Source of the DNA: Brevinematales bacterium | Lineage (GTDB): Bacteria > Spirochaetota > Brevinematia > Brevinematales > Thermospiraceae | Direction of reading: 5' to 3' | Assembly (NCBI GenBank): GCA_013177995.1 | Contig: JABLXN010000004.1 | Location: forward strand, 1 to 64,000 | Length of the DNA: 64,000 bases | In this document: positions 1-64,000 of the stretch, one piece after another | Position numbering within the stretch: position 1 is the first letter of the stretch | Layout of the letters: every line of letters starts with the position of its first letter | The notes under the pieces: generated by a model | Seen by the model: only the letters and a program-made list of their open reading frames with translations | Told to the model about the DNA's origin: nothing | Databases searched by the model: none | Translations under genes and position numbers: made by a program

Positions 1-126
1 GTAATAAATAAAACTATTCCTTTGAACAAAAAAAGACAAATAAGCCCTTGTAAATGGAAAAAGCGGGGTTTCAGGGGCGTAGCCCCTGACCCAGATAGGG
101 GAAGAAAACACCCGTGCAAGGGTCTC
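1..126 (-). repeat. Dispersed ~200-base element, copy 1 (cut by window edge)
   Basis: This is one of four copies of an intergenic element; the others are at 13924-14122, 37443-37644 and 42461-42660. The outer end with GGTCTC lies at 121-126, and a perfect hairpin TCAGGGGC-GTA-GCCCCTGA lies at 71-89. The end that carries the 30-base hairpin in the other copies is beyond the window edge. The element stops 22 bases before the start codon of the following gene. Confidence 0.85.
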
Positions 127-148
127 ACATTATAAGAAGGAGGTGTTT

Positions 149-1531
149 ATGAAAAAAAAGGGGATTGTATGGGTGAGTATGCTTGTGTGGCTATTCTTTA
201 TTTCAACAAACTTTCTTTTTTGTGCGAATGTGTATTATGTGTCTCCTGCAGGAAAAGATAGTAATCCCGGAACAGAGACTCATCCCTGGGCAAGCCCTGC
301 CTATGGAGCACAAAGACTAAAACCAGGAGATACTCTCATCATCAAAAAAGGGAAGTACATTCTTGGCGACTATGAAAAAGATAGGATTCGTGTACCTTCT
401 GGTAAACCTGATGCCTGGGTGATAGTAAAGGGAGAAAAGGGAACTGTCCTTGCTGGTAAAGAAAATCTTGCCACCATTTTTGATCTTTCCGGTACAAGTT
501 ATGTCCGTATCGAGGACATAGAAATCACATCTGTTTCGGGGCAATTATGCCGGGATGGAATAGAGATTCTTGAAAAACCGGCTCATCATATTGTTTTGCA
601 AAATCTTTATCTTCATCACTTAGATGAATTTGGCATGAATTTTCAGGATGTCCAGAACCTTCTGATCAGCCATTGTCGAATTGCATATTGTGGCTTTGGG
701 GCCATTGGAGGGCCTGCCGGAAAAAATGGAGGGTGGAAAAGTGTTCAGATTTTTCATTCAGAGCTTTCGTATAGCGGGCATTATTATCAGGGGAGAAAAG
801 GCCATGGTCCTTATGAGAGACCGGATGGTTTTGGGATAGAGGCATCAGAAGGTCCCATTGAGATAGCCTATACGGTGGCTTCTCATAATAGAGGAGACGG
901 TCTTGATTCTAAAGCGGCACAAACGTACATACACCACTGTACAGTGGCTAACAACTCCTGTGATGGAATCAAATTGTGGGGAGATGGGAGCAGGGTAGAG
1001 AATACCTTGGTCTATGGTCGAGGAGACGGAAATTCAGAAGCCACTCCATGGTCGGCCATAGTCATCCAATCAGAGAAACGAGGAGGGGCTTTCTCGCTTG
1101 CTCATCTTACCGTAGATGATGAGATTGGGCAAAACTATTTGATGTACGTTCAATATGATACCCCTGATATTCCTCTTCGTCTCACTATAGAGAATTGCAT
1201 CTTTTCTTCTCGTGGAGAGAATGCCCCTATCTTTATTGGGAAGTCTTCTACGGTGGAATGGAGAAATAATCTCTTTTTCTTTCCTCGTTCTGAGATGGTG
1301 ATTCAATACGGAGAAAAGATATATAGAGCTGAGGATATACCTCGATTAGGATGGTCTAACCTCTATGCTCATCCCCTCTTTGTGGATACAAAAAACCAGA
1401 ACTACACGCTCCTCCCACAAAGTCCTGCTATAGACTCGGGAAGAGTAATGAAAAACATCACCAATGATAGGGAGAATATTCCCCGTCCTCAAGGAAAGGC
1501 TCCTGATTGTGGAGCGTATGAAGTGAGGTAA
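149..1531 (+). CDS. Secreted right-handed beta-helix protein (DUF1565 / choice-of-anchor Q type)
   Basis: This protein of 460 residues starts with a signal peptide (residues 1-26, cleavage likely after FCA), so it is exported. The N-terminal part matches the DUF1565 pattern (YYVSPAGKDSNPGT, then a run ending GDTLIIKKGKY). The middle is made of short beta-helix rungs with recurring HHxxxxN and DGI-type turns. The C-terminus has the SPAIDSG ... PDCGAYE signature seen in choice-of-anchor Q proteins. Such proteins are usually polysaccharide lyases or surface carbohydrate-binding proteins; the substrate cannot be read here. I chose ATG 149 over the in-frame GTG at 143 because AAGGAGG at 137-143 sits at the right distance. 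It is a single-gene unit ending at the terminator at 1573-1602. Confidence 0.85.
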   Translation: MKKKGIVWVSMLVWLFFISTNFLFCANVYYVSPAGKDSNPGTETHPWASPAYGAQRLKPGDTLIIKKGKYILGDYEKDRIRVPSGKPDAWVIVKGEKGTVLAGKENLATIFDLSGTSYVRIEDIEITSVSGQLCRDGIEILEKPAHHIVLQNLYLHHLDEFGMNFQDVQNLLISHCRIAYCGFGAIGGPAGKNGGWKSVQIFHSELSYSGHYYQGRKGHGPYERPDGFGIEASEGPIEIAYTVASHNRGDGLDSKAAQTYIHHCTVANNSCDGIKLWGDGSRVENTLVYGRGDGNSEATPWSAIVIQSEKRGGAFSLAHLTVDDEIGQNYLMYVQYDTPDIPLRLTIENCIFSSRGENAPIFIGKSSTVEWRNNLFFFPRSEMVIQYGEKIYRAEDIPRLGWSNLYAHPLFVDTKNQNYTLLPQSPAIDSGRVMKNITNDRENIPRPQGKAPDCGAYEVR

Positions 1532-1572
1532 GCCTGAGAAAAAATTGTCCTTCCTGGCAACGCCGTTATACA

Positions 1573-1602
1573 AAAAAAGCCCGGCAGAAGCCGGGCTTTT
1601 TT
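1573..1602. terminator. Bidirectional rho-independent terminator
   Basis: An A-run, a GC stem (AGCCCGGC, loop AGAA, GCCGGGCT) and a T-run form a symmetric terminator between two convergent genes, so it can serve both the beta-helix gene and glnN. Confidence 0.9.
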
Positions 1603-1610
1603 GCTTTTGG

Positions 1611-3806
1611 TTAGTACACAAAAAGCATCTCTCGATACTTGGGAAGTGGCCACAGATCGTCGGCTGTTTTATCCTCAAGAGTATCTACCACGTCCCTCAG
1701 GGCATTCATGGCTGGAAGAACCTTCTGGCAATAGAAATCAGCTTTTTCTACTTCATCGCCAATCTCCTCTGCCTTCTTCACGATCTCTTCCAGTTCGACT
1801 ATTTTGTTCTGAAGATCAGCCACAAGAAGAGCATACTCCTTTGTAGCACTCAGCTGAAGATCATAGGCTTTTCCATTCACCTCTTTGATAGAAGCAGCCG
1901 CATTGGCCAAAATAGTCTGATAGCGCAGGACAGTAGGAAGAATCTGGGTTCTGGCCATAGCCAGCGCAGTTTCTGCCTCGATATTCAGGGTCTTGGAGTA
2001 GTTCTCCACCAGAATATGGTAACGAGCCTGAATCTCTACCTCACTCAAAACCCCCATTTCTTTGAGAACAGCAATGTTTTTTTCAGCGATAAAATCTCGA
2101 AGCGACTCTGGTGTGGTCTTGCGGTTAGGAAGTCCTCGTTTGGCTGCCTCTTTCTCCCATTCAGGAGAGTAGTTGTTACCCTCAAACCGAACGGGTTTGC
2201 TCTCTTTGATCATAGGAAGAATAACTTCCATTACAGCCTGATTGAATTCCATCCCCTTCTTGAGGTTAGCCTCAATTTTATCACACACTTCTTTCAAAAC
2301 CTTGGCAACAATGGTGTTCAGAACAAAATTGGGACCAGCAATAGACTGGGAAGACCCAACCGCACGGAATTCAAACTTGTTTCCAGTGAAGGCAAAAGGC
2401 GAGGTGCGGTTTCTGTCGGTGTTGTCCTTGCTGATCTTGGGAAGAGTACTGATACCCAGGTCAATGATCTGTTTGTCGGTGTAGTTTGTCTTTTTGTTTG
2501 CCTCAATATCCTCAAGAATCTGAGAAAGCTGCTGTCCCAAAAAGACAGAGATAATCGCTGGGGGAGCCTCATTAGCCCCAAGGCGGTGATCATTACCCGG
2601 TGTGGCCACAGAAGTGCGGAGCAGATCAGCATACCGATACACAGCCGTGATAACTGTCGTCAAGACCGTAAGGAATTGCAAATTCTCGTGGGGAGTGTGG
2701 CCAGGATCAAGGAGATTTTCCCCTGTATCGGTAGCCATAGACCAGTTATTGTGCTTTCCGGAGCCATTTACCCCTTTGAAGGGCTTTTCATGGAGAAGGA
2801 GGGCAAAATTGTGACGATTGGCCACCTTTCTCAAGATTTCCATGAGAAGCAGGTTATGGTCGGTAGCAATATTCGTTGTTTCAAAGATAGGCGCAATCTC
2901 AAACTGAGCAGGTGACACCTCATTGTGGCGCGTTTTGGCTGGAATGCCGAGCTTGAATGCCTCGATCTCTACATCCTGCATAAAAGCCAGAACCCTCTCC
3001 CTGATAGAGGCAAAATAGTGATCTTCCATCTGCTGACCACGGGGAGGCTTGGCCCCAAAGAGAGTACGACCAGTAAGCATCAAATCCTGTCGACGGAGAA
3101 AATAGGCCTTGTCAATCAGGAAATACTCCTGTTCTGCTCCCACCGTGGTCGTTACTCTTTTCACATTCTTTTTGCCAAAAAGGTGAAGAAGCCTGGTGGC
3201 TTCCCTGCTGAGGGCCTCCATCGAACGGAGAAGAGGGGCCTTCTTGTCCAGTATTACACCGGTATATGACAAAAACACGGTAGGAATACAGAGGGTATTC
3301 CCATTTACCCCTTCCATAATAAAGATAGGGGAAGAAGGATCCCAGGCTGTATAACCACGGGCCTCAAAGGTAGCACGAAGGCCTCCACTGGGAAAACTTG
3401 AAGCATCAGGTTCACCCTGTTTCAAAGCCTTGCCAGAGAAACGATTGATAGGCATACCGTCAGCATCAAAGTCGAGAAAACTATCGTGCTTTTCAGCGGT
3501 TGCCCCCGTCATGGGTTGAAACCAGTGGGTATAGTGGGTGGCACCCTTACTGAGAGCCCATTCCTTCACCCCATGAGCCACTTCTTCAGCTAAAGCATCA
3601 TCAATAGGTTCACCCGAAGCAATGATGGCTTTGAGACGAGAATAGGTCTTGTAGGGAAGGTAGGTTCTCATCGCCTCATCATTAAAAACATTACACCCAA
3701 AATACTCAGGGATGGGCATCCCCTTGTATTCATCTTTCACTGTTGACCTTACCTGACGATTACCGATGATGTCGGTCAACAGGTGATCACGGACAGAAAG
3801 AGACAT
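1611..3806 (-). CDS. glnN: Glutamine synthetase type III
   Basis: ATP-dependent synthesis of glutamine from glutamate and ammonia, in the cytoplasm. The 731-residue length and the motifs identify the GSIII family rather than the shorter GSI: GAEQEYF near residue 222, KHNNWSMATDTGENLLDPG near 352, and RNRTSPFAFTGNKFEFR near 462, which together form the nucleotide, glutamate and metal sites. I chose ATG 3806 because GGAGG at 3813-3817 precedes it; the frame is open 30 bases further upstream but without a ribosome site. A consensus sigma54 promoter lies at 3841-3858, giving a leader of about 25 bases. The divergent neighbour is a sigma54 activator, so nitrogen-type control of this gene is the natural reading. 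No stop or missing motif is seen. Confidence 0.95.
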   Translation of the reverse strand: MSLSVRDHLLTDIIGNRQVRSTVKDEYKGMPIPEYFGCNVFNDEAMRTYLPYKTYSRLKAIIASGEPIDDALAEEVAHGVKEWALSKGATHYTHWFQPMTGATAEKHDSFLDFDADGMPINRFSGKALKQGEPDASSFPSGGLRATFEARGYTAWDPSSPIFIMEGVNGNTLCIPTVFLSYTGVILDKKAPLLRSMEALSREATRLLHLFGKKNVKRVTTTVGAEQEYFLIDKAYFLRRQDLMLTGRTLFGAKPPRGQQMEDHYFASIRERVLAFMQDVEIEAFKLGIPAKTRHNEVSPAQFEIAPIFETTNIATDHNLLLMEILRKVANRHNFALLLHEKPFKGVNGSGKHNNWSMATDTGENLLDPGHTPHENLQFLTVLTTVITAVYRYADLLRTSVATPGNDHRLGANEAPPAIISVFLGQQLSQILEDIEANKKTNYTDKQIIDLGISTLPKISKDNTDRNRTSPFAFTGNKFEFRAVGSSQSIAGPNFVLNTIVAKVLKEVCDKIEANLKKGMEFNQAVMEVILPMIKESKPVRFEGNNYSPEWEKEAAKRGLPNRKTTPESLRDFIAEKNIAVLKEMGVLSEVEIQARYHILVENYSKTLNIEAETALAMARTQILPTVLRYQTILANAAASIKEVNGKAYDLQLSATKEYALLVADLQNKIVELEEIVKKAEEIGDEVEKADFYCQKVLPAMNALRDVVDTLEDKTADDLWPLPKYREMLFVY

Positions 3807-3840
3807 TTTTGTCCTCCTTTTCAGATTATCTATCATTGTA

Positions 3841-3858
3841 CTGCAAGAAACGTGCCAA
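3841..3858 (-). promoter_or_regulatory. Sigma54 (-24/-12) promoter of glnN
   Basis: Reading the minus strand, the sequence is TTGGCACG-N4-TTGCAG, which matches the sigma54 consensus TGGCACG-N4-TTGCW at every defined base. The invariant GG and GC are separated by exactly 10 bases. The predicted start point is near 3831, just upstream of the ribosome site of glnN. No competing sigma70 promoter with good spacing is visible here. Confidence 0.85.
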
Positions 3859-4009
3859 AAAGAACATCTTGCCTCTTTCTTGCCTAAGTTTTCCCATCCA
3901 TTTGTATCTTCTTATCTCTTTTTATTATTTGTAGATAGTAAAATAAAGCAAATAAACCATTCTTTTTTTCTTCTAAATTCGTAGGCTAAAAAATTATCAA
4001 GAGAAAAAT

Positions 4010-4057
4010 TTGCCTATTTTTTCATCATGTCTTATACTAATGGTGAAAAAATAGGCA
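4010..4057 (+). promoter_or_regulatory. Promoter of the sigma54 activator, embedded in a 14-bp inverted repeat
   Basis: A -35 box TTGCCT (4010-4015), a 17-base spacer and a -10 box TATACT (4033-4038) form a good sigma70 promoter. Two perfect 14-base inverted arms, TGCCTATTTTTTCA at 4011-4024 and its complement at 4044-4057, bracket the -10 box with 19 bases between them. The left arm covers the -35 box and the right arm covers the predicted start point, as expected for an autoregulatory operator. TTGCCT half-site copies also occur at 3869-3874 and 3880-3885. Confidence 0.75.
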
Positions 4058-4066
4058 GGAGAGTCT

Positions 4067-6124
4067 ATGCCAGGCGAAGAAAACCAGGTGAAAAGGCTTC
4101 GTCTCATCCAGTATCTAAGTATAGCCATGAATCAGACCCAGGATGCCGAAGAACTTTTGGGATTGATGTTAGACAAGGCCATTGAGTTAACGGATGCGAC
4201 AACAGGTTCTATTATGCTCAAAGAGGAAGGTTCGAAATACCTTCGCTATGCCGCCTATAGAGGATTTGATGAGAACCGTATCAGAAGAGTCCCTATTGCT
4301 GTGGGAGAGGGACTCACAGGGGCTGTGTTTCGTGATGGTATTCCAAGACTGGTAAACGATGTGAGACAGGACCCCCTCTATATTCCCCTCCGAGAGGATA
4401 TTCAGTCTGAGCTTATTGTGCCCTTGCAGGTAGAGGGACAGATTATTGGCGTTGTCAGCGTGGATAGTGTAAAAAAAGACGCCTTCACCGAGGAGGATCT
4501 TGAACTTCTCTACACGATCTCTAACCAGGCGGCGCAGATTCTCTATCGTACGAAACTTTATGAAGAACTCAAATACAAGATACATCTTCAGGAAATTTTG
4601 ATTGATATTTCTCAGGTGATAGAAAAAAAGATAGACCTTCAGGATGTTTTTGAGTCCGTGATGAGTATTCTTGCTGAACGGATCCATATTGATCGAGGAA
4701 TGCTTGTTCTTTTTGAACCTGAACAGAGTGAACAGCTTTCTATTTTTGCGGGATATCGTCTCACCAAAGAAGAGTGTGAACGAGGCATCTATAGAGTAGG
4801 GGAAGGAATCATAGGAACCGTTGTGGCCACAGGCCAGCCTATTGCCATTCCCAACATTCATGAAGAAACCCGCTTTTTGAACCGGCTCAAGATCAAACGA
4901 GACAAGGAAAAACCTATTTCTTTCATAGCCGTTCCTCTCAAATTGGAGGGAATTACTCTCGGGGTAATGGCGATAGAAAAACAATACGATAACAATACCT
5001 ATCTGAAAGATCTTGAAAACATGCTTTTTTTGGTGGGGCAGATTCTCTCCAACAAGGTGAGGTTAGCACGAACTATCCAGCAGGAGAAGGCTTCCCTTTT
5101 AGAGGAAAACCTCACCCTCAAAAAGGAACTGGAAAGAAACTATGCCTTTCATCATATCATCGGAAAGAATCAACGGATGCAGGCTATCTTTGACCTGATC
5201 CATACGGTGGCTGATACTAACGCCTCTGTGCTTATTCTTGGGGAAAGTGGAACGGGAAAGGAGTTAGTAGCCAAAGCCCTGCATTATAATAGCTCACGAA
5301 AAGATAAGCCTTTCGTGAGCATCAATTGTGCCTCCATTCCAGAAAATCTTCTTGAGTCTGAACTTTTCGGATACAAGAAAGGGGCCTTCACAGGGGCAAA
5401 TAGTGATAAAAAGGGGCTTTTTCAAGTAGCTCATGGAGGGACGCTTTTCTTGGATGAGATTGGGGATATGCCATTCTCTCTTCAGGCTCATCTTCTTCGT
5501 GCGTTGCAGGAGAGAGAGATTACCCCTTTAGGAAGTGAAACCAAGATCCCTATTGATATTCGTCTCATTGCGGCTACCAATAAACCCCTGAAGACACTGG
5601 TGAAAGAAAAAAGGTTCCGGGAAGATCTCTATTACCGTCTCAATGTGATAGAGATCCAGCTTCCTCCTCTTCGAGAACGAAAGGACGATATTCCTCTTCT
5701 TGTCCAGCATTTCATTCAAAAAGTCTCAGAACGAGAACGTCGTCCCGCAGTGGATATTAGCGAGGAGGCTCTTTTAGCTCTCATGAACTATTCATGGCCC
5801 GGCAATGTCCGTGAACTGGAGAACTGTATTGAAAGGGCTGTTATTTTAGCCCGAGGCAACCGCATAGAACTCCACCATATTGTGCCTTTTTTGGCTATGG
5901 AAGAAGAAAAAAAGCTCTTCTCTCTCTCTGAATGGATTCGCTTTTACATTGGGAATCCAGAATATACAGGAAAGGTGTATGATACGGTGGTGGGCATCGT
6001 CGAAGAGGAACTCATTCGACAAGCCCTCCTTGTCAATAAGAGAAATAAACTGAAAACAGCTGAATTTTTAGGTATTAACCGAAATACCCTTCGCACAAAA
6101 ATGGAAGCCTACAAAATAGACTGA
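4067..6124 (+). CDS. NifA-like sigma54-dependent transcriptional activator (GAF-GAF-AAA+-Fis)
   Basis: A 685-residue enhancer-binding protein that remodels sigma54 RNA polymerase. Two GAF sensor domains (about residues 15-165 and 185-335) precede a linker helix and an AAA+ domain (about 360-590). The AAA+ domain has Walker A GESGTGKE near 393, the sigma54-contacting loop GAFTGA at about 439-444, Walker B-like GGTLFLDEIGDM, and an arginine-finger region REDLYYRLNV. A Fis-type helix-turn-helix (KTAEFLGINRNTLRTKM) ends the protein. The order is that of NifA, but no nif gene is nearby. It is divergent from glnN, whose promoter is of sigma54 type, so glnN is the likely target; the GAF ligand (2-oxoglutarate in some NifA proteins) is unknown. 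ATG 4067 follows an AGGAGAG ribosome site. Confidence 0.92.
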   Translation: MPGEENQVKRLRLIQYLSIAMNQTQDAEELLGLMLDKAIELTDATTGSIMLKEEGSKYLRYAAYRGFDENRIRRVPIAVGEGLTGAVFRDGIPRLVNDVRQDPLYIPLREDIQSELIVPLQVEGQIIGVVSVDSVKKDAFTEEDLELLYTISNQAAQILYRTKLYEELKYKIHLQEILIDISQVIEKKIDLQDVFESVMSILAERIHIDRGMLVLFEPEQSEQLSIFAGYRLTKEECERGIYRVGEGIIGTVVATGQPIAIPNIHEETRFLNRLKIKRDKEKPISFIAVPLKLEGITLGVMAIEKQYDNNTYLKDLENMLFLVGQILSNKVRLARTIQQEKASLLEENLTLKKELERNYAFHHIIGKNQRMQAIFDLIHTVADTNASVLILGESGTGKELVAKALHYNSSRKDKPFVSINCASIPENLLESELFGYKKGAFTGANSDKKGLFQVAHGGTLFLDEIGDMPFSLQAHLLRALQEREITPLGSETKIPIDIRLIAATNKPLKTLVKEKRFREDLYYRLNVIEIQLPPLRERKDDIPLLVQHFIQKVSERERRPAVDISEEALLALMNYSWPGNVRELENCIERAVILARGNRIELHHIVPFLAMEEEKKLFSLSEWIRFYIGNPEYTGKVYDTVVGIVEEELIRQALLVNKRNKLKTAEFLGINRNTLRTKMEAYKID

Positions 6125-6134
6125 ACATCTTTCA

Positions 6135-6584
6135 TCAAAAGCCCTGGGAAGTAAGCAGAATATGTCTTGTATTTTCTTCTTCTCCATAGCCAAAGGTAAT
6201 AAGCGTATGAGGAAAGGTGTTCTCCTTTTCCAGTATCTCCGGCCATTCTACCAGGACAATCGCATGTGGTTGAAAGAGGTCATAAAGTCCAATGGCCTCT
6301 CCTTCCTCAGGGGATCGAAGACGATAGAGATCAACATGGTAAATGGTTTTTTCTGGATGGGGATAATGATGGATGAGAGAAAAGGTTGGACTGCTTACCC
6401 CTTCCGTGATTCCCCAGCAGGCAAGAAGGCCACGCACAAAGGTGGTTTTCCCACTCCCTATATCCCCCCTCAAAAAAATCCAGGGGGATATGGTTTCTGA
6501 TTCAATCAGAGTGGCTACTTCCCGGGCAATCTCGTATGTTCTCTCAACAGAAGAAGAAACCCATTCCTTGCGCATAGACGTCAC
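6135..6584 (-). CDS. tsaE: tRNA threonylcarbamoyladenosine biosynthesis ATPase TsaE
   Basis: TsaE is the ATPase partner of TsaB and TsaD in making the t6A37 modification of ANN-decoding tRNAs. The 149-residue sequence has Walker A GDIGSGKTTF near residue 40, then the family signatures SPTFSLIHHY, HVDLYRL and LVEWPE in the usual order and at the usual length. The start is uncertain: GTG 6584 overlaps the upstream stop as GTGA, the junction style used elsewhere in this window, while ATG 6575 is the alternative; neither has a strong ribosome site, which suggests translational coupling. It is the last gene of the folE2-yaaR-tsaE unit and its 3' end lies 10 bases from the convergent activator gene. 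Confidence 0.93.
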   Translation of the reverse strand: MTSMRKEWVSSSVERTYEIAREVATLIESETISPWIFLRGDIGSGKTTFVRGLLACWGITEGVSSPTFSLIHHYPHPEKTIYHVDLYRLRSPEEGEAIGLYDLFQPHAIVLVEWPEILEKENTFPHTLITFGYGEEENTRHILLTSQGF

Positions 6585-7045
6585 GAAATGAGGTCTATAA
6601 GAAGACCTTTGATTTGCTGAATGAGCTGAAAATAAGAAAGTCTGTTTTTTTCGTTGGAAAGGATAAGGTGTGCCATTTGCTGAAGTTTTTCATCGATGGA
6701 TTCAACAATAACATAAGTGTTGATTTTACTGAAACCCGATCGGCTGGTAATGGTTTTCACATCCATATTTTTGGTGGCGTATCGTACCAAAGCCTTTACA
6801 CAACTCCGATATCGATTAAAATGTTCAATATCCGGGTTCTGAGAAAGCTGTTCACCCAAAAGATCAATCATACTCCCCAATTCTCGAATATCACTTTCTG
6901 AAAGTTCATCCCCAACGGTATTAAAAAAACTCTCTAAATCCGGACTTTCTAACATTTCCTTGAAATTAAAACTCGCTTTTCTTTCGCTTTTTTTGGAGGT
7001 AGTCTTTTTGGCATTGAAAAAAGGAGAAAAATTTTCAATTTTCAT
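6581..7045 (-). CDS. YaaR-like protein (DUF327)
   Basis: A 154-residue, mostly helical cytoplasmic protein resembling the YaaR/DUF327 family: a basic, low-complexity N-terminus (residues 1-25), then FKEMLESPDLESFFNTVGDELSE and a C-terminal region with the family-like pattern YVIVESIDEKLQQM. The function of this family is unknown. I chose ATG 7045 because GGAGAAGGA precedes it; the frame is open 54 bases further up inside folE2. It overlaps the end of folE2 by 11 bases and the start of tsaE by 4, so the three genes are very probably co-transcribed and coupled. Confidence 0.75.
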   Translation of the reverse strand: MKIENFSPFFNAKKTTSKKSERKASFNFKEMLESPDLESFFNTVGDELSESDIRELGSMIDLLGEQLSQNPDIEHFNRYRSCVKALVRYATKNMDVKTITSRSGFSKINTYVIVESIDEKLQQMAHLILSNEKNRLSYFQLIQQIKGLLIDLIS

Positions 7046-7814
7046 TGTCCTTCTCCTTGATAATAGCCGCATAGGCATTGTGGTTGTGGATAGATTCATA
7101 GTTCTCTACTTCGACCTGGTACCAGAGAATACGTTCATCTCTATTCAGAGCAAGGGCAATATCTCGGGCGGTATCTTCGACAAACTTGGCGTTCATGTAG
7201 GCTTTTTCCGTGATATATTTTTCGTCACTACGTTTGAGAATAGCAAAAAGCGGAGCAGAGGCATTCTTTTCCGCTATGGTAATGAGTTCTTCAAACCAGA
7301 CAAACGAAGAGGTTTTTGCCTGAATACGCACAACTCCCCGCTGATTGTGAGCTCCGTAACTGCTGATCTCCTTGGAACAGGGACAGAGACTATGGATGGG
7401 AACTTCAACCTCCATCACAAGAGAGAGCCTCTCCCCAAGAGAGGCCTTGACAGAGCAGAGATATTCCATATAGCTTTTGGCCCCGGAAACAGGAGCAGAT
7501 TTCACAAGAAAATAGGGAAAACGTATTTCAATATGGGCTTCTTCGCATTCAAAACGATTCTTCATCTCTTCTAAGATAGACAAAAGGGTTTCAAGGGAGA
7601 GATCATGAGCATACCGATGCAAGATCTCTCCAAACCGGCTCATGTGGGTTCCCCGATAGTGATGGGGGAGGTTTACATACATATTGACATCGGCAATGGT
7701 AGGCTGGGTCTTGTTCTGCTGATCTCGAACGACAATGGGTATTCGAAGGTTACGAATACCCACCTTGTTAATCGGAATATTCCGATGGTCTTTTTCGCTC
7801 TGTACATCTTTCAT
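7035..7814 (-). CDS. folE2: GTP cyclohydrolase I, type IB (FolE2)
   Basis: Converts GTP to 7,8-dihydroneopterin triphosphate, the first step toward folate and, in many bacteria, queuosine. The 259-residue length is typical of the zinc-independent FolE2 family rather than FolE. Recognisable features are the N-terminal VGIRNLRIPIVVRD, the segment LPHHYRGTHMSRF, and HSLCPCSKEIS, which carries the family's catalytic cysteine. ATG 7814 is preferred: the 12 extra residues of the longer frame run across the promoter at 7822-7850. That promoter would start the message at or within a base of the ATG, and no ribosome site is present, so the mRNA looks leaderless. First gene of folE2-yaaR-tsaE. Confidence 0.92.
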   Translation of the reverse strand: MKDVQSEKDHRNIPINKVGIRNLRIPIVVRDQQNKTQPTIADVNMYVNLPHHYRGTHMSRFGEILHRYAHDLSLETLLSILEEMKNRFECEEAHIEIRFPYFLVKSAPVSGAKSYMEYLCSVKASLGERLSLVMEVEVPIHSLCPCSKEISSYGAHNQRGVVRIQAKTSSFVWFEELITIAEKNASAPLFAILKRSDEKYITEKAYMNAKFVEDTARDIALALNRDERILWYQVEVENYESIHNHNAYAAIIKEKDNEN

Positions 7815-7821
7815 AGTGTAT

Positions 7822-7850
7822 AGTATAGCAAAAAAAGGAAAAAAAGGCAA
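7822..7850 (-). promoter_or_regulatory. Promoter of folE2 (predicted leaderless start)
   Basis: On the minus strand a -35 box TTGCCT (7850-7845), a 17-base spacer and a -10 box TATACT (7827-7822) are followed after only 7 bases by the ATG of folE2. Both hexamers are identical to those of the activator promoter at 4010-4038. Confidence 0.7.
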
Positions 7851-7854
7851 TTTT

Positions 7855-7885
7855 CAGGGGCTATCGACTTCTCCGATAGCCCCTG
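7855..7885 (-). terminator. Rho-independent terminator of the PEGA/GH57-like operon
   Basis: A 12-base perfect stem CAGGGGCTATCG / CGATAGCCCCTG with a 7-base loop lies directly after the stop of the GH57-like gene. On the minus strand it is followed by an AT-rich stretch ending in a T-run. The T-run region overlaps the folE2 promoter. Confidence 0.8.
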
Positions 7886-7889
7886 AAGG

Positions 7890-10625
7890 TTATTCGCTTA
7901 TCTCAATAGTTGCCCTTGGGGTAATACCTTCTTTGCCCTTCACATTTCTGAGATAAATAAAATAATCAATCGTATCTCCAATATTTGGTCTTCCCAAAAA
8001 CACTCTCATCGTTCCATCAAATCCAAGCTTGGCTCTGATACGTCGATAAGATGGAGCATTATTCAGACGATAGATAAAATAGACATTATTATAGTCTATA
8101 CCATCGACGGGATCAAAAACTTTGAAGGTAAGGTACATTCCAGACTGAGAAGTGGGCTTTGCCGGATAGAGAGTCAGTTCTGTGAGCTTAAATGGGTTAC
8201 CTAAAATCTTGGTGTCATAACGTTCCTTGTCTTCTGCGGGAACTTCTTCTCCAAGGGAGGTCATAGCAGGAATATTGAGTTTTTTCTTTTTGAGCACATT
8301 CAAAAGAATATCGTATACTTCCGCCGTTTGTTTCATGGCAATTTCCATTTGATTGCTGGCGTTTTTCATATTGGCTATATTCCCCGACCAGAGCCAGTCG
8401 GAATGAGTAGCCATCACAAGGTTTTCCCACGTCTCAAGGTAAAGATAATCAGGATAACTCGTATCCAGTTGAAGATCGGAAACCATTTTCTTTGCCGAGA
8501 CAATCTCTAAGACCTTTTTGCCATTGTTGCGAATGCTTTCCCATATATTCTGTTTCATGGGATGGTCAAACCAGATCTTATAACTAACTGTTTGAGTTTC
8601 AATATCATAGTACCAGCCACCGCTAATCTTTTCGCTCAAAAAACTCTGCGTAGGGATAGTTTCTTTGAAAATATCATCGCCGCTTTTGAAACGAATCCAT
8701 GGAATAGCTTTGAGTTTCGTGAAAAGTTTATCCATGAATTCACCATCACCAATAAATTCTCCGTTATTTACCACGCATACAACAGAGTTTCCATCTTTGT
8801 TCTGGGCAGCAACAGAAATCAGATACAGAATAAACTCATCAATAGCCTTGTCAGTCTTTTTCAGAAGAATATTTACCGCCTTGCTATCCCGAATGAGAAT
8901 ATTCATGGCGTATCCTTTACTCATAATACGAGACGGTTTGCGGTAGTCAATATCAGGCATACCTTTGTAACCTGTATCTACAGCAATGTCGGCAAGATAT
9001 CCCCATGTGAGCTTTTGTTGTACCACAGGTTCTATCACTCCATCGGCAAAGGCCATTTCCGGGAAAAACATCCCACTTGGCGTAGTCCCAAAAACTAACC
9101 GTTTAATATCCATATCCATCCTGATCTGCTCTCTTATTTCTTCAGAAGAAATAAAGGGGAAAAGGGGATTTCCATACCCTGTGGCCATAAGATTGAACGT
9201 CCCCTTTTTGATGAGATCCCCGTACATGGAAACAAAATGGGGAGAAACCAACATCCATTGATAGAGAAGCGCTCCACTGATAATCAGGTCGCTTCTCACC
9301 GTGGGGTGTTTCTGATAGAGTTTGACAATGTTGGAATAGACAGGAGAAAGAGGTTGAAGATTGGCCTTGATTTTCCCCACCGAATTATAAATAGGTTGAT
9401 TCAAAAACCAGGCAAAATTGACAGTGAGAGGCTTACTCATCGCTGGAATAGGGATCTCACCCATTTTGACAGTTCTTTCTGCTCGATAGACTTCGATCCC
9501 TGCAGCATCGGTGAGTCGAACAACTACCTGATAATAGCCGCCCTTGATTTTTGAGGAAGCAGGGGCAGAGGCAGAATAAGAGACAAACCGTTCAGGAACC
9601 ACTTCGGAAACCGTTTCCTGCTTCAGCGTATCAAGAAGCGTTTTATTGTTATCGTAAATTTCAATCGACAGCTGTCCCCCAGAAAAGGTTCCTGGAGTAA
9701 ATTTGTATATCTGGCCACTGACAGTTATTTTGCCGGCAGTATAGGAGGCTATCATCGATCCGGTAAAACCTGTCTCACTATTTCCACAGGCAATATTCTG
9801 CATAGGAGGCAGAAGAACGATACTCACATCATAATAGGCACTCTCCTTTGGTTGGAGCACCTTTTTCTTGAAAACAAGGTCATAGGTTGGCACAACGGGG
9901 TCATGGAATGTCCAGTAAGCATCAATCAAAAGAGGAGAAAAAAGCCACACCGCTGAAGATTTACCATCTTTTACCGTAAGACCTGCAAAGCCAGCGGTAG
10001 GAAACATATCAAGGCCATGTCCTGCACTTCCGGGATTGAAACCAATTTCCACCACGTCATTTTCGAGGGGAAGCCAGGTGCTTTTCGCATCCTTATTGGT
10101 TGGACCAAGAATGGGACGAGATTGATGCCAGTAGGTCACTTCGATAGGTTTTTTCTCTGTGTTTTTGATTTCCACAAGCGAATAGACCGCTGGAACCACA
10201 TCATCAACCGATATTCTTTTTGTGAGGACAAGCCCTTTTTTGGTGGGATTGGCCTTTCCTACCTCAACCGACATCTCTATATAGGCTTTGGATTCATCCT
10301 TCGTCAAACCAAACCCCTTGACTTCGTAGGGGGTTTTGGCAAGTCCTGGCCAGGAGAGATCCACAATGTCATAAAAAGCCCCCGCTGAGTCAGGACTATT
10401 AGGGTTGAATGTTTGAACAAGCTCTTCTCCTGTTTCTTTATTTACAATAGAAAGCGCTCTACCACCCAATTTGGGTTCAATGACCACCTTGATACGGGAA
10501 TTTTCGAGTACATAGAGCCCATCTTTTTGCCTGTAAGCAAGCAAGTTGCTATTTTTCGAGGCATAATTTTGTCCCCAGAGAGATGAGACAAGCAGAACAA
10601 AGAGAGCTACTACAATTCGTTTCAT
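7890..10625 (-). CDS. Secreted GH57-like (glycoside hydrolase/deacetylase fold) protein, probably non-canonical
   Basis: A 911-residue exported protein with a signal peptide ending in SSLWG-Q (residues 1-19). Residues about 25-270 look like an all-beta mutarotase-like sandwich (SRIKVVIEPKLGGRALSIVN). Residues about 400-715 resemble the GH57 barrel: ALLYQWMLVSPHF, GTFNLMATGYGNPLFPFI and GMFFPEMAF (Glu near 521) correspond in order to GH57 segments. The first GH57 motif, normally a His-Gln-Pro, reads FLNQPIY, so a conserved histidine is missing. The C-terminus is another beta domain. It lies 10 bases after the PEGA/barrel gene in the same operon, suggesting a shared envelope task. Activity, substrate and location (periplasm or surface) are not readable. 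ATG 10625 has AAGGAGGG upstream. Confidence 0.65.
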   Translation of the reverse strand: MKRIVVALFVLLVSSLWGQNYASKNSNLLAYRQKDGLYVLENSRIKVVIEPKLGGRALSIVNKETGEELVQTFNPNSPDSAGAFYDIVDLSWPGLAKTPYEVKGFGLTKDESKAYIEMSVEVGKANPTKKGLVLTKRISVDDVVPAVYSLVEIKNTEKKPIEVTYWHQSRPILGPTNKDAKSTWLPLENDVVEIGFNPGSAGHGLDMFPTAGFAGLTVKDGKSSAVWLFSPLLIDAYWTFHDPVVPTYDLVFKKKVLQPKESAYYDVSIVLLPPMQNIACGNSETGFTGSMIASYTAGKITVSGQIYKFTPGTFSGGQLSIEIYDNNKTLLDTLKQETVSEVVPERFVSYSASAPASSKIKGGYYQVVVRLTDAAGIEVYRAERTVKMGEIPIPAMSKPLTVNFAWFLNQPIYNSVGKIKANLQPLSPVYSNIVKLYQKHPTVRSDLIISGALLYQWMLVSPHFVSMYGDLIKKGTFNLMATGYGNPLFPFISSEEIREQIRMDMDIKRLVFGTTPSGMFFPEMAFADGVIEPVVQQKLTWGYLADIAVDTGYKGMPDIDYRKPSRIMSKGYAMNILIRDSKAVNILLKKTDKAIDEFILYLISVAAQNKDGNSVVCVVNNGEFIGDGEFMDKLFTKLKAIPWIRFKSGDDIFKETIPTQSFLSEKISGGWYYDIETQTVSYKIWFDHPMKQNIWESIRNNGKKVLEIVSAKKMVSDLQLDTSYPDYLYLETWENLVMATHSDWLWSGNIANMKNASNQMEIAMKQTAEVYDILLNVLKKKKLNIPAMTSLGEEVPAEDKERYDTKILGNPFKLTELTLYPAKPTSQSGMYLTFKVFDPVDGIDYNNVYFIYRLNNAPSYRRIRAKLGFDGTMRVFLGRPNIGDTIDYFIYLRNVKGKEGITPRATIEISE

Positions 10626-10635
10626 AAAACCCTCC

Positions 10636-13600
10636 TTATTCTTCTGTAAACCAGAAGGTTAAACCGGCACTGATACCTTGCTGACTGGTCTTGAAATAGT
10701 CCTGCCATCCAAAGGTATAAGCCAAACGTAGGCCAAACCAGCCAAATTTGAGATCCATTCCAATATCGGTCATATCATACTTCGCAATATCAAAGACAAT
10801 GAAATCAGACCACAAAACCTGAGTATCAGCAAAGAAACTCCACTGAGCAAGAATGGGAATACGAATACCTCCGCCAAAAGCTATGGCATAAGGGGCATAG
10901 GCATGAGGTGTGGCATTGTACATACCCCCTAACGAAAGCTGGAGAATGGGTAGGGGATGAATCCCCAGTTGTGCACGAACCATGTAGTTCATCTCACTTC
11001 CAAACTGGAAGCTCTGCGGTTCTATGCCACTGTAGAATGCTGAAAAACTCATTCCGCTCCAGTTTCTCACCATCTTGGGCCACCACACGTCACTCTTTTG
11101 CTTTTGTTTTTTCACATTTTCAATGCGTTTTTCCACGCGGTTTCGCTGTTCCTTTATAACCTGATACTCCTTAAACGGGGAAGCATCAATTTTCGCAAGA
11201 ACATTCTGGTAAATCTTGAGGGCCTCTGCATACTGACCATTTTCGGCTTTGCGATCGGCTTCATATATCATCGCACTTATACTGTCAATAAGTACTTTCG
11301 CATCACCGGCCAATTCTTTCTCTGCTTTTTTGTTGGCGGCTGTTTTTTGTTTCATCTCAATATCCACATAGGTATTTGACAATGTCTCATTTTCAAAAGC
11401 ATCAACCTCTTTGATGAGAGAAAGGGCCTTGTTATAATATTTCAATGCATCCTCATAATTTTCGTTTTGACTTGCCGTATCACCAGCGGCTACTACTCCC
11501 ATAATCTCACCCTCTATTTGTTTCCAGGCATAGAGAGCATAGCTTTTTCTGATAGTATTTCGAAGTTCAGGAAGAGGGGCATTTGTCAGTCGGCTATTAT
11601 CTATCTTTTCCACAAGTTGCTTGAATTGAATCACGGCATTAGAAATATCTCCTCTCTCTGCCAAAAGATTCCAATAGTTGTAATTTGTAGAAACATCAAG
11701 ATAAAGATCGGCTACTAGAATATTATCTCCCAATTCTTTTTTAGCAGAGAGGATTTCGTTCTCTAATGTCCGAAGTTTTGGAAAAGAAGCATATTCAGAC
11801 GTGCGAACGGTAGAAAGTGCGAGAGCAAAATTAGAACTTGCTGAGAAAAAGTCATTTTGTCCTGCAGCATCAAGGGCCTCTTGCAGGAAGAAAAGAGCAC
11901 TGTCCAGGACATCATCCTCTCCAACTCCAGGAAGGGAAGTGAATGTGAGAATGAGAGTCTCTTTGGAATTGACAGTAAGATTGGTCACAACGGTCCTAAA
12001 ACCCCGTTTGTTCAATTTCAATTCTACACTTCCCATTTCTACAGAAAAGACATTGGAACTACTATAGCCCACAAAATCCCCATTGACATAGGCTTCAAAG
12101 CCTTTCTCTGGAACAGTACTTACATATAACTTGGCTGGGGCGTCCTTGAGCTTTAGAGATAACATATTCTTCATATTAGGCTGAATATATATGTTAGTAG
12201 TCAAAGTTTTATAACCTTCTTTTTCAATTCTGATAGTGGTATTACGAGCAGGAAGAGTAGTAATATCAAGTCCTCCCATTCCTGTTTTTCCACGGGCAAT
12301 ACCATTGACCGAAACAAAGGCATCCTCCGGTTGGGTCACTACAGTTAGATCTCCAAAAAGAGGAGAAAGCGATGCCAACACAACATTGAAACGGTAGGCG
12401 GACCATTCGACATTGGTCATCACATTCATATAACCCATATTGGTACCCAAAAACTCAAGAGAAAGCCGAGGGGTCTCTAAAGACCAGAGTGGAGCAGGGG
12501 TCTTGAGGCGTCGTTTTCCGTCCACCAAGACAGTGAGTCCCTTTTCCGGGGTAGCAATAACCATACCCGCTACGGGACGGGGTTGAAGATCAACGGTAAT
12601 AGTCTTCTGCTCTTCTTTGAAGGTAATGTTCGTCCTGAATGGAAGATAGCCATCTTTGATGACGGTAACCAGATTGAGCCCCGGCGTTATCTGGGTTTCA
12701 AAGCTTCCATTCTGAATGGTTCCTACTTTTCGTCTATTCACAATCACTGATGCCCCTTCCTGAGAACACTTGACCACAAATGAGGTTCCTTTTCGGCTCA
12801 GAGAAACGGTCTGCATATTCAATACATTGGGTTCAAGGGTAAAGGTATGCTGTTTCATTTTGTAGTTCTCTGTTTCCTCAAAAATCACGGTTTTAGCCCC
12901 AGCTGGAACATTGGTCATAAAGAAAGGAGTTTTTCCCTGAATTCCGTCTTCTAATATCAAAAAGATTGCTCCCGGATAATCAGCATTGAGAAACAGATGA
13001 CCTTTTGGTCGCTCCTCAGCGGCACCTACTATTTTCTTTGTGGCTACCAATCGAATCACATACGTCGAAGGATTGAAGCCAACAGAAACATTGGTAAAAA
13101 AGGGATCATACCCATCGGCCATCACAAGGAGCGGATAATTGCCAAGTGGAAGCTCATTTTGACCAGGTCTAAAGATAACCGAAGGCAAAGAAATGAACTG
13201 AAGATTTTTTGCTGTGGTAGGTACAAGAGAAATCGTCACTTTTCCCTTAACCTCTGGTTGGTAATAATACCTATCCCACTGATTAAACAGGGCTATGATA
13301 TTTTCCTTGAGAAGGGTATTCAAAGCGGGAGTGTTGGTGAGGAGAGAAGAGGCAACCGTTACCTTCTGGACCACGGGTTTTGGTGAAGCAGGGGACTGAT
13401 ACCAGGAAAAAGTGATAGTATAGGTGGTACCACTCACAGAAAAAGCTATATCAAGAGCCTGTTGAAAACGAATATAGTTTGAAAGAGTTTTGAAAAAGGT
13501 CCCCGAAAAAGGAGCAACCTTGATAGGCTGAATCTTTGCAGGAGGAACCACCTTTCCTTTGACGATTACTAGGTTAGTATTGGTACGATTGATCTCCATA

Positions 13601-13818
13601 ATAATGGAGTTCGCCCATTCCACTGCTGTTGACACAGGAAGATAGGCATTATTGAGAATCTCATTCACATCGTGAAGATTGTAGGTAACTTGATTCACAA
13701 GAAGTTGATAAGAACCGTCATCCATCCCCCTGGGTTTTGCTCCCATGGACACAAGCGTAATTGTTTCTCCCCACAGAAAAAGGGGAAAAAACAGAAGCAT
13801 CACAACGTATTTTTTCAT
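10636..13818 (-). CDS. Large PEGA-domain / TPR / beta-barrel envelope protein
   Basis: A 1060-residue exported protein; the signal peptide ends in LFLWG-E. After an N-terminal domain (about 20-260), four to five PEGA-type beta modules follow (about 265-625), each with a pattern like P-x-A-x-V-x-[VI]-[ND]-G-x-x-x-G and a final GYK/GYL/GFR turn. A helical, TPR-like region (about 640-905) contains two repeats of the type YxxALKxYxxAL. The last about 145 residues alternate hydrophobic strands and fit an outer-membrane barrel. Such architectures are common in spirochaetes; none has a precise known role. ATG 13818 is preceded by GAGGAG. It heads a two-gene operon with the GH57-like protein and has a consensus promoter at 13861-13888. 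Confidence 0.75.
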   Translation of the reverse strand: MKKYVVMLLFFPLFLWGETITLVSMGAKPRGMDDGSYQLLVNQVTYNLHDVNEILNNAYLPVSTAVEWANSIIMEINRTNTNLVIVKGKVVPPAKIQPIKVAPFSGTFFKTLSNYIRFQQALDIAFSVSGTTYTITFSWYQSPASPKPVVQKVTVASSLLTNTPALNTLLKENIIALFNQWDRYYYQPEVKGKVTISLVPTTAKNLQFISLPSVIFRPGQNELPLGNYPLLVMADGYDPFFTNVSVGFNPSTYVIRLVATKKIVGAAEERPKGHLFLNADYPGAIFLILEDGIQGKTPFFMTNVPAGAKTVIFEETENYKMKQHTFTLEPNVLNMQTVSLSRKGTSFVVKCSQEGASVIVNRRKVGTIQNGSFETQITPGLNLVTVIKDGYLPFRTNITFKEEQKTITVDLQPRPVAGMVIATPEKGLTVLVDGKRRLKTPAPLWSLETPRLSLEFLGTNMGYMNVMTNVEWSAYRFNVVLASLSPLFGDLTVVTQPEDAFVSVNGIARGKTGMGGLDITTLPARNTTIRIEKEGYKTLTTNIYIQPNMKNMLSLKLKDAPAKLYVSTVPEKGFEAYVNGDFVGYSSSNVFSVEMGSVELKLNKRGFRTVVTNLTVNSKETLILTFTSLPGVGEDDVLDSALFFLQEALDAAGQNDFFSASSNFALALSTVRTSEYASFPKLRTLENEILSAKKELGDNILVADLYLDVSTNYNYWNLLAERGDISNAVIQFKQLVEKIDNSRLTNAPLPELRNTIRKSYALYAWKQIEGEIMGVVAAGDTASQNENYEDALKYYNKALSLIKEVDAFENETLSNTYVDIEMKQKTAANKKAEKELAGDAKVLIDSISAMIYEADRKAENGQYAEALKIYQNVLAKIDASPFKEYQVIKEQRNRVEKRIENVKKQKQKSDVWWPKMVRNWSGMSFSAFYSGIEPQSFQFGSEMNYMVRAQLGIHPLPILQLSLGGMYNATPHAYAPYAIAFGGGIRIPILAQWSFFADTQVLWSDFIVFDIAKYDMTDIGMDLKFGWFGLRLAYTFGWQDYFKTSQQGISAGLTFWFTEE

Positions 13819-13860
13819 ATTCTATCGCTCCTCTTTAAAGATTTTCTCTATTATGCTCTT

Positions 13861-13888
13861 ATTATACCATAACTTCTGAATTTGTCAA
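13861..13888 (-). promoter_or_regulatory. Consensus sigma70 promoter of the PEGA-protein operon
   Basis: Perfect TTGACA (13888-13883) and TATAAT (13866-13861) separated by 16 bases. The predicted start gives a leader of about 35 bases containing the GAGGAG ribosome site. Confidence 0.85.
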
Positions 13889-13923
13889 TACCAAAAGAAT
13901 TTATTTTCAAAAAATTACCTTTC

Positions 13924-14122
13924 GAGACCCCTGCACCGGTGCTTTCTTGCCCTTTTTAGGTCAGGGGCTGCGACCCTCTTCCCCGCTTTTTCTGTTTACA
14001 GGGGCTCACTTGTCTTTTCTGTTCAAAAAAATAGAATTATTGATTACGAAAAGAAATATTTTTATACTATTTTTTATTTTTTATTACTTTTTGAGACCTT
14101 TGCACATTCGTGCAAAGGTCTC
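13924..14122 (+). repeat. Dispersed ~200-base element, copy 2
   Basis: A full copy of 199 bases. It begins GAGACCCCTGCACC and ends with a 30-base hairpin (GAGACCTTTGCAC, loop, complement) at 14093-14122, two bases before the stop codon of hflX. A TATACT at 14063-14068, with TTGATT 18 bases upstream, points toward the hairpin. The element fills most of the 306-base gap between the PEGA gene and hflX. A frame open across it (13947-14204) is not conserved in copy 3. Confidence 0.85.
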
Positions 14123-14124
14123 AT

Positions 14125-15219
14125 CTAAGGATTTTTTCCCTTCTCCTCTACAAAAAAGCGATAGATGGCCTCTCGCAAAAGCGAGAGGTTTTCTTTTGTC
14201 TTAGCCGAGAGAAAATAGGCTTTTGGGAAGTTTCTTCTGAGTTCTAAGTACACTTCTGTTTCCAACATATCAATCTTGTTGAAACAGAGGATTTGAGGGA
14301 CCGTTTCTGCCTGAATCTCGGAGAGGGTTTTTTGAACAATCTCTATTTGCTGAAGATAGGCCGGATGGACACTATTCACCACATGAATGACCAAATCAGT
14401 ATCTATGGTTTCTAACAGCGTAGATCGAAAGCTTTCTACTAAGGTATGAGGTAAATCCTGAATAAATCCCACGGTATCGGTGATGACAACCTGAATATCT
14501 CCCTTTTCTCCTGTTAGCCACAACCTTCGCGAAGTGGTATCCAGTGTGGCAAAGAGCTGGTCCTCCACATAGACCTGGGAATGCGTGAGCGCATTCAAAA
14601 GAGAGGATTTTCCTGCGTTGGTATATCCGACCAAGGCAACACTATGCTGCATCTTTCGTCGTTTCTTTCTTCTTTCCTGCATGCCCTTTTCAAGGGCTTC
14701 CAGTCGCTGAGAGAGCTGATAGATCCGTTTTCTGACAAGCCTTCTGTCCATCTCAAGTTTCTGTTCACCGGGACCACGCATCCCGATTCCACCACGGATT
14801 CGTGACATCTCCACCCCTTTCCCCACAAGACGAGGAAGAAGATAGTTGAGCTGGGCAAGTTCCACCTGCATTTTCGCAATCTTGGTCCTGGCATGGAGAG
14901 CAAAAATCCTGAGGATCAATTCGGTTCGGGTGATCACCTCGCAAAGGGTTTTTTCCTCAATAGCCCGTATCTGAGAAGCACTGATTTCCTGCTGGATGAT
15001 GATACCGTCAAGATGTGGGGTGTCATAGAAATGCACCAGTTCTTCGAGCTTTCCCTTTCCGATATAGGTTTTTGGATCAATAGCACGAATGGGCACAATA
15101 AGCCGATCCACAATCTCATAGCCTGCGGTTTTTGTGAGATCCTCCAGTTCTTCCATAGCCACCTGATGAAGAAGGGGATTCTCCTTCCCTTCGATGATAC
15201 TAACAAGGAGTACCTTCAT
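14125..15219 (-). CDS. hflX: Ribosome-associated GTPase HflX
   Basis: HflX binds the 50S subunit and, in known cases, splits or rescues stalled ribosomes under stress. The 364 residues show the N-terminal HflX nucleotide-binding domain (YIGKGKLEEL), the glycine-rich linker RGGIGMRGPGEQKLEMDRR near 145-165, and a GTPase domain with G1 GYTNAGKSSLL, G3 DTVGF and G4 NKID. Length is normal for the family. The start codon overlaps the stop of the preceding gene (ATGA at 15219-15222), so it is the last cistron of the nfeD-to-hflX operon. The stop codon lies almost inside the hairpin of repeat copy 2, which could define the 3' end of the mRNA. Confidence 0.95.
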   Translation of the reverse strand: MKVLLVSIIEGKENPLLHQVAMEELEDLTKTAGYEIVDRLIVPIRAIDPKTYIGKGKLEELVHFYDTPHLDGIIIQQEISASQIRAIEEKTLCEVITRTELILRIFALHARTKIAKMQVELAQLNYLLPRLVGKGVEMSRIRGGIGMRGPGEQKLEMDRRLVRKRIYQLSQRLEALEKGMQERRKKRRKMQHSVALVGYTNAGKSSLLNALTHSQVYVEDQLFATLDTTSRRLWLTGEKGDIQVVITDTVGFIQDLPHTLVESFRSTLLETIDTDLVIHVVNSVHPAYLQQIEIVQKTLSEIQAETVPQILCFNKIDMLETEVYLELRRNFPKAYFLSAKTKENLSLLREAIYRFFVEEKGKNP

Positions 15220-17027
15220 CAGGACGGCATCTCCCGAAGCATTTGGATAACAGTTTCAAACGACTGGAGAAAGTCAAAGGATTTTTTTAGCTGGTCTTTG
15301 TAAAGGGAATGTTTGGAACCACCAACACTATGAGCATTGCGAAGATACTTGGGTACCGGTGCTGTGGCATCTGCCCACAGTTTACCAATAATATCCTTGA
15401 GAGAGACATAATGGGTATAAAATTCCCGGAAAAAATCTGAAGCAAGCCCATTCATAAACACAATATGCTTTTCCAAAGACCTTTTATTTTCTGTTCCTTC
15501 CCGTTTCTTGAGAAAGAGGAGAAACTTACTTCCTGTATCTCCCGTTGGTTCAAAGGAACTCACTAGTTCCTGAAGTTTCGTCTGGTATTTATCCACCGCA
15601 TAAAAGGCATCAGAAATACTTCGCCGAAAATACTCGTCTGAGAATACCCCATTCATCATGACTAGATTCAACACGGGATGGAACCACTGTTGATAATAGT
15701 TTTTGAAAAAATGCACCAAAATAGCAAGCGCATAACTATGGGTAAAGGGGGTAAATCCCATCTGTTCCAGTTCTCTTGCCCTATCCACGGTATATACTCC
15801 GACAGGAGAGAGATTGGGAAAATACGCACGAATATTTTTCTCCACCATTTCAAAGCGCACCTGCTTCATGGCTTTTTCAATCATGGCTTTGAGTCTTTTT
15901 CCCACAATTTCGGTATACTTCTGACTGAGATCAAAACGGATATGAACAAACGACGGCACATAGGAAGGATTCTTTTTCACTACCCTGATAAGAAGCGTGA
16001 GATACTGTCGATAAAGAAACTCCTGAAGGGATGCCTTCACAGCGTCTACCTGGGCTGAAAAAGTCATTTTCATCTGATTTATAGTATCATTATCACCTGA
16101 TTCTTCCTTGTTCAGCATTTCCTGATATACAGCAAACAAAGCCTCAAACGGTCTTCGAAAGTCCTGTTGAAGATCAATCTGCATCAGAGCCTCTTCTAAC
16201 GTCATAAAGTACGAAAGAAGGGCTTCAGCAGGGATATCAGTAAAATGAGCCTCAGAGCCTACCGTGTACGCAGGGTCAAAACGTTTGAGAAGCCAATCAA
16301 ACTCATAGAACACAAGGTTTTTCATATACATAAGGAGAGTATAGGCCTGATTAGCGGCCTCTTTTTTCTCCTTGGGAAGAGAGGACAAAAACTCCTCCGC
16401 CTCCTGTCTGAGAGCAGCCACTGTCTGAGAAGAAAGGTTATTTCTGATCTTTGAGAGGATACTCTCATACCCAAAGAGACTAAAAACCCTCTCCCTGTCA
16501 ACATCCATGAGATACTCATAGAGTCTTTCGATACCTGTTTTGCCCTGTTCTCCACTATCCCAGGAAGGGGTCTCCATCATTTCAAACATGGGCTTGAAGA
16601 ACAAAAGTTTGAGTTGAAGGTCATGTACCTTGTAGGCAAAAAATCTGGTAACGGTTCTATTCTTTTTGTTGTAAATCGCAGGACGAATAAGGGAGAGGTC
16701 TTTGTACACCTGCTTGAGAGCCTTGTACTGAAGATAACTCTCCTGCATCTGAATACCCAAAAGAGCAAGGAAAAAAAGTACAATCCTGTCCCACAGAGAA
16801 AGGGAAGGAAGGAGAGCCGCGGCTTCCGTCCCCTCTTCCCCTATCCTCGTTTGCTCAAGAGGAGCCTTTGTCTCAACTGAAGGAGCCCGTGATTGAACTT
16901 TGGTGAGTTCTTCTTTGAGACGGGCCTTCTCCTGTTCATCAAGTTCCAGTGCTTTGGCATCAAAAACCCCATTCTGCAGAATACCCTTTTCTTTTGCTCG
17001 CTGGATAGCCTCTCTGTCATACGGCAT
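15219..17027 (-). CDS. Uncharacterised 602-residue protein, possibly DUF5312-like
   Basis: I do not recognise a function. A charged N-terminus (residues 1-75) is followed by one hydrophobic stretch (SLWDRIVLFFLALLGI, about 77-92). The rest is long and helical with many aromatic and basic residues, including KLLFFKPMFEMM near 145. From memory this resembles the spirochaete family DUF5312, but I could not test that. There is no signal peptide; it is probably cytoplasmic or membrane-associated. It ends in an ATGA overlap with hflX and begins 12 bases after the PSP1-domain gene, so it belongs to the same operon. The ribosome site before ATG 17027 is weak. Confidence 0.6.
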   Translation of the reverse strand: MPYDREAIQRAKEKGILQNGVFDAKALELDEQEKARLKEELTKVQSRAPSVETKAPLEQTRIGEEGTEAAALLPSLSLWDRIVLFFLALLGIQMQESYLQYKALKQVYKDLSLIRPAIYNKKNRTVTRFFAYKVHDLQLKLLFFKPMFEMMETPSWDSGEQGKTGIERLYEYLMDVDRERVFSLFGYESILSKIRNNLSSQTVAALRQEAEEFLSSLPKEKKEAANQAYTLLMYMKNLVFYEFDWLLKRFDPAYTVGSEAHFTDIPAEALLSYFMTLEEALMQIDLQQDFRRPFEALFAVYQEMLNKEESGDNDTINQMKMTFSAQVDAVKASLQEFLYRQYLTLLIRVVKKNPSYVPSFVHIRFDLSQKYTEIVGKRLKAMIEKAMKQVRFEMVEKNIRAYFPNLSPVGVYTVDRARELEQMGFTPFTHSYALAILVHFFKNYYQQWFHPVLNLVMMNGVFSDEYFRRSISDAFYAVDKYQTKLQELVSSFEPTGDTGSKFLLFLKKREGTENKRSLEKHIVFMNGLASDFFREFYTHYVSLKDIIGKLWADATAPVPKYLRNAHSVGGSKHSLYKDQLKKSFDFLQSFETVIQMLREMPS

Positions 17028-17039
17028 GCGTTTTTCTCA

Positions 17040-18011
17040 TCACCTCTTCATATCCTCCCCGGGTACAGCCACAAGCTGGTAGTATACCCCCTCTTTGTCT
17101 GTCATCTTTTTCAATTCATGTGGAGCCACCTTTCTCATATGATGGTTTTCGTCCACAATAACCACCTCTTTTCGGAGGAGATTCACAGACATAACCCTAT
17201 AGGCTAAATTTCCCACCCTGACTCTTGAGCCAACATCGGGATAAAATCCCTTTTCTTGCTGATAAAAATCCACTTCATAGGCCAAGCAACATAATAATCG
17301 GCCACAGACCCCTGTAAGTTTACTTGAATTCACCAAAAAACCCTGATCCTTGGCCATTTTGAGGTAGATAGAACTCATATGACAATTTGATCTTGTACAA
17401 CAGAGTTCTATACCACAAATACCACAGCCACCCTCTATTTTCGCGGCATCTCGTACCCCGATCTGACGCATCTCAATACGAGTACGGAAAAGAGCAGCCA
17501 GGCGTTTCACCAACTGGCGAAAATCTACCCTATTATCAGAAGTAAAATTGAAGATCACCTTTTTCCGTCCCATCAGAAAATGCACATTGATAAGCTTCAT
17601 ATCAAGTTGAAGATCTCGTATCTCTTTCAGGGCCAAATTGTACGCTTCTCCCGCCTCTTTTCTCAAGGCCTGCCATTCAGAGACCTCCTGAGAGGTGGCT
17701 TCTCGAATCACAAAGAGATTTTCAATCTCTACAGGAGCATGTTCCTGCTTGGTTTCAAGAATACTTTTGTCATCTACCTCAATCCCTTCTACCTGTTGAG
17801 CCTGGGGTACGTGGTTCTCATGTTTGTGAAAATAACGGTGAAGAATCTCAAGAGAAATCTCCGTTACCCCGGACATACTGTAGGCAATATCCTCTCCAAA
17901 GCGTGTATTGACCACATACCACTTCCCTTTTTCTACGGTTATATCTCCCTGACATCGATAGGGAAGAACCATCGAGTCAAAGAATGTTTTCATGTAGGCT
18001 GCTTTTTCCAT
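17040..18011 (-). CDS. PSP1-domain protein (RicT/YaaT-like)
   Basis: A 323-residue cytoplasmic protein. The C-terminal two thirds carry the PSP1 domain: KVIFNFTSDNRVDFRQLVK followed by a cysteine-rich segment GGCGICGIELCC ... GVCGRLLCCL, the arrangement found in RicT/YaaT. In Bacillus, RicT works with RicA and RicF in RNA maturation and carries iron-sulfur clusters with them; whether that applies here is unknown. Residues 1-120 are an extra, less conserved part. ATG 18011 follows AGGAGG. It lies between acyP (3 bases upstream) and the 602-residue gene in one operon. Confidence 0.85.
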   Translation of the reverse strand: MEKAAYMKTFFDSMVLPYRCQGDITVEKGKWYVVNTRFGEDIAYSMSGVTEISLEILHRYFHKHENHVPQAQQVEGIEVDDKSILETKQEHAPVEIENLFVIREATSQEVSEWQALRKEAGEAYNLALKEIRDLQLDMKLINVHFLMGRKKVIFNFTSDNRVDFRQLVKRLAALFRTRIEMRQIGVRDAAKIEGGCGICGIELCCTRSNCHMSSIYLKMAKDQGFLVNSSKLTGVCGRLLCCLAYEVDFYQQEKGFYPDVGSRVRVGNLAYRVMSVNLLRKEVVIVDENHHMRKVAPHELKKMTDKEGVYYQLVAVPGEDMKR

Positions 18012-18014
18012 ACC

Positions 18015-18311
18015 TTATGCCTCCTCGTCACAACCATAACGAATCTCAAAATTCTCATAGGGATTCCACTCTGTCTCCTGAAGGGTATGATCCACGTTTT
18101 CCACCTCTGCCATCGATGGACCTCGAGAAAGAACCATGAGAAACTCGGCTACCTGCTCTCGCGTCCCCACAGCCACAACCTTGACCCTACCATCCGGGAG
18201 ATTGCATACCCATCCAGAGACCTGAAGCATCACGGCCATTCGCTGAGCAAAGAAACGAAAACCAACCCCTTGCACCCTTCCAGAAACAATGGCTTCCATC
18301 CTGTAAAACAT
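18015..18311 (-). CDS. acyP: Acylphosphatase
   Basis: A 98-residue enzyme that hydrolyses acyl phosphates. The signature GRVQGVGFRFF near residues 10-20 supplies the phosphate-binding loop and catalytic arginine, and GWVCNLPDGRV near 34-44 supplies the catalytic asparagine; both are intact. The length is that of the single-domain family. I chose ATG 18311, which lies 2 bases after the preceding stop and has AAGGAG upstream; the longer open frame would run into the previous gene. It is part of the nfeD-to-hflX operon. Confidence 0.92.
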   Translation of the reverse strand: MFYRMEAIVSGRVQGVGFRFFAQRMAVMLQVSGWVCNLPDGRVKVVAVGTREQVAEFLMVLSRGPSMAEVENVDHTLQETEWNPYENFEIRYGCDEEA

Positions 18312-18313
18312 AC

Positions 18314-18817
18314 TCACTCCTTCACCACTACTTTCATCCTGGTGATGTCTGGTTTTTCCCCCTCCCAGGGGAAAAACCAAACCACATAATCGTTTGCCTC
18401 AAGTTGCAAGGCAACATTGGTGGTAAAAATCACTTCTTTCTCCACCGTAGCCTCAACAAAACTCACCTGCCAGAGTTTCTTTGACTTATTGTCCAAGAGT
18501 ACATTCCACCCCTTTTTTTGCTCACTTTCTATCCACCTCACATCAACAAAGCACCCCTCTTTTATCCGAAAGACCCGTTTGTCCTCGGCCTGGGAACGGA
18601 TAGCCCACCAGAAAAACCAGAATGCCACCGCAAGTAAAATATAAAAGACAAGAAGCTGAAGGGTAGTACGATTGTTCCCTACTAAACGGTAGTACCACTT
18701 GGTAGGCTTTTCTTCTTGAAAATTTCGTCTTCGTCGAAGCCTCTCTTCTCGCGAATAGTGGTAGGTATACTGAGGGTTTTTCAGCTCATCAAAATTGAGA
18801 TTTGGCTTTTTCTTCAC
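18314..18817 (-). CDS. Uncharacterised single-pass membrane protein
   Basis: A 167-residue protein of unknown function. A basic cytoplasmic N-terminus of about 50 residues with many Arg and Tyr (YHYSREERLRRR) is followed by one transmembrane helix (TTLQLLVFYILLAVAFWFFW). The C-terminal part is an all-beta looking domain of about 95 residues. GTG 18817 is the likely start: it overlaps the metW stop as GTGA and follows GGAGGG at close spacing, while the only upstream ATG lies deep inside metW. It sits in the nfeD-to-hflX operon between metW and acyP. Confidence 0.7.
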   Translation of the reverse strand: MKKKPNLNFDELKNPQYTYHYSREERLRRRRNFQEEKPTKWYYRLVGNNRTTLQLLVFYILLAVAFWFFWWAIRSQAEDKRVFRIKEGCFVDVRWIESEQKKGWNVLLDNKSKKLWQVSFVEATVEKEVIFTTNVALQLEANDYVVWFFPWEGEKPDITRMKVVVKE

Positions 18818-19434
18818 GGTTCCCTCCGACTGATCATGGCAATACACCCACTGGCTATCCAGTTGGGAAAAAGTATCCACCTTCCTCCCCTATTCTGCCA
18901 GAAATAATACCATTGATGCACACGGATTCCATATCGATGACAAAAGTCCTGAAAATCCCGAAGGGTCATGAGATGAATATTTGGGGTATCATACCATTCG
19001 TAGGGAAGTGTCTTCGACTTGGGCATGCGACCTGAAAAAAAGAGGCTCAAGCGTATGCGATAATGTCCAAAATTCGGAAAACTCAGGATCACATGGCGTC
19101 CTATTCGCAGACTCTCAAGGATAAGCTGATCCGGTTTTTGAAGTTGCTGAATCGTCTGGCTGATAATCACGTAATCAAACGATTGATCTTCAACGTCCTG
19201 AAGAGAAAGATTGATATCTCGTTGAATAACAGGTATCCCCTTTTCCACACAGGCCAGGAGGCTTTCCTCGTCAATATCAACCCCCATCCCACGGACATCT
19301 TTATGATGAATGAGATAAGAGAGAAGTTCGCCTTTTCCACACCCAAGGTCAAGGACACGGCTTTTTGGGGTGATCCACTGGGCAATAACGCTGAGATCAA
19401 CTCGCATACCAAGCAACTCTTCGATTCTCTTCAT
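18814..19434 (-). CDS. metW: Methionine biosynthesis protein MetW
   Basis: A 206-residue class I SAM-methyltransferase-fold protein. The SAM loop VLDLGCGKGELLSYL (near residue 28) and the family pattern FDYVIISQTIQQL, PNFGHYRIRLSLF and PYEWYDTPNIH identify MetW. MetW is a known partner or regulator of MetX in homoserine O-acylation in several bacteria, which fits its position directly after metX. ATG 19434 shares one base with the metX stop codon and has GGAGGG at good distance; an in-frame GTG one codon earlier is less well spaced. Confidence 0.93.
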   Translation of the reverse strand: MKRIEELLGMRVDLSVIAQWITPKSRVLDLGCGKGELLSYLIHHKDVRGMGVDIDEESLLACVEKGIPVIQRDINLSLQDVEDQSFDYVIISQTIQQLQKPDQLILESLRIGRHVILSFPNFGHYRIRLSLFFSGRMPKSKTLPYEWYDTPNIHLMTLRDFQDFCHRYGIRVHQWYYFWQNRGGRWILFPNWIASGCIAMISRREP

Positions 19435-20585
19435 CACTTTCCCTCCTTCCAGAGACGATGGCTGGCCTCAAGAAAGCGTTGAATAATAGCCGTCTCTTTT
19501 TCCACTTCTAGCAAAAAGGCATCATGTCCATAGGAAGAAGGTATATCAAAATAGGTGACATCCTTGTGATTGGCCATCAGAGCATCCACTAATTCCTGGG
19601 TTTGAGAAGGGGGGAAAAGCCAATCAGACGAAAACGAAAGGAGAAGCATTCTTGCCTTGATATGAGAGAGGGCTCTTTTGAGACTTCCCTTTCCATACTT
19701 AGAAGCCACATCAAAATAATCCATGGCTTTAGTGACATAGAGATAGGTATTGGCATCAAAACGTTCGACAAATTTCTGCCCCTGGTAATGAAGATAACTC
19801 TCCACCGCAAACTCTGTAGAAAAATCAAAACTGAAAGCCTCTTTATTCTGAAGTTTACGGCCAAATTTTCTTTCCATGGAATCTTCACTGAGATACGTAA
19901 TATGTCCTATCATACGGGCAATAGCAAGCCCTTTCTCTGGTATCGCTTTGCCGTAATAATCACCATTGCACCAATTGGGATCAGAAATAATAGCGTTTCT
20001 TCCCACCGCATTAAAGGCAATACTCTGGGGTGATAATCTCCCCGTCGAGGCTATCACCAGAGCGGCGTGGACATTGTCTGGATACTTAAGAGTCCATTCA
20101 AGTGCCTGCATTCCCCCCATGGATCCACCAGCCACAGCAAGCCAGCGGGAGATTCCCAAGTGCTTCATCAGATACGACTGAACCTGCACCATATCGCCAA
20201 TGGTGATAACAGGAAAACGAATTCCATAAGGCTTCCCCGTCTTTGGATCAGAGGAAGATGGTCCTGTAGTTCCCTGACATCCACCAAGAACGTTAGAACA
20301 CACAACAAAATACTTTTCTGTATCAAAAGCTTTGCCTGGACCAATGGCATTGTGCCACCATCCTTCTTTGTGGCCAATACGCTCATGATAGCCAGCCGCA
20401 TGGGCATCCCCTGAGAGGGCATGACAGATCAAAATCGCATTATTGGCCTGTTCATTGAGTGTACCGTAGGTTTCATACGCTATAGTAATAGGACCAAATG
20501 TCAGACCACTTTCTAAAACGATTTCTTCTACTCCCATTTCCGATAATGGGAGGTATTTTGTCTCTACAACACCTATATCATTCAT
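19434..20585 (-). CDS. metX: Homoserine O-acetyltransferase MetX
   Basis: Transfers an acetyl (or succinyl) group from CoA to homoserine, the committed step to methionine. The 383-residue alpha/beta hydrolase shows the family segments [22 protein letters not shown] and [16 protein letters not shown]. The nucleophile elbow is [12 protein letters not shown] (Ser near 149) and the catalytic histidine is in [11 protein letters not shown] near the C-terminus. The start overlaps the nfeD stop (ATGA), and metW follows. Acyl-donor preference cannot be decided here. The homoserine supply gene hom is encoded separately at 46979-48274. Confidence 0.96.
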
Positions 20586-21016
20586 TTCGATTCCGCTTCC
20601 TCCACAAATACCCGTATCCCCTCAATACGACGAATGATAACCTCCTTTCCAGCTGGAATCACCTTTCCATCGACGGACCTGGCGGGGAAAAAATCGCCAT
20701 AGTATTTGACATACCCCTTTCCAAGGGTATTGTTTATCTCTTCTGTGACAAGAACGATTTTGCCAATCATAGCCTCCTGGTTGGTAGGAACCGCATTGTG
20801 TTCTAAAGAACGACGTATCATGGGCAAAAAGATCCACACAATCCCCACAGAAAGAAGAGTAAAAATAAGAAGTTGAAGCCACAGGGTAGAGATAAAGAGC
20901 GAAACAACGGCCATGAGAAGAGCTGCCACACCAATCAAAGCCACAAAAAACCCCGCCGTAAAAATCTCAAGAATCAACAACACAACGCCTAAAATAATCC
21001 AGAAATACCAGCTCAT
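20582..21016 (-). CDS. NfeD-like membrane protein (short form)
   Basis: A 144-residue protein with three closely spaced transmembrane helices (residues 4-75) and a C-terminal OB-fold-like domain ([11 protein letters not shown] ... [23 protein letters not shown]), typical of the short NfeD/NfeD1b family. Long forms carry a protease domain that is absent here. These proteins usually pair with stomatin/flotillin-like proteins, but none is encoded next to it. It is the first gene of the long minus-strand operon, behind the promoter at 21053-21081, and overlaps metX by 4 bases. Confidence 0.88.
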
Positions 21017-21052
21017 TTCTTTCTCCTTTGCTCCTCTTTCATCCCCCAGTAA

Positions 21053-21081
21053 ATTATAGATGGTTTTTCTTTTTCTGTCAA
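21053..21081 (-). promoter_or_regulatory. Consensus sigma70 promoter of the nfeD-metX-metW-hflX operon
   Basis: Perfect TTGACA (21081-21076), 17-base spacer and perfect TATAAT (21058-21053), about 40 bases upstream of the nfeD start. It is the strongest-looking sigma70 promoter of the window. Confidence 0.9.
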
Positions 21082-21205
21082 TATTTTGAAAGCCTTGTAT
21101 TTCTCACAGTTATGAATAAACGTAATAGCTTTCCCAGAGGCTCAACCTTTCTCAGAAATTTCCGATACGCACAATAAGAGCAAAAGGCTTGAGGAGAAGA
21201 GAAGT

Positions 21206-22255
21206 ATGAAAAGGAAGTGGATAATAGGATTTTTTCTTTCGATAACTATAGGATGGGGACAGCAATTTCCCAAATATCTCTACGGTGTGGCATCCTGGTA
21301 TGGCGATGAATTCGCTGGAAAGAAAACCGCCAGTGGAAGCACATATGATCCAAACCTTTATACAGCCGCTCATCGTACCCTTCCTTTCGGCACCTTAGTT
21401 GAGGTGGAAAACCTTGAAAACGGAAAAAAGGTCCAGCTTACCATCAATGACCGGGGTCCTTTTGTGGATAATCGTATTTTGGACGTATCTCGAAAAGCCG
21501 CAGAAGATCTCGGCTTTCTCCAGAAAGGAACCGCCTATGTGAAAGTCACTATCATTCGCTTAGGAGAGGAGAGTACCTCTTCTCCATCTCTCTCTCCTAC
21601 CAATACCAATGCCTCCTTTCCTCAAGCCAATCAACCTTTTGTCGTGACAAACTATGTGACCAATAGCGTCGTTGTGACCAATTACACGACGACACCGGCC
21701 CCACAGGCTATTGTGGTACCTTATGAAGAAAAACCCGTCACTCAACCAAAGCCCAACCCTTCTTTCATCCTGGACGAACCAGAGGAGATTTTTGTCCCAG
21801 CCCTTGGACAAAAGACCAACTCCTCTATAGCAAAAGAAGAAACCAAACCGGTTAACGTTTCCAACTCCGAACCTCAGATTATTTTCAGCGACATTCTTCT
21901 CCCGGAAGAAAGGGTTATCCCCCTTGAAACCCGTCCCGTCACCCCTTCTTCAACGAACACCTCCAAAACACCGCTAAAAGAGGAACTCCGTGTCTCTCCC
22001 CAGGACACCCTTCAACCAGGAGAGAAGTATGTCATTCAGGTAGGGGCTTTTACAAGACAGGACAATGCGCTTCGCCTTTATCAGAATCTGCGTTCTATGG
22101 GTCTTCCAGCCTTTACCTCGGAAGCAGTGGTCAACAATACCCGTTATATTCGCGTCCGGGTGGGATATTACACCACAAAGGATGAGGCACAAAAGGTTCT
22201 CAACAAACTCTATAGCCAGAACCTGAGCCCTGTTCTTTTGAAAGTCAAACCTTAG
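21206..22255 (+). CDS. RlpA-like septal protein with SPOR domain
   Basis: A 349-residue exported protein (signal peptide ending IGWG-QQ). Residues about 26-120 form the double-psi beta-barrel of RlpA: GVASWYGDEFAGKKTASG ... TAAHRTLPFGTLVEV ... INDRGPFVDNRILDVS. These keep the residues associated with lytic transglycosylase activity. A Thr/Pro/Asn-rich linker (about 125-270) contains a run of [VL]TN motifs, and a SPOR domain (about 273-349, YVIQVGAFTRQDNA) would bind denuded septal glycan. It is not an obvious lipoprotein, unlike E. coli RlpA. ATG 21206 follows GAGGAGAAG. A PAP2-like gene follows after 10 bases. Confidence 0.9.
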   Translation: MKRKWIIGFFLSITIGWGQQFPKYLYGVASWYGDEFAGKKTASGSTYDPNLYTAAHRTLPFGTLVEVENLENGKKVQLTINDRGPFVDNRILDVSRKAAEDLGFLQKGTAYVKVTIIRLGEESTSSPSLSPTNTNASFPQANQPFVVTNYVTNSVVVTNYTTTPAPQAIVVPYEEKPVTQPKPNPSFILDEPEEIFVPALGQKTNSSIAKEETKPVNVSNSEPQIIFSDILLPEERVIPLETRPVTPSSTNTSKTPLKEELRVSPQDTLQPGEKYVIQVGAFTRQDNALRLYQNLRSMGLPAFTSEAVVNNTRYIRVRVGYYTTKDEAQKVLNKLYSQNLSPVLLKVKP

Positions 22256-22265
22256 GAGAAAACCC

Positions 22266-22700
22266 ATGTCTTTTTTTCTTGAACTTTTGAGTAATAAAAC
22301 CCTCATTGCCGCCTTGGGAGCCCAGGCCTCCTCTCAGGGGTTCAAGGTAATTCGATCCTGGTACAAAGAAGGACGTATTCGATTTGATAGAATAGCGGTA
22401 TATGGAGACTTCCCATCGGCTCATACGGCTTTTATTGTGGCAGGAACCCTTACTTCCGGGATGACAGGGGGATGGTCCTCTCCGGCTTTTGCGATAGGAG
22501 TCATTTTCTCAGCGATTGTTATCTCCGATGCCCTTGTCCAGCGCCGGGCTATAGAAGAAACCCAGAAAAAGCTTGAATCTTTAGCTGGAAAAAAACTCTT
22601 TGATCCCCCTTTTCGGGGACACACGTTAGGAGAGATTCTCTCAGGGGCTTTGGTGGGTATTCTCTGGAGCCTTTTAATTGGTCTTTTTTGGCCCTTCTAA
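22266..22700 (+). CDS. Divergent PAP2-family membrane protein (DUF212)
   Basis: A 144-residue membrane protein with the DUF212 signatures QASSQGFKV, GDFPSAHTA and the acidic/His segment PFRGHTLGEILSGALVG. It has about four hydrophobic segments. The family is related to PAP2 phosphatases but its substrate is unknown; undecaprenyl or lipid phosphates are plausible. AGGAGAA precedes ATG 22266. It follows the RlpA-like gene closely, and its last 4 bases overlap the convergent gene ending at 22697. Confidence 0.88.
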   Translation: MSFFLELLSNKTLIAALGAQASSQGFKVIRSWYKEGRIRFDRIAVYGDFPSAHTAFIVAGTLTSGMTGGWSSPAFAIGVIFSAIVISDALVQRRAIEETQKKLESLAGKKLFDPPFRGHTLGEILSGALVGILWSLLIGLFWPF

Positions 22701-23983
22701 AGTCTCTCCGGAAAGATAAAATAATATCCTTTCTGAGGCCTTTCAACAATCAAGAGCAGGACACCACCCTCATTGACCACCTCTATGAGAGTACCGTTTC
22801 CATCCATTGCATGAATTTTGTCAACAGCTTTGTAGCGGTAGATTTCTTGAATGTCGTCCGAGAAGAGAAAAAGCGTTGGAATCTTTGCAAAACTCTGCTG
22901 AACAATGAGGCCATCTAAGGTAAAGGCTATAAACTCTTTCTCCGGATTTTCTCCTGAAAAACCCTTGACAAGCTTTTTTTGTCTCACATCATACAGATGG
23001 CCACCGGTGGAGTCCACATAGACATTGAGACTCTGCTCAGTGTTCCATTCTAAACTACGAAGGTCTGTGAGAGACCAGTTTGTTTCGTTTATGTCTCTTT
23101 TATACACCTTCTTCTCTACAAGAAGGTAAATGGTTGTATTCTCCAGTCGATATGAGGTAAACCTCTGAATACCCGCAGGAAGAGAGAGTTTACTCGCTTC
23201 ACTACTCCCCTTGGTCTGAAGCCAGGAGGTTACCTCAGAGAGATAGAGATCATTCCCTGAGCGAAAAAGGATCTGCGTATTGCCCACCCATCGTGCCTGG
23301 GAGATATTGGTGACCCACCCTACCCACTGAAGGGTATTGAGATCCCAGAGATAGGTATATGACCTTCGACTCCCTATGAGGCGTATGAGAGCATAACGGC
23401 TATCCGGAGAAACCACAAAATCATCAAAGAACAATTGTTTGTTGTCAAAGATACCGATTTTTGCCTGTTTCTTTGTTTTGGTATCATAGAGCCAGACTTC
23501 TCGCATGGTGAGAGGCTTTTCTCCCTCTCCATCAGTATAGGTTTTCTCCACAAGGAGCCATCTATCTCGATAAAAACCATAAATAGCAGAAAAATGATCC
23601 ACCGGTTCTTTTTTTATCACCTTTCTAGTATCAAGGTTATACCACCACAGGGAGTTTTTGTATATCCAGAGAGCTACAGGAGTAGGATCAAGCATGATCT
23701 TAGGAGAGAGAAGAAGTGGTTGATCCTGGGTGATTTTCCACTCTTTTGGAACAGCAAGAACAGGGGTTTTTGTCCATCCCTTGAGACCATAGCCCTCTAT
23801 CTGTATCCAGGAATCATTACTTGTTTTCAACTGTACTATACTCCCTGCAGGCAAAAAAGCCGTTGGTGTAGTCTCTTCAGGCTTTTCAAAGAGAAAGGCT
23901 GTATCCACCAACGAAACATCCTGTCCCCAGGTAACTGAACTCAAAAGAATGATTAGCAAGCTAAAGAGAAGCGTCTTCTTCAT
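22697..23983 (-). CDS. Secreted protein with SH3-like and beta-propeller-like parts
   Basis: A 428-residue exported protein of unknown function (signal peptide ending SSVTWG-QD). Residues about 20-75 resemble a bacterial SH3 domain (AFLPAGSIVQLKTSNDSWIQIEG and GLKGWTK). The remainder is all-beta with recurring short blocks containing W, Y and D (WWYNLDTRKV, VWLYDTKTKK, TYLWDLNTLQW), as in a WD40- or TolB-like propeller. I chose ATG 23983 because AAGGA lies 7 bases upstream; a GTG two codons earlier is less likely. It overlaps the end of topA by 23 bases and probably shares its promoter. Confidence 0.65.
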   Translation of the reverse strand: MKKTLLFSLLIILLSSVTWGQDVSLVDTAFLFEKPEETTPTAFLPAGSIVQLKTSNDSWIQIEGYGLKGWTKTPVLAVPKEWKITQDQPLLLSPKIMLDPTPVALWIYKNSLWWYNLDTRKVIKKEPVDHFSAIYGFYRDRWLLVEKTYTDGEGEKPLTMREVWLYDTKTKKQAKIGIFDNKQLFFDDFVVSPDSRYALIRLIGSRRSYTYLWDLNTLQWVGWVTNISQARWVGNTQILFRSGNDLYLSEVTSWLQTKGSSEASKLSLPAGIQRFTSYRLENTTIYLLVEKKVYKRDINETNWSLTDLRSLEWNTEQSLNVYVDSTGGHLYDVRQKKLVKGFSGENPEKEFIAFTLDGLIVQQSFAKIPTLFLFSDDIQEIYRYKAVDKIHAMDGNGTLIEVVNEGGVLLLIVERPQKGYYFIFPERL

Positions 23984-26102
23984 ATCCACATCCTTCTTTC
24001 AAACACACAAAACGGGTTTTTTTGTTCTCTGTTTTCACAAAGAGAAGGGATCCACAGGTAGGGCAACTTGGGTGCTGGTTCTCTTTTGTGGCGGGTTTGA
24101 GAAAAGTAGAAAAATCACACTCTGGATAACGATTGCAGGCATAAAAAACCCTTTTACCCCGGGATTTCTTCTCCACAACAAGCCCACTCTCACATTTAGG
24201 ACATTTTCCTAACGGAAGAGGTTTGGCATTTCGGCACTCCGGCCAACCGGTACAGGCAAGAAAATACCCATATCGTCCCAATTTTTTTACCATTGGTTTC
24301 CCACAGAGTTCACAAACATAGGGAGTTGGTTCATCAAGCGTTCCCTTGATGCTGTCAATATGGGTATAGGCTGTTTGCAGAACTTCAGAAAAGGGGATAT
24401 AAAAATCCTTCACTACCTCTTTCCACGGTTTTTGCCCCACCTCTACATCATCCAGTTCTGATTCCATGGTGGCGGTGAAGGAAATATCAACCAGTTGAGG
24501 AAAATGATTCACTAAAAGTTCATTGACCTTTTCCCCAAGAAGGGTGGGAACAAGACTCTTGCCCTCTTTTTTGATATAATGACGTTCAAAGAGGGTTCTG
24601 ATTGTTGGAGCATAGGTTGAGGGACGTCCAATACCTTTCTCTTCCATTTCCTTGACCAATGAGGCTTCCGTATAACGAGCCGGAGGCGTGGTAAATTTCT
24701 GTTCTGGTTCAACCGAAACAAGCTCCACCTTTTCCCCTACACTGAGTTCTGGAAGGGTTCGTGGTTTCTCTTCTTTTTCTGTTTTTCCTATGTCGTAAAC
24801 CTTTTGATAACCATCAAAGATTTGTTTCGAAGAACTAGCCACAAGAGTAAGACCATCAGCCTCTATTTCCACAGAGATCTGCTCATATTGACTGGCTGTC
24901 ATCTGGGAGGCTACAAAACGCTTCCAGATGAGAGAGTATATTTTGTACTGTTCAGGGGTGAGATATTGGGCTATGCTCTCGGGGGTATATTCCACATTGA
25001 TCGGACGAATAGCCTCGTGCGCATCCTGAGCACTCTGTTTGTTAGAAAAGACTCGGGCTGTTTCGGGAAGATACTCCTTGCCAAAGTTCTTTTCAATATA
25101 CGAGCGTGCTTGACCTATCCCTACAGGAGAGATACGTGTCGAGTCAGTTCGCATATAGGTGATAAGACCGGTACGGGTTGTACCAATATCAATACCTTCA
25201 TAAAGCTGTTGGGCTATCTGCATGGTCTTGGCTGTAGAATAGCCATAGACAGTATTTGCCACCTGCTGCAACGTACTGGTGATAAAAGGGGGTTGGGATT
25301 GTCGGCTACTCACGCGCTTTTTGATGTCTTTTACCATATAGGTCGCTTTTTCAAGCCTTTCGACAATCTTTTTTGCCTCTTTTTCGTTTGGTATCTCTGT
25401 CTTCTTCCCATCGATACGGGAAAGAATAGCCTCAAACTTCTTTTTTTGCTTGTGAAGATGAACCGTTATCTCCCAGTATTCCTGGGGAACAAAACGTCGT
25501 ATTTCTTCTTCTCTCTCACAAATAAGCCGGAGAGCCACGGATTGCACACGACCGGCAGAAAGACCTGATTTCACTTTTTTCCACAAAAGGGGAGAAAGCT
25601 GATATCCAAAGATACGGTCAATTACCCGTCGTCCCTGCTGGGCCTGGACAAGCTTCTCATTGATATCCTCAGGTGATTTGATTTTCTCCTCTATCTCATT
25701 CTTGGTAATCTCATTAAATTTTACCCGCTGTATTGGAATAGAAAGGTTATACTTTTGAAGAACATTTTTGGTGAGATCGTTTTTGATATGCCAGGCAATG
25801 GCTTCTCCCTCCCTGTCAGGATCAGAAGCCAAATAAATCGCTTCCGCATTTTTGGCAGCCTGGCGAAGTTCTTTTATTACTTTGGATTTATCTCTCATCA
25901 CAATATACTCAGGCTCAAAGGTCTCCAGATCCACTCCCATACGAGACTTTGGAAGATCAATGACATGCCCCACAGAAGAAAGCACTTCATAGTCTTTGCC
26001 TAAATACTTCTTGATGGTACTGGCTTTGGATGGCGATTCTACCACCACGAGTTTTTTTCGAGAAGAGGATCGTGGGGAAGCTTTTTTGCCTTTTGTTGCC
26101 AT
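23961..26102 (-). CDS. topA: DNA topoisomerase I
   Basis: Type IA topoisomerase that relaxes negative supercoils. The 713 residues show the Toprim start VVESPSKASTIKKYL, the acidic triad region SDPDREGEAIAWH, and the active-site tyrosine in GLITYMRTDSTR. Three C-terminal zinc ribbons follow (CELCGKPM ... C, CPKCESGL ... C, CPTCGSLL ... C). An Arg/Lys/Ser-rich N-terminal tail (ATKGKKASPRSSSRKK) precedes the domain. ATG 26102 has AAGGAG upstream; the longer open frame would cross into the leader. A TTGACT-17-TATACT promoter lies at 26147-26175. Confidence 0.97.
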   Translation of the reverse strand: MATKGKKASPRSSSRKKLVVVESPSKASTIKKYLGKDYEVLSSVGHVIDLPKSRMGVDLETFEPEYIVMRDKSKVIKELRQAAKNAEAIYLASDPDREGEAIAWHIKNDLTKNVLQKYNLSIPIQRVKFNEITKNEIEEKIKSPEDINEKLVQAQQGRRVIDRIFGYQLSPLLWKKVKSGLSAGRVQSVALRLICEREEEIRRFVPQEYWEITVHLHKQKKKFEAILSRIDGKKTEIPNEKEAKKIVERLEKATYMVKDIKKRVSSRQSQPPFITSTLQQVANTVYGYSTAKTMQIAQQLYEGIDIGTTRTGLITYMRTDSTRISPVGIGQARSYIEKNFGKEYLPETARVFSNKQSAQDAHEAIRPINVEYTPESIAQYLTPEQYKIYSLIWKRFVASQMTASQYEQISVEIEADGLTLVASSSKQIFDGYQKVYDIGKTEKEEKPRTLPELSVGEKVELVSVEPEQKFTTPPARYTEASLVKEMEEKGIGRPSTYAPTIRTLFERHYIKKEGKSLVPTLLGEKVNELLVNHFPQLVDISFTATMESELDDVEVGQKPWKEVVKDFYIPFSEVLQTAYTHIDSIKGTLDEPTPYVCELCGKPMVKKLGRYGYFLACTGWPECRNAKPLPLGKCPKCESGLVVEKKSRGKRVFYACNRYPECDFSTFLKPATKENQHPSCPTCGSLLFVKTENKKTRFVCLKEGCGYEEDASL

Positions 26103-26146
26103 GGGAAAGCTCCTTGTCAATTTCCAGAAACACAGAATCAAAAAAT

Positions 26147-26175
26147 AGTATACAATAAAAGGAAGAAAAAGTCAA
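26147..26175 (-). promoter_or_regulatory. Sigma70 promoter of topA
   Basis: TTGACT (26175-26170), 17-base spacer and TATACT (26152-26147) on the minus strand, about 45 bases before the start codon. Confidence 0.8.
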
Positions 26176-26250
26176 AAGGAGAAGGTTTTTTCAGTTTTTT
26201 TCTGATTCTGTCGATATATAAAATAACTCTTTTCTAAAAAGGTGGTTTTT

Positions 26251-27768
26251 ATGACTCGCTTTTTGGTTGTGGTGGGGGTTTTTCTCATAACCTGTGGCTG
26301 GGGGCAGACTCTTCTATGGCAGACCAATCTCAACAGCCTCATTGTGGCTACACCTACGGCTTATAACGGAAATATTTATGTGGCTACCTACCGAAAGGAG
26401 GTTTTGGCTTTTTCTCCTGAGGGAAATTTTCTCTTTCGTGTCGTCGGGAATGCCCCTTTTACCTCTTCACCCCTTGTTCTCTCGAATTATCTGTATATTA
26501 CAAGCTTAGATGGAGTTCTCTATGCTATTGATGCAGAAAATGGCACCATCCTCTGGAAAGTCGCTCTCCCTGAAAGTTTTTCAAGTCCTCTCGCAAGCCA
26601 GGATAATCTCCTCTATACAGGAAGTGTGAGTAACACCCTCTATGCTATTACCGCCAATACTGGGATCATGCAGTGGTATGCCTTCCTCAAAGGAAGTGTG
26701 TATGGTCGTCCCTATGTAGATGAGGAGAGTGTTTATGTAGGCGATTTTGGTGGATTTGTGAGCCGTTTTGATAGAAAAGGTCAACTGGTATGGCAAACAA
26801 ACCTCGGGGGAAAGTTCTTTGCCTCCCCTGTCAAATGGAATAATCTCATTTTCATAGGTTCGTCCACAGGAAACCTCTACGCTCTCACCACCACAGGAAC
26901 TGTCGCCTGGCGAATCAGTAATACCAAACCTCTCTCGGCAAGTCCTGTGATATACAAAGATAGTATCATTGTTGGCGGCTATGATGGCTATCTCTCCCGC
27001 CTTGTAGCCTCCAATGGACAACTCCTCTGGCAAACAAAACTCTCCAATGTTATTGAAGCCTCTCCTGTGTTAGGAGGGGATAAAGTTTATGTGGCTGACT
27101 ATTCAGGGAGGCTTTTCTGCGTTGATGCAGAAACGGGAAGTATTCTCTGGGAGTATTCCCTTGGGGGAAGTGTGCGTTCAAGTCCCATTTTAGTAAATGG
27201 AAAGATAGTGATTGCCACCGTAAGTGGAATATTATCCGTAATTCAGGTGGCGGAAGAAACCCTCACCGCAGGGCCATCTCTTAATCCATGGCTTACCGGA
27301 AAAGAAATCACCCCTGTGACCGCCGAAGTGGTTGCTGAAGAGACACCTCCCCTCACCAATGAAATCACCAACGAAGTTCCTCTGGTTGAAGTTCCCCAGG
27401 AAACGGAAGTGGTTTCTCTCCCGGATATCAGTACCAATGTGTTGGTGATGACCAATTTTGTTACCAATACCATCGTTCTCACCAATCGTATCACCATTAC
27501 CAATGCGGTAGAGAGATGGCAACCTGTTTCGCAGGGAAAGTATGTGATTCAAGTCGGGGCATTTCGAAACAGGCAAAACAGCCAACGCCTCATTCAGCAG
27601 CTCAGAAAAGCAGGCTGGAATGCCTTTGAACAGAAGGTGAAAGTGAAAGGAAAAACCTATTACCGGGTTCGTGTGGGGTATTTTGCCACCATAGAAGAGG
27701 CCTATACAAGCCAGAGGCGCCTTGAAAGGTATCATCTCCCCACCATGATTATCAGAAATCGGCAATAA
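26251..27768 (+). CDS. PQQ-type beta-propeller protein with C-terminal SPOR domain
   Basis: A 505-residue exported protein (signal peptide ending CGWG-QT). Residues about 20-335 contain seven or so BamB/PQQ-like blades with the repeating pattern [AS]SPV-x-x-x-[ND]-x-[IV]-[YF]-[VI]-G and L-x-A-[LID]-[DN]-x-x-[TN]-G-x-x-x-W. A linker (about 336-425) has the motif run MTNFVTNTIVLTN, and a SPOR domain follows (YVIQVGAFRNRQNSQ). This suggests a septum-localised periplasmic protein rather than a BAM subunit. ATG 26251 is preferred over GTG 26242 because of AAAGGTGG just upstream. It is monocistronic, ending at the terminator at 27774-27799. Confidence 0.85.
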   Translation: MTRFLVVVGVFLITCGWGQTLLWQTNLNSLIVATPTAYNGNIYVATYRKEVLAFSPEGNFLFRVVGNAPFTSSPLVLSNYLYITSLDGVLYAIDAENGTILWKVALPESFSSPLASQDNLLYTGSVSNTLYAITANTGIMQWYAFLKGSVYGRPYVDEESVYVGDFGGFVSRFDRKGQLVWQTNLGGKFFASPVKWNNLIFIGSSTGNLYALTTTGTVAWRISNTKPLSASPVIYKDSIIVGGYDGYLSRLVASNGQLLWQTKLSNVIEASPVLGGDKVYVADYSGRLFCVDAETGSILWEYSLGGSVRSSPILVNGKIVIATVSGILSVIQVAEETLTAGPSLNPWLTGKEITPVTAEVVAEETPPLTNEITNEVPLVEVPQETEVVSLPDISTNVLVMTNFVTNTIVLTNRITITNAVERWQPVSQGKYVIQVGAFRNRQNSQRLIQQLRKAGWNAFEQKVKVKGKTYYRVRVGYFATIEEAYTSQRRLERYHLPTMIIRNRQ

Positions 27769-27773
27769 AACAC

Positions 27774-27799
27774 AAGCCCCTTGCGTCTGCAAGGGGCTT
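27774..27799. terminator. Bidirectional rho-independent terminator
   Basis: Stem AAGCCCCTTGC / GCAAGGGGCTT with loop GTCT, followed by TTCTTTT on the plus strand and preceded by an A-rich stretch, between the convergent SPOR-propeller gene and rpoD. Confidence 0.88.
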
Positions 27800-27803
27800 T
27801 CTT

Positions 27804-29504
27804 TTAATAGTCTAAGAGCTTTTTCACATTCTTGGGATTGCGAAGTTTACGGATAGCTTTCGATTCAATCTGACGAACACGTTCACGGGTAACCCCAAGG
27901 GTATATCCTACCTCCTCAAGGGTGTGAGGACAACCATCCTCAAGCCCAAACCGGAGAATCAGAACCCTCTGTTCACGGTAAGGAAGCTGATTGATGATCT
28001 CAAAGAGTTGTTCCCTGAGAATATTGGACATGGTGGAATTAAGGGGACTGGTGGCTCGATTATCCTCAATGAAATCACCCAAGGAAGAATCCTCGTCCCG
28101 TCCCACCGGTGTTTCAAGAGAAACAGGATCGCTCGCCACTGCCTTGATCTTTCTCACCTTGTCCGGAGAACATCCCATTCTCTGAGCAATATCTTCAATG
28201 GAAGGGAAATATCCCAATTCCTGGGTGAGGTCCATCTCGATCTTTTTGATCTTGTTGATTTGCTCAATCATATGGATAGGAATACGAATAGTTCTCGATT
28301 GTTCAGAAATAGATCGGGTAATCGCCTGCCTGATCCACCAGGTGGCATAGGTAGAAAACTTGTATCCCTTGTTGTGATCAAATTTCTCCACGGCACGAAG
28401 AAGTCCCATATTCCCCTCTTGAATGAGATCAAAAAGGTGGACCCCTCTATTGATATACCGTTTGGCAATAGAAACTACCAGACGAAGATTGGCATTGACA
28501 AGCTCCTGTTTGTGCTCGTCCACTATTTGCTGGCCTATAGTCACTTCCTGTCCCCAGTGAAGAAGGTCTTCTAAGCTGGCGGTATACATTCGTTCATAGT
28601 TTTTGAATTTTTGCTGGATCCGTTCAATGGTGGCAATAACCGCCTGCAAACTTTCATTATCAGGGTGTTTTTCCTTGAGAGCAAGAATATCAGGAATCTT
28701 CATGTTGTTATTCTCTTCAATCAGTCTCAAGGTGTCTTGGGCCTCCAGGATCTCCCGGTAAAGCATCTGGAGTTTAGCGGCGGCGTTCTCTGTGAGCTTG
28801 GGATTGAGGTCAATATTCTGCACAAAGGCCAAAAAGGCATTGTTAAACTCATTGATTTGCTTTTTGATAGCCTTTCTCTCCTCAGGAGAAGCCGTAATCC
28901 ATGCCTCCTTGAGGGGATCTACATGACGATGATAGTCCGCCAAGAACTCCCCTACTTTCTCCACAATCTTCATGCGTTCCTGCTTTTCCTTGCGATTCAT
29001 GTTATAAATCTTGGGGAGATTGAAGAAATCATAGAGACGTCCTGTGTATTTTCCCTCACTCTTTGGATCCAGCAAACGGGAAGTGATTTCCTCTACTTCT
29101 GGGATAAACATCCCCGAATCATGCACAGCTGTCCGAATTTTGAGCTGGCCCTCTTCGATTTTTCTGGCTATCTCAATCTCCTGTTCAGAACTAAGAAGGG
29201 GAACACGGCCAATCTTTTTGAGGTAAACACGCAAGGGATTATCCGTCTGGTCCTCTTCTGATTCAATGATAAAACTCTCTAAATCCTCATCGTCAAAGAA
29301 CTCTTCAAACTCTTCAAACATGTTTTCGGTGAGGGTAATATCATTCTCCTCTAAAATTCGGACAACATATTCCACCTTCTCCTGGGAAGAAGCAATATCA
29401 TCAGGAAGCCTCTGGAGAAGTTCATCATACGTGAGAATGCCTTTCTCCTTGCCATACTTGATCAAAGGCATCAGGGTTTCCATATCGATACCTTCGAAAT
29501 CCAT
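27804..29504 (-). CDS. rpoD: Primary sigma factor RpoD (sigma70)
   Basis: The housekeeping sigma factor, 566 residues. An acidic region 1.1 ([16 protein letters not shown] near 70) precedes region 1.2 ([17 protein letters not shown]). Region 2 carries [14 protein letters not shown] and FDLIQEGN, with the -10 recognition helix [19 protein letters not shown]. Region 4.2 ends the protein ([20 protein letters not shown]). All are intact, consistent with the TTGACA/TATAAT promoters seen in the window. AAGGAGGAAAG precedes ATG 29504. It follows dnaG by 29 bases, the classical dnaG-rpoD pairing, here without rpsU. Confidence 0.97.
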
Positions 29505-29533
29505 CTATCTTTCCTCCTTGTTTTTCTCTTCTC

Positions 29534-31336
29534 TCAAAAAGACACCTGGGCATGAAGCTCTTCCAATGCCCTTTTGGCTTCAAAAATCCTCTGCTGCCAA
29601 TCTATCTTTTCCTGTTGGAGTAACTTCACCGTCTCAAAATCCTCTTTGTTTCTCTCTGCCTGTTCAATCTTGAGTGTACACTCGTGATGTTTTCTCTGAA
29701 AGTAATGAACAAGAAAGGTATAGATCTGTTCCATAATCCCTTCGCCGGGTACTTCCTGTTGAAAAGAAAAAAGCTTTTCATACAGGGCATTGTCCTCTTT
29801 GATGATGTCATAAAAAGAGGTCTTTGAGGGTCTTTCTGTGATAAGAATATGATACCATGTTCGGTATCGTTCACTCGTAAACATCTCTTCTTCTACAAGG
29901 GCCTGTGCCATATCCAAAACCATAGGATCATTGGCGTTCACAAGCGTCGCTAAAAGCGTCCTTTCATGTTCCTCTGCCTGAGTCTGAGAGGCCATAGCCG
30001 CAAGTTGAGGAGCCTCTTCGTTTGTCTGATGCCTTTTGGTAGTCCGAAAAACAAACTGCTCAAAGTCCTTATGCAGGATAACATACGATACCTGCAAAAA
30101 AGAAGCTACTTTCTGGATAGCCTTGACCTGTTCATTGTGGAGTGGTATTTTTTGAATAAAACGGAACATCTCTTCTATCTGCTTGCTCTCAGGCTGATTT
30201 TTCATCTGATATTGCCTGATATACATCCACTTGAAACCCACAGGATCCATCGCATGCTCTTCTAAAAAGGCATGCATTCCTTCCTTGCCACGTTCAATGA
30301 CCATTTCATCGGGATCCATTCCCTGAGGTAATATTACCACCCTGCTCTCCATTTTGGTTTCAACAATCAGATCAAGTGACCGTGAGGCTGCCTGTAAACC
30401 TGCATTATCCCCATCAAAAAGAAGCACTAATGTATCGACATACCTTTTCAATAACTCAAGTTGGGATAGGGTAAGAGCTGTCCCCAAAGGAGCCACGGCT
30501 GAGGTAATCCCCGCCTGATGAAGCCCTATCACATCCATATACCCTTCTACAATGAAGGCCCTTTTCTCCTTGGCTAACGTCTCTTTGGCCTGAAAAAATC
30601 CGTACAAAACGTCACTTTTTTTGAAGTAAAGGGTATCAGGGCTATTGATGTACTTGGCCCCTTCCTCACTCCCAAATAAACGTGCCCCAAAAGCAAGGGG
30701 AGAACCATCCCTATCATAAATAGGATACACAATACGCCCGGCAAACCTATCTTTGTGGTCATAAGTGGAGAGAAGTCCATACTTCACCATCTGGGCATAC
30801 TCAAAACCGTGGGAACGCAAAAACTCCCCAAGTCCCTGGGGTCCAGGGCTATACCCTATTCGGAAGGCTTTTATAGTCTCTTCTGTGAGTCCCCGTGAAA
30901 AAAGATAGTCCACAACAGCCTTTCCCTTTTCGGACCAGAGCGTTTTCTGGTAGAACTCAATGGCCTTTTGATACATATCAGTATAGTTTCGCTTCTTCTC
31001 TTCTGCTCCCCTATCAGAAGAAAGGTAGGGCTTGATATCCTCATGGACCATCGTAGCCAAATATTCCATCGCTTCAAGGTAGGAGAGATTTTTGTATTCC
31101 CGCAAGAAGGTAATAGCATTTCCCTTGGCATGACAACCAAAACAATAGTATAACCCCTCTTCATTATTCACAGAAAAAGAAGGGGTCTTTTCCTTGTGGA
31201 AAGGGCACAAAGCCGTATATTGCCTCCCACGGCGAACAAGCTTGATACCCTCCCTCTCCATAACATCGACAAGGGAAACCTTGGAAAGAATTCTGTCTCG
31301 AATATGATCAGGAATCATCGTCGTTTTATCTGCCAC
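29534..31336 (-). CDS. dnaG: DNA primase DnaG
   Basis: Makes RNA primers at the replication fork. The 600-residue protein has the N-terminal zinc ribbon CPFHKEKTPSFSV ... YYCFGCHAKG, the RNA polymerase/Toprim core with FIVEGYMDVIGLHQAG and LLFDGDNAG, and a C-terminal helicase-binding domain of usual length. The start is uncertain: GTG 31336 or ATG 31318, neither with a clear ribosome site. In the 80-base gap upstream lies a perfect inverted repeat CGTATA-N5-TATACG (31361-31377), which could be an operator or part of a weak promoter; I found no convincing -35 box. It is coupled to rpoD downstream. Confidence 0.96.
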   Translation of the reverse strand: MADKTTMIPDHIRDRILSKVSLVDVMEREGIKLVRRGRQYTALCPFHKEKTPSFSVNNEEGLYYCFGCHAKGNAITFLREYKNLSYLEAMEYLATMVHEDIKPYLSSDRGAEEKKRNYTDMYQKAIEFYQKTLWSEKGKAVVDYLFSRGLTEETIKAFRIGYSPGPQGLGEFLRSHGFEYAQMVKYGLLSTYDHKDRFAGRIVYPIYDRDGSPLAFGARLFGSEEGAKYINSPDTLYFKKSDVLYGFFQAKETLAKEKRAFIVEGYMDVIGLHQAGITSAVAPLGTALTLSQLELLKRYVDTLVLLFDGDNAGLQAASRSLDLIVETKMESRVVILPQGMDPDEMVIERGKEGMHAFLEEHAMDPVGFKWMYIRQYQMKNQPESKQIEEMFRFIQKIPLHNEQVKAIQKVASFLQVSYVILHKDFEQFVFRTTKRHQTNEEAPQLAAMASQTQAEEHERTLLATLVNANDPMVLDMAQALVEEEMFTSERYRTWYHILITERPSKTSFYDIIKEDNALYEKLFSFQQEVPGEGIMEQIYTFLVHYFQRKHHECTLKIEQAERNKEDFETVKLLQQEKIDWQQRIFEAKRALEELHAQVSF

Positions 31337-31416
31337 CTTGTGTTTGAAACGTGAATTTTCCGTATAAAAAATATACGCATTTTTTCACCAAAAATCCTAA
31401 TTTTTTTTTGTTTATT

Positions 31417-32142
31417 TTAGAGAGATATCTGCTGTCTTTTGCCGACAAAGTGAAGATGACGACATCTTCTTTCTCCACGACGATAGGAATACCAGAGCCG
31501 GCTATCCCCACAGAAGGTGCAAAAAGGTATGGTTTCGATTCTTTTTACCCCATCTTTGGCAAGATCTTCTTTTACCTTGGCTTCAAGGTCAAGATACCAC
31601 CGATTATTTCGAAAGAGCGCATACTCAGAAGAAACTTCCTGAATAATCTCTTCCCCAACCTCATAGCAACAGGCTCTGATATGTGGCCCAATGAGAACAC
31701 GAATATCTGATGGTTCGTACCCAGCCCCGGCAAGTTGAAGGATCATCTTCCTGTGGATCTCCTGATAGACTCCCTTCCTCCCTGCATGAACAACCCCAAT
31801 CACCTCCTTCCCCCAATAGAAAATGGGAAGACAATCAGCAGTAAAAACACCTAACAAAATACTATCAAGCGTTGTCCAGAGACCATCTCCTTCAATCAGG
31901 GGATTTTGAAGAAAAAAAGGAAGCGTTTCTTCGGTAACTCGATGAATAGTAGCAGAATGGGTCTGATGAAGGGTCACTATGCTTGGAAACCCTAAGCTTT
32001 CTCCAAGGCTTTTTCGTGAGAGAGTGACGGCATTCCACTCCTCGGGTGTTTCTACCGTATGGTAGGCATACTCATGGGAGCTTCTCACCGTACTTCCCAT
32101 GAGTGGAGAGTGGTGATAGAGAACAAGTGGATGTTTTGTCAT
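31417..32142 (-). CDS. pgeF: PgeF/YfiH-type multicopper-oxidase-fold purine nucleoside phosphorylase
   Basis: A 241-residue cytoplasmic protein of the YfiH family, described as a zinc-dependent purine nucleoside phosphorylase/adenosine deaminase and linked to peptidoglycan editing in E. coli. Signatures LHQTHSA, TADCLPI, GVVHAGRKG and GPHIRACCYEVG, carrying the metal-binding His and Cys residues, are present in order. The C-terminal SYRR motif is followed by an unusual GERRC rather than the common DG. It starts 3 bases after the phosphatase gene and ends 80 bases before dnaG. Confidence 0.92.
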   Translation of the reverse strand: MTKHPLVLYHHSPLMGSTVRSSHEYAYHTVETPEEWNAVTLSRKSLGESLGFPSIVTLHQTHSATIHRVTEETLPFFLQNPLIEGDGLWTTLDSILLGVFTADCLPIFYWGKEVIGVVHAGRKGVYQEIHRKMILQLAGAGYEPSDIRVLIGPHIRACCYEVGEEIIQEVSSEYALFRNNRWYLDLEAKVKEDLAKDGVKRIETIPFCTFCGDSRLWYSYRRGERRCRHLHFVGKRQQISL

Positions 32143-32145
32143 ATC

Positions 32146-33897
32146 TCAGGCTAACTTAAACGCAAGAACAGTAATATCATCCCACGGAGCCACCCCTTCG
32201 CTCCACTCTTCTACTTCCCGAAACAGGGCCTGTACGAAGGCTGAGGCACTCATATTCCCATAGCTCTCTACCACCCGCTTGAGATTCCCAAAACCAAATT
32301 CCATCCCATTTTGATTGTTTGCCTCAAGGACCCCATCAGTCACTAAGAAAACAAGATCATGGGGGGTCAATATCAACGACTGGGCTTCAAATTCCGTCTT
32401 TGGCTGTATGCCCAAGGGAATACCTCGACCGGAGAGAAGATGAATCTGATTGGTCTGTCCCCTATAGACATACTGCATATTGTGACCTGCATTGGCATAA
32501 CGAAATTCACAGCTTTCAAGATCCAGAACCCCATAAAACACCGTCACAAACATACCAACCCGTGAATCATCATAGAGAATGTGATTTGCCATACTGAGCA
32601 CTTCACTCGGTTCTCGCAGCTGATACGCATAAGCCTTGAGAACACTTCGAGAAACAGCCATAAAAAGAGAAGCAGGGAGTCCCTTTCCAGAAACGTCTCC
32701 AATAACAAAACCTATATGCTTCTCATCAAGTTCAAATACATCATAGAAATCTCCCCCCACCACCTCTGCAGGTGTCATACGTGCCGCCAAGGAAAGCTTG
32801 GAGAACCTTGTGAAATCCTTGATCAGAAGGGCATTCTGAAGCATGCGCAAAATATCAATCTCTCGTCTGAGTTTTTCATGCTCAATGCGTTCCTGGTATA
32901 TCTTGAGCGTGTCATGGGTGTATCCCACCTGGGAAGCAATAGTCTGGAGAAGCTTCACCTTGTCGAGAGAATAGACCACTCCCTCCCTTGGTTCACTCAC
33001 ACTCAATACGCCCACAGGAATATTTTTGCTTCGAATTGGCACAGCCATGAAGGCTCCTTTCTGGTACCTGAGTCGCTTGTTCTTGAGACCCTGTTGTTCA
33101 ATATTGTTGGTAAAGAAGGCCCTGTTCTTTTTCATCACCATCGCAGAAATACGATCCGATTCAAGAGGAATCTGGACCTTCTCTGTGAGGTTTTCATCTA
33201 TTCCCGTACCGGCGACAAGCACGAGACTGTTTTTCTTCTCATCCAAAAACATGATAGAGACTCTTTCCGATTCAAAGACATCTCGAATGAGTGAAGCAAT
33301 CTGAAAGAAGACATCCTTGGGATTAAACGATGAAGTGGTGAGATTACTGATTCGGTAGAGATACTCCATTTCTTTGGCTCGATCTTTGATCTCCTGATAG
33401 AGAAAGGCATTCCATATAGCGATAGCCGCCTGATTGGCAAAACTCTGGAGAAGAAGCACATCCTCTTCATCAAACCCCCCATCCTTGGCATTCACTACCT
33501 CTAAGACTCCAATCGCAATATCATTTCGGAGAAGGGGGACAGCAATAAGGTTTCGCGTTTGCATTTGGGTCATTCTGTCCACACCACTATAGAAGTCTTT
33601 TTCCTGACTGGTATCATTGACAATACGGTAGTGCTTACTTTGAGCCACTTGTCCTGCGATCCCCTTGCCCTTTGGTACCACCAGGGAGAGAAGCTTGTCA
33701 GAACTTATACCAAACGCCACTTCAAAGTGGAGATTTCCCGTTTCTTGATCCACCAGCAAGATAGAGGCTCCCTCTGCATTCAACAGTCGAGCCGCATAAA
33801 GCGCAATATCCTGAAGAATATCCTTTGGTTTGGCAAGAGAGTTAATTTTCTGGCTGATGTCAAGGATCGCTTCGAGGTCCTGAAGACCAAGGGCCAT
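32146..33897 (-). CDS. GAF-GAF-PP2C serine phosphatase (RsbU/SpoIIE type)
   Basis: A 583-residue signalling phosphatase. Two GAF domains (about residues 20-165 and 185-330) are followed by a short coiled coil (KIYQERIEHEKLRREIDILR) and a PP2C/SpoIIE domain (about 370-583). The metal-binding motifs of that domain are intact: VVGGDFYDVF, GDVSGKGLPASL, NAGHN, LVTDGVLEA and WDDITVLAFKL. Family members dephosphorylate anti-anti-sigma factors; no STAS or RsbW-like gene is next to it, so the partner must be elsewhere. The first GAF is similar in layout to that of the sigma54 activator at 4067-6124. AAGGAGAAA precedes ATG 33897. It follows the ADH-like gene by 10 bases. Confidence 0.92.
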   Translation of the reverse strand: MALGLQDLEAILDISQKINSLAKPKDILQDIALYAARLLNAEGASILLVDQETGNLHFEVAFGISSDKLLSLVVPKGKGIAGQVAQSKHYRIVNDTSQEKDFYSGVDRMTQMQTRNLIAVPLLRNDIAIGVLEVVNAKDGGFDEEDVLLLQSFANQAAIAIWNAFLYQEIKDRAKEMEYLYRISNLTTSSFNPKDVFFQIASLIRDVFESERVSIMFLDEKKNSLVLVAGTGIDENLTEKVQIPLESDRISAMVMKKNRAFFTNNIEQQGLKNKRLRYQKGAFMAVPIRSKNIPVGVLSVSEPREGVVYSLDKVKLLQTIASQVGYTHDTLKIYQERIEHEKLRREIDILRMLQNALLIKDFTRFSKLSLAARMTPAEVVGGDFYDVFELDEKHIGFVIGDVSGKGLPASLFMAVSRSVLKAYAYQLREPSEVLSMANHILYDDSRVGMFVTVFYGVLDLESCEFRYANAGHNMQYVYRGQTNQIHLLSGRGIPLGIQPKTEFEAQSLILTPHDLVFLVTDGVLEANNQNGMEFGFGNLKRVVESYGNMSASAFVQALFREVEEWSEGVAPWDDITVLAFKLA

Positions 33898-33907
33898 AGG
33901 TTTCTCC

Positions 33908-35050
33908 TTAATACGCCGCTGAATAAATCTCTACCAGTTCATTCTTACTGGCAGGACGGGGAATATAGGTCAAAAATTCATACTGACCGGCTACACGGGC
34001 GGCTGCCTCAAGCCTGTCCTGTTCTATCCCATACTCCGAAAGGCGCTGGGGAATATGCAGATCAAGCATGATACGCCGCATGGCTTCCACTGCCATAATA
34101 GCCGCTTCAATCACGGAAATATCCGTCACCTTCTCACCTAAAGCCGCCGCAATTTGAATAAATTTGTTCGCAGCCGCGGTGAGGTTAAATTCCATCACAT
34201 GAGGAAGAATAACCGCCGCGCCAATGGACTGAGAAACTCCTGTCTGAGACTCAAGTCCCATAGAGGTAGCCGCACAGGTACCAAGCGCAGAGCCGTAGAT
34301 AGCCAATGAAGCGAGGAGACTTCCCATACTGAGGTTTCCCTTGATCTTGGTATTGGCTGTTTCTACAGCGAGTCGTTTGAGGTTGACACTGAGATACTCA
34401 ATGGCCCGAAGGCTAAAAGCATCAGAAATAGGATTTGCCTTTTTACAAATATAGGCATCAAATGAATAAGCAATAGCCTCAAGACTTGAGTAGATAATAT
34501 CATTGAGGGGAACCTCTTCGCTAAGAGAGGGGTCAATGATCACACTATGGGCTACGGACTCCTTATCAATATAAGGTTTTTTTATCTTGTCCGTATCGTC
34601 TGTGATATACGTCTGAGGAAGAAGTCCCCAGCATATGGTCTGAAGGGTGGGAATCTCAATATAGCGAACCTTTTTCATGAGAAGTTTTCTATGACTTTTG
34701 ACCTCTTCCTGCTGAAACTCATGAGTACTGAACTGAGCAATCACCTTGGCAATAGAAAGCACCGTCGAATCTCCAATGCCTATCACCACATCAGCCCGCG
34801 CGTGTTTGGTGATGTTCACTCCTTCAAAGAGATCCTGGGTGTTGTAACGCTTCATTTCATACATAATCACCCCATAGGCATATCCCTCAATCATTCGCTT
34901 CACCTTCTGGGCAACAGCCGAATTATGGGGTTTTTTGTCTGTGACAATGACTACTTTTTCTGAATTTGGCGTGGCAAGTTCCGGAAGACGGATAAGAGAA
35001 TCCATCCCATACACAATGAGTGTAGGAACCTGAAACTCAAGAAAAGCCAT
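33908..35050 (-). CDS. Iron-containing alcohol dehydrogenase homologue lacking the metal ligands
   Basis: A 380-residue protein with the overall family III ADH layout: N-terminal Rossmann-like half (VVIVTDKKPHNS, VVIGIGDSTVLSIAK) and C-terminal helical half (ILPHVMEFN). By-eye alignment shows the key positions changed. The NAD loop GGGSxxD reads GDSTVLS, the IPTTxGTGSE segment reads IPTLQTICWGL, the DALTHxxEAY metal motif reads EAIAYSFDAY, and both later metal histidines are replaced (Ser or Thr, and Gln in VSQS). It is therefore probably not an iron-dependent dehydrogenase. ATG 35050 follows AAGGAGAGAG; the frame is open 48 bases further up. It precedes the PP2C phosphatase gene by 10 bases. 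Confidence 0.75.
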   Translation of the reverse strand: MAFLEFQVPTLIVYGMDSLIRLPELATPNSEKVVIVTDKKPHNSAVAQKVKRMIEGYAYGVIMYEMKRYNTQDLFEGVNITKHARADVVIGIGDSTVLSIAKVIAQFSTHEFQQEEVKSHRKLLMKKVRYIEIPTLQTICWGLLPQTYITDDTDKIKKPYIDKESVAHSVIIDPSLSEEVPLNDIIYSSLEAIAYSFDAYICKKANPISDAFSLRAIEYLSVNLKRLAVETANTKIKGNLSMGSLLASLAIYGSALGTCAATSMGLESQTGVSQSIGAAVILPHVMEFNLTAAANKFIQIAAALGEKVTDISVIEAAIMAVEAMRRIMLDLHIPQRLSEYGIEQDRLEAAARVAGQYEFLTYIPRPASKNELVEIYSAAY

Positions 35051-35122
35051 GGCTCTCTCCTTTTGTATCCTTTTCTTATTTTCGGCTTTTTTGGCCAAAA
35101 ACTATGCTTTTTTCGCCTTTTC

Positions 35123-36043
35123 TCATAAAAATCCTCTCTGAAGGAGTCCTATCCAGACGGTTAAGGTGACCGTACTCATCAGAATAGAGAGAAACACAAT
35201 CTCACTGGCAACTTCTGAACGCCCTCCATAATGTGTGGTGAGAATGGCCGTATAGACCGCTGATGGCATGGCTATTTGGAGAAGCCCTGCCTTGAAATAC
35301 ATCCCATCCACCTTCAAAAGCCAGAAAAGCGGAATGGCTACAAGAGGAACTACAACCAATTTTACAAAACTGATAAGAGAGGCAAAAAGGCTCTGCTTTC
35401 CAAAACGAACAGAAGCAAGTTGAAGCCCTACCTGAATAAGGTTAAGAGGAATAGCACTGAGCCCTATCATTTGAATAGGCTTAAAAACAGGATCAGGAAG
35501 TCTTACTCTCAAAAACACCAGAAGTAAAGCCACTAAAATAGCATAAAAAACAGGAACTTGACTCGCGGCTTTGAGCGCATCCTTCCAGTGAAACTTTTCT
35601 CTAGCGGCAACAAAAACCCCAAACGTATGGGTAAAAAACGAATAAATCACAAGAAGAAGTGAAGCCACAGCAAGCCCTTCTCCTCCAAACGCCGCTTCGG
35701 TAATAGGAAGACCAAAATTCCCTGTATTGGCTAAGGTAGTCGTCAGAACAACTACTCTTGTGATACCCTCTTCCCACTTGAAAAAACGAGCTATGAACCA
35801 TATAAGGACAAAGGATAGTGCGACCAGAAGAGATACCACCACCAGAAGTCGAAGAAAATAGAGATTGATCACTTCAGGATGGGAGTAGATAGCCTGAAAG
35901 ATCAGGGCAGGAGTTAAAAGATACAAAGACAACGTGGAGAGGGTTTGGTGATGCCAGTGAAAAATTTTGCCCAAAATATACCCGATCCCAAAGATCAACA
36001 AAACAGGAAAGACAATAGTGTAAAATATCTCTATCCACACCAT
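35123..36043 (-). CDS. AEC-family transporter (auxin efflux carrier type)
   Basis: A 306-residue integral membrane protein with about ten hydrophobic segments in two halves separated by a loop, as in AEC/BART permeases. The conserved pattern TTLANTGNFGLPITEAAFG near residue 105 and a second half with LLQIAMPSAVYTAILTTHYGG fit the family, which exports or imports small carboxylates such as malate. The substrate cannot be told. ATG 36043 lies 1 base after the stop of the preceding gene with GGAG upstream; the longer open frame would extend into that gene. Confidence 0.85.
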   Translation of the reverse strand: MVWIEIFYTIVFPVLLIFGIGYILGKIFHWHHQTLSTLSLYLLTPALIFQAIYSHPEVINLYFLRLLVVVSLLVALSFVLIWFIARFFKWEEGITRVVVLTTTLANTGNFGLPITEAAFGGEGLAVASLLLVIYSFFTHTFGVFVAAREKFHWKDALKAASQVPVFYAILVALLLVFLRVRLPDPVFKPIQMIGLSAIPLNLIQVGLQLASVRFGKQSLFASLISFVKLVVVPLVAIPLFWLLKVDGMYFKAGLLQIAMPSAVYTAILTTHYGGRSEVASEIVFLSILMSTVTLTVWIGLLQRGFL

Positions 36044-36044
36044 A

Positions 36045-37364
36045 CTATCTCCGTGAGTACAGAAGTGGATTGGGTTCTCTGCTGACCTCAGCCCCAATCC
36101 GAATCCCCGGGGCAAAACGACCTGTTTCTCTGGCCTTCAATAGCCTCTCCGTCATAATCTCTGTGAGTTGTTCCGGTGAAATAGGATTGATATAGATTTT
36201 TGTGTTACCCTCAAAACCCGCAGGCACATTGAAGCGAAGCTTTACAAGGATTCGCCAGGGAAGCACATACAACGAGTCAAAGGGGGTATAATACCATTCT
36301 TCATTGCAGGTAATCTCCGACGTCAACGCTACATGAACAGCATGCACAAGATCACTCATGCCACGGATCTCCTGGGGGGTCTGATGAAGGGGAGTTCCTT
36401 CTCGACTCTTGGAATACACAGCAATGGTAGGATACCTATGGCCTATCTCCACATACCCAATAGCAAATTCATTTTCTAAGAGCAAAAATGAATTATAAAT
36501 AGCAAAATTGACCCCAAACTCATTGTAGATATTGGGATTTTTCATTACCTCTCGAATCTCTCGTTCTAACTGAACACCCCACTCATCAAGTCCCACTAAC
36601 TGCCTGTGAAGATGATCAAAAGAAGCCCCCGCTGGCTTGAGCCAGTTCTGAAAGATAGAGATATAACGAACAAAAGGATTCTGTTCCTTGATAGATCGCA
36701 TAGTATCAATCGTAAACATCATATATTGAAAATGTTCTTCTGGAGTAAAATCACCCGCCGAAAAAAGATCAGTGGTATACTTTGCCCCAGGTTTATAATG
36801 TCTGAGTCCTAAAATAAGTTCATGGCACCCACCAAAAAAGGCATCAATTCTCTCTAACTTTTCTTCAAAGGTCTTGTCCTCTAACCTGATGCCCAATTTT
36901 TCATACTTGAGGGCAAGCACATTCATCACGTGCCTCATGCCTTCCGGATCACTCAGGTAAGCATCCCTCCATTTTCTGATATGTTCCGCCATACGGTACT
37001 GATAGTTTTTCGTCCAGTAATTGTACCCCACAATCTCAAAGAGATTACCTACACGGCGAAAGTGGATCCCTCGTGAGTCTTTCACCTGATGAGGGAGAAG
37101 ACAATACTCTGTTTTCCACTCTTTCCCATCAAAGAAATGTCTCGCCTTCTGTGGCGTGATATATTCCCAATTTTTCTCACAAAAATGGCAATAATCCTCT
37201 GGTTCTCTCACTGGTTCTGTGAGAAGTTCCTTTTCCTGCCCGTTGGGGAAAAAGGCCTTGTACCCCCTCTCCGAAACAGACCACACCTCTGTTTGGTTAA
37301 AGGGGTTAATCTGTTTTACGGTACCATCAGGCATTCGATGATAATAACGATCATAAGAGCCCAT
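36045..37364 (-). CDS. HIT/GalT-like nucleotidyltransferase-fold protein (DUF4921-like)
   Basis: A 439-residue cytoplasmic protein. It resembles galactose-1-phosphate uridylyltransferase-like proteins: an N-terminal segment MPDGTVKQINPFNQTEVW, a Cys pair DYCHFCEKNW near residue 60, and a HIT-type motif AGASFDHLHRQLVG near 250. That motif has H-x-H, with Arg between His and Gln as in DUF4921 members known to me. I would not name it galT: no other Leloir gene is near and the canonical HPHxQ is not exact. ATG 37364 has AAGGAGCGG upstream. It heads the run toward rpoD, with its own promoter at 37393-37421. Confidence 0.7.
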   Translation of the reverse strand: MGSYDRYYHRMPDGTVKQINPFNQTEVWSVSERGYKAFFPNGQEKELLTEPVREPEDYCHFCEKNWEYITPQKARHFFDGKEWKTEYCLLPHQVKDSRGIHFRRVGNLFEIVGYNYWTKNYQYRMAEHIRKWRDAYLSDPEGMRHVMNVLALKYEKLGIRLEDKTFEEKLERIDAFFGGCHELILGLRHYKPGAKYTTDLFSAGDFTPEEHFQYMMFTIDTMRSIKEQNPFVRYISIFQNWLKPAGASFDHLHRQLVGLDEWGVQLEREIREVMKNPNIYNEFGVNFAIYNSFLLLENEFAIGYVEIGHRYPTIAVYSKSREGTPLHQTPQEIRGMSDLVHAVHVALTSEITCNEEWYYTPFDSLYVLPWRILVKLRFNVPAGFEGNTKIYINPISPEQLTEIMTERLLKARETGRFAPGIRIGAEVSREPNPLLYSRR

Positions 37365-37392
37365 AGCCGCTCCTTGTATATCGATGGTTATT

Positions 37393-37421
37393 ATTATACT
37401 TCTTCTCGGGAAAAAAAGCAA
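37393..37421 (-). promoter_or_regulatory. Sigma70 promoter of the HIT/GalT-like gene
   Basis: TTGCTT (37421-37416), 17-base spacer and perfect TATAAT (37398-37393), about 30 bases before the start codon. The 332 bases between the starts of this gene and the divergent lipoprotein gene hold only this promoter and repeat copy 3. Confidence 0.75.
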
Positions 37422-37442
37422 AGAACAAGGCAAATCCCTCTT

Positions 37443-37644
37443 GAGACCCTTGCGCGGGTGTTTTCTTCCCCTGTTTAGGTCAGGGGCTACGCCCCTGAAA
37501 CCCCGCTTTTTCTGTTCACAAGGGTTTATTTGTCTTTTTTATCCAAAAAAATAGGCCTGTTTATTATGGAAAGGAACATTTTTATACTACTTTTTGTTTT
37601 TTTATTACTTTCTTGAGACCTTTGCACGAATGTGCAAAGGTCTC
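37443..37644 (+). repeat. Dispersed ~200-base element, copy 3
   Basis: A 202-base copy. It starts GAGACCCTTGCGCGG and has the inner perfect hairpin TCAGGGGC-TAC-GCCCCTGA at 37480-37498. It ends with a perfect 30-base hairpin GAGACCTTTGCAC-GAAT-GTGCAAAGGTCTC at 37615-37644. TATACT at 37583-37588, with TTTATT 18 bases upstream, points to the hairpin and to the lipoprotein gene beyond it. Confidence 0.88.
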
Positions 37645-37696
37645 GTTTCTTTACTTTTTTCTTTTTGTGTCGATATATCATATCAAGGAGAATCCA

Positions 37697-38056
37697 ATGA
37701 AAAGAATGCTCTTTTTTTGTGTATGTATCCTGCTGGTGTTTTCTTTCAGCTGCGACATGAAAAAACAAACCAGACAAACCCCTCCTGAAAAACCAAAAAC
37801 CGTCGCTACCAAAGACTCAGGCGAAACAGTGTCTTCCTCTCCAACGGTTCAAAAAAAGTCTTCAGGCTCTTCTTCCTGGTGGGAGAGAATGTGGTCTCCC
37901 CTTTCTTCCAAAACCTCTGGTAAGAAAACGCCTTCCTCTTCATGGCAGGTTGCCTTTGAAAATTTCACCTCTCGTCTCAACCCAGCGACTATTGTCTTTA
38001 CCATGGCAGGGGGAGGCATAGTTCTCCATTTTCTTCTCAAGGCTTTCAAAAGGTAG
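37697..38056 (+). CDS. Small putative lipoprotein with C-terminal membrane helix
   Basis: A 119-residue protein. The signal peptide MKRMLFFCVCILLVFSFSC ends in a lipobox-like FSFSC (Cys 19), followed by a Lys/Thr/Ser/Pro-rich linker and a Trp-rich patch (SSSWWERMW). A C-terminal hydrophobic segment (NPATIVFTMAGGGIVLHFLL) is the only other feature. I do not recognise a family. ATG 37697 has AAGGAG at 37685-37690; upstream in-frame starts lie inside repeat copy 3 and are unlikely. It is alone on this strand; ftsW converges 14 bases after its end, with only a weak AAAAGG-TAG-CCTTTT hairpin between. Confidence 0.7.
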   Translation: MKRMLFFCVCILLVFSFSCDMKKQTRQTPPEKPKTVATKDSGETVSSSPTVQKKSSGSSSWWERMWSPLSSKTSGKKTPSSSWQVAFENFTSRLNPATIVFTMAGGGIVLHFLLKAFKR

Positions 38057-38069
38057 CCTTTTACCTAAG

Positions 38070-39218
38070 TTATTCTTCCATCGTCGTTTGAAAATCCTCG
38101 TGAATCTCTCGCCAGGTTTCCTTCACCTCTTCGTGGGTTGAGGCACTGAGATTCAGAAGAATACCCATGGCTAAAGAAAACATAACAAAAGACGATCCCC
38201 CATAACTGAGAAAAGGAAGACTCACCCCTGTTGGGGGAAGTACTCCTGTAGTCACACCGATATTGAGTATCACATGAAGAGCAAAAAGAGAGGCTATCCC
38301 ATACCCAAGAAGTTGTCCGAAAGGATCTCTCACATGTCTTGCAATCAAAAAAGCCCTCAGGAAAATAAAGATATAAATCCCTAAAAGAAGAAGCGCCAAA
38401 AGAAGCCCTAACTCCTCTGTGATCACCGCATAAATAAAATCAGTGTGAGGAGTTGGCAAGGCACCTAACTTCTGGACTGAATTCCCAAGCCCCTTTCCAA
38501 ACCACCCAGCCCCCGCAAAAGCCCTGTACGATTGAATCAGGTGGTACCCTCGTCCATAGGGATCATCCCAGGGATTGAGAAAAGAGAGGATTCTCGCCTT
38601 TCTGTAGGTAACCTGAATCACAAAGGTCACCAGAACAGGAAGACTGAGAAGCCCCACACTCAGGAGATGCTTGATAGAAGCTCCTCCAACAAAAAACATG
38701 ATAAGCCCCACCGCCAAAAGCAGCGTGGCAATAGAAAACCCTGATTGCATCAAAATGATAAAAAACATCGCGGTTACGATGAGAAGAGGGGGCAAAAGCC
38801 CAAAAGTAAAATTTTGAAGCTTCTGTTGTTTCTTGGTGAGAATATGCGCAAGGTAGATAATAACAACTAACTTGGCAAACTCAGCCGGGTTAAAATCAAA
38901 AAGCCCAAGGCTAATCCAGCGTCTTGCCCCACCGCGCACACTTCCAAGCCCAGGCACAAAAACAAGAAGAAGAAGAACAAACGTCACCAGTACCATGGGT
39001 TTAATCCAGAAGCGAAGCCGGGTATAATCATAATGGGCCATGAAAACCATACCCATGAACCCAATAAGCATAAAAAGCAGTTGTTTCATGGCATAGGTAT
39101 AAATATTTCCCGTATAGCGAAGGGAAAAATACGAACTGGCACTAAACACAAAAAGAACACCCACAATCATCAGAAAAAACACGGCATACAGAAGAGGTCT
39201 ATCGATTTTTGAAAACAA
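38070..39218 (-). CDS. ftsW: SEDS-family peptidoglycan glycosyltransferase FtsW
   Basis: A 382-residue membrane protein with about ten helices. SEDS signatures VRGGARRWISLG, FNPAEFAKL, PTPHTDFIYAVITEELG and PPTGVSLPFLSYGGSS are present; the catalytic-region Asp lies in the HTDF motif. The GGARRW and ITEELG context favours FtsW over RodA, but the two are hard to separate without a tree. No other dcw-cluster gene is adjacent. The start appears to be TTG 39218: GAGGGG sits 6 bases upstream and no ATG or GTG gives the complete first helix. It follows the barrel-protein gene by 10 bases. Confidence 0.88.
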   Translation of the reverse strand: MFSKIDRPLLYAVFFLMIVGVLFVFSASSYFSLRYTGNIYTYAMKQLLFMLIGFMGMVFMAHYDYTRLRFWIKPMVLVTFVLLLLVFVPGLGSVRGGARRWISLGLFDFNPAEFAKLVVIIYLAHILTKKQQKLQNFTFGLLPPLLIVTAMFFIILMQSGFSIATLLLAVGLIMFFVGGASIKHLLSVGLLSLPVLVTFVIQVTYRKARILSFLNPWDDPYGRGYHLIQSYRAFAGAGWFGKGLGNSVQKLGALPTPHTDFIYAVITEELGLLLALLLLGIYIFIFLRAFLIARHVRDPFGQLLGYGIASLFALHVILNIGVTTGVLPPTGVSLPFLSYGGSSFVMFSLAMGILLNLSASTHEEVKETWREIHEDFQTTMEE

Positions 39219-39228
39219 CTCCTACCCC

Positions 39229-40119
39229 TCAAAAGCGATACGCATAACTCAGCGCTATACGATAAGGCTTCACATCCGTTTTCTCATATTTCCATGTGGT
39301 GAAATGTCCTTCTTTCAAGGAATACTGTCGCTCAGTATACCACTGCAAAAGAATGGTAAGGGAGTGATGTTTCCCTTCAAAATAGGCCAAAGGCCCAAAT
39401 ACCCACTCGGTATAATCAGAGCCCCAACCTGAGGAAGCCAAAGGAGAATCTTTCCTATGGGAAATCCTTGTTGTCGTTGAAAGAAGACATCCGATATTTC
39501 TCAAGAGAAGGGGCATTTGATAGGCAATCACAGAGGTGGTGAGATATCGCCACCCATTGTAATTCTGTCCACTATCGGCTTCATACAGCCATGGTGTCGT
39601 CTCATCGGCTGAGGTGAGCATACGGTAATTCAAGGCATGCTCTGTATAGAGAAGGACGTGAGACCATTCTCCTGGTATGATGGCCCCTGTATCAAACTGA
39701 AAAGCCCCCTTTCCCCATAGTTCTATAACAGCCCCTCCAAAAGGTGTTGGTGTCTGGGTATGGTTCGTGTTGGAAGAAGGATTGAGCGCCAACCCGGTGA
39801 AGGAAAGAAACGTCCACCCTGTACCAACCTTTCCCCCGCCACTGAAAACCAGAATAGCCAAAGGAGAGAGACTCACTTCTCCTCCTGCATTGAAGGAAAC
39901 AGGAGAAATCTCTCCAAATACCTTCCAGAGAAGAAAATTCTCCTTTGTCAAAAGAGATTTTCCCTGCAGGAAAGGAAATTTCTCCTCATGGGAAACCACT
40001 ACCTTGGTTTCTATCCCTCCGCTAAAATACACCGCATTCAACCACTGAATCTGGTTTTTTACGGTAGCAGAAAAAAGCGCAAGTGGTATTCCCATCATGA
40101 CAAGTAGCCATCTTCTCAT
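39229..40119 (-). CDS. Exported protein, probable outer-membrane beta-barrel
   Basis: A 296-residue protein with a signal peptide (MRRWLLVMMGIPLALFSA). The mature part is rich in alternating hydrophobic/polar strands with aromatic girdle residues and ends in a terminal phenylalanine (YAYRF), the usual outer-membrane insertion signal. I do not recognise a family and no catalytic motif is visible. ATG 40119 follows AGGAGG. It lies immediately upstream of ftsW and may be co-transcribed with it. Confidence 0.65.
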   Translation of the reverse strand: MRRWLLVMMGIPLALFSATVKNQIQWLNAVYFSGGIETKVVVSHEEKFPFLQGKSLLTKENFLLWKVFGEISPVSFNAGGEVSLSPLAILVFSGGGKVGTGWTFLSFTGLALNPSSNTNHTQTPTPFGGAVIELWGKGAFQFDTGAIIPGEWSHVLLYTEHALNYRMLTSADETTPWLYEADSGQNYNGWRYLTTSVIAYQMPLLLRNIGCLLSTTTRISHRKDSPLASSGWGSDYTEWVFGPLAYFEGKHHSLTILLQWYTERQYSLKEGHFTTWKYEKTDVKPYRIALSYAYRF

Positions 40120-40162
40120 GATATCCTCCTCTGGATGGTTTTTCAAGTTTTTTTCCGTTCTA

Positions 40163-40660
40163 CTACAAAAACTTCATAATGGCTGTGGATAAGGTAACAA
40201 GAATACCTATAAACCACATTATCATGGTAAAACGATGGTTGACTTCTTCAAATCGTTTGTCAACCAACTCAAATCTTTTATCCATCAACTCAAAACGCTT
40301 ATTCATTTCTTCTCTCATGAGCTCTAAACGTTTGTCCATTTCCTCAAAACGTTTATCTACTTGCTCCAAACGTTTGTCTACTTGTTCAAAACGTTTATCT
40401 ACTTGCTCAAAACGTTTGTCTACTTGCTCAAAATGTTTATTTACTTGCTCAAAACGTTTCTCTACCTGTTCAAACCGCTTATCCATCTGTTCAAGAAGCA
40501 GTCTGAAATCCTCTCGTAGATGCTCTATATCCTGTTTGGTAGCGTGTTCTTCTTTGATTTCCTTGATGTACAGCTCCAGTTCCTGAATGACCTCTTCTGC
40601 CTCTTCTTCAGAAACACTCTTGGTAAGGGCCTTGTAGAGGGAAATAAGAGAAGACATCAT
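40163..40660 (-). CDS. Heptad-repeat coiled-coil protein with C-terminal membrane anchor
   Basis: A 165-residue protein of unknown function. Residues 1-50 are helical and acidic, then about twelve near-identical heptads of the form [VM]-[DE]-K-R-[FL]-E-[QEL] (residues about 58-140) build a continuous coiled coil. One transmembrane helix (TMIMWFIGILVTLSTAIM) ends it. At DNA level the heptads are 21-base tandem repeats (about 40250-40480). Tail-anchored coiled-coil proteins of this type are related to DUF1640-like families, but the match is not specific. GGAGG precedes ATG 40660, and a TTGACT-17-TATACT promoter gives a leader of only about 10 bases. Confidence 0.75.
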   Translation of the reverse strand: MMSSLISLYKALTKSVSEEEAEEVIQELELYIKEIKEEHATKQDIEHLREDFRLLLEQMDKRFEQVEKRFEQVNKHFEQVDKRFEQVDKRFEQVDKRLEQVDKRFEEMDKRLELMREEMNKRFELMDKRFELVDKRFEEVNHRFTMIMWFIGILVTLSTAIMKFL

Positions 40661-40675
40661 TTACCTCCGGTTTAT

Positions 40676-40704
40676 AGTATACACCACAACAAATAAGAAG
40701 TCAA
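40676..40704 (-). promoter_or_regulatory. Sigma70 promoter of the coiled-coil gene
   Basis: TTGACT (40704-40699), 17-base spacer and TATACT (40681-40676). The predicted start near 40669 leaves room for only the GGAGG ribosome site before ATG 40660. Confidence 0.8.
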
Positions 40705-40744
40705 GAAGAAAAACATCAAACAAAAATTTTTCAGTGAGGAAATA

Positions 40745-40772
40745 TTGACTTTCTCTTATTTTGCCTTATGAT
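40745..40772 (+). promoter_or_regulatory. Putative sigma70 promoter of the GH57 branching-enzyme gene
   Basis: TTGACT (40745-40750), 16-base spacer and TATGAT (40767-40772), about 30 bases before the start codon and divergent from the coiled-coil promoter. Confidence 0.6.
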
Positions 40773-40801
40773 AGTAGTATAAAAATCCACGAGGAGAAGC
40801 T

Positions 40802-42397
40802 ATGAAACAGGGATACTGGATGTTAGTACTTCATGCCCATCTTCCTTTTGTCCGCCATCCTGAGTACAAGGACGTGATCGAGGAAAGATGGCTTTATGAG
40901 GCTATTACTGAGACCTATATACCCCTCCTGTGGGTTTTTGAACAGTTAGCCGAAGAAAATGTACCTTTTCGGCTCACCATGTCCATTACCCCTCCCCTTG
41001 CCAATATGCTTACCGATCCCCTCCTGCAGGATCGATACGTTCAGCATATTGATAAGCTTATTCAACTGACTGAACAGGAAGTCGTCCGCAATCGTTTTGT
41101 TCCAGAATACCTGACATTGGCTCAGTTCTATCTTGATCGTTTCAAAAGAGTGCGAAAAAGCTTTGTTGAAACCTACAAAAAAGACCTTGTCAAAGCCTTT
41201 CGCCGTTTTCAGGATCTTGGTTTTCTTGAAATTCTCACCAGTGGAGCCACTCATGGTTTTTTTCCTCTCTTGAGTGTCCACCCAGAGGCTGTGCGGGCTC
41301 AGATTCAGGTGGCTGTGAAGGATTATGCCCGACATTTTGGTCGTGCTCCAAGGGGGATATGGAATCCTGAGTGTGGATACTACCCGGGACTGGAACATCT
41401 TCTCAAAGAGGCCGGGATCCGTTTCTTCTACACGGATACCCATGGTATCCTTCATGCCTCTGAAAAACCCCTCTATGGGGTTTTTGCTCCCATGCAAACA
41501 CCCAATGGGGTAGCCTATTTTGCCCGTGATGTGGATACCTCTCACACGGTCTGGTCATCCACAGAAGGATATCCAGGGGATGGGGCTTACCGGGAATTTT
41601 ACAGGGATATTGGCTTTGATCTGGAACATCACTATATCAAACCCTATATTCATGAGAGTGGACTTCGGGTAGCCACGGGTATCAAGTACCACCGTATCAC
41701 AAGCAAAGAAACCCCTATGGATCACAAACTCCCTTATGACGTGGAACTTGCTCAACAAAAGGTACAGGAACATGCCCAGCACTTTCTCTACGGAAGAGAA
41801 CAACAGATCGACTATGTGGCTTCCCTCATGGATCGTCCCCCTGTCGTGGTGTCTATGTATGACGCTGAACTTTTTGGACACTGGTGGTTTGAAGGACCTG
41901 ATTTTCTTTACCATGTCATCAAGAAGGTCGCCACTCATCCAAAGATTGGGATGATCACCGCTCCTGAATATCTTGAGATGTTCCCCCACAATCAAGTAGC
42001 CACCCCTCCCCTCTGCAGCTGGGGATACAAGGGATACTGTGAGTTCTGGCTCAATGGTACCAACGACTGGATTTATCCCCATCTTCACAAGATGGCCGAG
42101 CGGATGAGAGAATTGGCCAATACTTACCGTGGAAACCAGAACCCAGTCGTTATCCGCGCTCTCAATCAGGCTGCAAGAGAGCTTCTTTTAGCCCAATCAT
42201 CCGACTGGGCCTTCATCATGCGAACAGGAACCATGGTGGATTATGCAGTGAAACGGACCAAACTCCATATCTCCCGTTTCAACAGGCTCTATGAGATGAT
42301 CCATGTCCAGGTTTCCATTGACGAAGCCTGGCTGAGTGAGGTGGAAAAACGGGATAATATCTTCCCCGAAATAGACTTCAGGGTATATGCCTCCTGA
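40802..42397 (+). CDS. GH57 1,4-alpha-glucan branching enzyme
   Basis: Forms alpha-1,6 branches in glycogen-like polymers. The 531-residue protein has all GH57 branching-enzyme motifs: LVLHAHLPFVRHP at the N-terminus, SGATHGFFPLL, and GIWNPECGYYPGLE with the nucleophile Glu near residue 187. Further on are YDAELFGHWWFEGP with the acid/base Asp near 354, and the C-terminal helical domain ending with RTGTMVDYAVKRTKLHISRF. It has no signal peptide, so it acts in the cytoplasm, unlike the exported GH57-like protein at 7890-10625. No glgA, glgC or glgP is in the window. ATG 40802 follows CGAGGAGAAG, and a strong terminator follows at 42424-42460. Confidence 0.93.
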   Translation: MKQGYWMLVLHAHLPFVRHPEYKDVIEERWLYEAITETYIPLLWVFEQLAEENVPFRLTMSITPPLANMLTDPLLQDRYVQHIDKLIQLTEQEVVRNRFVPEYLTLAQFYLDRFKRVRKSFVETYKKDLVKAFRRFQDLGFLEILTSGATHGFFPLLSVHPEAVRAQIQVAVKDYARHFGRAPRGIWNPECGYYPGLEHLLKEAGIRFFYTDTHGILHASEKPLYGVFAPMQTPNGVAYFARDVDTSHTVWSSTEGYPGDGAYREFYRDIGFDLEHHYIKPYIHESGLRVATGIKYHRITSKETPMDHKLPYDVELAQQKVQEHAQHFLYGREQQIDYVASLMDRPPVVVSMYDAELFGHWWFEGPDFLYHVIKKVATHPKIGMITAPEYLEMFPHNQVATPPLCSWGYKGYCEFWLNGTNDWIYPHLHKMAERMRELANTYRGNQNPVVIRALNQAARELLLAQSSDWAFIMRTGTMVDYAVKRTKLHISRFNRLYEMIHVQVSIDEAWLSEVEKRDNIFPEIDFRVYAS

Positions 42398-42423
42398 AGA
42401 ACCTACGAAAACCTATGAGAGCT

Positions 42424-42460
42424 ATCCTTCTGCAGAAACTCCTGCAGAAGGATTTTTTTT
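42424..42460 (+). terminator. Rho-independent terminator of the branching-enzyme gene
   Basis: Perfect 12-base stem ATCCTTCTGCAG / CTGCAGAAGGAT with loop AAACTC and an 8-base T-run. The T-run directly abuts the GAGACC end of repeat copy 4. Confidence 0.93.
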
Positions 42461-42660
42461 GAGACCTTTGCACGAATGGGCAAAGGTCTCAAAAAAGTGG
42501 TAAAAAACAAAAAATAGTATAAAAATGTTCCTTAACGTAATAAATAAAACTATTCCTTTGAACAAAAAAGACAAATAAGCCCTTGTTAATGGAAAAAGCG
42601 GGGAAGAGGGGCGTAGCCCCTGACCAAGACGGGAAAAGAAAACATCCATACAAGGGTCTC
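42461..42660 (-). repeat. Dispersed ~200-base element, copy 4
   Basis: A full 200-base copy in the opposite orientation to copies 2 and 3. The 30-base hairpin end is at 42461-42490 with one mismatch, TATACT on the minus strand is at 42521-42516, and the outer end GGTCTC is at 42655-42660. It fills the gap between two convergent genes; its outer end lies 3 bases before the end of the pif1 gene. A minus-strand frame across it (42422-42649) is not conserved in copy 3. Confidence 0.88.
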
Positions 42661-42663
42661 TTT

Positions 42664-44244
42664 TTATATTTTCTTTTCTTGGGAAGAAAGCTCATAAATC
42701 TCAAGAATTCTGTCAAGCCGAAAGGTTCTCTCTTCTCCTGTCAAGTGGCAAAAAGCCCGTAACCCCTCAAAAGTTTTCCCGTGATATTCCATGGTTCCCA
42801 CAAAAAGGGGAAGAATCACGCGGCGACTTTTTGTATCATCGGGCTTGAGATACACCATCTCAAGAAGTTTCTTTTCGTCTATGGCCTTTTGAAGAAGGCT
42901 TCTTTTTTCTTCCAGGGGTCTTGCCTCTTCTGCCTGTTGATATCGTGCCCCTGTCATAAACCGAATAATATGAGAATCCACCTTGACATGGCTTTTTCTG
43001 ATGGGGTGTTTGAGAACAAGCCCATCCAGACTGGTCACACGACTGAGAGCCACATAGGTCTGACCACTGGCAAAAGCCCCTTTTTTCATATCTAAGATAA
43101 CGTGGCTAAAGGTTTTCCCCTGGGATTTGTGTATGGTGATACTCCATGCTAGTCGCAAAGGAAACTGGGTAAAACTCCCTATAGCGGTCTTTTTCACCTC
43201 GTTTTTTCCCACCGTTTCATACCGATAGGATGTCCAGGTATAGGGCTGGACCTCCACTTCTGTGCCATCGTCAAGCTCCACCTCAACAACATCTCTGCCA
43301 CAATGTAGAACACGACCTATGGTTCCATTCACCCAGGCACCTGAGGGCTCATTGGTGAGAAACATGACCTGGGCCCCCTTCTTGAGAACCAGCTCATAAT
43401 CGGTAGGCATGTCTTTTTCAGAAAACTCCCCCTGAATTTTCCCCTGATAGGTCTTTTCCGATGAGGGAAGCTTCTGGAGTTCCCTCTGGTTGATTTCATC
43501 GACAATGTCATTGTGGGTAGTGAGATAAATATATTGCTTTTCTCCTGGTTCAAAATCAGGATCAAAGCGCTCATTCAAAAGGGCAATATCCTCATCTGTC
43601 ACCGTACCATTTCGAATACGGTTGAGAATATCAATGAAAACCTTATCACTTTGACGATAGATCTTTTCCAGTTCGTAGATTTTCATCGCAAGAGAGGGAT
43701 AACATTTTGCAGAAAAGAAATAGGGAGAATCATACATCGTACTGAAAAATTCCTTTTCTGTACTCTTCAACACAGGGGGAAGTTGATAAAGATCCCCGAT
43801 AAAAAGGAGCTGAATGCCTGCAAAGGGAAGAGAAGCACGTTCTCTCTCATGTTTTCTTTTGCCTTTTGAAAAAACCTCTCTTGTTATCCTTTCCATCATA
43901 TCGAGGAGATCGGCTCTCACCATGGAGATTTCATCAATTACAAGAAGATCCGTTTGCGAAAGAATATCGTACAATACATGTCCCCGTCTCTCTAAAATCT
44001 CTGGAATATCCCTCTCCGTATTCACGGGAAAGATGCCGTAAAAAGAATGAATGGTCTGTCCCTCAACATTGAGCGCTGCTACACCAGTGGGAGCAAGAAC
44101 TACAATACTTTTTTTACTAGTCTCAAGAAAATAACGCAAAAAAGTGGACTTCCCCGTCCCTGCTTTTCCTGTAAGAAAGATATTCTCCCCTCTTTGAAGC
44201 GCTTCAAGAACCTGTGTAAAATCCTTGTTTATCTCTATGGACAT
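42664..44244 (-). CDS. Pif1-family helicase with C-terminal WYL domain
   Basis: A 526-residue superfamily 1B 5'-3' DNA helicase. Motifs: Walker A FLTGKAGTGKSTFL near residue 25, motif Ia APTGVAALNVEGQTIHSFYG, motif II VIDEISMV, motif III FIGDLYQLPPV, a late motif WSITIHKSQGKTF, and VALSRVTSLDGL. Residues about 455-520 form a WYL module (KKLLEMVYLKPDDTKSRRVI then YHGKTFEGLRAFCHLTGEERTFRLDRI). A WYL domain at this position has been described in Thermotoga elfii Pif1 as an ssDNA-binding accessory module. ATG 44244 lies 1 base after the ychF stop; a TTG at 44265 inside ychF is the alternative start. It ends the hom-TPR-ychF-pif1 run. Confidence 0.9.
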   Translation of the reverse strand: MSIEINKDFTQVLEALQRGENIFLTGKAGTGKSTFLRYFLETSKKSIVVLAPTGVAALNVEGQTIHSFYGIFPVNTERDIPEILERRGHVLYDILSQTDLLVIDEISMVRADLLDMMERITREVFSKGKRKHERERASLPFAGIQLLFIGDLYQLPPVLKSTEKEFFSTMYDSPYFFSAKCYPSLAMKIYELEKIYRQSDKVFIDILNRIRNGTVTDEDIALLNERFDPDFEPGEKQYIYLTTHNDIVDEINQRELQKLPSSEKTYQGKIQGEFSEKDMPTDYELVLKKGAQVMFLTNEPSGAWVNGTIGRVLHCGRDVVEVELDDGTEVEVQPYTWTSYRYETVGKNEVKKTAIGSFTQFPLRLAWSITIHKSQGKTFSHVILDMKKGAFASGQTYVALSRVTSLDGLVLKHPIRKSHVKVDSHIIRFMTGARYQQAEEARPLEEKRSLLQKAIDEKKLLEMVYLKPDDTKSRRVILPLFVGTMEYHGKTFEGLRAFCHLTGEERTFRLDRILEIYELSSQEKKI

Positions 44245-44245
44245 A

Positions 44246-45343
44246 CTATACGGAGAAACGGACAATAATCACATCACCATCCTGCATCACATAGTCTTTG
44301 CCTTCCAAGCGGATAAGCCCTTTGTCTCTGAGAGCGGCCCAGCTCCCATGTTTCACAAAGTCCTCATAAGAAACAACCTCATCTCGAATAAAACCCTTTT
44401 CCATATCGGAGTGAATCACCCCTGCGGCTTGAGGGGCTTTTGTCCCATTGGGGATGGTCCAGGCTCGTGTCTCCTTTTCTCCAGCCGTGAAAAAGGTAAT
44501 AAGCCCCAAGATTTTGTACCCTTCGACAATCAATCTTTCCAGCCCACTTTTCTCAAGCCCCAGATCCTTCAGGTACTCTTTCGCCTCAGCGGGATCAAGT
44601 TCAGAGAGTTCCTGTTCAATCTTGGCCGAAAGGGCAATGATATCTGCTTTGAGGGTATCAGCCTTGGCTTTGAGTTTGGCATAGAGCGGATTTTTTTCGT
44701 AGGTGGTGATTTCTTTTTCACTCACATTGGCCACAATCAAGAGGGGTTTCGCCGTGAGAAACTGATACGCATCCACAATTTTTTTCTCCTCTGCTGTGAG
44801 AGGAATATTCTTGATGAGTTCACCCTCCTGGATAGTGGATTTGATCCTTTCGAGAAGCTCTACCTCTTGTTGAGCCTCTTTATTGCCGGCTTTGGCCATC
44901 TTGGTTCGTTTGGCCAAAATATTTTCTATCGTTTCAAGGTCTTTGAAGATGAGTTCCATATTGATAATCTCAAGGTCTCGAATAGGGTCCACCTCCCCAA
45001 TATGGATGACATCCTTGTCCTCAAACAAACGAACTACCTGGACAATAGCATCCACCTCTCGAATATGAGAGAGAAACTGGTTTCCAAGCCCTTCTCCCTG
45101 GCTGGCACCCTTCACCAGCCCCGCAATATCCACAAATTGGACTGTGGTAGGGGTAACCTTTTTGGCCTCCACGAGCTTAGCCAAGGTATCCAGTCTTTCA
45201 TCCGGGACGGCAACAATTCCCACATTGGGATCAATGGTACAGAAGGGATAGTTAGAACTGGCCACTCCCGCCCGGGTGAGGGCATTGAAAAGGGTGGATT
45301 TTCCCACATTGGGAAGCCCCACAATTCCACAGCTAAAGCCCAT
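44246..45343 (-). CDS. ychF: Ribosome-binding ATPase/GTPase YchF
   Basis: A universally conserved OBG-family P-loop NTPase that prefers ATP. The 365 residues have G1 GLPNVGKSTLFNAL, the YchF-specific SSNYPFCTIDPN, and G3 DIAGLVKGASQGEGLGNQFL. The C-terminal TGS domain ends EGKDYVMQDGDVIIVRF. Length is normal. AAGGAGAGAA precedes ATG 45343. It lies 34 bases after the transglutaminase/TPR gene and is followed at once by pif1. Confidence 0.97.
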   Translation of the reverse strand: MGFSCGIVGLPNVGKSTLFNALTRAGVASSNYPFCTIDPNVGIVAVPDERLDTLAKLVEAKKVTPTTVQFVDIAGLVKGASQGEGLGNQFLSHIREVDAIVQVVRLFEDKDVIHIGEVDPIRDLEIINMELIFKDLETIENILAKRTKMAKAGNKEAQQEVELLERIKSTIQEGELIKNIPLTAEEKKIVDAYQFLTAKPLLIVANVSEKEITTYEKNPLYAKLKAKADTLKADIIALSAKIEQELSELDPAEAKEYLKDLGLEKSGLERLIVEGYKILGLITFFTAGEKETRAWTIPNGTKAPQAAGVIHSDMEKGFIRDEVVSYEDFVKHGSWAALRDKGLIRLEGKDYVMQDGDVIIVRFSV

Positions 45344-45377
45344 GCTTCTCTCCTTGTCTTTTTTTTATCCTTTTGTT

Positions 45378-46970
45378 TTATCTCCCAAGCTTTCGCTTCG
45401 CATAATCTCTATAATACTGAAGTTGCTTGTCGTTGGGGTACTGAGTGAGTGCTTCTTCAGCATACTCAAGAACAGACTTCCAGTCTTCTTTGTTCACATA
45501 TTCTTCAACAAGGCTTCGGTAAGTCACAAGAATAGCCCTGTCAATCTCCCAGTTATCCTTATCATACTGCAGGGCCTCTTTGTACCAGTTCAACTTCTCC
45601 CGTTGAGAAGAAGAACTATTCCCCCGCATAATATAAAGGGCAGCAAGGTTTTTTCGTAAAACGGAAGAGGTGGGAAGGAATTGAATCCCTCGCTGAAGAA
45701 TCTCCACAGCCCTCTGCCACAAACCCGCCTCTTTATAGGCAAACGCAATACTATTATAATATTCAGCAAGAGAAATATCTCTTTCTATACCTGTTAAATC
45801 CTGATACCATTGAAGCACAAGATTTTCGTCCTTGGGATACAGCTTCCATTCACTGATGAGTTTCTTGACAAGAGAATCCATCCCAAAGCCTGACACCTTT
45901 TTGTACCAGCTTCGCTCGCCAAAATCTTTTTTGACGTCCTGAAGAGTTGTCCAGGCCTCTTCATAGGCATTGGTCTGGATAAGTCGATAGAGAAGCTCCT
46001 GATACACAGAGGCGATAAGTTCTTCTCTTTCCATCAAGATGGGGCGATATTTCCCAATATTCTGTCTAGCCTCCACAAAACGCCCATCCTTGAGCATCCC
46101 TAAGATGGTATTATACACAAAAAACTGATAGTTATTACTGAGAATAAGGCTCTCAGGAAAGATTCGTATCCCCTCCTCTAATACTGCCATGGCGTCATTG
46201 GTAACACCTCGATTCCAGAGAAAAGAAGAATACTCCTGATAGGCGGCAATCCCATTGGTACGAACAAAGGGGATAGTGTTATCCAGTTCCATAGCCCTCA
46301 AAGCCAACTGAAAAGCATTGGATATGTCCCTTCTCCGTACCTGCATATAGACTTCGTTGGCATACCAGAGGGCGTACCACTGAATGAGATTGGTAATCAC
46401 CGCTCTTGGCACCCGCTCATCAGTAAAAGAAGTGAGTCTCACAAAGTCCTGCTGGGCTTGGGTCTTTTGTCGGAAGTTATAGCCAAGGGGAGTAGTGGCC
46501 TCTACTTCCACCCACTGATTGTTGACAAATACCTCTGGTCTTGCATGTGTGGTATAGATATTTAACCTCACAGGAAACCCTAAGGCTCTTGCTGAAAGGG
46601 CGTACAGAAGCGAGGAAGATACACAATTAAACTCGCCTGTTTGGAATACCCCAGAAACCGTATTGGCCGTCTCCCGGTAACGTTTTAGAAAGCGTTCATG
46701 AAGAACAAGCAAAATCCTTTCCGCTTTTTCTGAATCACTCGTGAAATGTTGCTTCTGGAGCTCTGTGATCACACTTTGCCACTGAGAAGCATAGAAGGAA
46801 ATACTCTCCCTGTTGGTAAGCCACGCCACCGTGAGAAAGCCCTCTATGGGATCCATATTGGTGGTTTTCTCCCAGAAAGAAGCCTCAAGCGGATGAAAAT
46901 TCTCATTCCAAAAGGCACTCCTTCCCCACAAACACAGGGGAAAGAGAACAAGAAGAAGGATTTTTCTCAT
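45378..46970 (-). CDS. Exported transglutaminase-like / TPR protein
   Basis: A 530-residue exported protein (signal peptide ending LCLWG-RS). Residues about 85-190 resemble a transglutaminase-like cysteine protease core: GEFNCVSSSLLYALSARALGF with the candidate nucleophile Cys, then TTHARPEVFVNNQWVEVEAT with a candidate His. The remainder (about 200-530) is helical with TPR-like repeats, most clearly AFAYKEAGLWQRAVEILQRG and SVLEYAEEALTQYPNDKQL. This combination occurs in spirochaete envelope proteins; substrate unknown. AGGAGGG precedes ATG 46970, 8 bases after hom, so the two are probably co-transcribed although unrelated in function. Confidence 0.75.
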   Translation of the reverse strand: MRKILLLVLFPLCLWGRSAFWNENFHPLEASFWEKTTNMDPIEGFLTVAWLTNRESISFYASQWQSVITELQKQHFTSDSEKAERILLVLHERFLKRYRETANTVSGVFQTGEFNCVSSSLLYALSARALGFPVRLNIYTTHARPEVFVNNQWVEVEATTPLGYNFRQKTQAQQDFVRLTSFTDERVPRAVITNLIQWYALWYANEVYMQVRRRDISNAFQLALRAMELDNTIPFVRTNGIAAYQEYSSFLWNRGVTNDAMAVLEEGIRIFPESLILSNNYQFFVYNTILGMLKDGRFVEARQNIGKYRPILMEREELIASVYQELLYRLIQTNAYEEAWTTLQDVKKDFGERSWYKKVSGFGMDSLVKKLISEWKLYPKDENLVLQWYQDLTGIERDISLAEYYNSIAFAYKEAGLWQRAVEILQRGIQFLPTSSVLRKNLAALYIMRGNSSSSQREKLNWYKEALQYDKDNWEIDRAILVTYRSLVEEYVNKEDWKSVLEYAEEALTQYPNDKQLQYYRDYAKRKLGR

Positions 46971-46978
46971 ATACCCTC

Positions 46979-48274
46979 CTATTTTTCCCTCCCATCGAGG
47001 ATACGAATCATCACCACCCTATCCCTCACAAAAGAAAGCCGAGAAATCTCCTCAAGGGCAAGTCGCATCTTCTTCTCCGAGGCTTCGTGGGTTGTCATAA
47101 TCAGAGGCACGTATTCATTTTCACTCTGTTCCGGTTGAAGAACCGAAGCAATGCTGATACCATATTCCCCAAAGATACTGGCAATCTTAGCGAGTACCCC
47201 CATCTGATCAAGGACATGAAAACGAAGATAATAGCGACAAAAAACCTCATCGATGGGTTTTACCTCCAGTTTTTGATACGCCCGGAAGAGTTCAAATGAC
47301 TTTGATTCAAGATGTTCGGCAATAGCCATCACATCAGCCACAACCGCGGTTGCCGTGGGATGAGAACCAGCCCCTTTCCCATAGTACATAGAGGTACCCA
47401 AGTATCTCCCCTCCACCAGAATCGCATTGTACTCATGATGAACAAAAGCCAACTGATTGTCCTGGGGAACAAGGGTTGGGTGAACCCGAAGTTCGAGCCG
47501 ATTGTCTTTGTCTCTTTTGGCAATCGCCAACAGTTTGATCACATATCCCATCTTCTCCGCATGGAGAATATCCTCAAGAGCGATGTGTTCTATCCCCTCA
47601 TAATAGACCTGAGAAAACTCAACCTCAGTGTGAAAGGCCAAAGAAGCCAAAATAGCCAACTTGTGGGCGGCATCGTCTCCATTCAGGTCAAGGGTGGGAT
47701 CAGCTTCGGCAAAACCCTTCTTTTGAGCCTCTCGCAAAGCCTCATCTAAGGAACGATGAGAGAGAGACATCTGGGTGAGGATATAGTTCGTGGTGCCATT
47801 GACAATCGCATAGATCCCTTCGATGATGTCGCCTACAAGGGAGTGGGTAATGGTCCGGAGGATAGGAATTCCTCCTCCGACACTGGCTTCAAAAGCAAGG
47901 CTTTTTTTCATCTGTTTGGCAAGGGAAAAAAGATCCTTTCCCCTCTCAGCAAGAAGAGCCTTGTTGGCTGTGACCACATGCTTCCCTGCTTTGAGAGCCT
48001 CTTCTACGAGGGTATAAGCAAAGGTCTTGCCTCCCACCAGTTCTATCACAATATCTACCTTTGGATCAGACAAAGCCTCTCTATAGTCCGTGGTCAACTT
48101 TGCTTTTTCCACCTTTACCGGCCTGGGAGTCGTGATATCCTTGTCCACCACCCAGCGAAGCTCAGGAGAGATACCTGTACGCTTTTCTATTGTCTTTTCG
48201 AGTGTTTGAAGGATCTCTACCACCCCTGAACCAATCGTCCCAAATCCTACCAAGGCAATACCAACCGTTTTCAC
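46979..48274 (-). CDS. hom: Homoserine dehydrogenase
   Basis: Reduces aspartate semialdehyde to homoserine, the branch point to methionine and threonine, and so supplies MetX (19434-20585). The 431-residue protein has the NAD(P) loop GIALVGFGTIGSGV, then VVTANKALLAERG, EASVGGGIPILRTI and NGTTNYILTQM, with the substrate-binding region DLNGDDAAHKLAILA. A C-terminal ACT domain (about 350-431, HVLDQMGVLAKIASIFGEYGISI) indicates amino-acid feedback, usually by threonine. GTG 48274 is the start: GGAGGAG sits 4-5 bases upstream, and the longer frame would run over the promoter. The promoter is at 48306-48334. Confidence 0.95.
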   Translation of the reverse strand: MKTVGIALVGFGTIGSGVVEILQTLEKTIEKRTGISPELRWVVDKDITTPRPVKVEKAKLTTDYREALSDPKVDIVIELVGGKTFAYTLVEEALKAGKHVVTANKALLAERGKDLFSLAKQMKKSLAFEASVGGGIPILRTITHSLVGDIIEGIYAIVNGTTNYILTQMSLSHRSLDEALREAQKKGFAEADPTLDLNGDDAAHKLAILASLAFHTEVEFSQVYYEGIEHIALEDILHAEKMGYVIKLLAIAKRDKDNRLELRVHPTLVPQDNQLAFVHHEYNAILVEGRYLGTSMYYGKGAGSHPTATAVVADVMAIAEHLESKSFELFRAYQKLEVKPIDEVFCRYYLRFHVLDQMGVLAKIASIFGEYGISIASVLQPEQSENEYVPLIMTTHEASEKKMRLALEEISRLSFVRDRVVMIRILDGREK

Positions 48275-48305
48275 CGCTCTCCTCCATGTGTATGCGTGAG
48301 TGTAT

Positions 48306-48334
48306 ATTATAGCCACAGAAAGAAATTTTTGCAA
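48306..48334 (-). promoter_or_regulatory. Sigma70 promoter of hom
   Basis: TTGCAA (48334-48329), 17-base spacer and perfect TATAAT (48311-48306), about 30 bases before the GTG start of hom. Confidence 0.75.
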
Positions 48335-48365
48335 AAAATAAGAAAGACAAGACCTCTATTGGAGC

Positions 48366-49367
48366 TTACAACACCTGAAGTTTTGCCTTGATATTCCCGT
48401 TTTTGTGAAGGAGTTGAAGGATTTTGACAATATCCTGAGAAGACATCCCGAGTTGATTGAGGCCATTCACCAGTTCCTGAACCGTGGTGGAAGAAGGGAG
48501 AATTTTGGCTGTCTGTTTCTGCGAGGTTGAAGGCATTCCCCAGGAGGGAGAAGCACCCCCAATCGCAATTTGCGACCCCTGATAGACAATAGCCGCTTCG
48601 GTAACCACAATATTTCCCCCTGCGACAACCATCCCTGTTTTGCTATCAATGGTGATACTTGGGACCTGTGGGACATCAACACGAGTGGAAAGAAGCCTTC
48701 CAAGCCATTGAGCCGGTTGTTGATCCTCAGGAATCTTGATTCGAATAGTATAATTTTCTATGGTGTATTCCACCCCTCCAAAAGAGGTCTGAAGTGTCCG
48801 TTCAATAGCCACAAAGGCATCAAAAGAATAATTGGGATCTAAATGAAGAACAACCGTATTATTCTCTTGAAGCCACGTTTGTGGGATGGGCTTCTGAAGA
48901 ATACCCCCTTGAGGAATAGTTCCAGAAACACTCTTGGAAGAGGTATCAACCGTCAGCTTTCCACTGGCAACGGCGTAGATCTCATTGTCTCCACCCACAA
49001 GAGGGGTAACCACCAGTTCTCCTCCCTCAAGGGATTTTGCATCAAAGACAGAAGCCACACGAACATCCAAACAATTTCCGGCCTGGGCAAAAGGAGGAAC
49101 ATCAGCGACGACCATCACCACAGCAGCATTCTTGGGCTTGAACTTGTCCATATTCGCCTGAATCCCAAAATGGTGGGCAATACGGGCCAAAAACTCCTTT
49201 GTCTGCGAACCACCTTCACTATCTCCTGTGCCTTTCAATCCAACCACAATACCATAACCTATGAGAGGATTGAAAGAAAGACCTTCCACACTCACGATAT
49301 ATTTCATTTCTATAGGTTCAGCCCAGAGAAATCCCGCTAAAAACAGAAAAACGATCCCTTTCTTCAT
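48366..49367 (-). CDS. flgI: Flagellar P-ring protein FlgI
   Basis: A 333-residue exported protein (signal peptide ending AGFLWA-EP) with the FlgI signatures NPLIGYGIVVGLKGTGDS, KNAAVVMVVADVPPFAQAG, GGELVVTPL and GMVVAGGNIVV near the C-terminus. In typical Gram-negatives it forms the periplasmic P ring around the flagellar rod; spirochaetes that keep flgI have periplasmic flagella in which such a ring is not obvious. The start overlaps the FlgA-like gene (ATGA at 49364-49367). FlgH, FlgG and FlgJ genes, the usual neighbours, are not seen. Confidence 0.95.
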   Translation of the reverse strand: MKKGIVFLFLAGFLWAEPIEMKYIVSVEGLSFNPLIGYGIVVGLKGTGDSEGGSQTKEFLARIAHHFGIQANMDKFKPKNAAVVMVVADVPPFAQAGNCLDVRVASVFDAKSLEGGELVVTPLVGGDNEIYAVASGKLTVDTSSKSVSGTIPQGGILQKPIPQTWLQENNTVVLHLDPNYSFDAFVAIERTLQTSFGGVEYTIENYTIRIKIPEDQQPAQWLGRLLSTRVDVPQVPSITIDSKTGMVVAGGNIVVTEAAIVYQGSQIAIGGASPSWGMPSTSQKQTAKILPSSTTVQELVNGLNQLGMSSQDIVKILQLLHKNGNIKAKLQVL

Positions 49368-50071
49368 AAACCCTCTATCTCTTCTCTTTTGAGCCTTAGA
49401 ATTCGGCTATTTATTTTATTTTCGACCAAAATAACCTCTGATTGAGGGGAAGAGATCAACCGAACAGGGATTCGGATAGAAACCCCTTTCCCTCGATAGG
49501 TGAGAAAACCCTCTTTCTCCCCTATTCTTTCAAAACCGTACACCGGCAAAAAAGACGAAGAGACAGGAAAGACCTGACGAACAGGCACAAAAAAGGATTG
49601 CACCCTCCACGAATGAGGCAGATACACCCGACAGGTGAGATATATTCCCTTCTCTTCTCTGTTTTCAGAGAGAACCTCAAAACGTTCCGGCAGATCCACA
49701 CTTTCCCATGTTGTTCCCGGATAGGCCTGGAAAAGCTGAGTGTACCACTCCTCTGGCGTGAGAAGACGAATCCCACGGAAAACAACCACTTCCTTGCCCA
49801 CTAACACAAAATCCCCAAAACCCAACTGCTTCATCACCTGCCCCACCTCAGAAGCATTATAAGAAGACTTTTTTGAGTCCAAAAGCGTATTGGTGGGAAG
49901 TTTTTCCTGAATCAGGTCCTGAAGAGAAACCATATCGTTTGAAGAAAGCACATAGGGACGAAGTGTAAACGTTGTAGCCATAGCTACTTCTATGAAACTC
50001 ACGAAAGAAAGCCCCACCAGAACCAGAAGCCTTTTTCGTAGAAAAAAAGCCGTTTTTCTCCACATCTTCAT
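49364..50071 (-). CDS. FlgA-like P-ring assembly protein (divergent)
   Basis: A 235-residue exported protein (hydrophobic segment about 13-32). Sequence similarity to FlgA is weak by eye: a central part with LLTPEEWYTQLFQ and a C-terminal part SEVILVENKINSRILRLKREEI, which resembles the SAF-like VxVxNxxSxKxI end of FlgA. The position directly in front of flgI with a 4-base overlap is the main support. ATG 50071 has no ribosome site; a sigma28-like promoter at 50079-50105 would start transcription at or next to this codon, and a second ATG lies at 50065. It is divergent from the glutaredoxin gene. Confidence 0.6.
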   Translation of the reverse strand: MKMWRKTAFFLRKRLLVLVGLSFVSFIEVAMATTFTLRPYVLSSNDMVSLQDLIQEKLPTNTLLDSKKSSYNASEVGQVMKQLGFGDFVLVGKEVVVFRGIRLLTPEEWYTQLFQAYPGTTWESVDLPERFEVLSENREEKGIYLTCRVYLPHSWRVQSFFVPVRQVFPVSSSFLPVYGFERIGEKEGFLTYRGKGVSIRIPVRLISSPQSEVILVENKINSRILRLKREEIEGL

Positions 50072-50078
50072 AGTAAAA

Positions 50079-50105
50079 ATATCGGTAGATCCACAAAAAA
50101 CTGAA
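50079..50105 (-). promoter_or_regulatory. Sigma28 (FliA)-like promoter of flgA-flgI
   Basis: On the minus strand TTCAGTTT (50105-50098), exactly 11 bases, then ACCGATAT (50086-50079). Compared with the sigma28 consensus TAAAGTTT-N11-GCCGATAA, 12 of 16 bases agree with exact spacing. No sigma70-type pair with good spacing is seen for these genes. Confidence 0.5.
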
Positions 50106-50148
50106 GAAAGACCTGACCAAGAAAGAGAAGCAGCTTTTTCATTTTTGC

Positions 50149-50177
50149 TTGACGATTTTTCTTCTCATGAATATATT
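50149..50177 (+). promoter_or_regulatory. Sigma70 promoter of the glutaredoxin-like gene
   Basis: TTGACG (50149-50154), 17-base spacer and TATATT (50172-50177), about 30 bases before ATG 50207. Confidence 0.65.
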
Positions 50178-50206
50178 ATAATAAAATAATATGATAAGGA
50201 GTTCTT

Positions 50207-50446
50207 ATGGAACCGAAAATTGTGATTTTCACCACCCCGACCTGTGTGTTCTGCCGCAAGGCCAAGGAATACTTCCAGAGCAAGCGTCTCAAATTCAAAG
50301 AGGTCGATGTTTCTCGTGATCCAGCGGCTGCTCAGGATATGGTGAGACGATCAGGACAAATGGGTGTTCCGGTTATTCTCATCAATAACCATGTGGTGGT
50401 TGGCTTTGATGTAGGCAAGATTGAAAGACTTTTGTCTATTCATTAG
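50207..50446 (+). CDS. Glutaredoxin-like thiol-disulfide protein
   Basis: A 79-residue thioredoxin-fold protein. The active site TPTCVFCRKA (C-x-x-C at about residues 13-16), the cis-proline motif GVPVILINN near 54, and VGFD are those of the NrdH/YruB-like short glutaredoxins. No signal peptide, so cytoplasmic. AAGGAG precedes ATG 50207. The electron donor cannot be told; no ribonucleotide reductase or thioredoxin reductase is adjacent. It may be monocistronic, as a large hairpin lies at 50459-50508. Confidence 0.9.
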   Translation: MEPKIVIFTTPTCVFCRKAKEYFQSKRLKFKEVDVSRDPAAAQDMVRRSGQMGVPVILINNHVVVGFDVGKIERLLSIH

Positions 50447-50458
50447 TGGATAACTCAA

Positions 50459-50508
50459 GCCCCTTTCTCTTTTTTCCGAAAATAAAAAGAGAAACAGGAG
50501 AAAGGGGC
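50459..50508 (+). promoter_or_regulatory. Long hairpin covering the ribosome site of the next gene
   Basis: Perfect 11-base arms GCCCCTTTCTC (50459-50469) and GAGAAAGGGGC (50498-50508). A second, overlapping pairing TCTCTTTTT / AAAAAGAGA (50466-50474 with 50484-50492) would compete with it. The right arm contains the only purine-rich ribosome-site candidate of the gene at 50513. It may act as a partial terminator after the glutaredoxin gene, a translational switch, or both. Confidence 0.5.
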
Positions 50509-50512
50509 ATAC

Positions 50513-50917
50513 ATGAAGCGTGCGATCGTCTATCTCGTTGTGAATGCTATAGCCATTGTCATTGTGATGAATTTCTTTTTTGGAAACGGCGGAGTAAGTG
50601 ATCTTATTACCGAAAAACACCATCTTGCCACCGTCCAGCTCCAGACAAAAGAAAAAGAGCTTGCCCTCCTCTCCCAGAATTCAGACCTTCTTTCGGAAAA
50701 ATCAAGCAAAAATATAGACGAATATTTAGTGAAACACGGTTATAAGCCTGAGAATACCCTGATCTTTCGTTTTGTTTCCCCTCCCTCCCCTCAAGAAAAG
50801 CCCTACTCGACTCATCTCATCACAAGGCTGTATCTTGTGTGCGGGATTCTCATTCTTTCACTTTTCGTGGGGGAAACCTGTCTTTATCTTTTAGCAAAAG
50901 GAGCGTTTCGCCTATGA
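50513..50917 (+). CDS. Small membrane protein with two helices and a coiled-coil middle
   Basis: A 134-residue protein of unknown function. An N-terminal transmembrane helix (residues 4-23), a coiled-coil-like stretch (EKHHLATVQLQTKEKELALLS), a short globular part and a second helix (about 105-128) are visible. The first half recalls FtsB/DivIC-type division proteins, but the second helix does not fit and I do not assign it. Its stop overlaps the aroK start (ATGA at 50914-50917), so it is translationally coupled to aroK. The start codon lies 5 bases after the hairpin at 50459-50508. Confidence 0.65.
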   Translation: MKRAIVYLVVNAIAIVIVMNFFFGNGGVSDLITEKHHLATVQLQTKEKELALLSQNSDLLSEKSSKNIDEYLVKHGYKPENTLIFRFVSPPSPQEKPYSTHLITRLYLVCGILILSLFVGETCLYLLAKGAFRL

Positions 50918-51447
50918 AAATTGTGCTTGTTGGCTATCGTGGAAGTGGAAAGACGACTTTGGGGAAACATTTGGCCTCCTCTCTTTGTATCCCTTTTGTG
51001 GATACCGACCATGTAGTGGAAAGCAAGGCGGGCATGAGCATCCCGGAAATCTTTCAAAAAGAGGGGGAATCAGGCTTTCGACTCAGAGAAACCCTTGCCC
51101 TCAAGGAGGCGCTTCTTTTGGATAATGCGGTTATTGCTACAGGAGGAGGGATTGTTCTCAGACCGGAAAATCGTCTTCTCATCCGTACGGCTGATCTTGT
51201 GGTATACCTCGCCGCCCCGGTCTCTGTACTGGTAGAACGTATCCGGGGAGACACCAACCGTCCTCCCCTCACCCATCTGCCACTTGAAGAAGAGGTGATG
51301 AGTACCCTGAAAGAGCGTCTTCCCCTCTATGAAGAGGTAGCCGATCTCTCTCTTGATACCCACCTCTATAGCATTGAGGAAGCTACCCGTGAAATACTCA
51401 AACGCCTCAAAAAGGAAGAACCATGCAGCGAACCTTTGTGTTCCTAA
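50914..51447 (+). CDS. aroK: Shikimate kinase
   Basis: Phosphorylates shikimate in the aromatic amino-acid pathway. The 177 residues have Walker A GYRGSGKTTLG, the shikimate-binding DTDHVVESKAGMSIPEIF and ESGFRLRE (Asp 32 and Arg 56 region), GGGIVLRPEN, and the lid arginine in RPPLTHLP. Length is normal. ATG 50914 overlaps the previous stop and follows AAAAGGAG. The end overlaps the next gene by 25 bases. No other aro gene is in the window. Confidence 0.94.
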   Translation: MKIVLVGYRGSGKTTLGKHLASSLCIPFVDTDHVVESKAGMSIPEIFQKEGESGFRLRETLALKEALLLDNAVIATGGGIVLRPENRLLIRTADLVVYLAAPVSVLVERIRGDTNRPPLTHLPLEEEVMSTLKERLPLYEEVADLSLDTHLYSIEEATREILKRLKKEEPCSEPLCS

Positions 51448-52421
51448 CAAAGATTCTGCTCCTCTTTGTTCTGATATGGATGGTGTTTTTCGGGGTGGTG
51501 ATAGTCACCACAGAATTTCATGTAGAAAGCGGTATCTCAGAATATGGACTTTTCCTCTGGCACAAAAATGCTTATGAGAAGATCCGTGGGTTTGTTCTGA
51601 ACGACACCGAGGACAAAGCCATCAAGCAAAAGATTCAGGCTTCTTTTTCGCTCCTTGAAGAAGAGAAAAACGCCTTTTTCTCTCAAATAGAAAACTTCAA
51701 ACAGGACAAAAACCTCTATGATGCCATTTTTTTCTATGTTGTTTCTGGAAGTCTTCCCTCCCTTCGAAGTATCATAGATACCTACTGGCAAGATGATCCC
51801 TTCTTTGTCGAATGTTATGTGGTAGGAGAAAGCGGGGACTTACTCTACAAGTATGGAGGATATACCCTTTCCCCTCAAAAGGTGCCTTCTCAGCAAATTT
51901 ACACCTTTCAAAGGGACGATACCCTCATTGACTGTATCCTCAACTGGAGAGATGAAACGTTTGAAAAGGAGCTTCAATTTCACTTTCTCTTTCGCGAAGA
52001 CAAATTCTTTTCCTGGATTCAAAAGAGTTCTTTTCCTCTGATACTCCAGCTTGGGGAGACCTTCTTCAAAACGGCGAAGGTTCCAAGAGTCAATTCCCTT
52101 GACGAACTCTCCCAGAATACCCATTATGGCTCCTACGCCCTCTACCGTTTTCCTCTCATATGGAAAAACGTCGAAATCGGAACCGCTTTCTATTTTGTGA
52201 AAAGATATGGGATTGGCTGGTTTTTTGTTTTCTTAGTGAGATTGATTCTCGTCGTCGGAGTTTTTGGTGGTATGGTGGGCTTTTTCTTCTGGGTGGATCA
52301 TATGATGAACAAGATGCTTTCCTATCAAAAGAAAAGGGAACAACCAGAGAATGAACTTGACGAACAAAATATCCAGTGGATAGAGGAATTCCTTGCCAAT
52401 CAAAGAGAGGAAAAGAAATGA
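51423..52421 (+). CDS. Uncharacterised protein with two membrane helices and a periplasmic domain
   Basis: A 332-residue protein. An N-terminal helix (residues 8-30), a periplasmic domain of about 230 residues, a second helix (about 268-292) and a short acidic cytoplasmic tail (QPENELDEQNIQWIEEF) give the topology of a sensor or receptor with no output domain. I do not recognise a family. GGAAG precedes ATG 51423, which lies inside the end of aroK. The stop overlaps the next start (ATGA at 52418-52421), coupling it to the secreted protein that follows; the two may act together. Confidence 0.6.
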   Translation: MQRTFVFLTKILLLFVLIWMVFFGVVIVTTEFHVESGISEYGLFLWHKNAYEKIRGFVLNDTEDKAIKQKIQASFSLLEEEKNAFFSQIENFKQDKNLYDAIFFYVVSGSLPSLRSIIDTYWQDDPFFVECYVVGESGDLLYKYGGYTLSPQKVPSQQIYTFQRDDTLIDCILNWRDETFEKELQFHFLFREDKFFSWIQKSSFPLILQLGETFFKTAKVPRVNSLDELSQNTHYGSYALYRFPLIWKNVEIGTAFYFVKRYGIGWFFVFLVRLILVVGVFGGMVGFFFWVDHMMNKMLSYQKKREQPENELDEQNIQWIEEFLANQREEKK

Positions 52422-53149
52422 AATGGATAGGTCTTTGTCTTTTGCCTGTGATGGTGTATGCCCATTGGAGTGTCAATGATATCTGGAAGATTTCCGTGAA
52501 GCAAACCAATACCTTTTCTTTCATCAGTGACTGGGAAAACCTTTCTTTTTCCCCTTCAGGGATAACAACCACAAACGATCCTTCGTGGCTGTCTATACTC
52601 GATGTTTCTTGTGGTGAAGGATACCTGTTTTCCCACGTTTTTGTGGATTTTGAAGGATCCAGCGAAATCACCCTTGAGGTTCATAACAGTGATGATAATA
52701 CCCTCCTCGCAAAAACCAATCTCACAGAAAGCGGGATTCTCCCCCTCTCCCATGTGTATCAAAAGAAAATAGACGTATGGGCCTATCTTTCGTCAGGAAC
52801 AAAACTCTATAGCATAGGTGTCGTTCGTACCAAAGAGATCCCCCTTCATCCAACCAATGTCATCGTCAATCCTCAGATCCTCTACTACCCTGAGGGACGT
52901 CTTTTGATTGATCTCACCCTTCAGAGTCCCGCCTATCTTGAGATAGAACTCTACAATAAACGAGGAGATAGATTGGCTTCTATTATTCCTCTGTCGTACT
53001 ATACCGCTGGACCTCTTTCTCTCCAGTGGACACCCCTTTCGATTGCCAAAACCTACCTCATGTCGGGTTCGGCCTATGTGTATGTCCGTTATCGTATCAG
53101 TACCGGCTCAAAAGAATGGGCTCACAGGTTTGAGATTGTATATTTGTAG
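52418..53149 (+). CDS. Secreted beta-sandwich protein
   Basis: A 243-residue protein with a short signal peptide (MKWIGLCLLPVMVYA). The mature part is all-beta. The last about 90 residues (GRLLIDLTLQSPAYLEIELYNKRGD ... AGPLSLQWTP) resemble a FlgD-type Ig-like or T9SS-like sandwich: a short hydrophobic strand, IELYNxxG, then a GxxxxxW turn. The first half has a second beta domain (SSEITLEVHNSDDNTLL). The function is unknown. It is coupled by ATGA to the two-helix membrane protein before it. Confidence 0.6.
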   Translation: MKWIGLCLLPVMVYAHWSVNDIWKISVKQTNTFSFISDWENLSFSPSGITTTNDPSWLSILDVSCGEGYLFSHVFVDFEGSSEITLEVHNSDDNTLLAKTNLTESGILPLSHVYQKKIDVWAYLSSGTKLYSIGVVRTKEIPLHPTNVIVNPQILYYPEGRLLIDLTLQSPAYLEIELYNKRGDRLASIIPLSYYTAGPLSLQWTPLSIAKTYLMSGSAYVYVRYRISTGSKEWAHRFEIVYL

Positions 53150-53235
53150 GCTAAAATAGCCTCCTCAGTTGACAAAAAAAAATATGCTACAATCTTTTTA
53201 ACCTGCAGGTACAATGAAGAAGGAGGTGAAAAAAA

Positions 53236-53292
53236 ATGGTCTGGGTGTACGTAGGAGTTGGACTGTTTATTTTGGTTGCGCTTGCTTTCTAA
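53236..53292 (+). CDS. Candidate 18-residue membrane peptide
   Basis: ATG 53236 opens an 18-codon frame coding for one short hydrophobic segment (MVWVYVGVGLFILVALAF), ending TAA. An optimal ribosome site AAGGAGGTG sits 8 bases upstream, stronger than that of most large genes here. The 217-base gap between the secreted protein and the ABC-2-type permease has no other strong coding signal; a perfect palindrome TCACCCGCGGGTGA follows at 53307-53320. No family is known to me. A 27-codon frame from 53214 overlaps it but has a weak ribosome site. Confidence 0.45.
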   Translation: MVWVYVGVGLFILVALAF

Positions 53293-53366
53293 AGTAAAAT
53301 AAATATTCACCCGCGGGTGAGAAAATATCATCTTAAACCAATAACAAAAAGAGTAGAAGGAGAAGT

Positions 53367-54668
53367 ATGGTGAAACACCTTTTTTCCCTTTTCTCCTTTT
53401 TTCTTCGCCCCCTGCGGCGTCAATTTGTCTCTCATCTGGCAAGGGATAGTTTTACACTGGTGTTTTTTCTTTTTCTTGCAGGTGTCGTTTTTTATAGATA
53501 TAGCGTATTTGTTCACTCCCTCCCAGGTCAATATCATCTTCCCCTTCTCTCAGGACTGTGGTTAAGTTTTCTTGTATGGTTTTTTCTCAATTTCTGGGAT
53601 AGACCCTCTCTCACAGAAAAGGAAAAACTCCTCTTTGGCGAAAGCACCCTCCCACTCAAAAGCCTCGTGTGGTATTTTCTTCTCCGGGAAATGGGAAAAA
53701 AAATACTCTCGCTTCTTCTCTCCCTTCTTCTTCTCTGGCCTGTGGTTGATAGCCTTGGTCTTTCCCCTCTTTACAAGGTTATTACCTTCCTTTCTCTGCC
53801 CCTGATCTGGTTTCGTTCTCTCTTGTGGGCCTACTCGTTTCGTACAAGCGAGGACAAAAAAAGCTGTTTTTTCTGGCTAACTTTCATCACAGCCATCTGG
53901 ATAGGTATAGTGAATTATCCATCATTGATACCTCTTGGATTTAGTGCGGAACTCCTTTCTCTTTTTTTCTTTCTGAGAAAAATTTTTTCTTCTTTTTCTC
54001 GCCCTCTTTCCATTTATTCTTCTTTTTTTCTTTCCTCACCCCCTCTTCCAAAAAAACATACAAAAAGACGAAGTGTCTCCATCATCGAAAGTCTTCTCCG
54101 TTATTTTCTCTCTGTCTCTGAGAAACCTTCCCTCATTTCTGGAATTCTTGTTGTCATCGGTATTTTGATAGGGCTTGGCATGGTGTTGGCCTCCTCTCCT
54201 ACTCTCGAAAAGGAACAGCTCAAAAATGGCCTCATCCTTCTCTGGCTGGTAGTCTTTGTAGGGGTAAGTTCACTCTCCGGCATTCTCTCCTCCCATCCGT
54301 GGTGGTTTCTCTGCCGGCTTCAACCCATACCCTTCTGGAGAGCCTCTCTTCTTTCTCAGGTAAAAACCCTTCTTGTTCTCCCTCTTCTTGTACCTTTTCT
54401 TGTATGGAGTAGTCTTGTTTCACCCTTAGACACTCTTTTTTCTCTTCTCTGCGGCCTTTTGTGGGTAGAGACTACATGGTCCCTTCACTTTCTTATAGGG
54501 GAACGACCAATCTTTGAAGCGATTATTTTTATTTTCCTCTTTCTTGGTTTCCTCATTGGTGAATATGCACTTTCATGGGGATTTGTTCCCATCGCTCTTG
54601 GAGCAGTATTTCTTTTATGGAAAAAAGCCAAACAGAAGTATACACAAAAGTGGGAGGATGTACCGTGA
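53367..54668 (+). CDS. ABC-2-like multi-helix permease
   Basis: A 433-residue, very hydrophobic protein with about ten to twelve predicted helices and basic loops (KKHTKRRS). No family-specific motif is clear, but its stop overlaps the start of an ABC ATPase (GTGA at 54665-54668), whose first half is of the ABC-2/drug-export type. It is therefore most likely the permease of that ATPase. AAGGAGAAG precedes ATG 53367. It opens the export locus that runs to 61499. Confidence 0.7.
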   Translation: MVKHLFSLFSFFLRPLRRQFVSHLARDSFTLVFFLFLAGVVFYRYSVFVHSLPGQYHLPLLSGLWLSFLVWFFLNFWDRPSLTEKEKLLFGESTLPLKSLVWYFLLREMGKKILSLLLSLLLLWPVVDSLGLSPLYKVITFLSLPLIWFRSLLWAYSFRTSEDKKSCFFWLTFITAIWIGIVNYPSLIPLGFSAELLSLFFFLRKIFSSFSRPLSIYSSFFLSSPPLPKKHTKRRSVSIIESLLRYFLSVSEKPSLISGILVVIGILIGLGMVLASSPTLEKEQLKNGLILLWLVVFVGVSSLSGILSSHPWWFLCRLQPIPFWRASLLSQVKTLLVLPLLVPFLVWSSLVSPLDTLFSLLCGLLWVETTWSLHFLIGERPIFEAIIFIFLFLGFLIGEYALSWGFVPIALGAVFLLWKKAKQKYTQKWEDVP

Positions 54669-56146
54669 TTCTTCTTGAAAATATTACCAAGGACTATGGA
54701 AACCACAAGGGAATATTTGATGTAAACCTTGCCTTTTCTCCGGGAATTACGGGTATTCTTGGGGAAAATGGTGCCGGTAAATCCACCCTTTTTAAGCTTC
54801 TTCTCGGACTTCTGAAACCTGATCAAGGAAACATCTTCATCATGGGGAAAAACCTGTGGGAAGGGGATACTTTTATTACCAGCAAACGGTGGATTGGTTA
54901 TGTTCCCCCCGAAAACTACCTTGTTCCTTCTCTCACGGGAAGGGAAAATATAGAACTTATGGCCTATTTACGATTTCAGGATAAAAATCAATACCATAGG
55001 CTTATGCCTTACATCGATATCTTAGAAATGAAGGATGTTCTTGATGAACCTCTCTCTACCTATTCCTCTGGTATGCAAAAGAAACTTCACATCCTTGTTA
55101 GTCTTTTAGGAAATCCTCCCATTCTCATCTGGGATGAACCCTACAATCAGTTAGATATTGTGGCTCTCATGCATATGAAAGAACTTCTTTTAGCTTATGC
55201 AGACGAGACAAAAGCTACTATCCTTTTCTCCAGCCATATCATCGAAATGGTGGAAGATCTCTGTTCTCATGTATGTATTCTTCATCAGGGACATGTTCAC
55301 TTTTATGGGGATCTTCCTCCTCGCGGAAAGCTTACTCCGTATTACGTGGATATTATCCAGAAAAAAGAACCTGCTTTTCTAAAAAATTCGTCTCCAAAAG
55401 TTGAAATTTTGTCCCCTTGTGGATATGATATAACCAAAGAACTCAAAGGAGACTCTATGCCTCTCATTGAAGTCAAAAACGCCAAAAAGGACTATCCTTT
55501 AGGGAAAACGACTGTCCATGCCCTGCGGGGGGTGAATCTCACTGTGGAGGCAGGTGATTTTTTCTCTATAGTGGGACCTTCTGGGAGTGGAAAAACCACT
55601 CTTCTCAACCTCATCGGGTGTATCGATCACCCAACGGAAGGAGAGGTCATCATTGACGGGCAAAATGTCTCTCAACTCAGTGATAAAGAACTCACCAACA
55701 TCCGCCTCTACAAGGTGGGTTTCATCTTTCAGACCTTCAATCTTATTCCGGTGCTAAATGTCCGGGAGAATGTGGAGTTTCCCCTGCTTCTCATGAAAGA
55801 CAGGGCAGGACTCACCAGAGCTGAAATCAACGAACGGGTGGAAAGACTCATTGAAGAAGTAGGTCTCAAGGATTTTATCACCCACAAGCCTACGGAACTC
55901 TCAGGAGGACAGCGTCAGCGGGTGGCTATTGCCCGTGCTCTGGTGACCAAACCGGCTATTGTGCTTGCTGATGAACCCACCGCCAATCTTGATTCAGAGA
56001 CAGGTGAAAGTATTTTAGCCATCATGCGTCGTTTGAATGAGAGTGAACATATCACGTTTATCTTCTCTACCCATAACCCTGATGTGCTCAAGTATGCCAA
56101 GCGTATTATTCGGCTCAAAGATGGACTTGTGGTCAGTGAGGAGTAA
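54665..56146 (+). CDS. Fused tandem ABC ATPase (ABC-2 type + LolD/MacB type)
   Basis: One continuous 493-codon frame holds two complete ATPases. The first (about 1-225) has Walker A GENGAGKST, signature YSSGMQKK, Walker B ILIWDEPYNQLD and H-loop SSHIIE, like ABC-2 exporters. The second (about 265-493) has GPSGSGKTT, LSGGQRQR, VLADEPTANLD and STHN, like LolD/MacB. The joint contains an internal ATG at 55457 with AAAGGAG 5 bases before it, from which a normal 229-residue LolD-like protein could be made. GTG 54665 is the start, overlapping the permease stop and following GGAGG. It may be a true fusion or two products from one frame. The first half probably serves the permease before it, the second the two FtsX permeases after it. 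Confidence 0.88.
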   Translation: MILLENITKDYGNHKGIFDVNLAFSPGITGILGENGAGKSTLFKLLLGLLKPDQGNIFIMGKNLWEGDTFITSKRWIGYVPPENYLVPSLTGRENIELMAYLRFQDKNQYHRLMPYIDILEMKDVLDEPLSTYSSGMQKKLHILVSLLGNPPILIWDEPYNQLDIVALMHMKELLLAYADETKATILFSSHIIEMVEDLCSHVCILHQGHVHFYGDLPPRGKLTPYYVDIIQKKEPAFLKNSSPKVEILSPCGYDITKELKGDSMPLIEVKNAKKDYPLGKTTVHALRGVNLTVEAGDFFSIVGPSGSGKTTLLNLIGCIDHPTEGEVIIDGQNVSQLSDKELTNIRLYKVGFIFQTFNLIPVLNVRENVEFPLLLMKDRAGLTRAEINERVERLIEEVGLKDFITHKPTELSGGQRQRVAIARALVTKPAIVLADEPTANLDSETGESILAIMRRLNESEHITFIFSTHNPDVLKYAKRIIRLKDGLVVSEE

Positions 56147-56149
56147 ACC

Positions 56150-57670
56150 ATGCAGGGGCTTTTTTATACCATTGCCTTTCGAAATCTTTTTCGCCATAAA
56201 GGGAAAAGTCTCATTGTGGGAGGGCTTCTCTTTCTTGTGGCCCTTCTTCTCACCTTTGGTAATGCCACCATCAAGGGTATGAACAGGGCCCTGGAAAAAA
56301 ATATAGTTCGTGGTTTCACCGGGAATCTCGCCATTATCTCCACCAACCAGATGGACAAGGAGGTTTTTGGATCTTTTTCGGGCCGCCCTATGGCGTTGAT
56401 AGAAAACTATCCCAAAATCAGTAACGTCCTTGCTTCGCTTGATGTGGTAGAAGATTTTCTCCCCATTGGCAGAAACGTAGCCATGCTTTTCAATAGTGGT
56501 GGTACGCCTGTTTTCTATATGATTTATGCCGTGGATTTAGATAGATACCAGTCTTTTTTTGAAAACAGGATTGAAATCATAGAGGGAAGACGCCTTGAAA
56601 AGGGTGAACGTGGGATGATGATGGGATCTCTCATCAGAAACCAGACGGCTGAAACGGTGAGTCTCTGGCTTTTTCCAGAGGGAAGTGAAATCGTTTTTTC
56701 CAACATGCCCCCAAAAGTGTTCACCAACAGGGAAAGTCTCACCTATGCTTCTGAGGCTGTTTTAGTGGGCTTGAGTGACGATGTAGGAAGCGATATTCGG
56801 CTTCCCGTCAGAGGAATTTTTCGGTTTGAAAGTCTCAATGCACTCTTTGGAGGATATACTGTCTTTGTTGATCCCCTTTCCTATGTCGAGATGTTCAACT
56901 ACATTGTTAATTCTCCTACGACTGTTCTCAGTAAACAGGAGAAAGACTTTCTCAAAACCGACAATTTTGATGCCCTTCTTGAAGAAAACCTTTTTTCTAC
57001 CGCTTCTCCGACCACATCCCAGACCTACTCAGAAGAAAACATTCGTCAGGCTCTCAAGCGTAGCCAAACCTACACTTACTCCACAGAAGCCTACAATGCC
57101 GTCATTGTCAAAACAAAAAAAGGAATCTCTGATACGGTGGCTCTTCAAAAGGTAAATAGCGCTCTCAAAGAGGCAAACGCCGATGGAAAGGCTATCTCCT
57201 GGAGAGAGGCCATTCCCCAATTATCCCAGTATATTGGCATTGTTCAGGGACTCTTTGGGGTGGTCATGTTTATGCTTTTTCTTGTTTCTGTGATCATTGT
57301 GATGAATACTATCTCAATGTCCGTCGTCGAAAGAACCACAGAGATTGGCATGATGAGGGCCATTGGCTCTCAGAAGTCGTTTATCGGACGTATGATTCTT
57401 GGAGAAACGTTGACATTGGGGGTGGTTTTTGGGGGGAGTGGTATCGTGGCCGGTGCTCTTCTCTCATGGCTTATAGCCGGGTTAAAACTCAAGGCAAAGG
57501 ATGAGATGATCCAGATTCTTTTTGGAGGAGAGTATTTTCTCCCTGTCGTGGGAATTCCAGATATGATAGGGAATCTTGTCGTTCTTCTTTTTGTTCTCTG
57601 GATAGCCTCTCTTTATCCCATCCGTATAGCCAAAAGAATCACTCCCCTTGAGGCTATTTCACGTGAATAA
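56150..57670 (+). CDS. FtsX/MacB-type ABC permease (first)
   Basis: A 506-residue LolC/E-like permease. The N-terminal helix (IAFRNLFRHKGKSLIVGG, then helix 1) is followed by a large periplasmic domain (about 45-360). The FtsX core has three helices, with the conserved MNTISMSVVERTTEIGMMRAIGS segment near 390 that contacts the ATPase. It ends YPIRIAKRITPLEAISRE, the usual R-x-x-P-x-E-A end. It starts 3 bases after the fused ATPase. Together with the second permease it would form a LolCDE-like or MacB-like complex moving lipoproteins or lipids. Confidence 0.9.
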   Translation: MQGLFYTIAFRNLFRHKGKSLIVGGLLFLVALLLTFGNATIKGMNRALEKNIVRGFTGNLAIISTNQMDKEVFGSFSGRPMALIENYPKISNVLASLDVVEDFLPIGRNVAMLFNSGGTPVFYMIYAVDLDRYQSFFENRIEIIEGRRLEKGERGMMMGSLIRNQTAETVSLWLFPEGSEIVFSNMPPKVFTNRESLTYASEAVLVGLSDDVGSDIRLPVRGIFRFESLNALFGGYTVFVDPLSYVEMFNYIVNSPTTVLSKQEKDFLKTDNFDALLEENLFSTASPTTSQTYSEENIRQALKRSQTYTYSTEAYNAVIVKTKKGISDTVALQKVNSALKEANADGKAISWREAIPQLSQYIGIVQGLFGVVMFMLFLVSVIIVMNTISMSVVERTTEIGMMRAIGSQKSFIGRMILGETLTLGVVFGGSGIVAGALLSWLIAGLKLKAKDEMIQILFGGEYFLPVVGIPDMIGNLVVLLFVLWIASLYPIRIAKRITPLEAISRE

Positions 57671-57685
57671 CAAGGAGAGAAAACT

Positions 57686-59404
57686 ATGAAAATCGCTACT
57701 CTTCTTTTTCTTGCCTTTCGTAACCTGACACGCCAGAAAAGACGCAATCTTTTCCTTGGCTCAGGTATTGCCATCGGAATTACCCTATTAGTGGTGGCAG
57801 GTTCTTTCTCTCTGGGGCTGAAGGATCTTCTCATTGACAGGTGGATTAGCTATATGAGTGGTCACATCCAGGTGACTGTCCTGGGAAGCGTCAATGACTT
57901 TTATGGAAGGGGAAAGGGCTTTTTCAAAGACAAAAACATGGTGGAAAATATCCTTGCTTCGTACACCAATGAGATTGACTTCTTCTATACCGATGCCTCT
58001 GCCTTTGTTCGACTCATTGGGAACAGAAGAACAGATCTTATTCAACTTGTAGGTATGGAGGTAGATGAGGGTTTTCTCAAGTTTCTCAATGTTGTCCAGG
58101 GCAATGGCTGGGACCTCACCAACACCTCTCAATATGAAAATCCTATCGCCATCACCACAGACAAGGCAGACTACCTGAGAGTAAAACTCTATGACACAGT
58201 AAAGGCTTCTTTCCAGACTATCCACGGCCAGATGCAAACAGCGAAGTTTACCATTGTCGCCATCTACAAGGCAGATGTCTCCTACATGGGTTGGGTGGGA
58301 TACGTGCCCAAAGTAGCCATGCGAAAGCTCCTCGACTACCGCGATCACGAATGGGGAAGTGTAGTCATTGTCCTCAAGGACAAAAAAAAGGCCATTCCCC
58401 TGGCTACCGAAATCCACCAAAAGCTTACTCCTCCCCTTATGGTCGTCAAAGCCCGCGTAGGAAACAGTGAAGGGCTTGTAGGGGGATTCTGGCGGGATGA
58501 AAAACGTTTTGAGTCTCTCAGCAATCTTCTCACCATTCATGAGGTTTCCCCTCATGGGGATATCAGAAAAAATGGGGTTCTTGTACCCCTTTCCATGGCC
58601 AAAAAACAAAACCTTCAGGGAGGAAAAACCATCACCATCACCTACCAGAGCCGTTTTGAAGGAACAAAAACTGTACAAATTCCCATTACTGGCATGTATA
58701 CCAGTAGCCTTTTACCCTCAAATCTTATTCTCATAAACGAAAAAGAATTCTATACCCTTTTTCGTTCTCTTCCTGCCAAAGAAAGTATGGTTTCTCTCTC
58801 TCTTTCGAATACCGACTTTCTCTGTACTGAGTGGTATCTTCTCCCTCGTCCGAAAAGTGCCCAGGAGATCAACAATCTCTACGATTCCCTGAAACAAAAC
58901 CCTATTTATGCAGACAAAGTTCTGGTTTCCACCCTCTATGAATCCGCTTCATCTTTTCTTCAATTTCTCTCAGCCATCAATATGGTGAGTCTTGTATTCG
59001 CTTCTTTTCTCTTCCTGATTGTGATGGTTGGGCTTGCCAATTCTCTCCGGATGGTCATCCGCGAAAGAACACGAGAAATAGGTACCCTCCGTGCCATTGG
59101 AATGCAAAGATCAGATGTGCGCTGGCTTTTTCTCTTTGAAGTGGGACTTCTCATGCTCCTCTCTGGACTTGCTGGCATCCTTCTCGGCTGGCTTCTCGTA
59201 GGTATTCTTTCTTCTCTTCCCTTAGACGACTCAGGGTTTATTGGCATGCTTCTTCTGAATAAACGTCTGCACCTCGTAATGGACTGGGGGTGGAATATTT
59301 TCTGTCTTTTCTTCGTGATCATTCTCGGGCTTCTCACGGCTTACCGTCCGTCCAAGCGTGCCGCACGGATGTCACCAGCCGAAGCCCTTATCCATTACGA
59401 ATAA
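57686..59404 (+). CDS. FtsX/MacB-type ABC permease (second)
   Basis: A 572-residue paralogue of the preceding permease. It shares AFRNLTRQKRRNLFLGSGIAIG at the N-terminus, a larger periplasmic domain (about 45-420), and the FtsX core with MVIRERTREIGTLRAIGMQ near 455. It ends RPSKRAARMSPAEALIHYE. The difference in periplasmic size from the first permease is like LolC versus LolE. AAGGAGAG precedes ATG 57686. The LolA-like gene follows after 14 bases. Confidence 0.9.
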   Translation: MKIATLLFLAFRNLTRQKRRNLFLGSGIAIGITLLVVAGSFSLGLKDLLIDRWISYMSGHIQVTVLGSVNDFYGRGKGFFKDKNMVENILASYTNEIDFFYTDASAFVRLIGNRRTDLIQLVGMEVDEGFLKFLNVVQGNGWDLTNTSQYENPIAITTDKADYLRVKLYDTVKASFQTIHGQMQTAKFTIVAIYKADVSYMGWVGYVPKVAMRKLLDYRDHEWGSVVIVLKDKKKAIPLATEIHQKLTPPLMVVKARVGNSEGLVGGFWRDEKRFESLSNLLTIHEVSPHGDIRKNGVLVPLSMAKKQNLQGGKTITITYQSRFEGTKTVQIPITGMYTSSLLPSNLILINEKEFYTLFRSLPAKESMVSLSLSNTDFLCTEWYLLPRPKSAQEINNLYDSLKQNPIYADKVLVSTLYESASSFLQFLSAINMVSLVFASFLFLIVMVGLANSLRMVIRERTREIGTLRAIGMQRSDVRWLFLFEVGLLMLLSGLAGILLGWLLVGILSSLPLDDSGFIGMLLLNKRLHLVMDWGWNIFCLFFVIILGLLTAYRPSKRAARMSPAEALIHYE

Positions 59405-59418
59405 TAAGGAGTACAGAT

Positions 59419-60165
59419 ATGAAAGAGATCCTCTTTTCGCTTGTTTTCTTTTCTTCCCTCTGGGGTATCACCGGGAGTGAACTTCTCTCCAAGATTGACA
59501 AACTCTATGAAATCCGAACCGATATCACTGCCAGGATTAAACTCACCCAGCAAAAGGGAGAAAGTATAAAGGTAATAGAAGCTATTTATTATCGAAGAGA
59601 CGCTGATGATTCCTTTCTCATTATCATGACGGCCCCTGATATAGAAAAAGGTAATGGCTACCTCAAAGTGGGAGAAAATTTCTGGATGTACAAACGAAAT
59701 ACCCGTACCTTCCAGCATATCAATCGTGATGAATCGCTCTCTGGCAGTGACGCCCGAAGCGGTGACCTCGAAAAACGCAAGATGAGTGAACTTTATACGG
59801 TTGCTCTCGATGACAAGAACCGGGAAAAAATCACAGAAGAGAAACTGGGCAACATTCCTGTCTATCGAGTAGAAATTACCGCTAAAGTAAGCGATGTCAC
59901 CTACCCAAAGCAAATCCTCTGGGTACACAAAGAGAATTTTCTTATCCTCAAAGCCCAGGCTTTTTCTCTCTCTGGAACCTTGATGCAAACTATTTATTAT
60001 TTGAAGTACACCCAGATTGATGGGCGATATATCCCTCTTCAGCAGATTTTTGTTGATGAATTTGAAAAGGGAAACAAGACCATTTTAGACCTTTCTGGCA
60101 TTTCTTTTGAGAAAATACCCTCTCATATTTTTACCAAGGCTTATCTTGAAAATCTGAGTAAATAG
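59419..60165 (+). CDS. LolA-like outer-membrane lipoprotein-sorting protein
   Basis: A 248-residue exported protein (signal peptide ending SSLWG-IT) with the LolA/LolB-like fold pattern of the outer membrane lipoprotein-sorting family: VIEAIYYRRDADDSFLIIM, GNGYLKVGENFWMYKRNTR, and the loop DESLSGSDARSGDLEKR. The C-terminal strands include SGTLMQTIYYLKYTQIDGRYIP. It would carry a lipid or lipoprotein cargo released by the FtsX-type ABC transporter encoded just before it. TAAGGAG precedes ATG 59419; 8 bases separate it from the barrel gene. Confidence 0.88.
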   Translation: MKEILFSLVFFSSLWGITGSELLSKIDKLYEIRTDITARIKLTQQKGESIKVIEAIYYRRDADDSFLIIMTAPDIEKGNGYLKVGENFWMYKRNTRTFQHINRDESLSGSDARSGDLEKRKMSELYTVALDDKNREKITEEKLGNIPVYRVEITAKVSDVTYPKQILWVHKENFLILKAQAFSLSGTLMQTIYYLKYTQIDGRYIPLQQIFVDEFEKGNKTILDLSGISFEKIPSHIFTKAYLENLSK

Positions 60166-60173
60166 GAAAGGCT

Positions 60174-61499
60174 ATGAAGAAACTCTTTTCACTCTTTCTC
60201 ATGATAAGTGTTTTTGGATTCGGCCAGCAACTTGATGAGAACGCCCTTTTCCAGGAAGATACCCTTATTACTGAAGCCCCTCTTCTCACCAACACCTCTT
60301 CTAAGGGTATCTCTCTCACCGGCAATATACAAAGCCTCTTTACCTACTCTTTTGAGCGGGATAAACTCACCAATAAGGATAGCCAAGCGACGAACCTTTT
60401 CTCCTATGGAATAGGTGGGGATATTTTTGTTGACATTCGCCAGGAAAAGGGGTACAAAGCCTTTGTTGACATAGGTTTTCTTGCTACTTCTGGTGGAGTT
60501 CCTCTTCTTCGTACCTATGTTGATCCTTTCACGGCCACTCCCCTTCCTCTAATAGAAACCAATTCTTTTCTTGTCCAGATAAAAGAAGCCTTTGTCGATT
60601 TTCCCCTTTTTCATCTTCTTTATTTCCGGTTTGGAAAACAATATCTCACATGGGGGACAACCTATTTCTGGAATCCCACAGACCTTCTCAATCGTGAAAG
60701 AAAAACCCTGTCTACTCTCAATACTCCCAGAGAAGGCATATGGGGTATCAAGCTTCACATCCCTTATCAAACCCTGTTTAACTGGTACACCTTTTTAGAT
60801 ACCACAGAGATAAAAAATCTCAGCACCTCTGCCCTTGCCTCCAGGCTTGAACTCCTCTTAGGAAATACTGAAATAGGACTCTGTGGCTGGTGGAAAAAGC
60901 ATTCCCTCTCTGTGTATGGGGCTGACCTTTCCACCCGTCTCTGGGGGTGGGATATCAAAGCAGAAGGAAGCCTCTCATACGGAGACAATCGCCCTGTACT
61001 GAAAGAAGAGATGATCCCCTATGGCCCGCTAACCATAACGAATTATACCACGGAAAAAACCACCAATAAATGGGTCTATCGTATTGCGGTAAACTTTTCG
61101 CACTCATGGGAACTCTGGGATGTAAAAGAGAGACTTTCCACCATGGTGGAAGTTTTTTATAACAGTGAAGGAAAGAATGACTCCCTTTTTGAAAATCCCA
61201 CCAAAACCCAGGTGGCTCTTCTTTCCGGGGCTTATGTCCCTAATGAGTATGGAAAATGGTATGGTCTTCTTTCCATTGGATTTCGGAAACTCTTTGTAAG
61301 TGAAGTTTCTTCTCAGATATACATTCTTTGGAATATAGAAGACAGATCTGCGGTGTTAAGTTCCACACTTTTCTACAATCCTGTAGATGAGGTACAATCA
61401 AGTTTAGGTCTTGTCTGGTATACAGGAAAAGATAAGCAGGAATATACTTCTACTGATTTTCCTGTTGTTCTCACGGCACAATTTTCTTTGAAGTTCTGA
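60174..61499 (+). CDS. Outer-membrane beta-barrel protein of the export locus (DUF1302-like)
   Basis: A 441-residue exported protein (signal peptide ending GFGFG-QQ). The mature protein has many amphipathic strands, the segment FRFGKQYLTWGTTYFWNPTDLLN near 150-172, which resembles DUF1302-type barrels found beside LolA-like and RND/ABC exporters, and a terminal phenylalanine (AQFSLKF). It is the last gene of the locus and is likely the outer-membrane end or a cargo acceptor. Its last 29 bases overlap the convergent Crp/Fnr gene. Confidence 0.75.
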   Translation: MKKLFSLFLMISVFGFGQQLDENALFQEDTLITEAPLLTNTSSKGISLTGNIQSLFTYSFERDKLTNKDSQATNLFSYGIGGDIFVDIRQEKGYKAFVDIGFLATSGGVPLLRTYVDPFTATPLPLIETNSFLVQIKEAFVDFPLFHLLYFRFGKQYLTWGTTYFWNPTDLLNRERKTLSTLNTPREGIWGIKLHIPYQTLFNWYTFLDTTEIKNLSTSALASRLELLLGNTEIGLCGWWKKHSLSVYGADLSTRLWGWDIKAEGSLSYGDNRPVLKEEMIPYGPLTITNYTTEKTTNKWVYRIAVNFSHSWELWDVKERLSTMVEVFYNSEGKNDSLFENPTKTQVALLSGAYVPNEYGKWYGLLSIGFRKLFVSEVSSQIYILWNIEDRSAVLSSTLFYNPVDEVQSSLGLVWYTGKDKQEYTSTDFPVVLTAQFSLKF

Positions 61500-62148
61500 T
61501 ATATTCATCAAAAAAACGTTTTTTTAGGATAATCGTACGTCTCGTCTGGGTCAAATATCCTTCCATCTCAAGTTTTCGAAAGATACGACAGAGTACCTGT
61601 CTAGCCATACCTAAATAGGTGGCTACTTGCTCAATGCTCATAGGTAGAATAATCTTCTCCTCCCCCTTGTAGGTATGTACGAGAAAAGACAACACACGAC
61701 TCTGCACAGGTAATTGCAAAAGAATCATCCGGCGAGAAAGAATCACTAGCTTATCGGAAATATCCCTCAAAAAATTCCTCATCAGTTTCTCACATCTTGT
61801 CAAACAATTTTCCCATAAAACTTTTTCTACCCATAGCAATTTTCCTTCCGTAAGTGCTTCCACCGTCACAGGAAAGTAAGAATAAGAGGCAAACAAAATA
61901 GCTGGAGCTAATACCACTGGTGACTTGAGAATTTCAACCACAAGGGGTTCCTGAGAATAAGAAAAAGAAGAAAATATAGCACGACATTCACCTCCTGTTA
62001 ATATCCAAAGAGAAGTATAAGGACTTCCTTCTAAAAAAAGTATCTCCCCTTTTTTGAAGTGTTTTTCTTTCCAGGGAAGTCGAAGTAACATCTCGCGTTC
62101 TTCCGAAGAAAGATCTTCAAAAAGAGAAAGATGCCAGGGGAAAAACAC
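61471..62148 (-). CDS. Crp/Fnr-family regulator, HcpR-like by context
   Basis: A 225-residue regulator. The N-terminal cyclic-nucleotide-binding-type barrel (KKGEILFLEGSPYTSLWILTGGECRAIF) is followed by a dimer helix and a winged helix-turn-helix (SIEQVATYLGMARQVLCRIFRKLEMEGYL). The N-terminal cysteine cluster of FNR is absent, so it is not an FNR-type iron-sulfur sensor; HcpR proteins can use haem. It is divergent from a ferredoxin-hcp operon, and a palindrome TGTCACC-N2-GGTGACA lies between them. Control of hcp in response to nitric oxide or related stress is the likely role, by analogy with HcpR. No strong ribosome site is visible before ATG 62148. Confidence 0.85.
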   Translation of the reverse strand: MFFPWHLSLFEDLSSEEREMLLRLPWKEKHFKKGEILFLEGSPYTSLWILTGGECRAIFSSFSYSQEPLVVEILKSPVVLAPAILFASYSYFPVTVEALTEGKLLWVEKVLWENCLTRCEKLMRNFLRDISDKLVILSRRMILLQLPVQSRVLSFLVHTYKGEEKIILPMSIEQVATYLGMARQVLCRIFRKLEMEGYLTQTRRTIILKKRFFDEYIRTSKKIVP

Positions 62149-62164
62149 AAAACACCTCCGTTTT

Positions 62165-62207
62165 TGTCACCAAGGTGACAGAAAAATTCCTATAGAAGTA
62201 GTATACT
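62165..62207 (+). promoter_or_regulatory. Class II Crp/Fnr-type operator and promoter of the ferredoxin-hcp operon
   Basis: A perfect palindrome TGTCACC-AA-GGTGACA occupies 62165-62180, centred at 62172.5. A -10 box TATACT lies at 62202-62207 with no recognisable -35 box. A start about 7 bases after the -10 box falls near 62214, placing the operator centre at -41.5, the class II activator position. Confidence 0.75.
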
Positions 62208-62239
62208 ATAAACAAACAAAAAAATCAAGGAGAGATTCG

Positions 62240-63019
62240 ATGAAGAGACAAATGATAGTTATTGACCAGGAAAAATGCAACGGTTGCGGACTTTGCATAC
62301 CAAACTGTCCTGAAGGAGCTTTGCAACTCATCGATGGAAAAGCTCGACTTGTATCTGAATTTTACTGTGATGGCCTCGGTGCCTGTGTAGGAGTATGTCC
62401 AGAAAATGCTCTTCACGTGGAAGAGCGGGAGGCCCTACCCTATGATGAAACAAGGGTTATAGAAAATATCATTCCTCAGGGAAGAAACGTCATAGATGCC
62501 CATTTGAAACATCTTGTTTCCCACAATCAATGGAAAGACTATGAAATTGCTCTTCGTATTCTTTCAGAAAAAAAGATCCCTTTTACCCATTTTGACTTCC
62601 CCCCAAAAACATCTTTATCCCTTTCAAAGGAATACGAAGCCTACACACTCACAAACTGGCCTATCCAGCTTCATCTAGTCAATAGTAGTAATGAATTGTG
62701 GAATAATGCTCATATACTTTTAGCTTCTGATTGTACTGCTTTCAGTCTTCCGGGTTTTCATAGCCATTTGAAAAACAAAAAGCTCCTGATTGCCTGTCCC
62801 AAGCTTGATAGCCATCAGGAGATTTATTTAGAAAAGCTCTCTACTATCTTCGAAAAAAGTGCTCCTGCTTCTTTTACTATCATGGTAATGGAAGTTCCCT
62901 GTTGTCGTGGACTTGCCTTTCTTGCCAAGAAAGCACGTGAAATGAGCGGAAACAATCTTCCCCTGAAGGTAATAACGGTGGGAATTGAAGGTACCATTGT
63001 AGGAGAAACAGAAATCTAA
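62240..63019 (+). CDS. Ferredoxin-type iron-sulfur protein associated with hcp
   Basis: A 259-residue cytoplasmic protein. Residues about 10-65 contain two ferredoxin-like motifs: CNGCGLCIPNCP (complete C-x2-C-x2-C-x3-C-P) and CDGLGACVGVCP, in which the second cysteine is leucine, so the second cluster is altered or three-iron. The remaining about 190 residues form a domain of unknown function with cysteines at ASDCTAF, IACPKLD and EVPCCRG. Such proteins occur beside hcp and probably supply its electrons. AAGGAGA precedes ATG 62240; hcp starts 23 bases after its stop. Confidence 0.85.
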   Translation: MKRQMIVIDQEKCNGCGLCIPNCPEGALQLIDGKARLVSEFYCDGLGACVGVCPENALHVEEREALPYDETRVIENIIPQGRNVIDAHLKHLVSHNQWKDYEIALRILSEKKIPFTHFDFPPKTSLSLSKEYEAYTLTNWPIQLHLVNSSNELWNNAHILLASDCTAFSLPGFHSHLKNKKLLIACPKLDSHQEIYLEKLSTIFEKSAPASFTIMVMEVPCCRGLAFLAKKAREMSGNNLPLKVITVGIEGTIVGETEI

Positions 63020-63042
63020 TACCAAAGATGAGGAGGAATACC

Positions 63043-64000
63043 ATGGAAAAGTCTATGTTTTGCTTCCAATGCCAGGAGGCTGCTGGTGGAATTGGGTGTA
63101 GTGTCAAAGGTGTATGTGGAAAAGATGAAAGGACGGCGCGTTTACAGGATGCCTTAGTTTATGCCCTACGAGGCCTTGCCGCTACGCATCAAGCCCTTCG
63201 TAAACAGGGAAAAAAAGACTCTATAGTCGCACATCTGCTATGGGAAGGATTATTTACCACTATCACAAATGCCAATTTTGATCCTACAGACTTTGTCTCT
63301 AGAATTATGCATATCACAGCCTATAGTAAAAAACTTCAGGAAGAATATCAACTCTCCGTACCTTCTTTTGCTAGAATGTCTCTAACTACCGAAGAGGATA
63401 TTCATGCGCTTGAAGAACATGGCTCAATTCTTCAAGAAAAGGATGAAAATATTCGATCTGTACGAGAACTCATCACCTATGGACTCAAAGGAATTGCTGC
63501 CTATGCCTATCATGCTTCCCATCTTGGATTTGAAAATGATAATATTGCCGAATTCGTCGAGAAAGCTCTTGTTCAGTCTATAGAAGAAACTGAGTTATCA
63601 AAACTCCTTTCACTTGTTATGGAAACGGGTCAATATGGAGTAAAAGTCATGGAACTTTTAGACAAAGCCAACACCACAACCTTTGGTCATCCTGAACCCA
63701 CAAAAGTATCTCTGGCTCCTCGTAATAAACCTGGTATTTTGATCAGTGGACATGATCTCAAAGATCTCTTTGAACTTCTGGAACAGAGCCAGGATAGTGG
63801 CCTCGATATATACACTCACAGTGAGATGCTTCCTGCTCATTATTACCCGGTATTCAAAAAGTATCCCCACTTTGCTGGAAATTATGGAAATGCTTGGTGG
63901 AAACAAACAGAAGAGTTTGAAGCCTTTCGAGGACCTATTCTTCTTACTACAAATTGTCTTGTGCCTCCCAGAGAAAGTTATAAAGAGCGTATCTATACGA
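63043..64000 (+). CDS. hcp: Hybrid cluster protein (hydroxylamine reductase), 3' part outside window
   Basis: The frame runs open from ATG 63043 to the window end, about 319 codons of an expected 530-550. The N-terminus MFCFQCQEAAGGIGCSVKGVCGK has the cysteine spacing C-x2-C-x8-C-x5-C of the strict-anaerobe class with a [4Fe-4S] cluster. GLKGIAAYAYHA, ISGHDLKDLFELLEQ, THSEMLPAHYYP and GPILLTTNC supply part of the ligands of the hybrid cluster. Hcp reduces hydroxylamine in vitro and nitric oxide in vivo. AGGAGG precedes the start. It is in operon with the ferredoxin and probably controlled by the divergent Crp/Fnr regulator. Confidence 0.95.
   Translation, partial: MEKSMFCFQCQEAAGGIGCSVKGVCGKDERTARLQDALVYALRGLAATHQALRKQGKKDSIVAHLLWEGLFTTITNANFDPTDFVSRIMHITAYSKKLQEEYQLSVPSFARMSLTTEEDIHALEEHGSILQEKDENIRSVRELITYGLKGIAAYAYHASHLGFENDNIAEFVEKALVQSIEETELSKLLSLVMETGQYGVKVMELLDKANTTTFGHPEPTKVSLAPRNKPGILISGHDLKDLFELLEQSQDSGLDIYTHSEMLPAHYYPVFKKYPHFAGNYGNAWWKQTEEFEAFRGPILLTTNCLVPPRESYKERIYT

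Follow-up and report, generated by a model that had tools for sequence, protein, structure and literature searches.

The repeat at 13924-14122 is almost certainly a MITE of the IS5 family, a geneless element that would be moved in trans by a DDE transposase of the type encoded by an insertion sequence (IS) on contig C27 of the same genome, with 5-bp target-site duplications (TSDs). It is one of four copies in the window, the 64,000-nucleotide stretch of Brevinematales DNA that was analysed, and all four sites are intergenic, as an earlier sequence-only reading had described. That reading had proposed either a miniature mobile element or a REP-like family, and had suggested a genome-wide count, a search for a transposase or longer element with the same ends and a comparison of empty sites. 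The first of its proposals is borne out: the element has terminal inverted repeats (TIRs) and 5-bp TSDs, one copy is nested within another in such a way that the empty site is exact, and the genome contains an IS5-family element whose ends are the same. The alignment of the four copies over their whole length and their GAGACC...GGTCTC ends are also as reported. The second copy, which is complete, is located between the start of a 1060-aa ORF (10636-13818, - strand) and the stop of hflX (14125-15219, - strand). The features in the window are as follows.

1-126, - strand: MITE copy 1, cut by the contig start; left end and first ~124 bases (model match C34:2-126, model positions 1-124)
113-126: left TIR of copy 1
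73-87: inner hairpin of copy 1
13924-14122, + strand: MITE copy 2, complete, 199 bp
13924-13941, + strand: left TIR of copy 2, GAGACCCCTGCACCGGTG (family consensus GAGACCCTTGCACGGGTG)
13963-13977, + strand: inner hairpin of copy 2, AGGGGCTGCGACCCT, one mismatch from the consensus AGGGGCTACGCCCCT
14093-14122, + strand: right end of copy 2, the 30-bp palindrome GAGACCTTTGCAC-ATTC-GTGCAAAGGTCTC, formed of the outer right TIR and an inverted second TIR
37443-37644, + strand: MITE copy 3, complete, 202 bp, in a divergent setting; the syntenic region of a congener is without the MITE
42461-42660, - strand: MITE copy 4, complete, 200 bp, in a convergent setting, with AAAAA on either flank

The element runs from the left end, GAGACCCTTGCACGGGTG, through the inner AGGGGCTACGCCCCT hairpin and an AT-rich right half to the right end, GAGACCTTTGCAC-ATTC-GTGCAAAGGTCTC, and its terminal inverted repeats are GAGACCCTTGCAC on the left and GTGCAAAGGTCTC on the right. 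At the right end, the outer 13 bases repeat the left end in inverted form and the inner arm is a further TIR in the opposite orientation, so that two TIRs stand back to back in a 30-bp palindrome. This double-TIR right end is the unusual feature of the family, and we know of no published counterpart in ATR, a MITE of Neisseria meningitidis. The 30-bp palindrome had been recognised from the sequence alone and is indeed present, but at the right end only. Conservation is 99-100% in its outer TIR arm and about 94-96% in its inner arm, where roughly one copy in three has a T-to-C change. A small number of copies carry matching changes in the two arms, and the loop is inverted in about 8% of copies. 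The better preservation of the outer arm fits selection on a site for the transposase rather than on the hairpin as such. The inner hairpin had been regarded as decayed in copies 2 and 4, which is incorrect for copy 4, where AGGGGCTACGCCCCT is intact, and holds for copy 2 only to the extent of one mismatch; what both copies lack is only the outer extension of this hairpin.

The figure of four copies is correct for the window but far too low for the genome (G000, 2.38 Mb in 57 contigs), in which a model made from the sequences of 43 complete copies finds at least 151 matches, a lower bound on the copy number. The 30-bp terminal hairpin occurs 159 times genome-wide within 3 mismatches, a reversed control pattern gives 0 matches in the same genome at up to 3 mismatches, and a rough count of ~153 is estimated from the exact-hairpin rate. 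The MITE is thus the dominant repeat of this genome, amounting to roughly 31 kb, or about 1.3%. Several contigs start or end within copies (at window position 1 and also in C22, C19, C27, C30 and C44), which indicates that the repeat breaks the assembly and that some copies are absent from the counts. The complete copies (n=104) are of uniform length, 195-204 bp, and carry neither a gene nor a transposase remnant. Their pairwise identity is 85% and their identity to the consensus 91%, the average between nearest neighbours is 94%, and there are pairs at 99% or above, with the closest, at 99.5%, suggesting that movement may be recent or even continuing.

In the stretches around the MITE copies, which formed the sequence that was read, the element is found in both orientations and in gene settings of all kinds (-- 25, -+ 19, +- 16, ++ 14). 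Of the 100 tested sites, 77 fall outside ORFs of at least 100 aa, as against only 6% of the window, 94% of which lies inside such ORFs. The flanks and targets are AT-rich, at 31% GC. The MITE model has no match in the two congeneric genomes. Among 57 more distant relatives the sole match, a weak one in G056 (E 4e-4), was taken as probably due to chance, and five single TIR-like 18-mers in viral contigs are at about the level that chance would give in such a collection.

Insertion is recorded in the flanks. Perfect 5-bp TSDs border 57 of the 104 complete copies with readable flanks, compared with an expectation of 1.9 when the downstream flanks are shuffled, and 50 remain, against 1.5 by shuffling, when AAAAA/TTTTT are left out; about 40-45% of copies are without a perfect TSD. 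The sequence-only reading had seen no duplication, which is accurate for the complete copies 2 and 3, where none is left, but not for the family. At one locus, L068, a MITE is nested within another, the inner copy having the TSD ATTTT and the outer GAAAT, and removal of the inner copy together with one ATTTT restores a full-length MITE, so that the empty site is exact. The empty sites in a congener, G001, are less precise, since the genome is syntenic around 37443-37644 and 42461-42660 and is without the MITE, but diverged intergenic DNA blocks a base-for-base alignment of the junctions.

A DDE_Tnp_1 search of the genome returned three loci. An element with the same ends is indeed present, as a single intact IS at C27:24319-25684, which is 1366 bp in length, has GAGACCCTTGCACG inverted repeats at both ends and encodes one IS5-family DDE transposase. 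The two TIRs of this IS have the same sequence over 14 bp, and its left TIR shares 17 of 18 positions with the left-end consensus of the MITE. The transposase ORF is a full-length frame of 366 codons, with the D-D-E motifs visible in the translation, and it matches the NCBIfam IS5 model (NF033581, E 1.8e-84) together with Pfam PF01609 and PF05598. The TSD of the IS itself is imperfect (AGAAA/AAAAA), and the IS was not found in the two congeners. A decayed IS right-end remnant at C12:73924-74050 adjoins a MITE. IS5 relatives in other bacteria have GAGACC TIRs and 5-bp TSDs (ATATC in Solidesulfovibrio, ATATA in Desulfolutivibrio), exact 5-bp TSDs flank 9 IS5-related copies in Ca. Ruthturnera, and the TSD of the MITE is of the same length. 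The elements of Solidesulfovibrio carbinolicus and Ca. Ruthturnera share the transposase family (NF033581, 37-46% identity) and the GAGACC ends but, unlike the MITE, they are autonomous, about 1.27 kb long and have ends without a palindrome.

The transposase that acts in trans would most likely be that of the C27 IS, or else that of a close relative, since lost, whose ends were the same. It would recognise the GAGACCYTTGCAC terminal repeats of the MITE and insert the MITE at AT-rich sites, most of them intergenic, with a 5-bp target duplication. The MITE has its ends alone in common with the IS, with no clear similarity between the interiors, and hence it is not a simple internal-deletion product of the C27 copy. 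A type II MITE need not share its interior with the IS. The MITE is best regarded either as DNA trapped between a pair of IS ends or as descended from a relative since lost, and as moved in trans. It is possible, though rather unlikely, that the family was mobilised mainly by a different transposase that has since been lost, for example that of a close relative of the C27 IS, which would then be a cousin with the same ends. The unshared interior is consistent with such a history, as are the decayed second IS remnant beside a MITE and the average difference of 15% between copies, which implies that some bursts are old, but the left-end identity and the full-length DDE frame make the C27 IS a sufficient partner within the genome. 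On balance, the C27 transposase itself probably moves the MITE, and the pair offers a natural test case for the trans-mobilisation of a MITE that has only its ends in common with an IS.

The double-TIR end also bears on how the element may be lost. The inner TIR of the right-end pair is a 13-bp direct repeat of the left TIR, and a deletion between them would leave a lone 30-bp hairpin. There are 11 such hairpins without a MITE body, 4 of which lie in perfect 5-bp TSDs (AAATC, TTTTT, AAACT and ACTTT). These sites could instead be read as insertions of the hairpin itself, acting as a 30-bp transposon, and the TSDs around the 4 bodiless copies are what such a process would give. The seventh base of the TIR speaks against this, as among full MITEs 100 of 104 left TIRs have C there and all 98 inner arms have T (C in 0 of 98), and two of the 4 TSD-flanked hairpins, L006 and L019, have C at position 7 of the left arm, in the loop-ATTC orientation. 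They are consequently hybrids of a left TIR and a right end, made by deletion between direct repeats after insertion. Moreover, there is little space for a synaptic complex when two 13-bp ends share 30 bp, and a mobile hairpin is considered improbable. Judged from these base patterns, body loss by deletion between direct TIRs, with the lone hairpin left in the old TSD, is demonstrated at at least two sites, and the same origin is likely for the remaining lone hairpins. This represents one route of body loss in such elements, with a 30-bp scar as its product. A broader proposal, that the double TIR raises mobility, either because its pair of transposase sites within a single 30-bp palindrome aids synapsis or because the hairpin is the smallest mobile unit and some lone hairpins are true insertions, is similarly doubtful. 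One lone hairpin, at L078:2453-2482 (C36:12995-13024), is found within an alpha-amylase-like ORF and is flanked by a direct repeat of roughly 30 bp, GTACTTCCCGAACTATTGAGAATAACAAAC, rather than by a 5-bp duplication.

The two conserved hairpins and the intergenic placement would also suit a structured RNA, such as a riboswitch, attenuator or sRNA, repeated at many loci. This is very unlikely, since Rfam covariance models give 0 matches in the window at the gathering score, a match to a known RNA family having been named beforehand as a refuting outcome, and the consensus fold has no covariation support (a covariation term of -0.15 in a total of -34.82 kcal/mol). The occurrence in both orientations and in all gene settings is equally unfavourable, and the TSDs show arrival by insertion, which refutes an RNA as the origin of the repeat. 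Finally, a REP/BIME-like palindromic repeat spread by a Y1 tyrosine transposase (RAYT), the second proposal of the sequence-only reading, can be virtually dismissed despite the high copy number, intergenic location and terminal palindrome, because Y1_Tnp (PF01797, the TnpA-REP/RAYT transposase) has 0 matches in the genome whilst control genomes are positive, and because the element has inverted ends at both termini, in common with a DDE IS, that behave as TIRs with clear 5-bp TSDs, which Y1 transposition is not known to make.

An IS5-derived MITE is the preferred identity, and both GAGACC-type ends and MITEs that derive from IS5 elements are already published (ISPg1, ISNme1, BrickBuilt, ATR), so that the description of the repeat as unknown is fair for the specific family, which is new, but not for its kind, reported in Porphyromonas and Neisseria (PMC4596501). 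In P. gingivalis the MITEs and IS5-family ISPg elements have the TIRs GAGACCTTTGCA, GAGACCATTGCA and GAGACTGTTGCA (PMC4596501). BrickBuilt and MITEPgRS/MITE464 of this organism resemble the present family in having GAGACC-type TIRs that match the IS5-family ISPg1, ISPg4 and ISPg9, in being intergenic and without a transposase remnant, and in the insertion of one MITE into another (PMC4596501). They differ in their copy number of about 10-20 each, in line with the 10-20 copies typical of bacterial MITEs, and in their internal tandem repeats and variable or unclear TSDs (PMC4596501), whereas the present family has about 150 copies of a uniform 200 bp, a clear 5-bp TSD, a right-end palindrome and an unrelated interior. 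As cited in the same source, ATR is likewise a type II MITE, for which the IS5-family ISNme1, with the TIR GAGACCTTTGCAAAA, is the proposed parent, but it has 19 copies and a different host and interior (PMC4596501). MITECca01 of a Cardinium endosymbiont provides a parallel for the copy number, as a lineage-specific, intergenic burst to 169 copies with the parental IS still present, although it derives from an IS982-family element with which it shares interior sequence (PMC9769881). Taken with these precedents, the repeat is a new family of a known kind, set apart by its high copy number and its unusual double-TIR end; apart from the features discussed above, it is an ordinary lineage-specific MITE expansion.

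Other repeats are also present. An IS1380-family IS occurs at L077:1297-2649 (C38) and L078:498-1977 (C36), with a 450 aa transposase (NCBIfam E 2.5e-75), and was rejected as a parent of the MITE as the L077 copy is without GAGACC ends. The copy on C36, which is split in two reading frames, has a lone GAGACC hairpin immediately on one side and a complete MITE immediately on the other. In L078:1-360 (C36) the palindrome GGTTAAACGTTTAACC occurs several times together with TTTCAGC motifs, and is possibly another dispersed repeat. Within the window, a 21-bp in-frame tandem repeat at 40227-40490, with 9 copies in register, lies inside the ORF 40163-40660 (- strand), the product of which is probably a heptad coiled-coil protein.
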